Assembly: GCA_947306225.1 (NCBI GenBank) | Contig: CAMZFW010000002.1 | Location: 1 to 47,301, forward strand | Direction of reading: 5' to 3' | Length of the DNA stretch: 47,301 nt | From: an uncultured Bacteroidales bacterium | GTDB taxonomy: Bacteria > Bacteroidota > Bacteroidia > Bacteroidales > P3 | Part shown: one piece after another, positions 1 through 47,301 of the stretch | Numbering within the stretch: position 1 is the stretch's first letter | Layout: the number at the start of each line of letters is the position of its first letter | Notes under the pieces: model-generated | Database searches by the model: none | What the model saw: only the letters and a program-made list of their open reading frames with translations | Told to the model about the DNA's origin: nothing | Translations under genes and position numbers: made by a program

Positions 1-1357
1 TCATCATCGAGTAGCGGGGATAGACCATATTGGCCACCCAGTTGTTCATCCAGAAAGCCGACTTTTCACTGAATTCGGTGTGAGGATTGTTTTCCTGACG
101 GAAACAGTCGGGGATCTGGGTAATGCAGCAATAGAGCGGCACGTAAGCCACCATGTTGGCATCGTCGCAGTTGAACCAAGTGACGCCGCCCACATCGTCG
201 GGCAGCCACGACCGCATCTGACAGGTCATCGTAAAGCCCGACTGCTGTGTAGCAATGGCACGCTCGCGGAAAAGGGGCGTGCCGTCCGAAGTTTGGAAAT
301 GCATCGGCAACGGGCGCACAGGCATTCCCCAAGGCCCTGCGGTCATATCGGCGGTCATATCCAGCGGAGTGCCTTCGAAATGGTCGCGCATATCGTTCTG
401 CACGTCACGCAGCGACAGCGGGGCATCGGGCTTAATCCACAGCGGCAGGTGGTCACACTTGTCGAACTCGCCGTTGATATAGGGCAGATACTTGTCCATC
501 TCGGCATGGCTGGTGTGATGACGGAAGAAACTCCACACGCGGGCATCAGCATAGCGCACATTCTCGAAGTCTATCGGACAATAAGCATCGCGGAACGAAA
601 AGTCGGCATCACTGCCATTATAAAAGCCTTTTTCACGAGCAAACGTAATCACATCCTCTGCATACACACACTCCACCTCCGGTCGGTTAATCTCCTTGAG
701 ACTGCGGCTGCTAATACTGGCAAAAGAGCGTTTTTTCTGCTGTGGAAACTGCCGTATGCGGCTCAGGTTGGCATGGGCGCAGATGCAGTCGTCGGGTATG
801 CGCAGCGCCACCCACACAGCCCCCTTTCGGTCAGGTCCCTTGCCGATAATCTCCATTATCCAAGCTTCGTTGGGGTCGCAAACAGTGATGCTCTCGCCAC
901 TGCTGTTATAGCCATACTCCTCCACCAGCTCAGCCATGCAGCGTATCGCCTCGCGGGCAGTGGCGGAACGTTGCAGAGCCAAGCGCATCAGGCTGAAATA
1001 GTCAAGCAGCCCATCGTGGTTCACCAGTTCCAGCCGTCCGTCAAAAGTGGTCTCCACAATCGTCACTTGCCGCTCGTTCATCAGTCCCACCACGTTGTAG
1101 GTGTACTCCACCTGTTCCACAAAACGTCCCTCATGGCGTGGCCCCCAGCCGTGGATGGCAATCTTCTCGCCTTTGGCATGCCGTCCCGAAGGGGAATAGA
1201 ATAACGACCCCGAAAAGCCAAAGCCATCGCAGTTGTAGCTGCACATTACGCTACCGTCCTTCGAGGCCTTCTTGCCGACAATCAAATTTGTACATGCCAG
1301 TGTCGACCCAACGCACAAAACAATCATCAAAACCAAAAATAATGCTTTTTTTATCAT
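1..1357 (-). CDS. C69 family (PepD-like) dipeptidase, 3' end missing
   Basis: The reading frame stays open from an ATG at 1357 to the left edge (about 452 codons), so the C-terminus lies outside the window. A short hydrophobic signal peptide (residues 1-21) ends in LA just before Cys22, followed by TNLIVGKKASKDGS. This is the start expected of secreted C69 dipeptidases, which are Ntn-hydrolases whose nucleophile is the N-terminal cysteine freed by processing. Further family-like stretches are VEYTYNVVGLMNERQV and a conserved ESITVCDPNEAW region. The protein probably cleaves dipeptides in the periplasm or at the cell surface. It is transcribed divergently from the GH97 gene, with its own TATTTTTG promoter at 1392-1399. 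Family assignment is firm; substrate is unknown. Confidence 0.88.
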   Translation of the reverse strand, partial: MIKKALFLVLMIVLCVGSTLACTNLIVGKKASKDGSVMCSYNCDGFGFSGSLFYSPSGRHAKGEKIAIHGWGPRHEGRFVEQVEYTYNVVGLMNERQVTIVETTFDGRLELVNHDGLLDYFSLMRLALQRSATAREAIRCMAELVEEYGYNSSGESITVCDPNEAWIMEIIGKGPDRKGAVWVALRIPDDCICAHANLSRIRQFPQQKKRSFASISSRSLKEINRPEVECVYAEDVITFAREKGFYNGSDADFSFRDAYCPIDFENVRYADARVWSFFRHHTSHAEMDKYLPYINGEFDKCDHLPLWIKPDAPLSLRDVQNDMRDHFEGTPLDMTADMTAGPWGMPVRPLPMHFQTSDGTPLFRERAIATQQSGFTMTCQMRSWLPDDVGGVTWFNCDDANMVAYVPLYCCITQIPDCFRQENNPHTEFSEKSAFWMNNWVANMVYPRYSMM

Positions 1358-1391
1358 AGCAAAAGTATTTTTATAGTTCCAAATGTTGGTG

Positions 1392-1399
1392 CAAAAATA
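1392..1399 (-). promoter_or_regulatory. Bacteroidetes-type -7 promoter element for the C69 gene
   Basis: Read on the minus strand this is TATTTTTG, matching the TAnnTTTG consensus of the Bacteroidetes housekeeping sigma factor. It lies 35 bases upstream of the ATG at 1357. No clear -33 TTTG was seen. Confidence 0.6.
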
Positions 1400-1461
1400 C
1401 ATTTTTTCTACAACATAGTATGCTTCCGAGAAAAAAAAATTATCAAATCATAGAAAATATG

Positions 1462-1469
1462 TATCTTTG
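1462..1469 (+). promoter_or_regulatory. Bacteroidetes-type -7 promoter element for the GH97 gene
   Basis: TATCTTTG matches TAnnTTTG and sits 21 bases upstream of the ATG at 1491, giving a very short leader. The 133-base gap between the C69 and GH97 genes thus holds two divergent promoters. Confidence 0.6.
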
Positions 1470-1487
1470 CAAATCCAATGCTACTGA

Positions 1488-3854
<2,367 letters not shown>

Positions 3855-3855
3855 T

Positions 3856-4048
3856 CCCAAATCGGTCATTAGGCCAACTTTTCAATCAACCTCTCTTTTT
3901 TATGACTGCTTATGCCATATCGGCATTACTTTTCGGCATCATGTCCCCATCTCTGTCTCGCCGTAGCCCGCTACCCTTTCATCAGCGTTGAGGCCAATCT
4001 GCTCGGAACAAACACCAATCTGCCATAAACCATAATGACCGATTGGGG
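3856..4048. repeat. Inverted-repeat-bounded element, copy A (193 bp)
   Basis: The left end is cccaaatcggtcattagg (3856-3873). The right end, taatgaccgattgggg (4033-4048), is its reverse complement over 16 bases with one mismatch. The interior shares ctcgccgtagcccgcta (from 3957) and a following degenerate stretch with element B, so the two are related. The size and ends suggest a MITE-like non-autonomous element, but no transposase and no convincing target-site duplication are visible. Confidence 0.65.
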
Positions 4049-4147
4049 ATAAAAAGTCACCATTTCCGACTGTGCAATTTCGGTTTTCACTCCCTACCCT
4101 TCTGCAAAGTTTTCGGATGCAAAAGTACTCAAAAGGATTGTCTCCGT

Positions 4148-4237
4148 TACCGCATCTTACCGCATCTTACCGCATTCTACCGAAACTTACCGCATTTTAC
4201 CGCTTTCTACCGCATTTTACCGCATTTTACCGATTGG
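4148..4237 (+). repeat. Nine tandem decamers (taccgcattt type)
   Basis: Nine consecutive 10-base units all begin tacc: taccgcatct twice, taccgcattc, taccgaaact, taccgcattt, taccgctttc, taccgcattt twice, and taccgattgg. The exact 10-base period puts tacc on nearly the same face of the DNA helix each turn. Confidence 0.9.
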
Positions 4238-4242
4238 GGGGT

Positions 4243-4269
4243 CGTTTGCCGTCGCCTGGACGGCAAACG
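4243..4269 (+). repeat. Perfect 11-bp hairpin within the dispersed repeat, copy 1
   Basis: cgtttgccgtc (4243-4253) and gacggcaaacg (4259-4269) are exact reverse complements around a five-base loop, gcctg. A further near-copy, aacggcaaacg, follows at once. There is no T-run after the stem, so it is not an ordinary rho-independent terminator. Confidence 0.85.
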
Positions 4270-4436
4270 AACGGCAAACGATCGGTTAACGAACGGATAA
4301 GTGCTAGAGCCGCGCAGTCGGGAAAAAAAGTTGTTGCGTAGGCAACAATAGAGCCTCTAAGTCGTTATTTGGAAGAAAAATATGCTAACGTGTGAACGTG
4401 TTAATGCGTGAGCCTTTCCCGAATTAGGAAGTTAAA

Positions 4437-4698
4437 CCCAAATCGGCCATTAGGACGGAAAGCACTAAGTAATCAATTGTTTTTGTCCTTTTCATGTCAT
4501 AGTGCCATTTCTTTATGTTCCATGACGTTACTTGGGCTCGGCAGAGCAAGCAAGCTTTCTCTGCTCTCACCTTGGGTAACGTTCGGAATCTTGCTGACGA
4601 AACCATCTCGCCGTAGCCCGCTATACCTTCGCTGATTTCGTCAATAATCTTCTCGAAACAAATATCACTCTGACATGAAACCTAATGACCGATTTGGG
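4437..4698. repeat. Inverted-repeat-bounded element, copy B (262 bp)
   Basis: The ends cccaaatcggccattagg (4437-4454) and cctaatgaccgatttggg (4681-4698) are 18-base inverted repeats with one mismatch. They have the same sequence as the ends of element A. Inside, tctcgccgtagcccgcta (from 4607) and a degenerate downstream part also match element A. The two copies lie on either side of the 271-bp repeat. Confidence 0.7.
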
Positions 4699-4761
4699 CT
4701 AAAGTGGAAGTTTTGAATGCGAGAATGCTTTGAAATTGAAAATTGAAAGTTGAAAGAATTC

Positions 4762-4836
4762 GTTAATTCGTTAACGTGTTAATTCGTTAATCAAAAAAGA
4801 CTAACACATTCACACATTCACACGTTAACACATTCA
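4762..4836. repeat. AT-rich ttaacac/gtgttaa inverted repeat
   Basis: The left arm is built from cgttaattcgttaacgtg and the right arm from ctaacacattcacac and cgttaacacattc, so the stretch can fold back imperfectly. Related stretches occur at 7236-7310 and 28266-28347, always between genes, with a partial one at 4384-4412. Confidence 0.55.
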
Positions 4837-4872
4837 ATTCAACATATCAACATAGCAACTTCCAAGTAATCA

Positions 4873-7194
4873 TTATCTTCTGCGCTTTGAGACAAATGGG
4901 GTGGAGGTCAGCATTGGAGGAGCCTCATTATCCCACTGCAGATAAACATAAGGGGCTAATCCTTGACTCCAACTATGGTCGTTCAACTCACTACTGAGCG
5001 ACTCATTGGCGACTACCGACACGTCATTCCCTACTTCAATCTGTCCGAAGCAATTGTTGAAACTGACGCTGCCATTTCGTGTGCCATAGAACTGGGTGCG
5101 CGGCCCAAGAAGTAACGCCTGCAACGCATACACATTCTCAATGTCACCACCGCTAAGGGTCCCCGCAAAGGCCCCCTTGACTGTAACTGTCGACTGCGAC
5201 AGGTCGCCATAGAACGCACTGTTGCGCACTGCACCACCGCTCATGCGGGCAACCACCCCACCGACGACTCCACCACCCGTACAGGTGATGCTGCCAGTAG
5301 GACGATAACGGATACAGTTCCTCACTTCGCCATCCTGCATCGAGTAGACAATGCCACCCAAACCACCAGTACCCCCTTGCACATTCATCAAGTCGGCATC
5401 GTTCCAACAATTATCCACCGTGCCACTCGTCATCGTGTGGACTATACCACCTATTGAGGCTGTGGACTGGATAATGCCCGAAGCATCAACATAGCAGTGC
5501 TTGACCATGCCATTGCCATAGTTCTGATAGACAATGCCACCCCAATCCGTAGCCGTTGGAGCGTTGATATTAGAAGCAACATAGCAATCCTTCACCAAAG
5601 CCGAATTCTTGTAGCAAATACCCGCTGCACGTACCGCATGATTGTTGCCATGAACCACCTGCATGGGCGAAGAAGTGTAGCATGCCACTATCTCGGCTTC
5701 CGTACCGCTACTCTCCCAGCAGATGCCAGCCACACTGGGAGCCACCAGTGTTGCCCTACAGCCACAGCCTGAGATGAGACCATGGTTTGTCACACATATG
5801 CCCGCCATGCCCACATCGCTACTACTAGACGTGGTCATCACATAAGAGGCATTGTCACTCACGCGGCAATTGACTATTTTTCCATTGTTCACATTACAAA
5901 GTGGGGAAAATGGCGTACCATCATTATCAGTCCACTCGTACGACCCCCACACCGACACGTTCTCCACAACGCCATTCTCGCCAATCGACTCAAATATCGG
6001 AACCTTGGTATTGTTCTTTATTCCTGACGAACCAGTCTGATTGGCACTATATATCATCGTCCCATTGAAGTTCACAATACCTCTATCCCATTGGCTGCCC
6101 GTCAGCACTATGTCCGAACGCATTACTTTGAAAGTGCATGGATTACTATTCACATAGACACCGTTGATAGGCATCGTATTGTTGAACGCATAGCGCACCT
6201 TGAGCAGGTCCTCGACGGTATAGATAAGGAAAGGTCGTGAGGGAGTGCCATTGCCCGAAAGCCCGACAGAAGTGGTGCCACCCATGCCCGACTCGTCACG
6301 CGACCAGCTGTCGATGGTGAGCGAGGGCATTTTAGTGATGCCATTGCGACGGATGCCAACCGAAAACTGCTTAGATATATAGAGCTGGTCGCTTCCTGAA
6401 ACCGCCCTAACCAGCATTGTCAAACCGTATTGAGTAGTACCTTGACCGGCTGGAAGAACAAGATAAAAAGTGAGCAAATCGTTGCCAATCTTCCGATTGA
6501 TATTGTTAATGGTGACAGTATTACTCGTCCCACCAGATGCTGGCACAACGTATGGGTTGTATTTATTAAAATCTTGAACCACAAAAGAACCCGAAAGTGG
6601 CAGATTGCCACTATTAGAGGTAAATTGGATATTCTGCAACGTCACATCACTAGCAGTTGAGGCCGCATTGCGCAGCTGAATCCGGACAATACCACAAAGG
6701 TTGTGGAACAACATGCGCACGACATTGTCACCATAATCCTCACCCCCATACGCCACCATGGGACACGCCTTCACGCCGAAGGTATTATCACCAATATACT
6801 CTTGATTAGCAGAGAAATATATAGTCGGAGAACCACCATTAAAGGCATTAGTGTCGTTGTGGGGGAAAAGTGTCAAAAAAGTGTTGCCACTACCACCCAT
6901 ACTGCTGTTTTCTGATTCGGGTTCGAATAGGGCCACAGGTTCACCAGCACCATGAAATATAAGTTTGACCCCTTCGCTGTTGCCTCCAATACGCCACGCA
7001 TCAATTGCATCACCGTCCTGCCAATAGACAAGACTTTCATTCACCAATACAGCTTTACTTCCATCTTCGGATGCAGGGGCTTCCGACTGGACGAGGAACT
7101 TATAGAACCCTGAATCTTTTTGGCAGCCAGCCATTAACAGCAAGAGAGCCAAAAGACATGTTGGAAATTTGATTTTCATTATCGTAGTTTTCAT
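4873..7194 (-). CDS. Surface lipoprotein with fimbrillin-like N-terminus and GLUG-type repeats
   Basis: The 773-residue protein starts with a lipoprotein signal; the lipobox LMAG precedes Cys24. A second in-frame Met at position 6 could be the real start. Residues about 30-290 resemble Bacteroidales fimbrillin-like proteins, with an early VYWQDGDAIDAW segment and a FYLVLPAG segment. At about 315 a GNGTPSRPFLIYTVEDL segment begins a GLUG-type region running to about 730, with recurring GGIVY or GICY followed by a short gap and a [V/I]xxC[Y/W] turn. Such repeats predict a beta-solenoid, probably exposed at the surface. It is the last gene of the operon headed by the giant protein, 124 bases after the 66-residue ORF, and shares the GLUG fold with it. 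A role in adhesion is inference. Confidence 0.82.
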   Translation of the reverse strand: MKTTIMKIKFPTCLLALLLLMAGCQKDSGFYKFLVQSEAPASEDGSKAVLVNESLVYWQDGDAIDAWRIGGNSEGVKLIFHGAGEPVALFEPESENSSMGGSGNTFLTLFPHNDTNAFNGGSPTIYFSANQEYIGDNTFGVKACPMVAYGGEDYGDNVVRMLFHNLCGIVRIQLRNAASTASDVTLQNIQFTSNSGNLPLSGSFVVQDFNKYNPYVVPASGGTSNTVTINNINRKIGNDLLTFYLVLPAGQGTTQYGLTMLVRAVSGSDQLYISKQFSVGIRRNGITKMPSLTIDSWSRDESGMGGTTSVGLSGNGTPSRPFLIYTVEDLLKVRYAFNNTMPINGVYVNSNPCTFKVMRSDIVLTGSQWDRGIVNFNGTMIYSANQTGSSGIKNNTKVPIFESIGENGVVENVSVWGSYEWTDNDGTPFSPLCNVNNGKIVNCRVSDNASYVMTTSSSSDVGMAGICVTNHGLISGCGCRATLVAPSVAGICWESSGTEAEIVACYTSSPMQVVHGNNHAVRAAGICYKNSALVKDCYVASNINAPTATDWGGIVYQNYGNGMVKHCYVDASGIIQSTASIGGIVHTMTSGTVDNCWNDADLMNVQGGTGGLGGIVYSMQDGEVRNCIRYRPTGSITCTGGGVVGGVVARMSGGAVRNSAFYGDLSQSTVTVKGAFAGTLSGGDIENVYALQALLLGPRTQFYGTRNGSVSFNNCFGQIEVGNDVSVVANESLSSELNDHSWSQGLAPYVYLQWDNEAPPMLTSTPFVSKRRR

Positions 7195-7235
7195 TTGTCA
7201 ATATATGTTAGATTCGTTTGATGTTGAAATATTCT

Positions 7236-7310
7236 TATGTGTTATTGTGCTAATTATGTTAATGTGCGAGACGCAACTAACGAATTAACACATTAATGAA
7301 TTAACACATA
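7236..7310. repeat. AT-rich ttaacac-type inverted repeat
   Basis: tatgtgtta at the left is the exact complement of taacacata at the right, with further partial pairing between. It lies between the 66-residue ORF and the lipoprotein gene, where it could weaken or process the transcript. Confidence 0.45.
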
Positions 7311-7318
7311 CCAGAATG

Positions 7319-7519
7319 CTATTCCCATCGTCCGATAGAGAAGTCACCTCCATCGTCGGTATATTCAGTAAATCGTTCGCCAGTGGCATAGTTATTATTA
7401 CCTCTCAACATGCGGTCACTAAAGCACACGTCGGCTCCTACAGAAGCTTGAGAGCCTAACTCCACGTTGAAGGCCACTACTTTAATTGTGGGCTGAAGAT
7501 ATGTTGCTTTTTTCATCAT
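7319..7519 (-). CDS. Small protein of unknown function (66 residues)
   Basis: This 66-residue ORF begins MMKKATYLQPTIKVVAFNVE. It has no clear signal peptide or membrane segment, and its second half is rich in Gly, Asp and aromatic residues. It starts 50 bases after the giant gene's stop and precedes the lipoprotein gene on the same strand, so it is probably co-transcribed. I recall short ORFs beginning MKK...P.I.V next to surface-protein genes in Bacteroidales, but I know no function for them. It is probably a real gene; its role is unknown. Confidence 0.62.
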   Translation of the reverse strand: MMKKATYLQPTIKVVAFNVELGSQASVGADVCFSDRMLRGNNNYATGERFTEYTDDGGDFSIGRWE

Positions 7520-7569
7520 TTTTAGATTTTGGTGATTAATAAATGGTGATTAGTAAACTGGTCACTTTA

Positions 7570-10500
7570 TCATTGCTTTATTATCTTCTTAATTACTGTT
7601 CCATTGGCTGTTTTTACACGTAGATAGTACATGCCTGTCGGCAGGTTGGTGAGGTCCAGCTTGCTGCTGCCATCTTCTACCATGCGGCGATCGATGCAGC
7701 GGCTGACACCATCATACAGCTCTATCATTTGCATCTCGTCAGCCTCCACAGTGACCCATGCCACGGTGGGATTCGGGTAGACCTTGACATCGAGAACTGC
7801 CGGCGGTTGGTCGCCGCCACGCATGTTCACGGTGAGATAGAGTGTCACTATACTGTCACAGCTGTGCACTGTCTGTAGGGTGTCGCTCACCACCACCGTT
7901 ACAACTTCTCCCTCCTGTGCGGCCTCGCGCAGTAGGTCTATTTCGGTGGCCGAGAGGTGGAAGCCGTAAGCCTCGTAATCCTCGCCCATCAATACAGTGT
8001 CCTCCAGCTGGGTAAGACTGCTATAGTTGACTGTCAGCGTAAGGATGACAGTGCTGTCGACAAAGTCGGCACTATCCACCACGTGGAACTCATACACACC
8101 ACTCTCCGTGAGGGTCTCACCCGCAAGGGTCAGGCTGTCGCATGTCTCGTATATGATATTCTCGTATATGGGTACCATGTCAGGCTCACCGAAGTGGGGA
8201 TAGCCGTTGTTGGTGCCTTCCAAATCCGAACGCCATGTGGCAAAGCCTTCGCCCGCGTGGTCTCGCACCCATCGGTTGAGTGCCAAGGTGAGGTTGTTGC
8301 TGCCGTCCACACGGTCGGCCATCATCACCTGGTTGCCCATGCCGTTGAAGGTGGTCACTCCAGTGGTGTGGTTGCTAGTGCCACTATAGCCGAAGGGGGC
8401 CTCATTGCTGCCCAGCTCATAGTAGCAGTTGCTTACCGTCACACCACGGTCCAGCACAGCACCGATGGCACCTGTGAGGACACCTCCCTGTGTGCTGCCG
8501 TACACATAGTTGTTCTCCATTGTAGTGTTGCGGGCGAAGCCCACCAGACCACCCACACGGTTGAGTGGGTTCTCTGGACCGACAAAGCGGACGTAGTTGT
8601 TGGCAATACGGCTGCCACCGTGACTCTTCGAGCCCACATCAGTACCAGTGACGCTACCGACAATACCGCTACTGTAAAGCGACGACATTCGGGGCCGCGA
8701 CATCACACAGCTATTCGAAACATCCACATCCTGTCCCACGCCCAGAATGCCGCCATTGTATATGGTGGCTCCCATATACTTGGCCGCTGCATTACAGTTG
8801 TTAATCGTGCTGTTATTGGCTGTGCCGACCAATCCACCACTGGCATAGTTGGCCGTGATGATGGTGGTAATGTCGGGACTACCTTCCACCCTGCCGGTAT
8901 CTGCCACCGACGAATTGGTAATGTTACTATTGACCGCCTCAGCAGCAATGCCACCTACATACTGAGAGCCGTGGAAGAGGCTCTTTTGGATGTGCAGTCC
9001 GTCGATATCGGCACTGTCGAGATAGGCAAAGAATCCTGCATGGTCCATACGCGGCTCATCAACGAGGATGCCGCTGATGGTGACGCCATCGTCCACTCTC
9101 AACTTGCCCATAAAACGGTGCTGGGCATTACCCATCGGTGTCCACAGATGCGCCTTCATGTCATAATTATAGGCAGCTGCTGTGCTTTCGCCATCCTTGG
9201 AGCCTTCATCACTGCTTGTGCTGTTGGGGTTGTGGATATACACGGTGTTGAAATAGAAATCACGTATCTGCTGGCCATTCAAACCATTGGTGAGGCTTAT
9301 CAACCATGCCAAACCATCGGCATCATAGATATGTACGTCACCATTGTAATCGTATGTGACACCATTCGGCTGGCTTATCACCACATTCTTCCAATAATCC
9401 TTAGGCCCGAAATAGGCATTGATGTGAACATCATTGACCACATGTGGCATAACGAACACGGTATTGTTTCTATCGTAGGGGTCAAAATCCCACTGGATGA
9501 AATTGTGGTTGTCATCGCTCGCCGTGGCAATCAGTCGAACTGCATCGCCTGGGCAGAGCAAGGTGCCCGTCTCAGTCAGAGTTACATCGGGAGTCGTGGC
9601 AGTAGCACTCAGATAGCCATCCACGCCGCCCCAGCCCGGGTCTGGAACCACCTGAGCAATCAAATGGATGCCTCGGAAGTTGCGACTTGCCACATGAACC
9701 ACACTACCAGTAGTGTCACCCCAAGCATATTCATTGCCATTAATATGATTTGTCAGTGTGATGCCTGCAGGGCTGTCTTGGTGTGTCATCACCACCTTGA
9801 CATTCTTGGTCAGCTGGCAGCCAGCCAAGTCGGAGGCAGTGACACGGTAGTAGAAGTCGCCACCGTTGCCGCCGCTGAGCAACATGCCATGCAGTTCTCC
9901 TGCATCGCGGTTGGATTCTGTCGCCTTGTCGAAGTTGTTCTGAGCCAAATCGGCATTGATAGCATCATGGGTATAGGGGGTGGTGTATTCGCGATAGCTG
10001 CTCATGTTGTCGGCATTGGTACCCCATTCCCAATTGTAGGTGTATGGATAGAAACCGCCGTGCACTTGATATATCAACGAGTCGGTCTCGTCGGGACAGG
10101 CAGCATACTGGTTCCACTGGTAGGAAAGCACTGGATACTGATTCCCATTTTGCAACATGACAGGCGTGCCGTTCTGCTGCACAATATAGCTAAGCGACTC
10201 GCCATAGAGCTGCTTACGGAACGTGGCGCAACGCTGGAAGTAGAGGGTCTTGGTAGAGATGGTGCTATTGAAGAACACCTTGCCGTCGGTACCGTCGTTG
10301 AAGAAGTTCTCGTTGTTGTAGGCACGCTGGGCATACTGCAGATGGCTGCTGCTCACCTGAGCGATGCGGATGGTGTCGCGAGAGGTCGCACCTGGGAAGT
10401 CCTTGCTGATGCCGATACGGGTATTGGTGGCCAATTCGCTTTCAAAGAGTATCATGTCGCTCTGTGCGTCGGCAATGTCGCTGCCGTCCACACTCCTGCG

Positions 10501-13500
10501 GGTCAGATACACATTTCCCTTCGCCAACCCATCAGGAATGCTCACCTCATCATTATCATCTTTAAAGGTGTTGTTAGTGGGCAGATGGTAGTTATCCTCG
10601 ATGTGCACTTCTGTGCCTTTCTTGGCAACACCAAGCAGCATTGTACCACCGTCCACATGCACCGCACCTGTGCTCACATCTGCTGCCACTAAGTTGTTCT
10701 CTATTGTCACGCTATTCTCCAATCTCAGCAGTCCGCCTGAGCCCACATGTATGGCACCGCCCAGTGTGCCGCTAGTGCTGGCGTTATAGTTGTTCTGTAC
10801 CATGGTGTTGTTGCCCAGATTCAGCACCCCACCGTTCGACACCTCGAAGATGGGAGCATACGCCCGCAGTGTGTCAACAGGGTGAGGAGTATTGGGCGCA
10901 GACTGATAACGGCTCACCATGCTACCATCAAATATCACATTGTCGGTCGACAATATGCCGTTCTCACCTACGTTAATCATCGTACCACGGTAGGCACATT
11001 CTCTTCCCGGATATTCGTGGTGATGACCTTCGTAGCGCACCACGGGGATGTAGTTATAGTCCAATCCGCGCAACGACTGATTGTCTGTGATGTCCAGCTG
11101 GTCAAGAATACACAGCACATCGCCTGCCTCATAGATTCCGTCTAGGAACGCCGACGAGAAACTCTGTATATACTTCCCAGGAGTCTTACCCCTGTCCGGA
11201 TCCCCTGTATCGTCGCAATGACTTATCGAGTAGTATGTCGTGCCATTGACCGTACGCGACAACGTCTCCGCCGATGCCAGATAGATGGTATCGCCATTTT
11301 CGCGAACACGCACATACACTGTCACGTCGAAATGACCCTGATGCGTGTTGCCGTTCCAATAGTCGAACCGCATCACCACCTCACCGCGGCAAGTCCCCTT
11401 TGGTTCGGCATAGAAGGCACTGCCGTCGAACAGCAGGCTGAGGTCTATGGCAGCCGACGAACGACCGTCCAACACACCCACAAACTGGCCTCTGCTGCCT
11501 GTATATTCGTTTGTGAGGTGCGACTCTAGCGCAACGAGCTGTTCCAAATCGGCACCTCCCACAGCTATCTCTGAATCATTATTACTGCCACTATAGGCGC
11601 TACTCTGTTCCGACTTGCCCGACTGGTCGTAAACATCAAGCACAGGTGCATCTATGCTATACCATCCCAGTGTAGTTGTCAGTGTCTGCGAGATATGCTC
11701 CGTAGGCTCCAGTTTCAATCCAAAGTGGGTGGGACCCAATTCGCCAGTAGTGCCGCTGGTCAGATAAAACATCGTATTCCCATCCTGCACACCACTAGGT
11801 GTATATGTTTTCCCACTAACAGATATTGGATTGTTTTCAGGCTTCCATTTGACGCTGGTGAGATAGAGATGCCTGCGCTGCATCGAGGCGGGAAGAACCA
11901 ACTTGCGGGTATATTCGTTCTGGCCAAAGTCGTTGTGCATTGCCACCACGTCGTATTTCTGGTCGCGGAATTCGTTGATGATGGTGGTGATGGTGACATT
12001 GATGTCAATATACCCCACCACCACGGGGGCAGGATTGGTCGGGTCGCTGGAAGGTGCATACTCCGTCAGCGTGAATGTCACCTCGCCAAAAGTGGTGGTG
12101 GCAAAATTGGGACTGTAGGCAAGGTAGAAGTCCAGTTGCGGCATCACCTCGCTGGCACTGCCCGTAGCCACTGCCGTGGTACGATAGCTGCCACTCTGCG
12201 CGTAGTATTCGTTGGCAGAGATGACAGCCGTGGTGGTTATGCCATCATTGTCGGGTTGGAAATTGCCACCACCTGTCATCAGCAGACCGAACTTGCGCGA
12301 AGGGTCGTCATTAATCAGGCTTTGCACAGCGTTGGCATCGGCTGTCGTGCCAGGAATGGTAACCCAGTTGCCCGAGACAGCGCCTGTCGCCTCTGCAAAG
12401 TTGGTAGGCTTGTATGCCCCAGTAGTCAGTATCATTTCGCTGTTCTGCCCTGTATAGACACCGTTCTGGATGGCATAGTAATGTCCAGCCACTGTCGACG
12501 GCAATTCTATGGTACCCTTCGCCAAACCGAACACGACATGTTCTTCGTTGTCCATTAAAGCCGTATTGAATGGCTTGTTGTTCAGATCGGGGTCAATATT
12601 CGAATGCGCCACGATGGTCACCTTACGCTTCGTGTGTTCAGGAACATTGGGCGTGCCCGCCTTCCATGTACGGTAGGTGGGGTTGGAAGTCTCATTGTTG
12701 ACAAACTCAAACTCACCTTCGCTATAGGCACCGTTGCTCATATAGGTGTTCTCGTCGCAGCAACTAAAGAAACCACCGTCATCCTCGTTCAGGTTCGTCG
12801 TCTTCGCCCGTGCAGTAGCAACAGCCTTGTAGCCACTCTCCGACAGGAGGAAGCCGTACCCATTCACTGGGCCGTACGCGCCACCTTCGTCAGCTATGTC
12901 TATTGCCACGCCGTTGTTGACCAAAATGGCAGAATAACGTCGATCGGTGGGGTTCACAGCCGAAGCCAACAGCGTGCAACGGTCCGCATTGCACGCATCG
13001 GGGTTGACGGGACGCATGGCTGCAAGCTCGGTAGCATTATTACTAGCGGTCAGTATCCTACCATGGCCATTGCCATCGTCGCCAGTGAGGAACAGCAGTT
13101 CCTCCGTCCGAGCGATAGGTTCGTCAATCTCCAACACATTGTAGTCCTGCAGTCGCAACGATTTCACTCGGTTCACCGAATAGCGGTTGGAAGGATAGGC
13201 GCTCATGGCATCCTGGTCGCCAATCAACTTGATGGCGGTGTTCTGCAGTCGTACTGTGTCAGCTCGCTGTATTGAGAAGAGGGTCTTTGAAGTTTCGCAA
13301 CCGTTGCGTTCGCCATAGTTGCGCACCAAGATATGGCGTTCCTCATCACCACCTTCGCAGCTGGTGCCCGCACCTATCAACGAGTAGTAGATATCCATTT
13401 CGGGCATACTCGACCCATTGTCGCTGCCACTGGTGTTGTAGCCGTAGCCGTCGACATAGATGCGGCTCTCGCCACCGAAGAAACCAGGAGTATTGAAGTA

Positions 13501-16500
13501 GACGTTGGTGCCTGCCTCGCCCCAGTTGGCTCCGTTGTATATCGAGGCTCCCAAATAGAGGTTGCGCCTGATGAGCTCGTTGCCTGTGGAGGCATCACCT
13601 TCCACCAAGGTGGGCTTGTAGTCCTGATATGCGTTGGCGGTGCCATTGTAGCTGTTGGTCCACACTGGCGACTTATCCACGGCATCGCTGCCTACGTTGA
13701 CGTATACGGATCCGTGCACCTGCCCCAGATAGCCGCCGCCATACACATTGTTGTGTACGGTGCCGCCTGTGAGGTTAAGTATCGACGAGGGGCGCTTGGT
13801 GGTGTTGCCTGTGGTGCACTCGACATGGGCATATCCGTCGCCCACGCTCTCGCTACCACCGTAGATAGAGTTGTACACCTCGCCGCCATCCATGTTGAGC
13901 TGTTTCAAGCCGTACACCAACTGCCGTGGGTTATTCTCGTCACCCACCGCGCCGGCAAACACATCCTTCAAAAAGGTGCCGCCATGGATATTCACCACCA
14001 CATGGGCATAGTCGTCTGCGAGGTAGTGGCGTGTGGTAGAGTCTCCAACAAAGCAGGTACCTTGTTCACCACCGCCATAGAGATTTCCAACCATGGTGCC
14101 GTTGTAGAAGTTCACTGTCGGGTACTGACTGTTGGGCGGTGTGATGCCATTGGTGTAGACATACTTGCCATTGCCTGCACCAAAGAGACGGTCGTAGCGT
14201 CCGTCGTAGATGTTCACCACACTCCGGTTCACTGTGCCAGTATAGTCGTTACCACCATAGAGGGTTGTGACGTTGTATCCGCTCTGAGGTTCCAAACAGT
14301 ACATATTCACCGTGGCAGCGCCCTTCACGTCGGAGCCATAGCATCCGCCATACAGTGCCGTTAGTGGCTGGTTCCAGCCTTCGTGCACATTGATGACTGC
14401 ATCCTGCACATCGCCTGCCTCACCACCACCGTAGGCGTAGGCGTCGCGGAGGGTTGTCACGTTATACAAGTCTGTCGTGGCGCACTCGGTGACATTACCC
14501 ACATGCGGGGTAGCGGTGCCCAGAGAGGCAATGTCGCCATAACCGCCACCGAAAATCTTACCGTTGATGGTGGCATTTCCACCATTGGTGCGACCCAGCG
14601 GGTCGTCGGCAGCATTCGCCTCATCCCAGTGTGCGGTGTCGTTCACCACCACATGGGTGGTGCCGCAGTCGCCGGCATAGCCGCCACCATATATGTTGTT
14701 ATTAATGGTGCCACCCCACACATTCACCAGCGTGGCGCCCACCGTCGGCGAGCCAACAGTGTTGATAGCCACCGGCTGGCTTTCAGATTGAGCCTCGTAG
14801 GGGCGTACCCCTGTGTACGCCCTCACCCCCGTGTACGCCCCCACGGATTGGGGATTGGCCGATTCTGACGACTTCTCATACACATCCCAGCTGTTACCGT
14901 TGCGACGATAGTCGTAATAGCCATTGCTGCCACCGAACATCTTGGTGATGGTGCCACCACTGACATCTACACGCGCCGCGTTGACATGCTCGCTGATATC
15001 GTTACCACCAAAGAGCATATTGATGCCCTCGGTCGAGGTCTTTCGTACATCCACATAGGTTCTTCCACCAACGGCAGCATTGTTGCAGCCGCCAAAGAGG
15101 GAACCTGTCACCGTCACATTGTTGCTGTTCACCAAGACGTATGAGCTCAGCCAGTCGACCGTGTTGCCAAACACATCCTCACGGCTGCCGTTGCCCATCA
15201 TGGCACCCATATTGCCGCCGCCGTATACATTGCCCAGCACACCCTGTGTCAAGTTCAGCGTAGGCAGGATGGTCATGGTCGCCATGTTGTTACCACCGAA
15301 GAGGTAGTTCACATGCACCGACGAGCTGCTGGCAGGTGTCATCGACGATGCCAGCACTGTCACCGAGGCTGCGTCTGTTACGGTCTCACTATTGCCACCG
15401 GCAAACAGGTAGTCCACATAGCCAGTGCCACGATAGAACACCTGTGCAGTGCCAACGGTTGCGCTGTTGCCGCCACCAAACACCTGACCAATACGGCCAC
15501 CTTGGGTATTGATATCTACGTATGTCTTGGTCTGCTCAGGCTTTTCCAGATATAGACGGCTGGTATAGGCCACATCGTTGTAGTAGGGATATTGACCATT
15601 GCCACCGCCGAACACATTACCCACCTGCGGGGTTCCGGTGATGCGCACATAGGTGTATGTGCTGTCAGTAGTTAGCGTGTTGTTTATCACATTCTGGGTG
15701 CTACGATTTTCTGAGCATTCAATCTTGCCCGAAATATCGTTGCCACCATACACTGATGCCACATTGGAGCTACCCGACACCAACATGTCGGCATATCCAT
15801 TCACCGATGCCACACGACCGCCGGCATAGCTTCCTCTCTCTGGGTCGTCAGCGTTGGTAGTGCCACCACCGATGGTACCGCCCTCAATATTGACAGTGGC
15901 GTTGCCGTCCACGACAGCCACTACATCCCATTTGTTGGTACCCCGCACGACAGTTTTGTACTTCAACCCTTCACCGCCGCCATACACACCGTAGTGAACC
16001 ACCGGCTGGATGCTGTTGCTGTCTTTCACCGTCAGTACGGTATTGCCCATCACCCATCCTGCATGGCGCGAAGCACGGTCGAAGATATCTTCGTCCTCAT
16101 CCAGCATACGCAACATATTGTCGCCATAGCCACGTCCACCGGCAAAGACGCGTCCTACAATCTCGCCACCTGCTATCGTCACACGCGTGTCGCCAGTCAC
16201 TTCGCCTTCCAGACCGCCGCCATAAACATTGCCACCACCCAAAGCGGCCTGATAGTTCGTACTGTCGATGGTGCCGCCGCCGATATACACACTCGTGCTG
16301 CCCATGATGGTGCCCGGCTTGGTGCTTTCCACATTCAGGAAGCTCGAATAGCCTCGTCCGCCACCATACACACCGCTCATTTGGCCACCGTTGACCACCA
16401 CATCGGTCGCAATGCCCATCGTGGCTTGCGAGCCCGGCTCCACTGCAGGCTTGATATAATGGGTGGCCACCGTCAGGTCGTTACCGTTCGACTTATCGTA

Positions 16501-19500
16501 AGTCAAATATTCATACGTGGCGGTGTTGGCACCCGCCTCTTCCACAATCTCGCCCACCGGAGCCAACTCACCACCGCCGAACACGCCATTGCGTATCACA
16601 CCGCCGTTCACTGTCACCTTGGTTTTCTTCACGTAGGCATTGGGACCGTAGCCACCGCCATACACATTGCCCTCGTACGATAGCACATGGTCCACATTGG
16701 GGATAATCGGATCATTCAATTCTGTAGATAGCGGCAAGTCTTCACCTTCCGAATTAATATGATAGCCCTGACGGATAAAGCCCACATGACCGCTGTTCAC
16801 CGTCACGTCGGTCGTGCCCTGCATGTACGACAGACCACTGCCGCCGTATATCGATTCGCTCACCAGCAGGTCGTCATCATTGCCATCTGTGGTTCCAAAC
16901 ACCATACGGCTGTTGCCGTTCTTAGGCAGTTCCACCAGGTTGCTCGCCGCATGTAGGTTGCGCAGCCAGCCACCTGTCACCGTCGCGGTCGTGACATCAA
17001 TGTCAACATCCTCGCTTGCGCGGTTATAGGCATGGTTGGTACCCATACAGCCGCCTGCGTACACATCGCCGCGTATCCAGGTATTTGCGCTGGTACCATC
17101 GATGGTCACGCTCGATGTACCGTCGATGTCTGCCTGCAGACCTGCGCCATACACGTCGCCGCTCACCACTCGGTCTATATCGTCCATATCGCCCATTCTG
17201 CCAGAATGGATTGTCACCTCTGTGCAACCGCGAGTGGCGTTGTAGCGGTCTGCTTCAGTATTACCCATCAAGATATTGTTGGCAAACACTGTGCTTCCAT
17301 ACACACGACCTTTCTCACCGCCACCTGCCACCGACACACGTCCCGTAGGCATGAAATAGAGCACCTCATCATCCAGTATTTCTGCACTGGTGTTGACTGT
17401 CTTGCTACCCGTCGTCGTCGCAGCATTGCAGTTCACAGCCTCATTCACTCCCGTGGTCAGAGGCACATAACGCAGCTTGTCCACATCATACACATACAGG
17501 TTCTGACGCCAATAGCCCATGGGCGACGAAGTAATTGAATCTTTATCTATTAATCCATATTCTTCAGCTTTGTCCAGTGGGGTGAAGAACGGTATCGAGC
17601 CTATCGTCAGCTTCTCTGTCGCTGCAAACATGTCCTCATTCACGGAGCTAACGCTGCTAGTCGTGGCTGACTGAGTACCGATTTCTACTTTCGTGTTGCC
17701 ATACACCGCACCTGCGGTTGGCCTATCGAAATTCACTTCCGTTCCCATTGCCACCGTATCGTTCTCCAATGCAACATAGTAGCCCCTGCCGCCACCATAC
17801 ACCGCACCGCCAATCTCTGTCTTCATGGTGCCGTCTGTCTGCACACACACACTCGTGCCACTGTTTTCGCCAAAGGTGGGCTGCACAAAGGTGTAGTACT
17901 CCCTGTCGTCCACACGGGCCTCTCCCGCTACGCATCGCACATAGCGCGGTACTTCTTGCGACTTATCAAAGTAATAATGGTCGGCAGTCAGTGCATCATT
18001 CTCCTTGAGCACTACCCTGTGGTAGCCGCCACCTACCTGGCCGGCCTCGCCACCACCATACACCGAGCCGAATACCATAACACTATCCGTCATCGCTGTC
18101 GCGTCGCCGACATTCACCATGGAGGACCCCTCCACCGTGGTGCCGACACCAAAGCCGCCGCCATACACACCAAAGAACAATTTGTCACGTCCAATAATAG
18201 GCCGTATCGGCGTGGGCACCGTCACTGTTGTGGACTCAGTCTCTGTCCCAGTCGGTTCTACGGTCTGCTCTACGGGAGCATAGCCGACGAAGCCGCCCTT
18301 CATATTCACCACCGTGTTGCCACCTATCGAACCTTGGTTGCCACCACCGTATACAGACCGCATATAGCCCTGATATACATTAACTATAGTATTCGAAAGT
18401 CCCGTGCTGGTACCCACATTAGCCACATTGCCGCCGCCATACACATTGCGATGGATGTAAGGGCGATGGTCAGCAAGGTCTTCACCTGTGGCAATGGTCT
18501 CTTCACCAATGTTCAGCGTCGTATTGCCAGCCACCTCGGCCAGGTTGCCGCCACCAAACACCGACCCCATCACCACCGTATTACCCGTGATGGTCAAATC
18601 GGTTGCATTCGCCTGACCTATGTCGTCCAACGATTCACTCGTATATATTTCTCCCTTGGTTGCATCTATTTGTATTGAACCATTAGAATATGGTCCTGGC
18701 ATGAAAGTCCATGTATACTCCACTGGGGTTGGTTTGTCAGGAATCGTAAACACAACTGAAGTAGCATTATATGTAGGCATGGAAGATACCATGTCATACA
18801 CCTTTGCTTTGGGGGCAGTAGAGGAGTTCCCTCCAGCATAGACATTACCCTGTATAGTACAATTATTTAATGCCGATGAAGCTGTTCCTAATACACTACC
18901 TACAAACCCACCACCATAATAATCTCCTAACACCTTGCAATCATTTAGTGTTGAAAAGACATCATTGGTAGTGGCTTTCGAAAGCTTGGCTCGATAGGAG
19001 TAGAAACGACCTACCTGTCCATTATATCCTCCCGACCTAACCATGTATTCAAACTTATAGTCGATGTCTATACCTGCAATTTCAGAATTTGTACCATTAT
19101 AGTACTGACCTTTATGGTAATTATTCATACTAGTACTCCATTTGCTACTCGATACTACACCATCAGTAGTTTCATCCATATACTGTCTGATGGCAAGTCC
19201 TGTACCTCCATATCCAGCACCATAATAGGTACCAAAGATAGTACCCGTGGCATGAGTTGTCACCGTCTTATTGGGCTCCATAGCACCAAACTTGGGTCCT
19301 CCTGCATATAGTCCTACCAACGAATTATCAATGGTCACATCTATACTTCCTGTAAATGGCTTATAGGTGGTGCCGCTGATTATAAAGCTTGTGGGGTTGA
19401 TACCTCCACCATAAAATTCGTCAACAATAATATGGTCAACCTTAACAATGACATCCCCTGCAATCCGTTCCTGTCCACCAGAAGCATAAACTCCAAAACG

Positions 19501-22500
19501 TCCACCATTTGCATAGAAGGTCGCACCCGTGTTATTTTGAACATTCGACTTAAACATACCAGAAAGATAGAACTCTTCATACTCTCCACCTGTCACATTT
19601 ACTGGACAATGATTAGTCTTGTGGCTAGATTGAGAATTTGTATGCGCACCTGGAGAAAACATCTTGAACCACACATGGCCACCTAGATGAATATATAGTG
19701 TCTTCTTCGATTCCCCTTTATTATTATTTGTCACTATCTGTTCAAAAACACCTCCGTTTAGTATCAGTGGAGAATTTTTTTTACTGATACTCTCACTGGC
19801 ATCATATTCAAACTGGCCGTAATGTGCCATTGCTGTCTCCGTAATTTCAAAATGGCCTCTGAGTTGGGGATTTCCCGTCGTGCGGGTCGCTGCTCCGATC
19901 GGTTTTCCGGCTATATTGACATCCAGATTAGCAATAAAGTCATATCGCACTGGATTAACATTCATTCGTTGTTTGTAACTTTGGTAAAGGCAATGGTCTG
20001 GTTCATGATCGTTATCTTCATCCACCGTTGTAATAGTAAAGGGATTGTGGTTACCACTCGAATAAAAATCGGATCCATTTCCTCCAGCCACATCATGAAA
20101 ATCGGTCAACAGCACTATTGCCTGATGGTACACTGTGAAATTACTATTATTCGACAACTTACTTATGGCCTCCGATTTAGAGGTGCAAACCTCTTTCTGC
20201 TTGCCATAAACCGTGGCGTAGTATTTATTGCCACTCATAGTGCAAGCATCTCCATAAAAGGCCACTCCGTTGACAGCATATCCTGTAGTGAATGATACGT
20301 CATTTTTCTTTTCCGCTAAATAGATGGCACGTCCCCAATGGGCTTTAATAGTAATTGCCGTGACTCCTTCCGGCACATTATAATAACCTCCCTGCGCAAA
20401 AACCCGATCACTAACGGTATAAATGTCTTTATTTGTGCAATTCCGGTCGGCAAAGTTATAAGCATTGTCGCCACTTTCAGAATAGCTCCCTGCTGTGCCT
20501 CCTGTCACTGACATTACTTTCCATCCTGTAACAATCAAGTCTTCGTCTCCGTCTGTCACTATGTTGCTACCCAATCCATAACAATCCTGAAAATAAGGCA
20601 GTTGAATCTTATAATAATTATAGTCGTAGCTTGTGGTGTCCATATCTGTTATGGGCAGTTGCACCTCAAAAGGATAATACCCACTTCTATCACTTTGTAT
20701 TGTAACTGTCAGGGTGCCTAACCTCTTACCACGGTAGGGAAGTGAATCAATGCGCGCTTCGTTAGCATAATCAGGGTTGACGATGGACGGATATACAATA
20801 GCCTTCGGGCGGGTAATCGTATTGTTATTATCGCCATCATAGCTCACGGTCTCTGTCTCAGAATATTTCTTCTTGACAATGGGGTAAGGTGCTATATTCT
20901 TATCCAACACCCACTTACCCATATTTGCGTCACCACTAGTCGCACCCGCAACGTCATCAAATGTCCCATAAATCCACCAACCACTCTTCTTCAAATTAGC
21001 ATTGAGCACAGTCCTGTAAAATTCAAAACGAGTCAGGAAACGTTCCTCAGCAGCCAATGCACAATTGTATGTTGCTGTACCGTTAAGCGTAATGCTAGAC
21101 AAAAAATAGTTATAAGTATTAAACCCACTACTATTATTATTTGAACCCACATTAGTGGTGAATACTGTACCCGATAATATTGGTGCCGCATATCCTCCAG
21201 CTACAATATTACCATAGTTCATGCAGTTAAATACTACATTGTTCCGGTTACCCGTTGTGGAACCTGATTCCTGACCACCAGCTATACCACCTGCGTTGCC
21301 ACTAATCGAAATCACTGTGGCATAATTATAACAATTCACTACTCGGCTAGTACCATATAAATAACCCACAATACCACCTGTGGCATTCTGGCCTATGACC
21401 CTTGATTCACCGAGCACACCACTATTGTATATTCGGGTATCGCCGTATGCTGTGCCGCATATAGCACCACTATTGCCAACCATCGTGCCACTGTTCGTGT
21501 TATCAAAATCTTCAATTATCACATTATAGACATGCGCATTAGAACATGTGGCAAACAGCGGATTTTTAACATGGCTTATAACGTTGTAATCACCGTCCCA
21601 ATAGCCAGCAAATGCACCTTCAGGCACAACATTATTTGATGATTGTGCTGCACCGATGCTCGGCAGATTGATGCCCGTCAAATCAATGTCGGCAGTCACC
21701 TTGAAATGGTAATTGCTTCCCCACATAGATGGGGTGTTGGCGACCGTCATCAAGTCAAGAGCATTATTAATAAGATACACATTATTTGCATCCTGGTTCA
21801 GCGTTCCCGTGTAATCTGCGGGGACAATATACTGGCTCAGCTGTTCGGATTGGGTGTAGAAGTCAACAAAGTCCTCGCGTGGCGCAACGTGTGCCGTCAG
21901 TATCTGGGCACCACTGAGTCCGTTCAATGTAAGCGTTAAACCGTCGAAGGTCGCCTCTGCGCTCGAACTGCCACCTACCGGGCCATAGCTATAGTGTATC
22001 TGATACGACTGAGGTTGTGGATTCTGCCCGTTCTGTGCCGAACCTGTCACATTAAAGGTAATCGTAGCACTATAGGTATTATCTGCACCCACTTCGCCCA
22101 CCGTCACGCTCTCAACTGCCAGATTCAAATGTTGATTTTGCGTATAATAATAGGGCTCCGACTCCAGCATATTATGACGGTATGCCACTACCTCCATCAC
22201 ATCGCCATCCCTGAAATAGTCAGCATACTCGCTACGGCGAACGCTCGACTGATTGTAACGGACGATGCCTTCCGCCCCTTCGGTATTCCAATGGACGGTC
22301 TCCAACTCTTGATTCACGCCTAGCACAAGACTATCGCCTTCGGTGGCAGTGAGGGTGGTTCCGTTCATTTGGGGCTCGGCACAACGCACTGCCGTAAAGC
22401 TATTGACTTCCGACTGCGTACCCGTTAGCACAGCGATGGCCTTAATAGTCTGCCCCTCCGAGAGGGTCACTGGTTCGGCAGGATTCCATACGTTGCTTGA

Positions 22501-23709
22501 CGTACTTGGATCATCGCCATCGGTGGTATAATAATATGTCAGGCCTTCCGTTCCTGCTTGCAGGTGCGACAACGACACCACACCCGACGGATTCATACTG
22601 ATATCGGGGGGCGTCAGTGGGGCATCTTCCCACTTCCATCTACGGCTCCAGTAGCCATTCACTCCGTCATTGCCGTAGCCGACGGTCTGCCAGACGCCAT
22701 TGGCATCCAGCCCATAGCTCGTCCGGCTGCCTTGCGCCAAGGTGACATAGTATTCACCGTTGCCATTAGCATATCTATTCAGGCTGTAGATACCCTGCAT
22801 GCTACCATCTGTCAGGGGATTTGTATGTTCTGCATGGGTATAGTTGAACATGGCATCGCTCTGGGGGTTGCACAGATACAGCCCGCCCTCGTTATCCGAA
22901 CGGTAGTAGGCACCACGGGCATACACGCTATTGTTCAAGCTGTATGCACCCGACTGGCTGCTGACCTGCCACATGGCGTACTTGGTATATTGCTCGGCTG
23001 TGACGACCATTGGCTCACCTGCCAAGTAGGGGTGGCTGGCATCTGCCACCACCGTCAGTGTCGGGTCGGCCGCCAAATAGCCCTGAGTATGCATGTTTGC
23101 CAATCGCTTGTCAGGTGTCAAGCTGCCGATATTCGACTCTTTCTTTTCAGCATATAGGCTCAAGGGCAGTGTTTCAGCGAAGGGTATACCACCATTGGCA
23201 TAGACACTGCTATGACCGTAGCTAATCGTCAACTGATCCAATGTCAACATAGGCGTAGCGTTCGTAGCATTGGTGCGTGTTACCGTAATAGCATTCGGGT
23301 TCGCCTCATTCATCTGATAGGTGAAATAGGTGCCATCGAGAGCTGTTGCTGTGTTGTTCGCAGTCAATGCCGTGGCTCCAAACTGCCATGATATAGTGGT
23401 ATTGGGGTCTACTCTGTCAGCCTGATAGGTGGCGACATAGCCGGGAACATCATAATAATAGTGATAAAAGTCTTCGCCCAACTGGTGCCACTGTTGCCAT
23501 GGGACGTAGTTGTCGTAGTCGTTCTCGGCATGGGCGTGGTCATCGTACACATACTTGTGGATATTGATGTCGGTATTCGCCACGTAGGTGATGAGCGATC
23601 CCTTCAGCGAGGCCCGCAGCGTGGCACTCTCGCCTTGACTGAGAGCCAGCCACGGCTGGTCTGCCAGCGCAGCATGGCTACCGTCGGCAAACTCCAAGAA
23701 AAGATTCAC
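7570..23709 (-). CDS. Giant T9SS-exported repeat surface protein, C-terminal 5,379 residues (frameshifted from its N-terminus)
   Basis: The ORF opens at a GTG overlapping the stop of the upstream ORF (GTGA) and has no signal peptide, so it is best read as the continuation of 23706-27404. Order of parts: a chitobiase-C-terminal-like segment (about 390-425, YYYTTDGDDPS), a GLUG-like block (about 680-825), a very long repeat region (about 1430-3330) built on [V/I]YGGG followed by GxVxGxTxVxIxGG, a polymorphic-outer-membrane-protein-like stretch (about 4290-4365), a SprB-like segment (GGFYPYTYNWEW, about 4540), a bacterial-repeat domain (about 4690-4770), a second GLUG block (about 4865-5090), and a T9SS type A sorting domain in the last 75 residues (VYPNP, then LPTGMYYLRV, ending IKKIIKQ). 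T9SS removes this tail and anchors or releases the cargo at the cell surface. An adhesin or surface-layer role is likely but unproven. Confidence 0.88.
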   Translation of the reverse strand: MNLFLEFADGSHAALADQPWLALSQGESATLRASLKGSLITYVANTDINIHKYVYDDHAHAENDYDNYVPWQQWHQLGEDFYHYYYDVPGYVATYQADRVDPNTTISWQFGATALTANNTATALDGTYFTYQMNEANPNAITVTRTNATNATPMLTLDQLTISYGHSSVYANGGIPFAETLPLSLYAEKKESNIGSLTPDKRLANMHTQGYLAADPTLTVVADASHPYLAGEPMVVTAEQYTKYAMWQVSSQSGAYSLNNSVYARGAYYRSDNEGGLYLCNPQSDAMFNYTHAEHTNPLTDGSMQGIYSLNRYANGNGEYYVTLAQGSRTSYGLDANGVWQTVGYGNDGVNGYWSRRWKWEDAPLTPPDISMNPSGVVSLSHLQAGTEGLTYYYTTDGDDPSTSSNVWNPAEPVTLSEGQTIKAIAVLTGTQSEVNSFTAVRCAEPQMNGTTLTATEGDSLVLGVNQELETVHWNTEGAEGIVRYNQSSVRRSEYADYFRDGDVMEVVAYRHNMLESEPYYYTQNQHLNLAVESVTVGEVGADNTYSATITFNVTGSAQNGQNPQPQSYQIHYSYGPVGGSSSAEATFDGLTLTLNGLSGAQILTAHVAPREDFVDFYTQSEQLSQYIVPADYTGTLNQDANNVYLINNALDLMTVANTPSMWGSNYHFKVTADIDLTGINLPSIGAAQSSNNVVPEGAFAGYWDGDYNVISHVKNPLFATCSNAHVYNVIIEDFDNTNSGTMVGNSGAICGTAYGDTRIYNSGVLGESRVIGQNATGGIVGYLYGTSRVVNCYNYATVISISGNAGGIAGGQESGSTTGNRNNVVFNCMNYGNIVAGGYAAPILSGTVFTTNVGSNNNSSGFNTYNYFLSSITLNGTATYNCALAAEERFLTRFEFYRTVLNANLKKSGWWIYGTFDDVAGATSGDANMGKWVLDKNIAPYPIVKKKYSETETVSYDGDNNNTITRPKAIVYPSIVNPDYANEARIDSLPYRGKRLGTLTVTIQSDRSGYYPFEVQLPITDMDTTSYDYNYYKIQLPYFQDCYGLGSNIVTDGDEDLIVTGWKVMSVTGGTAGSYSESGDNAYNFADRNCTNKDIYTVSDRVFAQGGYYNVPEGVTAITIKAHWGRAIYLAEKKNDVSFTTGYAVNGVAFYGDACTMSGNKYYATVYGKQKEVCTSKSEAISKLSNNSNFTVYHQAIVLLTDFHDVAGGNGSDFYSSGNHNPFTITTVDEDNDHEPDHCLYQSYKQRMNVNPVRYDFIANLDVNIAGKPIGAATRTTGNPQLRGHFEITETAMAHYGQFEYDASESISKKNSPLILNGGVFEQIVTNNNKGESKKTLYIHLGGHVWFKMFSPGAHTNSQSSHKTNHCPVNVTGGEYEEFYLSGMFKSNVQNNTGATFYANGGRFGVYASGGQERIAGDVIVKVDHIIVDEFYGGGINPTSFIISGTTYKPFTGSIDVTIDNSLVGLYAGGPKFGAMEPNKTVTTHATGTIFGTYYGAGYGGTGLAIRQYMDETTDGVVSSSKWSTSMNNYHKGQYYNGTNSEIAGIDIDYKFEYMVRSGGYNGQVGRFYSYRAKLSKATTNDVFSTLNDCKVLGDYYGGGFVGSVLGTASSALNNCTIQGNVYAGGNSSTAPKAKVYDMVSSMPTYNATSVVFTIPDKPTPVEYTWTFMPGPYSNGSIQIDATKGEIYTSESLDDIGQANATDLTITGNTVVMGSVFGGGNLAEVAGNTTLNIGEETIATGEDLADHRPYIHRNVYGGGNVANVGTSTGLSNTIVNVYQGYMRSVYGGGNQGSIGGNTVVNMKGGFVGYAPVEQTVEPTGTETESTTVTVPTPIRPIIGRDKLFFGVYGGGFGVGTTVEGSSMVNVGDATAMTDSVMVFGSVYGGGEAGQVGGGYHRVVLKENDALTADHYYFDKSQEVPRYVRCVAGEARVDDREYYTFVQPTFGENSGTSVCVQTDGTMKTEIGGAVYGGGRGYYVALENDTVAMGTEVNFDRPTAGAVYGNTKVEIGTQSATTSSVSSVNEDMFAATEKLTIGSIPFFTPLDKAEEYGLIDKDSITSSPMGYWRQNLYVYDVDKLRYVPLTTGVNEAVNCNAATTTGSKTVNTSAEILDDEVLYFMPTGRVSVAGGGEKGRVYGSTVFANNILMGNTEADRYNATRGCTEVTIHSGRMGDMDDIDRVVSGDVYGAGLQADIDGTSSVTIDGTSANTWIRGDVYAGGCMGTNHAYNRASEDVDIDVTTATVTGGWLRNLHAASNLVELPKNGNSRMVFGTTDGNDDDLLVSESIYGGSGLSYMQGTTDVTVNSGHVGFIRQGYHINSEGEDLPLSTELNDPIIPNVDHVLSYEGNVYGGGYGPNAYVKKTKVTVNGGVIRNGVFGGGELAPVGEIVEEAGANTATYEYLTYDKSNGNDLTVATHYIKPAVEPGSQATMGIATDVVVNGGQMSGVYGGGRGYSSFLNVESTKPGTIMGSTSVYIGGGTIDSTNYQAALGGGNVYGGGLEGEVTGDTRVTIAGGEIVGRVFAGGRGYGDNMLRMLDEDEDIFDRASRHAGWVMGNTVLTVKDSNSIQPVVHYGVYGGGEGLKYKTVVRGTNKWDVVAVVDGNATVNIEGGTIGGGTTNADDPERGSYAGGRVASVNGYADMLVSGSSNVASVYGGNDISGKIECSENRSTQNVINNTLTTDSTYTYVRITGTPQVGNVFGGGNGQYPYYNDVAYTSRLYLEKPEQTKTYVDINTQGGRIGQVFGGGNSATVGTAQVFYRGTGYVDYLFAGGNSETVTDAASVTVLASSMTPASSSSVHVNYLFGGNNMATMTILPTLNLTQGVLGNVYGGGNMGAMMGNGSREDVFGNTVDWLSSYVLVNSNNVTVTGSLFGGCNNAAVGGRTYVDVRKTSTEGINMLFGGNDISEHVNAARVDVSGGTITKMFGGSNGYYDYRRNGNSWDVYEKSSESANPQSVGAYTGVRAYTGVRPYEAQSESQPVAINTVGSPTVGATLVNVWGGTINNNIYGGGYAGDCGTTHVVVNDTAHWDEANAADDPLGRTNGGNATINGKIFGGGYGDIASLGTATPHVGNVTECATTDLYNVTTLRDAYAYGGGEAGDVQDAVINVHEGWNQPLTALYGGCYGSDVKGAATVNMYCLEPQSGYNVTTLYGGNDYTGTVNRSVVNIYDGRYDRLFGAGNGKYVYTNGITPPNSQYPTVNFYNGTMVGNLYGGGEQGTCFVGDSTTRHYLADDYAHVVVNIHGGTFLKDVFAGAVGDENNPRQLVYGLKQLNMDGGEVYNSIYGGSESVGDGYAHVECTTGNTTKRPSSILNLTGGTVHNNVYGGGYLGQVHGSVYVNVGSDAVDKSPVWTNSYNGTANAYQDYKPTLVEGDASTGNELIRRNLYLGASIYNGANWGEAGTNVYFNTPGFFGGESRIYVDGYGYNTSGSDNGSSMPEMDIYYSLIGAGTSCEGGDEERHILVRNYGERNGCETSKTLFSIQRADTVRLQNTAIKLIGDQDAMSAYPSNRYSVNRVKSLRLQDYNVLEIDEPIARTEELLFLTGDDGNGHGRILTASNNATELAAMRPVNPDACNADRCTLLASAVNPTDRRYSAILVNNGVAIDIADEGGAYGPVNGYGFLLSESGYKAVATARAKTTNLNEDDGGFFSCCDENTYMSNGAYSEGEFEFVNNETSNPTYRTWKAGTPNVPEHTKRKVTIVAHSNIDPDLNNKPFNTALMDNEEHVVFGLAKGTIELPSTVAGHYYAIQNGVYTGQNSEMILTTGAYKPTNFAEATGAVSGNWVTIPGTTADANAVQSLINDDPSRKFGLLMTGGGNFQPDNDGITTTAVISANEYYAQSGSYRTTAVATGSASEVMPQLDFYLAYSPNFATTTFGEVTFTLTEYAPSSDPTNPAPVVVGYIDINVTITTIINEFRDQKYDVVAMHNDFGQNEYTRKLVLPASMQRRHLYLTSVKWKPENNPISVSGKTYTPSGVQDGNTMFYLTSGTTGELGPTHFGLKLEPTEHISQTLTTTLGWYSIDAPVLDVYDQSGKSEQSSAYSGSNNDSEIAVGGADLEQLVALESHLTNEYTGSRGQFVGVLDGRSSAAIDLSLLFDGSAFYAEPKGTCRGEVVMRFDYWNGNTHQGHFDVTVYVRVRENGDTIYLASAETLSRTVNGTTYYSISHCDDTGDPDRGKTPGKYIQSFSSAFLDGIYEAGDVLCILDQLDITDNQSLRGLDYNYIPVVRYEGHHHEYPGRECAYRGTMINVGENGILSTDNVIFDGSMVSRYQSAPNTPHPVDTLRAYAPIFEVSNGGVLNLGNNTMVQNNYNASTSGTLGGAIHVGSGGLLRLENSVTIENNLVAADVSTGAVHVDGGTMLLGVAKKGTEVHIEDNYHLPTNNTFKDDNDEVSIPDGLAKGNVYLTRRSVDGSDIADAQSDMILFESELATNTRIGISKDFPGATSRDTIRIAQVSSSHLQYAQRAYNNENFFNDGTDGKVFFNSTISTKTLYFQRCATFRKQLYGESLSYIVQQNGTPVMLQNGNQYPVLSYQWNQYAACPDETDSLIYQVHGGFYPYTYNWEWGTNADNMSSYREYTTPYTHDAINADLAQNNFDKATESNRDAGELHGMLLSGGNGGDFYYRVTASDLAGCQLTKNVKVVMTHQDSPAGITLTNHINGNEYAWGDTTGSVVHVASRNFRGIHLIAQVVPDPGWGGVDGYLSATATTPDVTLTETGTLLCPGDAVRLIATASDDNHNFIQWDFDPYDRNNTVFVMPHVVNDVHINAYFGPKDYWKNVVISQPNGVTYDYNGDVHIYDADGLAWLISLTNGLNGQQIRDFYFNTVYIHNPNSTSSDEGSKDGESTAAAYNYDMKAHLWTPMGNAQHRFMGKLRVDDGVTISGILVDEPRMDHAGFFAYLDSADIDGLHIQKSLFHGSQYVGGIAAEAVNSNITNSSVADTGRVEGSPDITTIITANYASGGLVGTANNSTINNCNAAAKYMGATIYNGGILGVGQDVDVSNSCVMSRPRMSSLYSSGIVGSVTGTDVGSKSHGGSRIANNYVRFVGPENPLNRVGGLVGFARNTTMENNYVYGSTQGGVLTGAIGAVLDRGVTVSNCYYELGSNEAPFGYSGTSNHTTGVTTFNGMGNQVMMADRVDGSNNLTLALNRWVRDHAGEGFATWRSDLEGTNNGYPHFGEPDMVPIYENIIYETCDSLTLAGETLTESGVYEFHVVDSADFVDSTVILTLTVNYSSLTQLEDTVLMGEDYEAYGFHLSATEIDLLREAAQEGEVVTVVVSDTLQTVHSCDSIVTLYLTVNMRGGDQPPAVLDVKVYPNPTVAWVTVEADEMQMIELYDGVSRCIDRRMVEDGSSKLDLTNLPTGMYYLRVKTANGTVIKKIIKQ
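13735..19440 (-). repeat. YGGG protein-repeat region of the giant gene
   Basis: About 1,900 encoded residues contain 16 exact YGGG motifs and more than 20 close variants (FGGG, YAGG, FGGN, YGGS, YGAG). Each is followed by short beta-strand-like alternation (VxGxTxVxVxGG). Spacing is irregular, mostly about 30 to 80 residues. This pattern predicts a long parallel beta-solenoid. Confidence 0.8.
14797..14845. repeat. Palindromic GC-rich repeat inserted in frame in the giant gene
   Basis: The segment contains gggcgtac facing gtacgccc twice, forming alternative 8-9 bp hairpins (14800-14808 with 14815-14822 or 14833-14841). On the coding strand it gives the duplicated peptide AYTGVR-AYTGVR-PYE. 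This has none of the YGGG character of its surroundings, so it looks like a mobile palindromic repeat landed in a tolerant linker. Confidence 0.55.
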
Positions 23710-26700
23710 CCATCAACTGAGAACTCCTGCCCACCAGGATAGGCGACCAAGTCGGTACGGTAAGCCACTGCCAGCTCCAAGTTCTCACCATTGAAATCGG
23801 TAGTAACGGTCCACTGGTCGGCACTCTTGTCAAATGCTAGATAATAGACATCCTCACCCACTGTGGTAGAGAGGTAATATTTGCCGGTATTGTCTGGATT
23901 GGCGGCATTGGGTTCGCCAGTCCACAACCACTCTTTGGCATCGTTAATATGGGTTGTACCATACACGCCTCCATTAGCATCAAACGTCAAATACGACGCA
24001 GTAGCCTCGTTGAAGAGTTTGGATGCATTAGAGGTAATATCATTGGAGCATCGCCACAAGAATGTTGCATCAATATCATGGTCGTTGTGCACTATATGGT
24101 CGTTTCCCGTGTTCAGTAGCATCATGTTGGTGTCGGCGGCCTCAGGGATATGGCTCTCAACACGGTCTTGGTCGAGATAGCAAAAGGTCAGCATCAAGCT
24201 GTTGGGATAGTAGCTCTCCACAGGCGATGCCGCATAACCGTTATTCTCCTCGTTGGGGAATGCCTTAGCCTTCAACACCAACACTCCTTCGAGCGAGATT
24301 GGTTCGGAATATAGGGTGCTGGTGGTTGTCGGTAGCGAACCGTCGGTAGTATAATATATAGAATAGCCCGAGGTAACGCTGTTGTCGCTCATACCCAGGG
24401 TGGCATAGCCATTCTCAGCCACAATCTGCAGCGGCAGCACAGCGGTGTGTTCATATACTAGCACGTCGGACATGAGCATGTTTGACGCATAGGCGCGGCA
24501 CTGGAGGGTGCCGGCATGGCTCAGTTCGAAGGGACCGCTGTAGAGTGTGGAGCCGTCGCCCATGGGGTTGGCCGAAGGGGCTTCTGACGCCATTGTATAA
24601 TAAAGGGTGGCATCGGGAGTGGTGGTACCGAGTGTGACCAAATTGTTGTTGGCACTCGATGTGGCAGTAGGCATAGCCACCTTTTCGGCGGCAAACTCCT
24701 TAGTCGCCGACTGACCCAATGTGCTGTGGTCGCCCGTACCCTCTTTCCATACGCGCAGCATGTCGCCCTCATGGAGGGTGATGGCTGTGGTGCCATCGAC
24801 ATATACGTCAGCCGTGCTCCATTCGTCCGAACCGACAGCCTTCATCTGATAATGTAGGCTACCCGTAATAAAGGGACGCACATCGGTCAGTGTCACATTT
24901 CCCTCATTGTCCATCGCAATGTCGGGCGGCAGCAGGGTGGGTACCACCAGCTGCCAGCGGGAGGTGCGGTAATAATCCTCAGAGAAGGATGCAGATGTGG
25001 CATCACCGCCTGTACCTTGGATATGTTCGCTGCCCTTGCTATTGACCAGACGCAGGGTGGCACCCTCTTGCAGGCTGCCGCCCTGAGGCACCAACGAGGC
25101 AGCGACACCATCGTTCAGCATATAGGGACGTATGGTAAAATAGGTATTGGTGCCATCGCTATATGGGGTAATGACAAACTCGTGCTGGTCGGTAGTGGTC
25201 ATGCCACCGTAGGTGACGGCCGATTGGTCGTTCACGTAGTTGCTTGTGGTGGATGAGGCAGTGAGCATTTGGTCGAGCGTCATATTCTTCAAATCGTAAG
25301 TGAGGTGCCCCGTGTTAAAGGTGAGTTGGAAGAGACGTTGGGGTGTGGCATCCTCCGAGAGATAGGGCACATCGCCTTCAGTGGCGGTAAGGAAATGCCG
25401 TGTGCCGCCCGCGGCCTGATGTTCGGCATAGTTGGCTAGTAGATAGTAGCCGCCCGAGACGAAGGGCGAAACTGTGGTGCCGTCGCTATTCAGTGCTGTA
25501 AGGGTAGTGGCACCCTGCTCAGCATAGACTACCAACGGTTGGCTTGCCGCAGTGCGGCTTTCAGTAATCGTCTCGCCATGACTACCAGTGTTGGTAATGG
25601 TGTAGGTGGCCTCGACCCACAGGCGTGCCCGCTGAGGCAGACCGACATCACCGACACGCCCTATTGTATTGATGGCTTCGGCTCCGCTGAGGGCTGCCGT
25701 TCCTAACGCCAACCCGCTACCATCGGCCTCGTCGTATTCCAGATGCCAAAGGTATTGGATATAGTCGGCGCTGGGGGTATTGTTCACGCCGTTGGAAGCC
25801 ACGCTCTGATAGGGGAGGTCGCGATGCGAGGCATAGGACTGTCGAGTTCGGGCATAGTAGGTGAAGTCGGCCACGTCGTTGGTCTCATCTGTATAGGAGT
25901 AGTGATCGTGGGCTGGCAGTTGATAGGTTGTCACCGTCACACGGGGAGTGACCCGCAGGCTGCAGGCAGCGTCGCCATTAGCGAGGGCGAGCCATGCGGT
26001 CTCGTCGCCACCATTCTTGACAGCACTCAACTCAAAACGGGTGATTTCGTCGTAGGTACCACCTTCGGCATGGAGTTTGCCCACCATGTAGGTGTTGTAG
26101 TACTCCATATCGGTAATGGGTCTCGAAAGCCGCCATGCGCCACCGTCGTAGCTCAGGCGGTTGCCGTCGACATCCTGCAATAGATGGCTTATAGGATGTA
26201 TGCGCCACCGTTTGGCATGGGTGGTGTTGGTGTGGGCGGTGAGGTCGGAGGCAACGTAATATTTCGTCGTCCCGATTTGTTGGTACAATCGGTTCTCGTT
26301 GTCTAGTCGCCATAGACAGCTGTAGTTGAATGTCGTGTCATTCAGCAACTGACGATTGTTGTCGAGCGACAAATAGTGATGCGTCGTCACTCCAGCCTCT
26401 GACGCACTATGTTGGACGACGAAGAAGCCTGAATACTGGTTGTCGACACTCACCATTGGCGATGGGAACATCTCGGCCGACGACAAGTCGTCTGGGTTGG
26501 GACCCGCAACCATCTTGAACACGTCGCCTGTCAGCGTAGAGGGCACAGGGGCACCTAACGAGCCTGATGCAAGAACCATATTGTAGCTGTTCGCATCACC
26601 GGGTACAGGGCATAACAACGTGTCGGAGGCACCCACTATGCCGTGATTGATATAGATGTACGAACCCAGCTCAGAATAGAGGGTGCCGGAGGTGGGTACC

Positions 26701-27404
26701 TCGGGACTTGAGCCTGATGCCGCTGCATAATGCACATAGTCGACAATGACAGGGGGATTATACCGGTTGGTGGACTTCGACACATTCTCCGAAGGGAATT
26801 TCTCGCCACCGAACACGCGGAAGTTATAGGTGGTGTAGTATTCTGTCACCGCCAACGTGCCGCCCGTCACGGCATCACTGCTGACCGTAGACTCGGAGCC
26901 CACGGCATAGCGCACCGTTGTGGAACCGCCAGTATTGGGGTTGGTCACCGTGAAGATATGATTGGATATGCTGGTATAATTGGCCGTCACCGTGGGTGCA
27001 TTGTAACGCTCGATGAGATAAGATGCTCCTTCTGACCACTCGGGAGTGTCACCATTCAAATGCATAGCCCAAACATAGACTGTCGTGCCATGGGGCATGC
27101 CTGCTACCGAAAGCTCGGAGCCCTGCAGCCCTTCCTCATCAGCGAGGTCTTGAGTGGTGATGTTCCCATCGGTAGACCAATAATAAGTGTCATACGTATT
27201 AACGGAACAACTCAGCGTCAGTGTCTCTGCCGAATAGTTTGGCGTGATTGTCACCGTGGGTTGTGTTTGAGCCAACACGGTACCCGCCGAGAGCGAAAGC
27301 ACCATCACCCCTGCAATGACAACTTTTTTCAGTGTGGCGTGGCAAATTGCTGCCCACTGACCTCTTAAAACATCAAATCCATTCATAATATTGAACAATT
27401 TCAT
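23706..27404 (-). CDS. Giant T9SS-exported surface protein, N-terminal 1,232 residues
   Basis: This part carries the export signal: after a long n-region, KKVVIAGVMVLSLSAGTVLAQ (residues 26-46) is a standard signal peptide. Downstream are Ig-like or lectin-like beta segments and two chitobiase-C-terminal-like segments (about 928-971 and 1008-1054, YYTTDGSLPTTTST). The ORF ends in a GGG-TGA context where the giant C-terminal ORF begins one base back. A repeated segment, seen complete here around residues 430-500 (FELSAVKNGG..WLALANGD), recurs across the junction (FLEFADGS..WLALSQGE), which argues for one protein of about 6,611 residues broken by a single missing base. If the break is real in the cell, this half would be secreted without a sorting domain. 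The promoter is at 27474-27481, with a leader of about 70 bases. Confidence 0.87.
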   Translation of the reverse strand: MKLFNIMNGFDVLRGQWAAICHATLKKVVIAGVMVLSLSAGTVLAQTQPTVTITPNYSAETLTLSCSVNTYDTYYWSTDGNITTQDLADEEGLQGSELSVAGMPHGTTVYVWAMHLNGDTPEWSEGASYLIERYNAPTVTANYTSISNHIFTVTNPNTGGSTTVRYAVGSESTVSSDAVTGGTLAVTEYYTTYNFRVFGGEKFPSENVSKSTNRYNPPVIVDYVHYAAASGSSPEVPTSGTLYSELGSYIYINHGIVGASDTLLCPVPGDANSYNMVLASGSLGAPVPSTLTGDVFKMVAGPNPDDLSSAEMFPSPMVSVDNQYSGFFVVQHSASEAGVTTHHYLSLDNNRQLLNDTTFNYSCLWRLDNENRLYQQIGTTKYYVASDLTAHTNTTHAKRWRIHPISHLLQDVDGNRLSYDGGAWRLSRPITDMEYYNTYMVGKLHAEGGTYDEITRFELSAVKNGGDETAWLALANGDAACSLRVTPRVTVTTYQLPAHDHYSYTDETNDVADFTYYARTRQSYASHRDLPYQSVASNGVNNTPSADYIQYLWHLEYDEADGSGLALGTAALSGAEAINTIGRVGDVGLPQRARLWVEATYTITNTGSHGETITESRTAASQPLVVYAEQGATTLTALNSDGTTVSPFVSGGYYLLANYAEHQAAGGTRHFLTATEGDVPYLSEDATPQRLFQLTFNTGHLTYDLKNMTLDQMLTASSTTSNYVNDQSAVTYGGMTTTDQHEFVITPYSDGTNTYFTIRPYMLNDGVAASLVPQGGSLQEGATLRLVNSKGSEHIQGTGGDATSASFSEDYYRTSRWQLVVPTLLPPDIAMDNEGNVTLTDVRPFITGSLHYQMKAVGSDEWSTADVYVDGTTAITLHEGDMLRVWKEGTGDHSTLGQSATKEFAAEKVAMPTATSSANNNLVTLGTTTPDATLYYTMASEAPSANPMGDGSTLYSGPFELSHAGTLQCRAYASNMLMSDVLVYEHTAVLPLQIVAENGYATLGMSDNSVTSGYSIYYTTDGSLPTTTSTLYSEPISLEGVLVLKAKAFPNEENNGYAASPVESYYPNSLMLTFCYLDQDRVESHIPEAADTNMMLLNTGNDHIVHNDHDIDATFLWRCSNDITSNASKLFNEATASYLTFDANGGVYGTTHINDAKEWLWTGEPNAANPDNTGKYYLSTTVGEDVYYLAFDKSADQWTVTTDFNGENLELAVAYRTDLVAYPGGQEFSVDG

Positions 27405-27473
27405 GGTAGTATTGTAGTTTTAAATAGTTCTTTTTTAGTTTAAAATAAACCTATTTTTTGAAATAATAAAATG

Positions 27474-27481
27474 CAAAATTA
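27474..27481 (-). promoter_or_regulatory. Bacteroidetes-type -7 promoter element for the giant surface-protein operon
   Basis: On the minus strand it reads TAATTTTG, matching TAnnTTTG, 70 bases upstream of the ATG at 27404. It is the only good promoter candidate seen for the four-ORF minus-strand operon down to 4873. Confidence 0.6.
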
Positions 27482-27601
27482 CATTTTTTTTCCGACATAT
27501 TCTAATAACTATTTTTGTTTTTTTATTAATAAACTTTCATTTTCAACTCCCAAATTTTGTTTTTCACTCCCCAAAATAGAGTTTTCGCCCTTTATACAGC
27601 A

Positions 27602-27872
27602 TTTTCGGATGCAAAAGTACTCAAAAGGATTGTCTCCGCTACCGCATCTTACCGCATCTTACCGCATCCTACCGAAACTTACCGCATTTTACCGCTTTCT
27701 ACCGCATCTTACCGCATTTTACCGATTGGGGGGTCGTTTGCCGTCGCCTGGACGGCAAACGAACGGCAAACGATCGGTTAGCGAACGGTTAAGTGCTAGA
27801 GTCGCGCAGTCGGGGAAAAAAGTTGTTGCGTGGGCAATAATAGGGCCTCTCAGCCGTTATTTGGCAGAAAAA
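27602..27872 (+). repeat. 271-bp dispersed repeat, copy 2
   Basis: Gap-free match to 4110-4380 with 13 substitutions. It retains all nine decamers (27640-27729) and the perfect hairpin (27735-27745 with 27751-27761). It lies just outside the start of the giant operon, while copy 1 lies just outside its end. Confidence 0.9.
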
Positions 27873-27883
27873 TGTCTATAGGC

Positions 27884-28249
27884 ATGAATAGGCTGTCGCA
27901 CATAATGGTCACACTTTCGACACTGATGCTGCTGCTGTTTGGCACTGGCGGCATCGGGTGGCAACGCTGTTCCTGCACAGGAAAGGTGAGTCTGGTGCTG
28001 CCTGCACAGCAAGGATGCTGCAGCAGAGGCAGCAGCTGCATGACAGTGACTATCTCACACCTATCAGCCGCCGACCTTCAGACGGAGGGAGCCGCACTGC
28101 CACAAGTGGAGGTGCATATCTTGACAGACAATCTCTTGCTGTCGGAGACGACTCCCCTACCCTGCCTTGACGACACACCGGCGGCAGGGCATGCCTACTG
28201 GTACCCGCCCGGATGGGTGGCAACGCAAAGCATGGTGATGAGGGTTTGA
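27884..28249 (+). CDS. Small Cys-rich secreted protein, possibly HYC_CC_PP-like
   Basis: The 121-residue product has a hydrophobic N-terminus (MNRLSHIMVTLSTLMLLLFG) and then a cysteine cluster: Cys29, Cys31, Cys45-Cys46 and Cys52 in RCSCTGKV..GCCSRGSSC. The layout recalls the small HYC_CC_PP-type proteins of Bacteroidota that lie beside metal-linked TonB receptors. The match is partial, since no HYC triplet is present. An in-frame ATG at 27872 would add four residues; a still earlier one at 27830 lies inside the 271-bp repeat and is less likely. It precedes the TonB receptor and HMA protein genes on the same strand. A periplasmic metal-binding or sensing role is inference. Confidence 0.65.
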   Translation: MNRLSHIMVTLSTLMLLLFGTGGIGWQRCSCTGKVSLVLPAQQGCCSRGSSCMTVTISHLSAADLQTEGAALPQVEVHILTDNLLLSETTPLPCLDDTPAAGHAYWYPPGWVATQSMVMRV

Positions 28250-28265
28250 CACTATTCTGCAGATG

Positions 28266-28347
28266 CGTTAATTCGTTAACGTGTTAATATGTTAGTCTAA
28301 AAGATTCCCGCATTAACACATTAACACATTCCCACATTAACACATTC
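28266..28347. repeat. AT-rich ttaacac/gtgttaa inverted repeat
   Basis: The left arm cgttaattcgttaacgtg is followed by a right arm of repeated cattaacacattaacacatt, so an imperfect fold-back is possible. It is the same family as 4762-4836 and 7236-7310 and lies between the Cys-rich protein gene and the TonB receptor gene. Confidence 0.5.
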
Positions 28348-28383
28348 AAAGAAACCAATTGTCAAACCTTATTTCAAATTTCA

Positions 28384-30366
28384 ATGAAACAAACTATCAC
28401 AGTGATATTTTTACTTTGTGCCAGCATGGCATTACAGGCACAGAAAACTGACACCCTCAAGCGACAGACGCTTGACGAGGTGAAGGTGCGCAGCTCTGCC
28501 CCAGGCGTGTCGCGTCTGGGTGGGGCTGAGAACGGCACCGTCATGGGGCAGGAGGAGCTGTTCCGCGCTGCCTGCTGCAACCTTGGGGAGAGCTTTGTGA
28601 CGAACCCCAGCGTGGATGTGAACTACAGCGATGCCGCCGTGGGAGCCAAGCAGATAAAGCTGCTGGGACTGAGCGGGGAATATGTGCAGATGCTTATCGA
28701 GGGTCTGCCCACCTTTGCCGGGGCAGCGACCCCCTACGAGCTGGGCTACGTGCCGGGCGCGTGGATGAAGAGCATATCGGTGAGCAAGGGTGCCGCCTCG
28801 GTCAAAAGCGGATTCCAGAGCATCACGGGACAGATTGACGTGGAATACGTCAAGCCCGACGAGGAGCAGGGCATCGACCTGAACCTATATACCGACAGCC
28901 GCCTGAAGACGGAGGGCAACGCGGTGGCAAGGTTGCACCTGAACAAGTACTTGAGCACCGAACTGTTGCTGCACGGCGAGAAGGACTGGCTGCACCACGA
29001 CGCGGACAAGGACGGTTGGCACGACTTCCCCGGCATCGCCCAGCTGCATGTGCAGAACCGATGGAAATACCGTCGCGGACGCTATATCTTCCACGGCGGC
29101 GTAGGCATGGTGAGGGAGAACCGCGACGGCGGGCAGTTGAAAGACTTTTGTGAGAACCCCTACCGTGTGGTGCTGGATGCCAACCGCTACGAGGCGTACA
29201 TGAAGCACGCCCTGCTGCTGAACAGGGAGCACAACACCAACATTGCCCTGATGGCGAACGGGAGCCTGTATGACCTCGACGGCACATTCGGAGCAAAGCT
29301 ATACGACGTAACACACAAGGATTTGCACGCAAAGCTGATTTTTGAGCATGAGTTCAACGAGAAGCACCAATTGTCGACAGGGTTGAGCCTGTGGAGACAG
29401 GAGCGTGACGAGAGATTTCAGTCGCCCAGCATCGGATGGGAGATGGCGGAGCCTACGGTGGAAAGCATCCCGGGAGCCTATGCGGAATACACATTCAAGC
29501 CCAACTACCGTTTCACGCTGATGGCCGGGCTGAGAGGCGACCACAGCAACCTGTATGGCACCTTCTTCACTCCCCGCCTGCACATGAAATGGATGGCTGC
29601 GGACTGGGTGACGCTGCGTCTGGCCTCGGGCAAGGGCTACCGCTCTCCCCATGCCTTGTCAGAGCATCACTATCTGTTGGCATCAGGAAGGCAACTGGAA
29701 ATAGCCACCGAGCAGATGGAAGAGGCTTGGAACAGCGGCATTTCGGCAGCGTTCTATGTGCCTGTTGGCGAGCAGACGCTGAAGCTGAACGCAGAATACT
29801 ACCACACCCATTTCATCAATCAAATGGTAGTGGACTACGACAGCGACCCGTCGAAGATTCGGTTGGTCAATCTTGACGGTCTTTCCTACTCCAACACGGT
29901 ACAGGTGGACGCGTCAATGGACTTCGACGAAGAAGAATGGGAGGTGATGGCGGCATTTCGTCTTAACGACGTGAAATGCACCTACGGCAGGCAGCTGATG
30001 GAGAAGCCGCTGACCTCGCGCTACAAAGGACTGCTCACCGTGGCATGGAAACCCTACATGGGACTATGGCGCGTGGATGCCACCCTGCAGCTCAACGGCG
30101 GCGGACGGATGCCCCGTCCCTATCGGCTGGAGGACGGCTCTATGTCGTGGGAAGAGACATTCCCTGCCTACCCGCAGTTGAACCTGCAAATCACACGGAC
30201 ATTCCGGCATTGGTCGGTGTACGTAGGTGGCGAAAATCTGACCAACTACAAACAGCCCCACCCCATCATCAATGCCACCGACCCATGGAGCGACACCTTC
30301 GAACCTACTATGATATGGGGCCCCGTGCACGGCATCATGGCCTACATAGGGGTAAGAATCAATTAA
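28384..30366 (+). CDS. TonB-dependent outer membrane receptor (probable metal uptake)
   Basis: The 660-residue protein has a signal peptide (MKQTITVIFLLCASMALQAQ), then a TonB-box-like LDEVKV segment. The plug domain (about 40-155) includes IKLLGLSGEYVQMLIEGLP and ISVSKGAASVKSGFQSITGQIDV, and a beta-barrel runs to the C-terminus. It lacks the N-terminal carboxypeptidase-regulatory-like domain of SusC proteins, so it belongs to the smaller siderophore/metal receptor type. Flanking genes for a Cys-rich small protein and an HMA-domain protein suggest copper or another soft metal as substrate. Substrate is inferred from context only. Confidence 0.88.
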   Translation: MKQTITVIFLLCASMALQAQKTDTLKRQTLDEVKVRSSAPGVSRLGGAENGTVMGQEELFRAACCNLGESFVTNPSVDVNYSDAAVGAKQIKLLGLSGEYVQMLIEGLPTFAGAATPYELGYVPGAWMKSISVSKGAASVKSGFQSITGQIDVEYVKPDEEQGIDLNLYTDSRLKTEGNAVARLHLNKYLSTELLLHGEKDWLHHDADKDGWHDFPGIAQLHVQNRWKYRRGRYIFHGGVGMVRENRDGGQLKDFCENPYRVVLDANRYEAYMKHALLLNREHNTNIALMANGSLYDLDGTFGAKLYDVTHKDLHAKLIFEHEFNEKHQLSTGLSLWRQERDERFQSPSIGWEMAEPTVESIPGAYAEYTFKPNYRFTLMAGLRGDHSNLYGTFFTPRLHMKWMAADWVTLRLASGKGYRSPHALSEHHYLLASGRQLEIATEQMEEAWNSGISAAFYVPVGEQTLKLNAEYYHTHFINQMVVDYDSDPSKIRLVNLDGLSYSNTVQVDASMDFDEEEWEVMAAFRLNDVKCTYGRQLMEKPLTSRYKGLLTVAWKPYMGLWRVDATLQLNGGGRMPRPYRLEDGSMSWEETFPAYPQLNLQITRTFRHWSVYVGGENLTNYKQPHPIINATDPWSDTFEPTMIWGPVHGIMAYIGVRIN

Positions 30367-30431
30367 GAAGTAAGAACAAAAAACTAAAAGTTTAAAACTC
30401 GCACAGCGTTAAAACTATAAACCCACAGAAT

Positions 30432-30761
30432 ATGAAACAAATCATAACAATCATTGCAGCCATACTGATTGCCTTCGGAGGCAAAGAACTACGTGTGTTG
30501 ACCGTCACCACCACACCTGAGATGCACTGCCAAAACTGCGAAAAGAAAATCAAGGAAAACATCCGATTCGAAGCGGGTGTGAAGAAGATTGAGACCAACC
30601 TAGAGAAACAACTGGTTGTCATCACCTACGACCCTGCCAAGACCGACAGTAAGAAACTGACCGAGGCATTTGCCAAGATAGGCTATAGCATCAAGGTCGT
30701 AAGCGACGAGCCAGCAACCAATGCTAAACCATCAAAAAAGCAGAAGAAACCATCTCGGTAG
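30432..30761 (+). CDS. Exported heavy-metal-associated (HMA) domain protein
   Basis: The 109-residue product has a short hydrophobic N-terminus (about 1-17) and an HMA fold (about 24-92). The metal site is Met31-His-Cys33-Gln-Asn-Cys36, the MxCxxC motif that binds Cu(I) or similar ions. The Lys-rich tail (SKKQKKPSR) is probably disordered. It lies 65 bases after the TonB receptor gene with no terminator between, so it is likely co-transcribed and hands metal on in the periplasm. Confidence 0.85.
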   Translation: MKQIITIIAAILIAFGGKELRVLTVTTTPEMHCQNCEKKIKENIRFEAGVKKIETNLEKQLVVITYDPAKTDSKKLTEAFAKIGYSIKVVSDEPATNAKPSKKQKKPSR

Positions 30762-30795
30762 CATCCTATCCACGGGGACAGTTCAGCACAATTGC

Positions 30796-31554
30796 CTATA
30801 GAAGGTAGTAGTTAGTAGCATACACTAACGCTTCTGAAATATTGGAGACACCCAACTTGGAGAAGACATGCTTGCGATACATCTTTATGGTATCGACAGA
30901 GCGAAACATCTGCTCTGCTATTTCGCGCATAGTATATCCCTGTGCTGTAAGATACAGTATAGTACGCTCGTCCTGAGTTAATTCGACCTGCTCGCTCTGG
31001 CTCACCCAACAATGCTCGTCGAACGAATAGCGCATACTATTTGCCGGGCTGCCAATGGTTGCGGTGATATGTCCCGGTCCATTATGAGCCGAATGCGACA
31101 CTAGGCACAAGGCCAGCCACACACGCCCATCCGAATCCATGGCCAACGGCGTTACCTTGTGATTCACCAGCACAGGACGCCCATATATCATAAATCGGAA
31201 ATTACATGAGATTGTATAGGTTACGTCCTCCCGCAGTCCAATTTCGCGGTGCGTACGGAATAGAGCTGATACCAACTCTGCCATCATGGTTTGTTCCTCT
31301 TGCGGAGCATTTTCGATTAAGAAACGATAGCCTTTCTCTTTGACCTCTTCGGCAGGATGGCCCAAGAGGGTTAAAGGGCTATCTGACACATAGAGAAAGT
31401 TGTGCCGGTACAGGTCGGCAACAAACACCCCTTGGTAAGTGACCCTTGCAACGGTTCTCACTGCCTCAATCATGGGAGCCACGGTCTCGTAGTCAGCCTC
31501 TGTGATACCTCGAGGAGATGGTATAGAATCCAATATGTCAGTCCTATAATCCAT
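30796..31554 (-). CDS. LuxR-type transcriptional regulator with PAS-like sensor
   Basis: The 252-residue protein ends in a LuxR-type helix-turn-helix (about 190-250: LTQDERTILYLTAQGYTMRE and onward, with SVDTIKMYRKHVFSKLGV). Residues about 40-170 look like a PAS sensor domain (RHNFLYVSDSPLTLLGHPAEE). It has no receiver domain, so it is not a classical response regulator. It is divergent from the leucine-rich-repeat lipoprotein gene, with a perfect palindrome between (31647-31664), and may control that gene. Its signal is unknown. Confidence 0.85.
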   Translation of the reverse strand: MDYRTDILDSIPSPRGITEADYETVAPMIEAVRTVARVTYQGVFVADLYRHNFLYVSDSPLTLLGHPAEEVKEKGYRFLIENAPQEEQTMMAELVSALFRTHREIGLREDVTYTISCNFRFMIYGRPVLVNHKVTPLAMDSDGRVWLALCLVSHSAHNGPGHITATIGSPANSMRYSFDEHCWVSQSEQVELTQDERTILYLTAQGYTMREIAEQMFRSVDTIKMYRKHVFSKLGVSNISEALVYATNYYLL

Positions 31555-31580
31555 AATAAGAAATCAGCTATTTCGATTTG

Positions 31581-31588
31581 CAAAAATA
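31581..31588 (-). promoter_or_regulatory. Bacteroidetes-type -7 promoter element for the LuxR-type gene
   Basis: TATTTTTG on the minus strand, 27 bases upstream of the ATG at 31554. Confidence 0.5.
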
Positions 31589-31646
31589 CAAAAAATATAT
31601 CACCTGATATACTCAAAAGTGGAAATGTGAGCTTATATCCAAAAGA

Positions 31647-31664
31647 AATACCCTTTTGGGTATT
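31647..31664. promoter_or_regulatory. Palindromic candidate operator aataccc-tttt-gggtatt
   Basis: A perfect 7-bp inverted repeat around a tttt spacer lies between two divergent promoters and ends 22 bases upstream of the -7 element of the lipoprotein gene. A regulator site is likely by position. The neighbouring LuxR-type protein is the obvious candidate binder, but this is inference. Confidence 0.45.
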
Positions 31665-31685
31665 GCCCATATTGGAAAAGAGCAA

Positions 31686-31693
31686 TATTTTTG
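31686..31693 (+). promoter_or_regulatory. Bacteroidetes-type -7 promoter element for the LRR lipoprotein gene
   Basis: TATTTTTG matches TAnnTTTG, 60 bases upstream of the ATG at 31754. Confidence 0.55.
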
Positions 31694-31753
31694 CACTTGA
31701 AAAACATGCTAGCTAATACACCTATTATTCATTATTAATCAAAACTTTAAACA

Positions 31754-32617
31754 ATGAGAAAAATATTCAAAACAATTCTCCCGTTAGTGCTGACACTATC
31801 ATTGGTGGCCTCGTCGTGCACTGAATATAATGCCGGCTATAGCTTCGTTGCAGAGTCGAACGGAATCTCCTACCAATACGAGGTTATCACTTCACGGATG
31901 AACTACGTGCGCATTTCGCCCCTATCGGATTCACAGACTGTGACAGGAGACATCACCATCCCCGCCACCATCAACTACGAGGGAACCCGATTCGTTGTGT
32001 CGCAAATTAAAGAAAACGCCTTCCGCAACTACACGCTTATCACATCAATAGCCCTACCTGCATCCCTCTCGGTTATTGAGAATTCCGCTTTCAAAAATTG
32101 TACCTCACTCACCACCATTAACACGCCTCAACCTCTTTCATCTATTGGAGCCTATGCATTTGAGAATTGCTACAACCTGCAAGCGTTCGACTTTGAAGCT
32201 TCTATCTCCACGCTTGGGGAAGGCTGTTTCAAAGGATGCAACTCGCTGAGTGCGGCTGTTTTCCCTTCCTCATTCACCAGTGTACCCAATCAGGCCTTCT
32301 ATGGTTGCACCTCGTTAACTGACATCCAACTACCTGCCACCATTATGAATATTGGCAATGATGCATTTGGCAATTGCACAAATGTTACCGCCATCAGCTT
32401 TGGCAGTTCGGTGCAGACCATCGGTGAGCGGGCTTTTGCCAACTGCAGTAGCGTACAATCTATCGCTATCACCACGCCTATGCCACCGACATGCTATACC
32501 TCTACATTCGATAGTGTTCCCGCCAATATACCCGTCACCGTGCCTATGCCACACGTGGCTGACTATCAGAACGCCACTGGCTGGAACCACTTTACCAACT
32601 ACGTTGGGACATACTAA
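31754..32617 (+). CDS. BspA-like leucine-rich-repeat surface lipoprotein
   Basis: The 287-residue product has a lipoprotein signal (MRKIFKTILPLVLTLSLVASSC, with a lipobox-like VASSC). After a beta-rich N-terminal segment come about six LRR_5/BspA-type repeats of about 23 residues from about 95 to 245. Their pattern is I[G/K]xxAFxNCxxLxxIxLPxS (for example IENSAFKNCTSLTTI and IGERAFANCSSVQSI). Such proteins are surface-exposed in Bacteroidales and often bind host or bacterial ligands. It is a single-gene unit ending at a good terminator (32636-32673). Confidence 0.88.
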   Translation: MRKIFKTILPLVLTLSLVASSCTEYNAGYSFVAESNGISYQYEVITSRMNYVRISPLSDSQTVTGDITIPATINYEGTRFVVSQIKENAFRNYTLITSIALPASLSVIENSAFKNCTSLTTINTPQPLSSIGAYAFENCYNLQAFDFEASISTLGEGCFKGCNSLSAAVFPSSFTSVPNQAFYGCTSLTDIQLPATIMNIGNDAFGNCTNVTAISFGSSVQTIGERAFANCSSVQSIAITTPMPPTCYTSTFDSVPANIPVTVPMPHVADYQNATGWNHFTNYVGTY

Positions 32618-32635
32618 TTCCTAACACTTCTAAAT

Positions 32636-32673
32636 GCCGTGTCTGAGGAAGTATCTTCGGACGCGGCTCTTTT
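32636..32673 (+). terminator. Rho-independent terminator after the LRR lipoprotein gene
   Basis: gccgtgtctgagga (32636-32649) pairs with tcttcggacgcggc (32654-32667), allowing G-U pairs, around the loop agta. A T-rich run follows. It lies between convergent genes and abuts the vsr stop codon. Confidence 0.75.
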
Positions 32674-33178
32674 ATTCACCGTAGTCTATATCCTCTTCGG
32701 CAGCGATATTGAGGCTCTCGTACTGCATGTCGTATTCATACACACGGTGCAGATGCTGCAATTGTCGCTGTCTTAAAGCTGCTTCCACTTGGTCAGCACA
32801 GTCGGACAGGTGTTTGCGCACCTCGCTCTCCCAGAAGCGCAGCACTGTCCAACCCATCAGACGGAGCCGTAGATTAACCCTATGGTCACGAGCCATGTTG
32901 CGTTCTATTTTGGCGTACCAAAAGTCGCGGTTGCTCTTGATTCGTTGGCGTTCCTGCTGCCAATTGCGTCCATGCCAGAAGTCGCCATCCACAAACACCG
33001 CCACCTTACGGCTCTTGAAACAGATGTCGGGACTGCCAGGCACCGTGCGCACATTCTTGCGATAGCGATATCCCCTACGCCACAACTCCCGTGCAAGCAT
33101 CCGCTCGGGCTGGGTGCCGCTGCTGCGGTTGCCTTGCATACAGCGTCGCCGCTGCTCGGGGGTGAGATGGTCGGTCAT
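32672..33178 (-). CDS. vsr: Very short patch repair (Vsr) DNA mismatch endonuclease
   Basis: The 168-residue protein matches Vsr closely. MTDHLTPEQRRRCMQGNR is the typical start, with Glu25 in TQPE, Asp51 in VPGSPDI and His69 in GDFWHG, the same residue numbers as the E. coli catalytic residues. Vsr nicks 5' of the T in T:G mismatches made by deamination of 5-methylcytosine. Its usual partner, a cytosine-5 DNA methyltransferase, is not in this window. A 7-bp tandem repeat occupies the bases just upstream of the start codon (33184-33225). Confidence 0.93.
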   Translation of the reverse strand: MTDHLTPEQRRRCMQGNRSSGTQPERMLARELWRRGYRYRKNVRTVPGSPDICFKSRKVAVFVDGDFWHGRNWQQERQRIKSNRDFWYAKIERNMARDHRVNLRLRLMGWTVLRFWESEVRKHLSDCADQVEAALRQRQLQHLHRVYEYDMQYESLNIAAEEDIDYGE

Positions 33179-33183
33179 GGGGA

Positions 33184-33225
33184 GTTGAAAGTTGAAAGTT
33201 GAGAGTTGAAAGTTGAAAGTTGAGA
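33184..33225. repeat. Six 7-bp tandem units before vsr
   Basis: On the plus strand the units read gttgaaa, gttgaaa, gttgaga, gttgaaa, gttgaaa, gttgaga, i.e. two 21-base super-units. The array ends 5 bases upstream of the vsr start codon, where a translation initiation signal would be. Confidence 0.8.
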
Positions 33226-33249
33226 ATTATTTGGGTGCGGCAGCCATTT

Positions 33250-33501
33250 TCACTTTTCAATTTTCACTTCCCTAATGGCTTTGCACAGCTGGTCGGGGCA
33301 GGAGGTGGTCTTCCAACCGCAACGGATGCCTTCCAAGCGGTCTAGGACATCCTCTACCTTCATGCCTTCTACTAGGCGGCTTACGCCCTGCGTGTTGCCG
33401 TCGCAACCGCCGATGAATTGAACGTTGTGCAGCTTGCCATCTACGATTTCGAACTCAATCGCCTCACTGCATGTTCCCTCTGTTTGATAAGTGTATCTCA
33501 T
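33250..33501 (-). CDS. TSCPD domain protein (TIGR03905 type)
   Basis: The 83-residue protein starts MRYTYQTEGTCSEAIEFEI and contains FIGGCDGNTQGVSRLVEGM and the hallmark TTSCPDQL. This is the stand-alone TSCPD domain also found at the end of some ribonucleotide reductases, where its cysteines are thought to bind metal or nucleic acid. Its function as a single protein is not established. It sits between radA and vsr in a minus-strand run. Confidence 0.88.
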   Translation of the reverse strand: MRYTYQTEGTCSEAIEFEIVDGKLHNVQFIGGCDGNTQGVSRLVEGMKVEDVLDRLEGIRCGWKTTSCPDQLCKAIREVKIEK

Positions 33502-33520
33502 TTTCTTTTTTTTGATTAAT

Positions 33521-33551
33521 CTAGTATCACTAGTACTACTAGAAATACTAG
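33521..33551. repeat. CTAG-rich inverted repeat between radA and the TSCPD gene
   Basis: ctagtat (33521-33527) and atactag (33545-33551) are complementary, and the 31 bases contain CTAG four times. A small hairpin in the radA-TSCPD gap is possible; no function is evident. Confidence 0.4.
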
Positions 33552-33554
33552 TTT

Positions 33555-34919
33555 TTAACTAAACAACTCTCTGAAAGCCTCCTCTATCACGCTCACTGCC
33601 ACTATCGTTATTGGGTAGCGGCTTTTATCGACTCCTTTGGCATCGTATTTGGAGACAAATATCTTCTCGAAGCCCAGTCGTGCCGCCTCGCTGATGCGCT
33701 GCTCAACACGGCTCACGGGGCGCACCTCGCCACTCAGTCCTAGCTCGGCTGCAAAACAATAGCGTGGGGAGATGGGCATGTCGACATTGCTGCTCAAGAT
33801 GCTGCACGCCACCGCAAGATCCATGGCGGGGTCGTTCACTCGTACACCACCCGCCACATTTAGAAACACATCCTTCGCTCCCAGTTTGAAGCCGCAACGC
33901 TTCTCTAGCACGGCCAGCAGCATGTTCATACGCCGCATGTCGAAGCCGTTGGCATTGCGCTGGGGAGTGCCATAGACGGCGGTGCTGACCAGCGACTGCA
34001 CCTCGATAAACATAGGACGCACGCCCTCCAACGTGGCTGCCACCGCAGCACCGCTGAGTTCCTCGTCGCGGTGTGCCAACAGCAGTTCTGACGGGTTGGC
34101 GACCTCGCTCAGGCCACTGCCACGCATCTCGAAGATGCCAATCTCGGCGGTGGAGCCGAAGCGGTTCTTCAAGGCTCGGAGTATGCGGAAACCATAGTTG
34201 CGGTCGCCCTCGAACTGGAGGACAGCATCGACGATGTGTTCCATCACCTTGGGGCCTGCCAGCGTGCCGTCCTTGGTGATATGCCCCACGAGCAACACAG
34301 GCACCCCGTTCTCCTTGGCGTAACGCTGAAACTGGGTGGTACACTCCCGTATCTGGGAGATGCTGCCACTACCCGACTCTATACTCTCGGTGCTGACCGT
34401 CTGGATGGAATCGACTATCAGCAGGTCGGGCTCCACCCCCGCCACATGCTCAAAAATGCGTTCTATCGAGGTCTCGCTCACCACATACAACTCTCCCTTC
34501 GCCTCCCCTATCCTGTCGGCACGCATCTTTATCTGCTCTTCACTCTCCTCGCCACTGACGTATAGTATCTTGTGGTCGGCAACAGCCATCGCCGTCTGCA
34601 ACAACAGCGTACTCTTGCCAATGCCTGGCTCGCCACCCAGCAACACCAAGCTACCCGGCACTATGCCACCGCCCAGCACTCGGTCAAACTCCTCGCAACG
34701 AGTGGGCACACGCTGAGTTTCACTGTAGGTGACATGCTGTATCAACTTCGGTTGGCTTGTCTTGGTAGTGCCTTTCTTAGTGCCGCTCGGTACTGCCGAC
34801 CGCTGCACCACTTCCTCGTCAAAAGTGTTCCACTTGCCACAGGCAGGGCACTTGCCCAGCCAGCTGCTCGACTGATAGCCGCACTCGCGACAATAAAAGT
34901 ATGTTCTTGCTTTTGCCAT
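33555..34919 (-). CDS. radA: DNA repair protein RadA
   Basis: The 454-residue protein has all RadA parts: an N-terminal zinc finger (Cys10, Cys13, Cys24, Cys27), a RecA-like ATPase with Walker A GGEPGIGKST (95-104), the RadA signature KNRFG (251-255), and a Lon-protease-like C-terminal domain. RadA drives branch migration of recombination intermediates. The length is normal. The start, MAKARTYFYC, is the usual family start. It lies 13 bases after the upstream membrane-protein gene. Confidence 0.97.
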   Translation of the reverse strand: MAKARTYFYCRECGYQSSSWLGKCPACGKWNTFDEEVVQRSAVPSGTKKGTTKTSQPKLIQHVTYSETQRVPTRCEEFDRVLGGGIVPGSLVLLGGEPGIGKSTLLLQTAMAVADHKILYVSGEESEEQIKMRADRIGEAKGELYVVSETSIERIFEHVAGVEPDLLIVDSIQTVSTESIESGSGSISQIRECTTQFQRYAKENGVPVLLVGHITKDGTLAGPKVMEHIVDAVLQFEGDRNYGFRILRALKNRFGSTAEIGIFEMRGSGLSEVANPSELLLAHRDEELSGAAVAATLEGVRPMFIEVQSLVSTAVYGTPQRNANGFDMRRMNMLLAVLEKRCGFKLGAKDVFLNVAGGVRVNDPAMDLAVACSILSSNVDMPISPRYCFAAELGLSGEVRPVSRVEQRISEAARLGFEKIFVSKYDAKGVDKSRYPITIVAVSVIEEAFRELFS

Positions 34920-34932
34920 AGTTCTTTATTTC

Positions 34933-35454
34933 TCAATGAATGTCGCTAGAAAGTCGCCGGTTCAACAAGTCGCACAACTCCTGCGGCTTCATCGTCAGCC
35001 CCGATGCCGCAATATTCTCTTGCGCACCCACCAGCCCAATATTCAGTTGCCGCACAGCGCGTCCCGTCTTCGAAGCGTCCTGCAACCTGCGTTGCTCCTC
35101 CTGTTTATCGAAATGCACAGCTATAAACTCCTGCCCACTCATTTGTGTCAATTTAAACCTCTTCACCTCATCAAATCGGTATTCCGACCGTCTCCACAAT
35201 GCTGTACACACTACCTTGTCGGCCATTACCACTACCGCCGGTCGTCCCAGCAATCGCTCCCACAACGCCACCAACGGAAAGAACAAAGTCATTAATCCAA
35301 AAAATATCAGAGCAAACCAAAACCTCCAATCCCCTCTCAAAGCGGGGTCATCAACAATGAGCCACACAAACAGCCCCACAAACCCCAGCGACACCAATAT
35401 CGCCCACCATATCCTCCCTCCCCACGGAGTATGGTATATTCTAATGTCTTCCAT
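34933..35454 (-). CDS. Small membrane protein, possibly STM3941 family
   Basis: The 173-residue protein has two membrane segments near the N-terminus (about 16-34 and 44-66). A soluble domain of about 100 residues follows, resembling a PH-like beta-sandwich (VVVMADKVVCTALWRRSEYRFDEV). This recalls the STM3941 family of unknown function. It begins 3 bases after the U32 gene's stop and ends 13 bases before radA, so the three are probably one transcript. Confidence 0.72.
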   Translation of the reverse strand: MEDIRIYHTPWGGRIWWAILVSLGFVGLFVWLIVDDPALRGDWRFWFALIFFGLMTLFFPLVALWERLLGRPAVVVMADKVVCTALWRRSEYRFDEVKRFKLTQMSGQEFIAVHFDKQEEQRRLQDASKTGRAVRQLNIGLVGAQENIAASGLTMKPQELCDLLNRRLSSDIH

Positions 35455-35457
35455 ATA

Positions 35458-36720
35458 TTAAAACTCGTCAATCACTTTATCCACACGATACAGTTTGTCG
35501 CCACGGTGCAACGGCTCGGTGGTCTTGATGCTGAACACATCGCCTTGCCCCACTTCCTGCACCGGCTGTGCGCTGTCGCCCAGCCGCAACTCTTCCACCG
35601 TGGCGCGGTACACACCGGTGGTCTGCCCTATCACCATCAGGTCTTTGCCCACACGCAGATGTTCGGCAGTCTCAATCTTCATCTCTGCCACCTGCGGACG
35701 GGTATAGTAGTTAGTCACCTTACCTAGATAGACCTTGTTTTCTGTGGCTTGTGAGCCATACCGCTCACTCCATTCGCCCATCTTACGACCCAGGTAATAG
35801 CCGTCCCAGAATCCGCGGTTGAACACCGTGCGAAGGCGTTTGGTCCATTCTGCAATCCGCTCAGGCGTATAGGTACCCTCCGCTATGGCATCCAATGCCT
35901 CGCGGTAGCACTCCACGGTGGTCTTCACATAGTCGGCCGAGCGTCCACGTCCTTCAATCTTCAGCACCCGCACGCCTGCATGTACAATCTTGTCCAAGAA
36001 GCCGATAGTACACAAATCCTTGGGCGACATAATATATTTGCCACTCACCACCAGCTCGGTGTCGCTCTCCAAGTCCTTGACCAGATACTCTCGGCGGCAC
36101 AGTTGCAAGCAGGCACCTCGGTTGGCACTATAATTATACTCGTCGAGACTCAAATAACATTTGCCACTGACACTCATGCACAACGCACCATGGGCAAACA
36201 CCTCTATCTGTACCAGTTCCCCACGCGGGCCACGGATGTCGTTGTCTCGGATAAACTGCGTAATCTCCGCCACCTGACGCAGGGGCAGTTCGCGTGCCGT
36301 GACCATCACATCCGCCCATTGAGCGAAGAAGCGCACCGCCTCCACATTCGAAATGTTGCACTGCGTGGAGATATGCACCTCCACCCCGATGCTGTGCGCG
36401 TAGGTTATCACCGCCATATCGCTGGCAATGATGGCACTGATGCCTGCCTCTTTGGCTGCTTGTACCAAAGCATGCATCTCCTCTATCTCGTGGTTATAGA
36501 TGATGGTATTCACCGTCAGATAGGTGCGGACACCCTTTTGTTGGCAAATGTCGGCAATACGCCTCAAATCCTCTATTCCGAAATTGGCAGCCGAGCGTGA
36601 CCGCATATTTAGGTTGCCGACACCGAAATAGACTGCATCAGCCCCAGCCTGCAAGGCCGCTGCCAGACTCTCATACGACCCCACTGGGGCCATTATCTCA
36701 ATTCTGTCTCTATTCATCAA
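35458..36720 (-). CDS. U32 family protein (TrhP/RlhA-like RNA hydroxylation protein)
   Basis: The 420-residue protein starts with the family's APVGSYESLAAALQAGADAVYFG. It contains the U32 signature EVFAHGALCMSVSGKCYLS (173-191), followed by Cys204 and Cys208. These cysteines are conserved in the TrhP (YegQ) and RlhA (YdcP) branch, which hydroxylates tRNA uridine-34 or 23S rRNA using prephenate and an iron-sulphur centre. The peptidase name is historical. Which RNA is modified here cannot be told from sequence alone; length favours a TrhP-like protein. Confidence 0.88.
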   Translation of the reverse strand: MMNRDRIEIMAPVGSYESLAAALQAGADAVYFGVGNLNMRSRSAANFGIEDLRRIADICQQKGVRTYLTVNTIIYNHEIEEMHALVQAAKEAGISAIIASDMAVITYAHSIGVEVHISTQCNISNVEAVRFFAQWADVMVTARELPLRQVAEITQFIRDNDIRGPRGELVQIEVFAHGALCMSVSGKCYLSLDEYNYSANRGACLQLCRREYLVKDLESDTELVVSGKYIMSPKDLCTIGFLDKIVHAGVRVLKIEGRGRSADYVKTTVECYREALDAIAEGTYTPERIAEWTKRLRTVFNRGFWDGYYLGRKMGEWSERYGSQATENKVYLGKVTNYYTRPQVAEMKIETAEHLRVGKDLMVIGQTTGVYRATVEELRLGDSAQPVQEVGQGDVFSIKTTEPLHRGDKLYRVDKVIDEF

Positions 36721-36741
36721 TCTAATTCTTCAAAACGGGTG

Positions 36742-36749
36742 CAAAATTA
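36742..36749 (-). promoter_or_regulatory. Bacteroidetes-type -7 promoter element for the U32-radA run
   Basis: TAATTTTG on the minus strand, 22 bases upstream of the ATG at 36720. It is the likely promoter for U32, the membrane protein, radA and perhaps the TSCPD gene and vsr. Confidence 0.6.
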
Positions 36750-36802
36750 CACATTATTTTCCATCTGATGAAAAAAACGTCATTCGAATTGAAAAAAAAG
36801 TG

Positions 36803-36810
36803 TAACTTTG
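36803..36810 (+). promoter_or_regulatory. Bacteroidetes-type -7 promoter element for the GH3-like gene
   Basis: TAACTTTG matches TAnnTTTG, about 73 bases upstream of the ATG at 36884. It is divergent from the U32 promoter. Confidence 0.6.
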
Positions 36811-36883
36811 CAATTGCTTTAGCCCATATGGCTATCAATCCGAAAAACTGATTTATTGACAATTAAACCAAACAAACTATACT

Positions 36884-38434
36884 ATGCAGGTACCCATTGT
36901 AGGAGCACTTATCAAGTCGGTGGCAGAGATTAGCAATATTCCTAAGGAGACAAAGCTGAAGCATACCAACCCCGTCCGCGCCCAACGACGCGAACTGCGC
37001 AAGCTGCTGCGCCGTGCCCAACTTACCGCTTTTGGACAACAATACGGCTTTGCCGAGATACTACGCTCGCGCGACATCACCGAAGCATACCGAAAAGCAG
37101 TGCCTGTATTCGACTACAACAAGATGCACCGCGAATGGTGGTACCGCAACCTGAATGGCGAACGCAATGTGGCATGGCCGGGCAAGATAAGGTATTTTGC
37201 ACTCAGTTCGGGTACCTCGGAGGCTGCAAGCAAGTTTGTCCCCATCACACGGGCTATGCTGAACAGCATCACACGGGCGGGTACGAAACAGTTTTTCTCT
37301 ACCGCGCAATACGATTTCCCAGCAAAATTCTACGACTCGGGAGTGCTCTGCATAGCAGGTAGCACCGACCTACAATACTTTCCCAAAGGCAAATACTTTG
37401 CCGGCGACCTGTCGGGCATAACGGCTGGACGCATACCCAAGTGGTTTGAGTTCTTCTACAAGCCCGGTACGGAAATATCGCAGATGAAGGATTGGAACGA
37501 GAAGCTGGACGAGATGGTGAAGGCAGCACCCACATGGGACATCGGGGTGCTGGTAGGCGTGCCTGCATGGGTACAGATACTGCTCGAACGCATCGTGAAG
37601 GAATACAAGCTGAAAAACATCCACGAGATGTGGCCAAACTTGACGGTGTATGTACACAGTGGAGTGGCGTTTGCACCATACGAGAAGAGCTTCGAGCGGT
37701 TGTTCGGCAAGGAGGTTCTGTTTGTGGAGAGCTATCTGGCATCGGAGGGCTACATTGCCTATCAGGTGAACCTGAAACGGAGGAAGATGCAGCTGCTGGT
37801 AGACAATGGCATCTACTTCGAGTTTGTGCCTTTTGACGAAAAGAACTTCGACGAAGACGGCAACATACGCCCCGACTGCCAAACCTTGACATTGGCAGAG
37901 GTGAAGGCGGGACGCGACTACGCGCTGCTGCTGAGCACCTGCGCTGGAGCATGGCGCTACTTGATTGGCGACACGGTGAAGTTTTCCAACGTGAAGCATG
38001 GCGACATCATGGTGACAGGACGCACGAAGCAGTTCCTCAGCCTAGCGGGAGAGCACCTCTCGCAGGACAACATGAACCGCGCCATCGAGATGCTCGCAGA
38101 AGAAACGGGCGTGGATATTTGCGAGTTTACCGTGGCGGGTATCCGTCATGACTCGATGTTTGCCCACCACTGGTATCTGGGCACCGACGATGAATTGGAC
38201 GCACAGGAAGCACTCAAGAAGATTGACGGCTATCTCTGTCAGCTAAACGACGACTACGGCGTGGAACGTCAGGAGGCTATCAAGGAGCTCTTCATTGATG
38301 TGCTGCCCACACAAGTGTTCTACGACTTTATGAAAGAGCGTCTGGGCAAGGCCGGTGGTGCTAGCAAATTCCCCCGTGTACTGAAAGGCGAACGCTACGA
38401 AGCTTGGAAGGAGTTTTTGGAAAATAAGAAATAA
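36884..38434 (+). CDS. GH3 auxin-responsive-promoter family protein (acyl-adenylating type)
   Basis: The 516-residue protein matches bacterial GH3 proteins. The ATP-binding SSGTS motif is at 108-112, with further family blocks YLASEGYIAYQ, YFEFVPFDE, CAGAWRYLIGDTV and TGRTKQFLSLAGEHLS (the hinge and C-terminal adenylation motif). Plant GH3 enzymes join amino acids to hormones by adenylating a carboxylate. Bacteroidota homologues have no settled substrate. It is probably co-transcribed with glmM, which starts 63 bases downstream. Confidence 0.92.
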   Translation: MQVPIVGALIKSVAEISNIPKETKLKHTNPVRAQRRELRKLLRRAQLTAFGQQYGFAEILRSRDITEAYRKAVPVFDYNKMHREWWYRNLNGERNVAWPGKIRYFALSSGTSEAASKFVPITRAMLNSITRAGTKQFFSTAQYDFPAKFYDSGVLCIAGSTDLQYFPKGKYFAGDLSGITAGRIPKWFEFFYKPGTEISQMKDWNEKLDEMVKAAPTWDIGVLVGVPAWVQILLERIVKEYKLKNIHEMWPNLTVYVHSGVAFAPYEKSFERLFGKEVLFVESYLASEGYIAYQVNLKRRKMQLLVDNGIYFEFVPFDEKNFDEDGNIRPDCQTLTLAEVKAGRDYALLLSTCAGAWRYLIGDTVKFSNVKHGDIMVTGRTKQFLSLAGEHLSQDNMNRAIEMLAEETGVDICEFTVAGIRHDSMFAHHWYLGTDDELDAQEALKKIDGYLCQLNDDYGVERQEAIKELFIDVLPTQVFYDFMKERLGKAGGASKFPRVLKGERYEAWKEFLENKK

Positions 38435-38497
38435 TATCGAATCGGAATTCTCTGATTACTCCGAATACTCTGAAATAAACAAAAAAACAATAAATAC

Positions 38498-39883
38498 ATG
38501 AGCCTAATTAAATCTATTTCTGGCATCAGAGGCACTATCGGCGGCAAGCCAGGCGACGGCCTCAGCCCTATCGACGTGGTGAAGTTTACTTCGGCCTTTG
38601 CCACTTTCTTGCAAAAGAATGCCGGAGGAAAGCGTCTGACACTGGTAGTGGGTCGTGATGCCCGACTGAGTGGCGCAATGGTCGACCGTCTTGTGGTCGG
38701 CACACTGCAGGGAATGGGCATTGACGTGATTGAGACAGGTCTGTCAACTACCCCGACCACCGAAATGACCGTCATTGACAAGCACGCCGACGGCGGCATC
38801 ATCATCACCGCTTCACATAACCCCAAGCACTGGAACGCGCTGAAACTGCTCAACAGCCGTGGCGAGTTCATCAATGCCGAAGAGGGTAACGAGGTGATAC
38901 GTCTGGCCGAGAGCGACGACTACACCTATGCCGATGTCGACAACCTTGGACAGGTGACAGAAGACTTTGACACGATAGACCACCACATTGAGCGCGTGTT
39001 GGCACTGCCATTGGTGGACAAGGAGGCTATCGCCAAGGCCAATTTCCGTGTCTGCGTGGATGCTGTGAACTCTACTGGCGGCATCGCCATACCCCGACTG
39101 CTGAAAGCACTTGGGGTAAACGATGTTGTGGAGCTGAATTGCGAGCCTACAGGCCATTTTGCCCATAACCCCGAGCCCATCCCCGCCAACCTAACCCAGA
39201 TATCTGAAACGGTAGCCAAAGAGCACTGCGACCTCGGTATCGTGGTAGACCCCGATGTGGACCGTCTGGCACTGGTGTGCGAGACTGGCGAGATGTTTGG
39301 CGAGGAATACACGCTGGTCAGCGTGGCAGACTACGTGCTGAGCCACACACCGGGCAACACGGTGTCGAACATGTCGTCATCGCGTGCCCTGCGCGACGTG
39401 ACCCACAAATATGCCGGCTGCGAATACAGCGCCTCGGCTGTGGGTGAGGTGAACGTCACCACCCTGATGCGTGAGACGAATGCCATTATCGGCGGCGAAG
39501 GCAACGGAGGTGTCATCTACCCCGAGCTGCACTATGGCCGCGACGCTCTGGTGGGCGTGGCACTGTTCCTCACCCTGCTTGCCAAGAAGGGCATGAAGGT
39601 GAGCGAGCTGCGCAAGACCTACCCCGACTATATCATCTCTAAGAACCGCAAAGACCTCACCCCCGACATGGACGTGGATGCCCTGCTCAAGAAAGTAGCT
39701 GCCCTCTACAATGCCAAAGCCGATTGCCAGGTTAGCACCATCGACGGTGTGAAGATTGACTTCGAGGACGGCTGGGTGCACCTGCGCAAGAGCAACACCG
39801 AACCCATCATCCGCATCTACAGCGAAGCCCACACCGAAGCCCGCGCCAACGAGCTGGCAGAGATGGTGAAACAGATGCTGTAA
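38498..39883 (+). CDS. glmM: Phosphoglucosamine mutase (phosphohexomutase)
   Basis: The 461-residue alpha-D-phosphohexomutase has the active-site serine Ser106 in TASHNP, the Mg-binding loop DPDVDR (251-256), the sugar loop GEGNGG and the C-terminal phosphate loop RKSNTEPIIRIY. It should interconvert glucosamine 6-phosphate and glucosamine 1-phosphate on the way to UDP-GlcNAc. The GEGNGG sugar loop and length fit the glmM annotation used in Bacteroidales. Phosphoglucomutase or phosphomannomutase activity cannot be excluded. Confidence 0.88.
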   Translation: MSLIKSISGIRGTIGGKPGDGLSPIDVVKFTSAFATFLQKNAGGKRLTLVVGRDARLSGAMVDRLVVGTLQGMGIDVIETGLSTTPTTEMTVIDKHADGGIIITASHNPKHWNALKLLNSRGEFINAEEGNEVIRLAESDDYTYADVDNLGQVTEDFDTIDHHIERVLALPLVDKEAIAKANFRVCVDAVNSTGGIAIPRLLKALGVNDVVELNCEPTGHFAHNPEPIPANLTQISETVAKEHCDLGIVVDPDVDRLALVCETGEMFGEEYTLVSVADYVLSHTPGNTVSNMSSSRALRDVTHKYAGCEYSASAVGEVNVTTLMRETNAIIGGEGNGGVIYPELHYGRDALVGVALFLTLLAKKGMKVSELRKTYPDYIISKNRKDLTPDMDVDALLKKVAALYNAKADCQVSTIDGVKIDFEDGWVHLRKSNTEPIIRIYSEAHTEARANELAEMVKQML

Positions 39884-39912
39884 TACATTAGTTGATACCA
39901 TATCGCCCTTTC

Positions 39913-39951
39913 ACACCTGCCTGCATTACTTTAATATGTGCAGGCAGGTGT
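39913..39951. terminator. Bidirectional terminator hairpin overlapping the end of the Gfo-like gene
   Basis: acacctgcctgca (39913-39925) and tgcaggcaggtgt (39939-39951) form a perfect 13-bp stem, followed by tttatt on the plus strand. It terminates glmM and, on the other strand, the convergent gene, whose last codons form one arm. Confidence 0.8.
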
Positions 39952-40975
39952 TTATTAATTGGTATGTGGGAAACAACGACTGAAGCGTAGGACGACAAAC
40001 TGTACAACAGGTAGAGTGCCCCTCCACGTGGTCTACAAAGTCTTTCAACTCGTGATAAAACCCATGCTCTACCCATGTGGAGGCTTGTAGGGTAGGCGAA
40101 AAACTGTCGTGACGGCACAGGTATTCCACAGACACGTTACGATGCCTTATTTTCTCCATCGGAATGCCTGCAAAGGAGCCGCCCATCGGTTGAAAAGAGA
40201 GTGTATCGATGCCCGAGAGTGTGTAGACTCCTGCAGAAGTATGCACAATCAACTCTTCAATGGGTGCCATCCACGAATAGCCAGTAGAGAGCTCTACTGT
40301 CCCAACCAGATTGCCGTGGGAAAGCATCATAACCAAAGTTTGACACGATGCCTGCCGAACAGCCAGCACCTCTGCAGAGCCAAAAATGTGCAATACCAAG
40401 TCTATTGGATGAATAAAAAGCTCGGTGAGAGCATCTCCTTCGGGGTAACGACCCACACAATACCTCAAGGAATAGTTACAAACAGTACTGCCTTTAAGAC
40501 ATGCTTTAAGCCGACGTATGGCAGGTGCATACCGTTTCTGTAGACCCACCTGCACATAGGAGCCAGTGCTTTCTTGTAGAGCAACTAGCGACTCAAGCTG
40601 AGAGAGCGTTTGGCAAGGCGGTTTCTCAACAAATAGAGCCTTACCTTTCTGTAACACAGAGGCAGCTATGCTGTAATGAGATGAAGGAGTAGCTGAGACA
40701 AAGACTGCAGACACTTCTGGGTCGGATAGCACCGTGTCTAACGATGTCGTCACAATGACATGCTTAAAGGCAGGATTGGAACTAATGAGCTTGGCTTTAT
40801 GCGATGACTGTATGCAGATATATTTCAGTGGCACGTGCAAAAGGTCTAAAACTGGGTATAGGTTTGCCATACTATGGTTGCCCATGCCCACAAAGGCATA
40901 TTGGTGAGCGCAAGGGTGCGTAAGCAGAGACTTAGCTCGCAAGCGGCGGACTCGATAGATAAAACTAGACATCAT
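39926..40975 (-). CDS. Gfo/Idh/MocA-like oxidoreductase
   Basis: The 349-residue protein has a Rossmann start after about 25 extra residues (YAFVGMGNHSMANLYPVLD). AVFVSATPSSHYSIAASVLQKGKALFVEKPP follows in two blocks, ending in the EKP motif typical of the family. The C-terminal half fits the alpha/beta substrate domain. It overlaps the radical SAM gene by four bases (ATGA type), so the two are translationally coupled and probably act on one substrate. The glycine motif is GMGNHS rather than GxGxxG, so cofactor binding may be altered. Substrate is unknown. Confidence 0.8.
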   Translation of the reverse strand: MMSSFIYRVRRLRAKSLLTHPCAHQYAFVGMGNHSMANLYPVLDLLHVPLKYICIQSSHKAKLISSNPAFKHVIVTTSLDTVLSDPEVSAVFVSATPSSHYSIAASVLQKGKALFVEKPPCQTLSQLESLVALQESTGSYVQVGLQKRYAPAIRRLKACLKGSTVCNYSLRYCVGRYPEGDALTELFIHPIDLVLHIFGSAEVLAVRQASCQTLVMMLSHGNLVGTVELSTGYSWMAPIEELIVHTSAGVYTLSGIDTLSFQPMGGSFAGIPMEKIRHRNVSVEYLCRHDSFSPTLQASTWVEHGFYHELKDFVDHVEGHSTCCTVCRPTLQSLFPTYQLINTCLHILK

Positions 40976-42033
40976 GATTGAATAGTTTTGAAATATTGAC
41001 GATAGGTAGTGCCACGGTCACCGCACCACTGATAAGAACCATACAACAATTCCACCATCCTTTTGGGAAGAAAACGTTCGAGTGTACGGAGCAATATGAT
41101 GTCGTACTTGCGATGGAAGTTTATCCAACAGCCGTTGCAAGTTTTGCCGTAATGACGTTGAAGACTACAAGTGGTGAGACTGTTCCAAATGTCGTCGAAC
41201 GACTGATTGTGAATGTTGCCAAGTATACAATCAAGATTCTGACATAGGGGAACATTGCCGTTGGCATGAACCACAGCCTGATTTCTGATACTGAGACAAG
41301 GTAGAGAAAGTCCTCCATTGCGCCATTGGTCGTAGAGCGCCACATAGTCGTAGTTTTCGCTTGTTTGGTGAATGGATTGGGGAATGTGTGTGGTAAAATC
41401 TTTTGCTGCAAGAAGGTCGGTAGTAGTATCGAGAAAGGCCATGGTTCCATAGATGCCTATACGCACATCAATCCGATATTGCTGGGCTAGATGAATAACA
41501 TACTCCATGTCTTCGAATCTGTTCCAAGGAGAGAGGCAGAACATGAGCGACAAAGGGACTTCTCCAGCCAAGGTCTCTATTACTTTTATCACTTTCAAGT
41601 AGCCATCGCAGCCTCGCATGTAACGATAGGTTTGGCGATTGCCGTCTAAAGATAGGTAAAGGTGCCTCGGCTTATATAGTCTTGTACTCTCAATCAGCAT
41701 CCCGGGGGCAAGGCAATTAGAAAGCAGCGTGTAATTGGGATGATGCAGCCTAAACCATTCTAGAATTTGGTTCGCCTGCGGGTGAAGGATAAACTCTCCA
41801 CCTTCAAGACCTACCGTCGTATAGGATTTAACACAACTGCTTTGCATAACACGCACAATGTCGTCGAAAGAAAGGTGTTCGTGGGGCTTTTTCCAAATGG
41901 AACAATGGCGACAGCGCGACTGGCAAGCTGTCGTTGCATAAATCATCAGCTGGCTCAGCTGTTTGTGGTGCGGACGCAAGGTGTTGTTGACATAGAGGAG
42001 TCCGCTTGTCAAATAATCGGTTGCTTTATACAT
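40972..42033 (-). CDS. Radical SAM protein with SPASM-type C-terminus
   Basis: The 353-residue protein carries the radical SAM cluster motif Cys37-x3-Cys41-x2-Cys44 (CQSRCRHC), a GLEGGE segment (75-80) for SAM binding, and a C-terminal set of cysteines (246, 264, 269, 289, 299, 302) arranged like a SPASM/twitch auxiliary-cluster domain with GNVPLCQNLDCILGNI. SPASM enzymes modify peptides, proteins or sugars. No precursor peptide gene was found alongside. It starts 111 bases after the sigma/barrel gene on the same strand and is coupled to the Gfo-like gene. Confidence 0.87.
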   Translation of the reverse strand: MYKATDYLTSGLLYVNNTLRPHHKQLSQLMIYATTACQSRCRHCSIWKKPHEHLSFDDIVRVMQSSCVKSYTTVGLEGGEFILHPQANQILEWFRLHHPNYTLLSNCLAPGMLIESTRLYKPRHLYLSLDGNRQTYRYMRGCDGYLKVIKVIETLAGEVPLSLMFCLSPWNRFEDMEYVIHLAQQYRIDVRIGIYGTMAFLDTTTDLLAAKDFTTHIPQSIHQTSENYDYVALYDQWRNGGLSLPCLSIRNQAVVHANGNVPLCQNLDCILGNIHNQSFDDIWNSLTTCSLQRHYGKTCNGCWINFHRKYDIILLRTLERFLPKRMVELLYGSYQWCGDRGTTYRQYFKTIQS

Positions 42034-42144
42034 ATCGGTCTATAAATAGATTATGAAAGTTGGGTTGTTAAGGCATCATTACCTTTTAAACTTTCTCACC
42101 TATAAAGAGACCGAAACCGTACAAAAGACTGCACGAAAAAAAAA

Positions 42145-43791
42145 CTAAAATGTAAAGCGCATACCCATATGTGAGGTTATGGTGAATGGATGGGCTATGG
42201 CATAAGTGGACAACGACTGCCAGCTTGTCTCAATGGATGAAAGTGGAAGTATCGTATAACTCATGCCACCTTCGACGAAGAGGCTGATATGCTCCGTTTG
42301 ACGGTAATGTACGCCCGCCTTGATTGTGGCCATGAGACTTGGTTGCCCTTTATGGGAAGAGTATTCACCGAGCGGTATTGCTGACCCTCCAGTAGTGGTA
42401 TTATTTGTCTGCCCTCCAAGAATGAAACTGGTACTGCTGCGAATGGACAAAGGCAATTGAATCGAAAGGTCGGCTGAAAGATGACAACCCAAACGGGACG
42501 ACTGGTGCAGGCTAAACGACATGCCAATTGGAATGTCGAAGAAGGTGACACGCTGCCACTCGTCAATCCTATCTATACCAACACCTGTTTGGAAATAAGA
42601 ACGATATTCGCCATGTCCCATACCAACATGGACCGAGACCATGCTATCTACTGCGTAATGAAGCATCAATGCCTCGATGGTGGGTGGCTCATGATATTCG
42701 GTACGGAATATTTCTCCATTATTGTCTATCTCATTGCTTTGGGCTATGCGTATTAGTGCCGAAGCCACTTCGTCAGAGAAGAGCATACTATTATCCAACA
42801 CATACCGTTTGCAGTCGCGCCAATTGACTATGGGAACGCTTGTTACGGGTTCACCTGTAGTGGATGCTGAAGGCAACAACAATGGGTGAGGATGCCGGGC
42901 AACACACATTTGGGAAAGGGGGTGCGACATCACTACCGTCACCGACCACTTGCTTGCTGTGTGTACTGCCAGAAGCTGTGGGTCAGCCAAGATAGACTCA
43001 ACCGCCACATCTGCGTTTCTCTCTTCTTTATCCATCCCTATTTCTTCCTCAAAAAGGATTGGGAACGATATCGAGTCGTTTTGTAACACCATTGTGGGAG
43101 ATTTTTCTAGTCTTGTCATTATTGGAACGAAAGGCTTGGAAACGCCATTTGGCGACAATTTTGTTTCTATGCTTGGGCATCCGCTTTGCCGCCGCGCTGT
43201 CAAGGAGGTTGCGATAGTATTTGAATCATCCTCCAATCCGAAAGGCATTGCCAACAGCAAAACACACAACAATGGTCCTAAAATACGCTGCAACATGGCT
43301 CGAGCGTGATAGAGCTGAGAGGAGGAAGAATGTGGCTCGATATTCAGCGTCTGGGCTATCTCCTTGTGAGACATGTCCTCTATTACTGCCATGGTAAACA
43401 CTTTTCGGTAGCCTGTGGGCAGTTGGTTAATAGCCGCCTGTAACTCTTCTTGTGTGAGAGGGGAGTCATGTGCCTCACAGGGTACATCAAAACCCTCGAT
43501 ATGAGATATAGGGATAGTTTTTCCTTTTGTTTGCTGCTTTAATTGTCGTATTGCTAGTCTTGCCGATATAGCAGCTAGCCAACTACCGAACTTCTCCGGG
43601 TCGTTGAGTTGGTCCAACCTGTTAAAAGCAATAAGAAAAGCATCATCCACAAGTTCTTCGGACAATTCTTTGTCACGAGTTATATGACAACAAATGGCAA
43701 ATGACCGCTGTTTATAGCGGTTATAAAGCATATTTAGAGACTGTCGGTCACCAATCCTAGCTTGCTCTACCAGTTGTTCCATGTCCGTCAT
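42145..43791 (-). CDS. ECF sigma factor fused to a membrane segment and outer-membrane-barrel-like domain
   Basis: One uninterrupted 548-residue ORF. Residues 1-170 are an ECF sigma-70 factor: region 2 (about 20-87, ELVDDAFLIAFNRLDQL) and region 4 with helix-turn-helix (about 115-170, LPTGYRKVFTMAVIEDMSHK then EIAQTLNI). Residues 170-185 (ILGPLLCVLLLAMPFG) form a hydrophobic segment flanked by Arg before and acidic residues after, fitting an inner-membrane crossing. About 190-350 is low-complexity, presumably periplasmic. About 360-548 alternates like a beta-barrel and ends in GMRFTF, with AGVHYRQTEHISLFVEGGMSY resembling the barrel domain that Bacteroidales usually carry on a separate anti-sigma/porin protein encoded next to an ECF gene. 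No anti-sigma domain is visible. Confidence 0.8.
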   Translation of the reverse strand: MTDMEQLVEQARIGDRQSLNMLYNRYKQRSFAICCHITRDKELSEELVDDAFLIAFNRLDQLNDPEKFGSWLAAISARLAIRQLKQQTKGKTIPISHIEGFDVPCEAHDSPLTQEELQAAINQLPTGYRKVFTMAVIEDMSHKEIAQTLNIEPHSSSSQLYHARAMLQRILGPLLCVLLLAMPFGLEDDSNTIATSLTARRQSGCPSIETKLSPNGVSKPFVPIMTRLEKSPTMVLQNDSISFPILFEEEIGMDKEERNADVAVESILADPQLLAVHTASKWSVTVVMSHPLSQMCVARHPHPLLLPSASTTGEPVTSVPIVNWRDCKRYVLDNSMLFSDEVASALIRIAQSNEIDNNGEIFRTEYHEPPTIEALMLHYAVDSMVSVHVGMGHGEYRSYFQTGVGIDRIDEWQRVTFFDIPIGMSFSLHQSSRLGCHLSADLSIQLPLSIRSSTSFILGGQTNNTTTGGSAIPLGEYSSHKGQPSLMATIKAGVHYRQTEHISLFVEGGMSYTILPLSSIETSWQSLSTYAIAHPFTITSHMGMRFTF

Positions 43792-43841
43792 GTCCTCTTA
43801 GAGACATTTCTTCTAAGAAAGACTGCATGGAGGTGAAAAAA

Positions 43842-45002
43842 TTATTCCTTCGTGCGGATATTATTAATGTTCAAAATCTTCACGTCGGTAGGCCACATCT
43901 CATTCATCAACACACCGCGCGGCATACCATTGTTGGAGGTGGTACTGAAGGTTTTCCCATCGGCATCTGTCGAGATATAGGTGTCATAATACAGCCACTT
44001 CTTTCGACAGTTGCTGATGAACACCAGACAGTTGAACACCGTCTCGTCATCATCGCTTAGACGCATGGGACAGAAATAGCCCACCACCTGGTTCTTTGGC
44101 ACTGGTTCGCGGAAGAGGCTGTCGCGGTCACAGACCAACGTGTCACCAATTTTCTCTTTCGACACCACCACAAACTGGCTATTATTCCGTTTGGGCTTCT
44201 TCAACTCCAGCACAAACTTCTCGCCTAATTCAAGAAATAACCCTGTGACAGTCTCCGACTCTTCCTCCTCGTCAGAGAAGAGGAGTTTGTCCCATGCCCC
44301 TGCAATACGGTCGATGTTGAAATACAGCGTATCCACGCCATACTCATTAGTGTCGATTACAAACATATCGTAGTCGCTTCCGTTGAAACTCACCAGCACC
44401 TGTTCCTTCTCATGGAAGCCATACATGCTCATCATCATATACTCATGCGAAGGGTTCACCACATGCATTGCCAGTTCGGGCGTGGTGCCGTTGCCAGTGC
44501 TGGCTATGGTGTAGAAAAGCATCTGAAATTGCAACTGCACCTTCTGCAGTTCTAACGTGTCTCCGCCGAAATATTTGCATGCAATATTCTGCCCGACAAA
44601 CTTATAGTAGTATGCCATTGGCTCGGCAGGGTTCTGCGCAATCACTGTGTTGGCGAGTTTAATAATATTACGTGAGTCCGCAATAGTGGGTGTCTCATCC
44701 TTACTCATAATAGCTTGGATTTCTTCAAACTCATCATAACTCGGATAGGGAGAATACCCATCCAGAAACGCCTGCCCATAATAGAACGTCTGCATGTCTG
44801 CAATGTCAAGGGCTGTGTCCACTTCGGCAAAACGCTTGATTAGTTTGGGGTAGTAACGGTCACTTTGCTTGTCGGTACAATCCTTCTTGATTTGTTCGTA
44901 ATTGGGGGTTGTATACCCAACGATAGCCAACCCTTCAGCATCCTGCGCCTGAGGCAAACCCATCAGGAGCAGGGCTGTAATAAGCATTGTCAGCTTCTTC
45001 AT
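43842..45002 (-). CDS. Secreted protein with DUF4919-like N-terminus
   Basis: The 386-residue protein has a signal peptide (MKKLTMLITALLLMGLPQAQ). The N-terminal half has PNYEQIKKDCTDKQSDRYYPKLIKRF and ADMQTFYYGQAFLDGYSPY, which resemble DUF4919 proteins of Bacteroidales. The second half (about 200-386) is beta-rich and unrecognised. It sits between the PspC gene (7-base gap) and the sigma/barrel gene (50-base gap) in one orientation, so the three may form one envelope-related operon. Function is unknown. Confidence 0.75.
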   Translation of the reverse strand: MKKLTMLITALLLMGLPQAQDAEGLAIVGYTTPNYEQIKKDCTDKQSDRYYPKLIKRFAEVDTALDIADMQTFYYGQAFLDGYSPYPSYDEFEEIQAIMSKDETPTIADSRNIIKLANTVIAQNPAEPMAYYYKFVGQNIACKYFGGDTLELQKVQLQFQMLFYTIASTGNGTTPELAMHVVNPSHEYMMMSMYGFHEKEQVLVSFNGSDYDMFVIDTNEYGVDTLYFNIDRIAGAWDKLLFSDEEEESETVTGLFLELGEKFVLELKKPKRNNSQFVVVSKEKIGDTLVCDRDSLFREPVPKNQVVGYFCPMRLSDDDETVFNCLVFISNCRKKWLYYDTYISTDADGKTFSTTSNNGMPRGVLMNEMWPTDVKILNINNIRTKE

Positions 45003-45009
45003 ATCTCAA

Positions 45010-45204
45010 TCAAGCCTTTTCAGGTGCCAGCAGCCACACAATGAGGTATATGCCCAACCCTGTGCCGAAGCACAGCAGGGCAATCAGAAAGAGAATGCGC
45101 ACCACAGTGACATCCACACCGAGGTATTCGGCAATGCCGCTGCATACCCCCGCGATACGCTTGTCGCGGGGATTGCGGTATAGTTTTTTGATTTCTTCTG
45201 ACAT
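45010..45204 (-). CDS. PspC domain membrane protein
   Basis: The 64-residue protein is a bare PspC domain: LYRNPRDKRIAGVCSGIAEY and LGVDVTVVRILFLIALL, then a membrane segment ending IYLIVWLLAPEKA. PspC domains occur in phage-shock and envelope-stress systems, but small single-domain versions in Bacteroidota are not well characterised. It is probably co-transcribed with the DUF4919-like gene seven bases downstream. Confidence 0.9.
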   Translation of the reverse strand: MSEEIKKLYRNPRDKRIAGVCSGIAEYLGVDVTVVRILFLIALLCFGTGLGIYLIVWLLAPEKA

Positions 45205-45239
45205 CGTTAGTTGGTTTTTATCAGATTGGTCGAAACAAT

Positions 45240-45296
45240 CGGAGTAATCAGAATAATCAGAAAACTCCGACCACTCCGATTATTCCGATTACTCCG
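45240..45296. repeat. Inverted repeat between the M3 peptidase and PspC genes
   Basis: cggagtaatcagaataatc (45240-45258) is complementary to gattattccgattactccg (45278-45296) with one mismatch, around a 19-base loop. It could end or process the peptidase transcript, although no strong T-run follows on the minus strand. Confidence 0.6.
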
Positions 45297-45309
45297 ACTA
45301 TTCATTCTC

Positions 45310-47301
45310 TCAAATCAGTCCACGGTCCTTCAGCAGAGGTGTTACGCTGGGTTCCTGACCACGGAAGTTGACGTACATCTGCATCGGGTCTTCGGTATTG
45401 CCGCTCTCCAAGATATGGCGGAACTTCTTCGCCAACTCGGGGTTGAACAGGTCGCCACTCTCCACAAAGGCTGCAAAAGCGTCGTGGTCGAGAATGGCAG
45501 TCCACGTGTAGCTATAATAGCCAGCGTCATAACCCGTGGTAAAGATATGCTGGAAATAGGGGCTCTTGTAGCGACTGATGATTTCGGGTATGAGGCCGAT
45601 AGCGTTGAGGTGCATTCTCTCAAACTCGTCGGCATTGATGGGCTGCTTCACCGCAATGCTATGATAGTCCATATCCAGCAACGAGGCGGCCAACAGCTCG
45701 GTGTTGATGAAGCCCTGCCCGTAGGTCTGCGCGGCGGCAATCTTCTCAATCAGTTCGTCGGGGATGGCCTCGCCGGTCTGGTAGTGCTTGGCATAGGTCT
45801 TCATCACCTGCGGGTTGCGGCACCAGTTCTCCATTATCTGCGAGGGCAGTTCCACAAAGTCGCGCGGTACATTGGTACCCGCCAACGAAGGATAGTGGCA
45901 CTTGCTCAACAGGCCGTGCAGCGCGTGGCCAAACTCGTGGAAGAGCGTCTCACTCTCGTCGAAGTTGAGCAGCGAGGGCTTGTCGCCCGTGGGCTTGGTG
46001 AAGTTGCAAACCACTTGAATGATGGGGATAACGTTCTCGCCCTTCTGGTTCACCTTCTGTCCGCGGAATTCGGTCATCCATGCACCGCTGCGCTTACTCT
46101 CACGCGGGTGGAAGTCCATATACAAAATGCCGATAACCTCGCCACCGTCCATAACCTCGTAGGCGTGAGCCTCCTTGTTGTAGGTAGGCAGGTCGGGGTT
46201 CTCACGGAAGGTGATGCCGTACAGCTTGCCAGCAGTGGCAAAAGCACCTTCGCGCACATTGTCAAGCGAGAAATAGGGGCGCACCACCTCGTCGTCGAGG
46301 GCGTATTTCTCCTTGCGAAGTTTCTCGCTATAGTAGCGCCAATCCCAAGGCTCCAGCTTGGCTGTGGGGTCGTCGGCCTTCAGCATCTTCTGATACTCGG
46401 CACACTCTGCCTTCGCCTTATTGAGGGCGGGACGCCAAATCTGCATCAGGCAGTCATACACCGCCTTGGGGGTCTTGGCTAGACAGTCGTCAAGTACATA
46501 GTCGGCATGGGTGGGGAATCCCAGAATATTGGCACGCTCCAAACGGAGGTTCACCAGCGTGTCGATAATCTTGGTGTTGTCGTATTCGCCACCGTCGCAA
46601 CGGGTGCTGTATGCATCCCACATCTGTTTGCGCAGGTCGCGGTCGGCGCAGTTCTGCATAAAGGGTTCCCAGCTGGGCAGGTTCAGTTTGAACACCAGTT
46701 TGCCTTTGGTGGCACTGTCGGCATCGGCAGTCTCCTTGGCTGCGGCAATCTGGTCGTTGGTCAGGCCGGCAGGGGCTGTGTCGAGCACCAGCTGATAGGC
46801 ATTGGTGGCCTTCAGCACATTCTGTGCAAAACGGAGCGTCAGCGAGGCAATCTGCTCGTTCAGCTCACGGAAACGGGCCTGTTGTTCCTCAGGCACATTG
46901 GCACCGCTGCGCACAAAGCCCTTGTAGGTCTCGTCCAGCAGACGCATCTGCTCGGGGTTCAGACCCAGATTGTCTTTCTGGTCGTAGACCGCCTTGATAC
47001 GCTCAAACAGCTTGGCATTAAGGGCGATGTTGTCGCCATGAGCCGACAGCAGGGGCGTTACCTCTTGGGCTATTGCCTCCATCTCGTCGCTATTCTCGCA
47101 CTCACTAAGGTTGAAAAACACGCCGGCCACCTTGTTGAGCAGCTCACCGCTGTACTCATACGCTTCGATGGTGTTCTCAAACGTCGGAGCCTCGCTGTTG
47201 TTGACGATGGCATCAATTTCCTCCAATTGCTGCTTCATGCCCTCTTGGAAGGCGGGCATGTAATGCTCGGTCTTAATCTTCGCGAAATCGGGGATTTCGT
47301 A
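45310..47301 (-). CDS. dcp: M3 family metallopeptidase (peptidyl-dipeptidase Dcp type), 5' end missing
   Basis: The frame is open from the right edge (YEIPDFAKIKTEHYMPAFQEGM, the usual Dcp-family N-terminal region) to the stop at 45310, giving about 663 codons; the start lies beyond the window. The zinc motif HEFGH is encoded at 45925-45939 in ESETLFHEFGHALHGLL, with family context GPGTNVPRDFVELPSQ-like (here AGTNVPRDFVELPSQIMENW). M3 peptidases of this type remove C-terminal dipeptides or cleave short oligopeptides. Whether it is exported cannot be judged without the N-terminus. Confidence 0.92.
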   Translation of the reverse strand, partial: YEIPDFAKIKTEHYMPAFQEGMKQQLEEIDAIVNNSEAPTFENTIEAYEYSGELLNKVAGVFFNLSECENSDEMEAIAQEVTPLLSAHGDNIALNAKLFERIKAVYDQKDNLGLNPEQMRLLDETYKGFVRSGANVPEEQQARFRELNEQIASLTLRFAQNVLKATNAYQLVLDTAPAGLTNDQIAAAKETADADSATKGKLVFKLNLPSWEPFMQNCADRDLRKQMWDAYSTRCDGGEYDNTKIIDTLVNLRLERANILGFPTHADYVLDDCLAKTPKAVYDCLMQIWRPALNKAKAECAEYQKMLKADDPTAKLEPWDWRYYSEKLRKEKYALDDEVVRPYFSLDNVREGAFATAGKLYGITFRENPDLPTYNKEAHAYEVMDGGEVIGILYMDFHPRESKRSGAWMTEFRGQKVNQKGENVIPIIQVVCNFTKPTGDKPSLLNFDESETLFHEFGHALHGLLSKCHYPSLAGTNVPRDFVELPSQIMENWCRNPQVMKTYAKHYQTGEAIPDELIEKIAAAQTYGQGFINTELLAASLLDMDYHSIAVKQPINADEFERMHLNAIGLIPEIISRYKSPYFQHIFTTGYDAGYYSYTWTAILDHDAFAAFVESGDLFNPELAKKFRHILESGNTEDPMQMYVNFRGQEPSVTPLLKDRGLI

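Follow-up and report, generated by a model that had tools for sequence, protein, structure and literature searches.

A sigma factor, a membrane helix and a barrel in one reading frame

The window, that is, the whole stretch of 47,301 nucleotides analysed here, stems from a gut-type Bacteroidales bacterium. On its minus strand it carries a gene whose product joins a sigma factor, a transmembrane (TM) segment, a tether and a beta-barrel, followed by two enzyme genes (Table 1). The frame runs unbroken from ATG to stop over 548 codons, and no open frame is present on the plus strand at this locus. With regions 2 and 4 as the only sigma regions and with matches to PF04542 (Sigma70_r2, 3.8e-9), PF08281 (Sigma70_r4_2, 1.4e-14) and TIGR02937, all above the cut-offs, the N-terminal part corresponds to the definition of an ECF (group 4) sigma factor. 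The nearest Bacteroidota subfamily match, TIGR02985 (Sig70_bacteroi1), stays below its cut-off with 78.8 of 126.4 bits. In alignments of the fusions, the motif IEPHSSSSQL in region 4.2 is near-invariant.

Table 1 Features at the fusion locus (positions refer to the window)
Feature	Position	Strand	Evidence
DUF4919 gene, secreted protein	43842..45002	-	
TGCAGTC-N15-GTCTCT copy 1, 8 nt before the fusion ATG	43800..43827	-	Upstream alignment, genome scan
Sigma-TM-tether-barrel fusion, 548 aa, stop included	42145..43791	-	ORF, Pfam, orthologues, AlphaFold2
Sigma region 2, residues 22-88	43528..43728	-	Pfam PF04542 above cut-off
Sigma region 4, residues 115-167	43291..43449	-	Pfam PF08281 above cut-off; alignments
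TM segment, residues 170-186	43234..43284	-	Hydropathy; single continuous helix in models
Disordered periplasmic tether (predicted), fast-evolving, residues 187-280	42952..43233	-	pLDDT <50; 52% identity and dN/dS 0.28 against the nearest orthologue
8-stranded beta-barrel domain, residues 281-548	42148..42951	-	Pfam orthologues, AlphaFold2, Foldseek, dN/dS 0.19
Long loop between barrel strands 1 and 2, residues 292-361, candidate sensor	42709..42918	-	Alignments, AlphaFold2
TGCAGTC-N15-GTCTCT copy 2, 72 nt before the radical-SAM gene	42106..42133	-	Upstream alignment, genome scan
Radical SAM/SPASM protein, 353 aa, CxxxCxxC intact (CQSRCRHC)	40972..42033	-	PF04055, PF13186 above cut-off; adjacency
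Gfo/Idh/MocA-type NAD-binding oxidoreductase, 349 aa	39926..40975	-	PF01408 1.3e-15; adjacency

The TM segment is the strongest hydrophobic segment of the protein by hydropathy and is preceded by a basic helix (YHARAMLQR), as expected for an N-in orientation. Pfam gives no barrel above the cut-off in the window's fusion itself; at an E-value limit of 0.1, PF13505 (OMP_b-brl) was found in five and PF13568 in two of the 15 aligned orthologues, with best values of 2.8e-6 and 6.1e-8, respectively. AlphaFold2 was run with two alignments (15 and 20 sequences), and both models agree. The sigma part is built from helices at residues 4-89 and 114-149, and a further helix (153-181/184) runs without a break from region 4.2 into the membrane segment. 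Disorder extends over about 100 residues, from around 178 to 277, and eight long strands with pLDDT values of mostly 85-93 lie within residues 282-547. The low pTM of the whole model (0.47) is expected because of the flexible tether. Foldseek matched the sigma part to SigW/RpoE and the barrel part to OmpA/NspA. A first-pass annotation, made from the letters alone and giving no strand, had described an uninterrupted frame with sigma regions 2 and 4, one hydrophobic segment with a positive inner flank and a C-terminal barrel of the outer-membrane type ending in Phe; all three features hold, the last with the C terminus ...GMRFTF, and the barrel expected after residue 350 is present in the models, with strands up to residue 547. 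The long loop between the first two strands carries a conserved NW...IAxxN...NxG pattern and may be the sensor segment.

Conservation of the fusion and absence of the anti-sigma domain

At least 20 Bacteroidales genomes, which fall into five family codes, have intact fusions, at identities of 18-76%. The window's family contributes 15 of them, ranging from 76% down to about 19% identity, and one more that is cut by a contig end; in the order sample, families f60, f111, f5 and f26 have intact fusions, one of them on a single 3.29-Mb contig, and a scan of GTDB contigs returned a full-length relative from an uncultured Bacteroidales bacterium. Relatives are thus not all split into two genes, and the fusion that the first-pass annotation had proposed to trace in homologues is conserved. 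In the class and phylum samples, where the best three candidates per genome were scored, no fusion outside Bacteroidales was found at E <= 1e-58. Comparison of the window with its nearest orthologue gives dN/dS values of 0.13 (sigma part), 0.15 (TM segment), 0.28 (tether) and 0.19 (barrel), which point to purifying selection on the whole fusion frame. An assembly or frameshift error could have been suspected from the fragmented state of the source genome (199 contigs, 85% complete), yet its probability is practically nil: intact orthologues in so many genomes, including the one on a single long contig, and purifying selection on either side of the junction rule it out.

In a tree, the fused sigma domains group into a single clade with support of 93/92, which 94% of the bootstrap trees recover. 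The genes compared in this tree had been collected with profiles built from fusions, and because this sampling favours the fused class, a single origin of the fusion is likely rather than proven. Repeated independent fusions are unsupported by the same, biased, tree.

Split ECF systems, in which an ECF gene is followed by a gene for an anti-sigma-TM-barrel protein, occur across Bacteroidales, and the C-terminal part of this second gene is homologous to the portion of the fusion that follows residue 171. Upstream of their TM segment, these second genes encode a domain of about 45 residues with the pattern FExxIxxKLxDxExxVPxxxWxxIExxLP. The Dma/Das systems of Bacteroides have an anti-sigma domain, a TM segment, a disordered tether and a barrel, encoded beside an ECF21 sigma gene (PMC13088901), and the domain of about 45 residues takes the position of the anti-sigma domain of the Dma proteins. 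It is absent from 21 of 21 fusions, in which no more than a few residues separate region 4.2 from the start of the TM segment. A hidden anti-sigma domain was found neither between region 4.2 and the TM segment nor N-terminal to region 2. As the domain of the split genes is missing from all fusions, the earlier statement that the sigma factor takes over the position of the anti-sigma part is correct; that the anti-sigma domain is absent throughout the fusion clade is a new observation.

How a sigma factor lacking this domain stays off is not explained by the sequence. The sigma factor must be kept off and the fusion has no anti-sigma-like domain, so one could assume that a separate anti-sigma protein encoded elsewhere is still needed and that the barrel part only tunes the response. 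In the examined loci, the neighbours of the fusion are enzymes, secreted proteins or unrelated genes; an anti-sigma protein was not seen beside the fusion, with few neighbours scanned against the family library, and we regard this arrangement as very unlikely.

Two fusions, in G488 and G248, have a frameshift between sigma domain and barrel. In G248 (L094:6421-7913), the interruption lies directly 3' of the TM segment and ahead of the barrel, at seven consecutive A, and leaves a sigma-TM frame of 228 aa and a barrel frame of 269 aa; it could be a sequencing error, decay or slippage. In G488 (contig C32, L047), the frameshift is in the tether/barrel region and separates 312 aa from 175 aa; the near relative G550 is intact.

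Such frameshifts, together with a tether that is disordered and evolves fast, as a dispensable linker would, are also what may be expected of a polyprotein that is processed in every case: the TM segment would be a signal anchor that is always cut early, and a sigma factor and a free barrel would arise in a fixed ratio and not signal to each other. We consider this improbable. The whole clade keeps the fused order instead of splitting it up, there are just two frameshifted cases, which could be sequencing errors, and the Dma relatives retain the plan of TM segment, tether and barrel as a signalling device (PMC13088901).

An enzyme gene pair and a shared promoter-like element

The gene pair after the fusion, encoding a radical SAM/SPASM protein and a Gfo/Idh/MocA-type oxidoreductase, overlaps by 4 nt. 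It follows the fusion in the same order in 12 genomes and also in a thirteenth (G116), whose contig ends within the barrel. These 13 genomes belong to three family codes, i.e. genera g1 and g9 of the window's family and two other families, and the linkage is a new observation. In G542, fusion and pair are separated by one more small gene. Few genomes encode the radical-SAM protein (16 of 190 in the family and 12 of 393 in the order), and its co-occurrence with the fusion gives Fisher p values of 7.7e-11 for the family and 9e-4 for the remainder of the order sample, both inflated by the relatedness of the genomes. The pair is also found in genomes that have no fusion. Searches for the function of the radical-SAM protein gave generic family matches and no solved relative. 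In G157 (L115:6992-7969) and G168 (L116:6626-7603), N-terminally truncated radical-SAM copies occur that are devoid of the CxxxCxxC motif and still paired with Gfo. On the other side of the fusion, the DUF4919 gene keeps its position only in the closest relative, G124.

A methyltransferase gene takes the place of the pair after the fusion in G021, G157 and G163, and in G162 it follows the pair. Neither cassette is present at seven fusions (G160, G167, G158, G408, G550, G562 and G248). The loci L079 and L080 (from G021 and G018) are very similar to each other and differ in their cargo, a methyltransferase gene in the former and radical SAM plus Gfo in the latter, each preceded by its own TGCAGTC motif. 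From these comparisons, the site downstream of the fusion looks like a position at which cassettes are swapped.

Alignment of the upstream regions of five orthologues yielded a bipartite element, TGCAGTC-N15-GTCTCT, which precedes both the fusion and the radical-SAM gene (Table 1) and occurs almost nowhere else in fusion genomes. This is a new finding as well; the first-pass annotation had missed both the element and the conserved gene pair, which is a likely target of the switch. TGCAGTC is found upstream of 15 of 22 fusion genes, including some from other family codes, whose second element takes a form such as ATCTATA or GGACTATA. The exact heptamer is missing within 200 nt upstream of the remaining seven, one of which has TGTAGTC. 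Of the following genes, 11 of the 15 rows tested have the heptamer upstream. None of 19 split ECF genes, 16 ECF genes of other kinds or 10 radical-SAM/Gfo pairs without fusion is preceded by it, at a background of 0.018 per 200 nt. Genome-wide, the full pattern of genus g1 gives exactly two matches in the fusion locus and none to two elsewhere in all eight of the genus's fusion genomes that were tested, and zero matches in all eight congeners that lack the fusion. The two matches per locus arise partly by construction, because the pattern was drawn from the same loci; its scarcity elsewhere and its absence from the congeners do not. Two other matches in the window's genome, on contigs C7 and C12, were considered as further sites and taken as chance, one lying inside a long coding frame and the other across the start of a HemW-like gene.

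The simplest reading is that the element is the cognate ECF promoter, with an invariant -35 element (TGCAGTC) and a -10 element that drifts by clade, and that TGCAGTC-N15-GTCTCT would be read by the sigma domain of the fusion itself. With copy 1 only 8 nt ahead of the ATG, the transcript of the fusion would have almost no leader. The distribution of the motif suggests that in the window's genus one protein switches on only itself and the neighbouring pair of enzyme genes. Genus g170 (f5; L091-L093, L169-L183) has four to five near-identical, dispersed TGCAGTCTTTT...ACTATA sites per genome, mostly in front of genes for short signal-peptide/secreted or lipoprotein-like proteins, which suggests a larger regulon there. 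Downstream of one of the g170 sites lies a gene for a T9SS-tailed C10 peptidase.

Proposed mechanism and relation to known systems

Most sigma factors that respond to the envelope depend on an anti-sigma factor that is a separate protein. For the fusion we favour, with somewhat better than even confidence, a switch of the Dma3 type (see below) in which a single envelope-spanning polypeptide is cleaved to release a sigma factor that transcribes its own gene and the enzyme operon. According to this model, the N-terminal ECF domain would lie on the cytoplasmic face of the inner membrane, the membrane helix would start at the end of region 4.2, the disordered tether would cross the periplasm and the barrel would sit in the outer membrane. 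At rest, the sigma domain would be kept at the membrane, and RNA polymerase is probably hampered in using it by the helix attached to it. A change sensed by the barrel, or failure of the barrel to assemble, would expose the tether to periplasmic proteases, and intramembrane cleavage of the RseP type would then free the sigma domain. The free sigma factor would recognise TGCAGTC-N15-GTCTCT and transcribe its own gene, giving positive feedback, as well as the adjacent radical SAM/SPASM-Gfo/Idh operon. The sequence analysis itself supplies the order of domains, the lack of the anti-sigma domain, the conservation, the gene linkage and the motif with its restriction to fusion genomes; topology, inhibition at rest, cleavage, signal and enzyme product are predictions of the model, as is the pairing of this sigma factor with this motif. 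The window's genome has candidate genes for proteases of the RseP and Prc types, and with IutY as a precedent (PMC8999054), release by proteolysis, which the first-pass annotation had also proposed, is plausible.

The main rival to cleavage is that the tethered sigma factor recruits RNA polymerase while still anchored, the barrel altering its conformation or clustering. CadC and ToxR are thought to act in this way, as membrane-bound transcription factors that do without cleavage. A predicted regulon of two promoters, one of them its own, would allow this, as both could be reached from the membrane, and since region 4.2 and the TM segment form one continuous helix, movement of the latter could act directly on region 4. 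ECF sigma factors, however, have to bind core RNA polymerase and as a rule dissociate from it once transcription has been initiated, and the dispersed sites in g170 suggest a larger regulon in that genus. Known fused sigma factors such as IutY, moreover, require proteolysis (PMC8999054), and we regard activity in the anchored state as rather unlikely.

In the fusion, one polypeptide across both membranes would be sensor, tether and transcription factor, a minimal circuit from surface to gene. The absence of an anti-sigma domain raises the question whether a sigma factor can be silenced by tethering to the membrane alone. With the predicted promoter and the two enzyme genes beside it, there is a small, concrete regulon through which the function of such proteins can be tested directly. 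In a wider reading, to which we give about even chances, the fusions are a clade of anti-sigma-free switches from outer membrane to promoter with a near-private regulon, composed of their own gene and one adjacent, swappable cassette (at the same site, either a methyltransferase or the radical SAM/SPASM and Gfo/Idh pair) that would make or modify a molecule linked to the cue of the barrel.

The architecture as such is known and hardly studied; in the literature found it is mentioned briefly and in passing, and no target is given. Dma3 of Bacteroides thetaiotaomicron (BT_2778-2779) has a sigma domain at its N terminus and no adjacent ECF21 gene; it is induced in dma1 and dma2 mutants, is dispensable for their hypervesiculation, and its role is given as unknown (PMC13088901). 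BT2778 is listed as iron-responsive, by about 2.3-fold (PMC10434189). The report on Dma3 gives no regulon, promoter or operon partner and makes no statement on an anti-sigma domain (PMC13088901). The window's fusion fits the description of Dma3 with its N-terminal sigma domain and no ECF21 gene next to it, and the order of sigma domain, TM segment, tether and barrel is the same as far as described. A tblastn search for Dma3 in plasmids gave sigma-domain matches only, none of which covered 80% of the query. Since Dma3 has been described with the same layout (PMC13088901), the one-protein route without anti-sigma that the first-pass annotation had put forward is not unprecedented; its other half, that the fusion carries no anti-sigma domain, stands.

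With Dma1/Das1 and Dma2/Das2, the fusion shares the TM segment, the disordered tether, the C-terminal barrel and a Bacteroidota ECF sigma factor (PMC13088901); they have separate sigma and anti-sigma genes, whereas in the fusion the sigma factor is covalently attached and the anti-sigma domain is absent. Measured against a strict definition of Dma proteins, the fusion has the single TM helix, the disordered tether and the C-terminal beta-barrel. It lacks the N-terminal anti-sigma domain before the TM helix and an adjacent cognate ECF21 gene, its neighbours being the DUF4919 and radical-SAM genes, and because the anti-sigma domain was looked for and not found, the fusion is classed as a variant of the Dma kind. 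The split pairs found here match Dma/Das by their layout, and their C-terminal part is homologous to that of the fusion; none of the 19 has TGCAGTC upstream.

Other systems share part of this plan. The sigma/anti-sigma pair M0N98_03761/03760 of Phocaeicola vulgatus responds to attack on the envelope by BcpT (PMC9308784). Like the fusion, this pair and the EcfO pair of B. fragilis combine an ECF sigma factor with an outer-membrane barrel, there on the anti-sigma factor; unlike the fusion, they are encoded by two genes and have an anti-sigma domain. IutY (ECF243) of Pseudomonas putida, a fused sigma factor that is activated by Prc and RseP (PMC8999054), and ECF48/52/53 of Actinobacteria are likewise fused to a membrane-bound regulatory extension, but in contrast to the fusion these extensions have an anti-sigma domain and no outer-membrane barrel has been described for them (PMC8999054).

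The window's family also has stand-alone ECF genes (L002, L030-L039) that are followed by a gene for a protein of about 290 aa with one TM segment. The C-terminal domain of this partner presumably resembles gliding/CHU_C-type ends (WDGT...YVYVI), and we take it to represent a different anti-sigma-like class.
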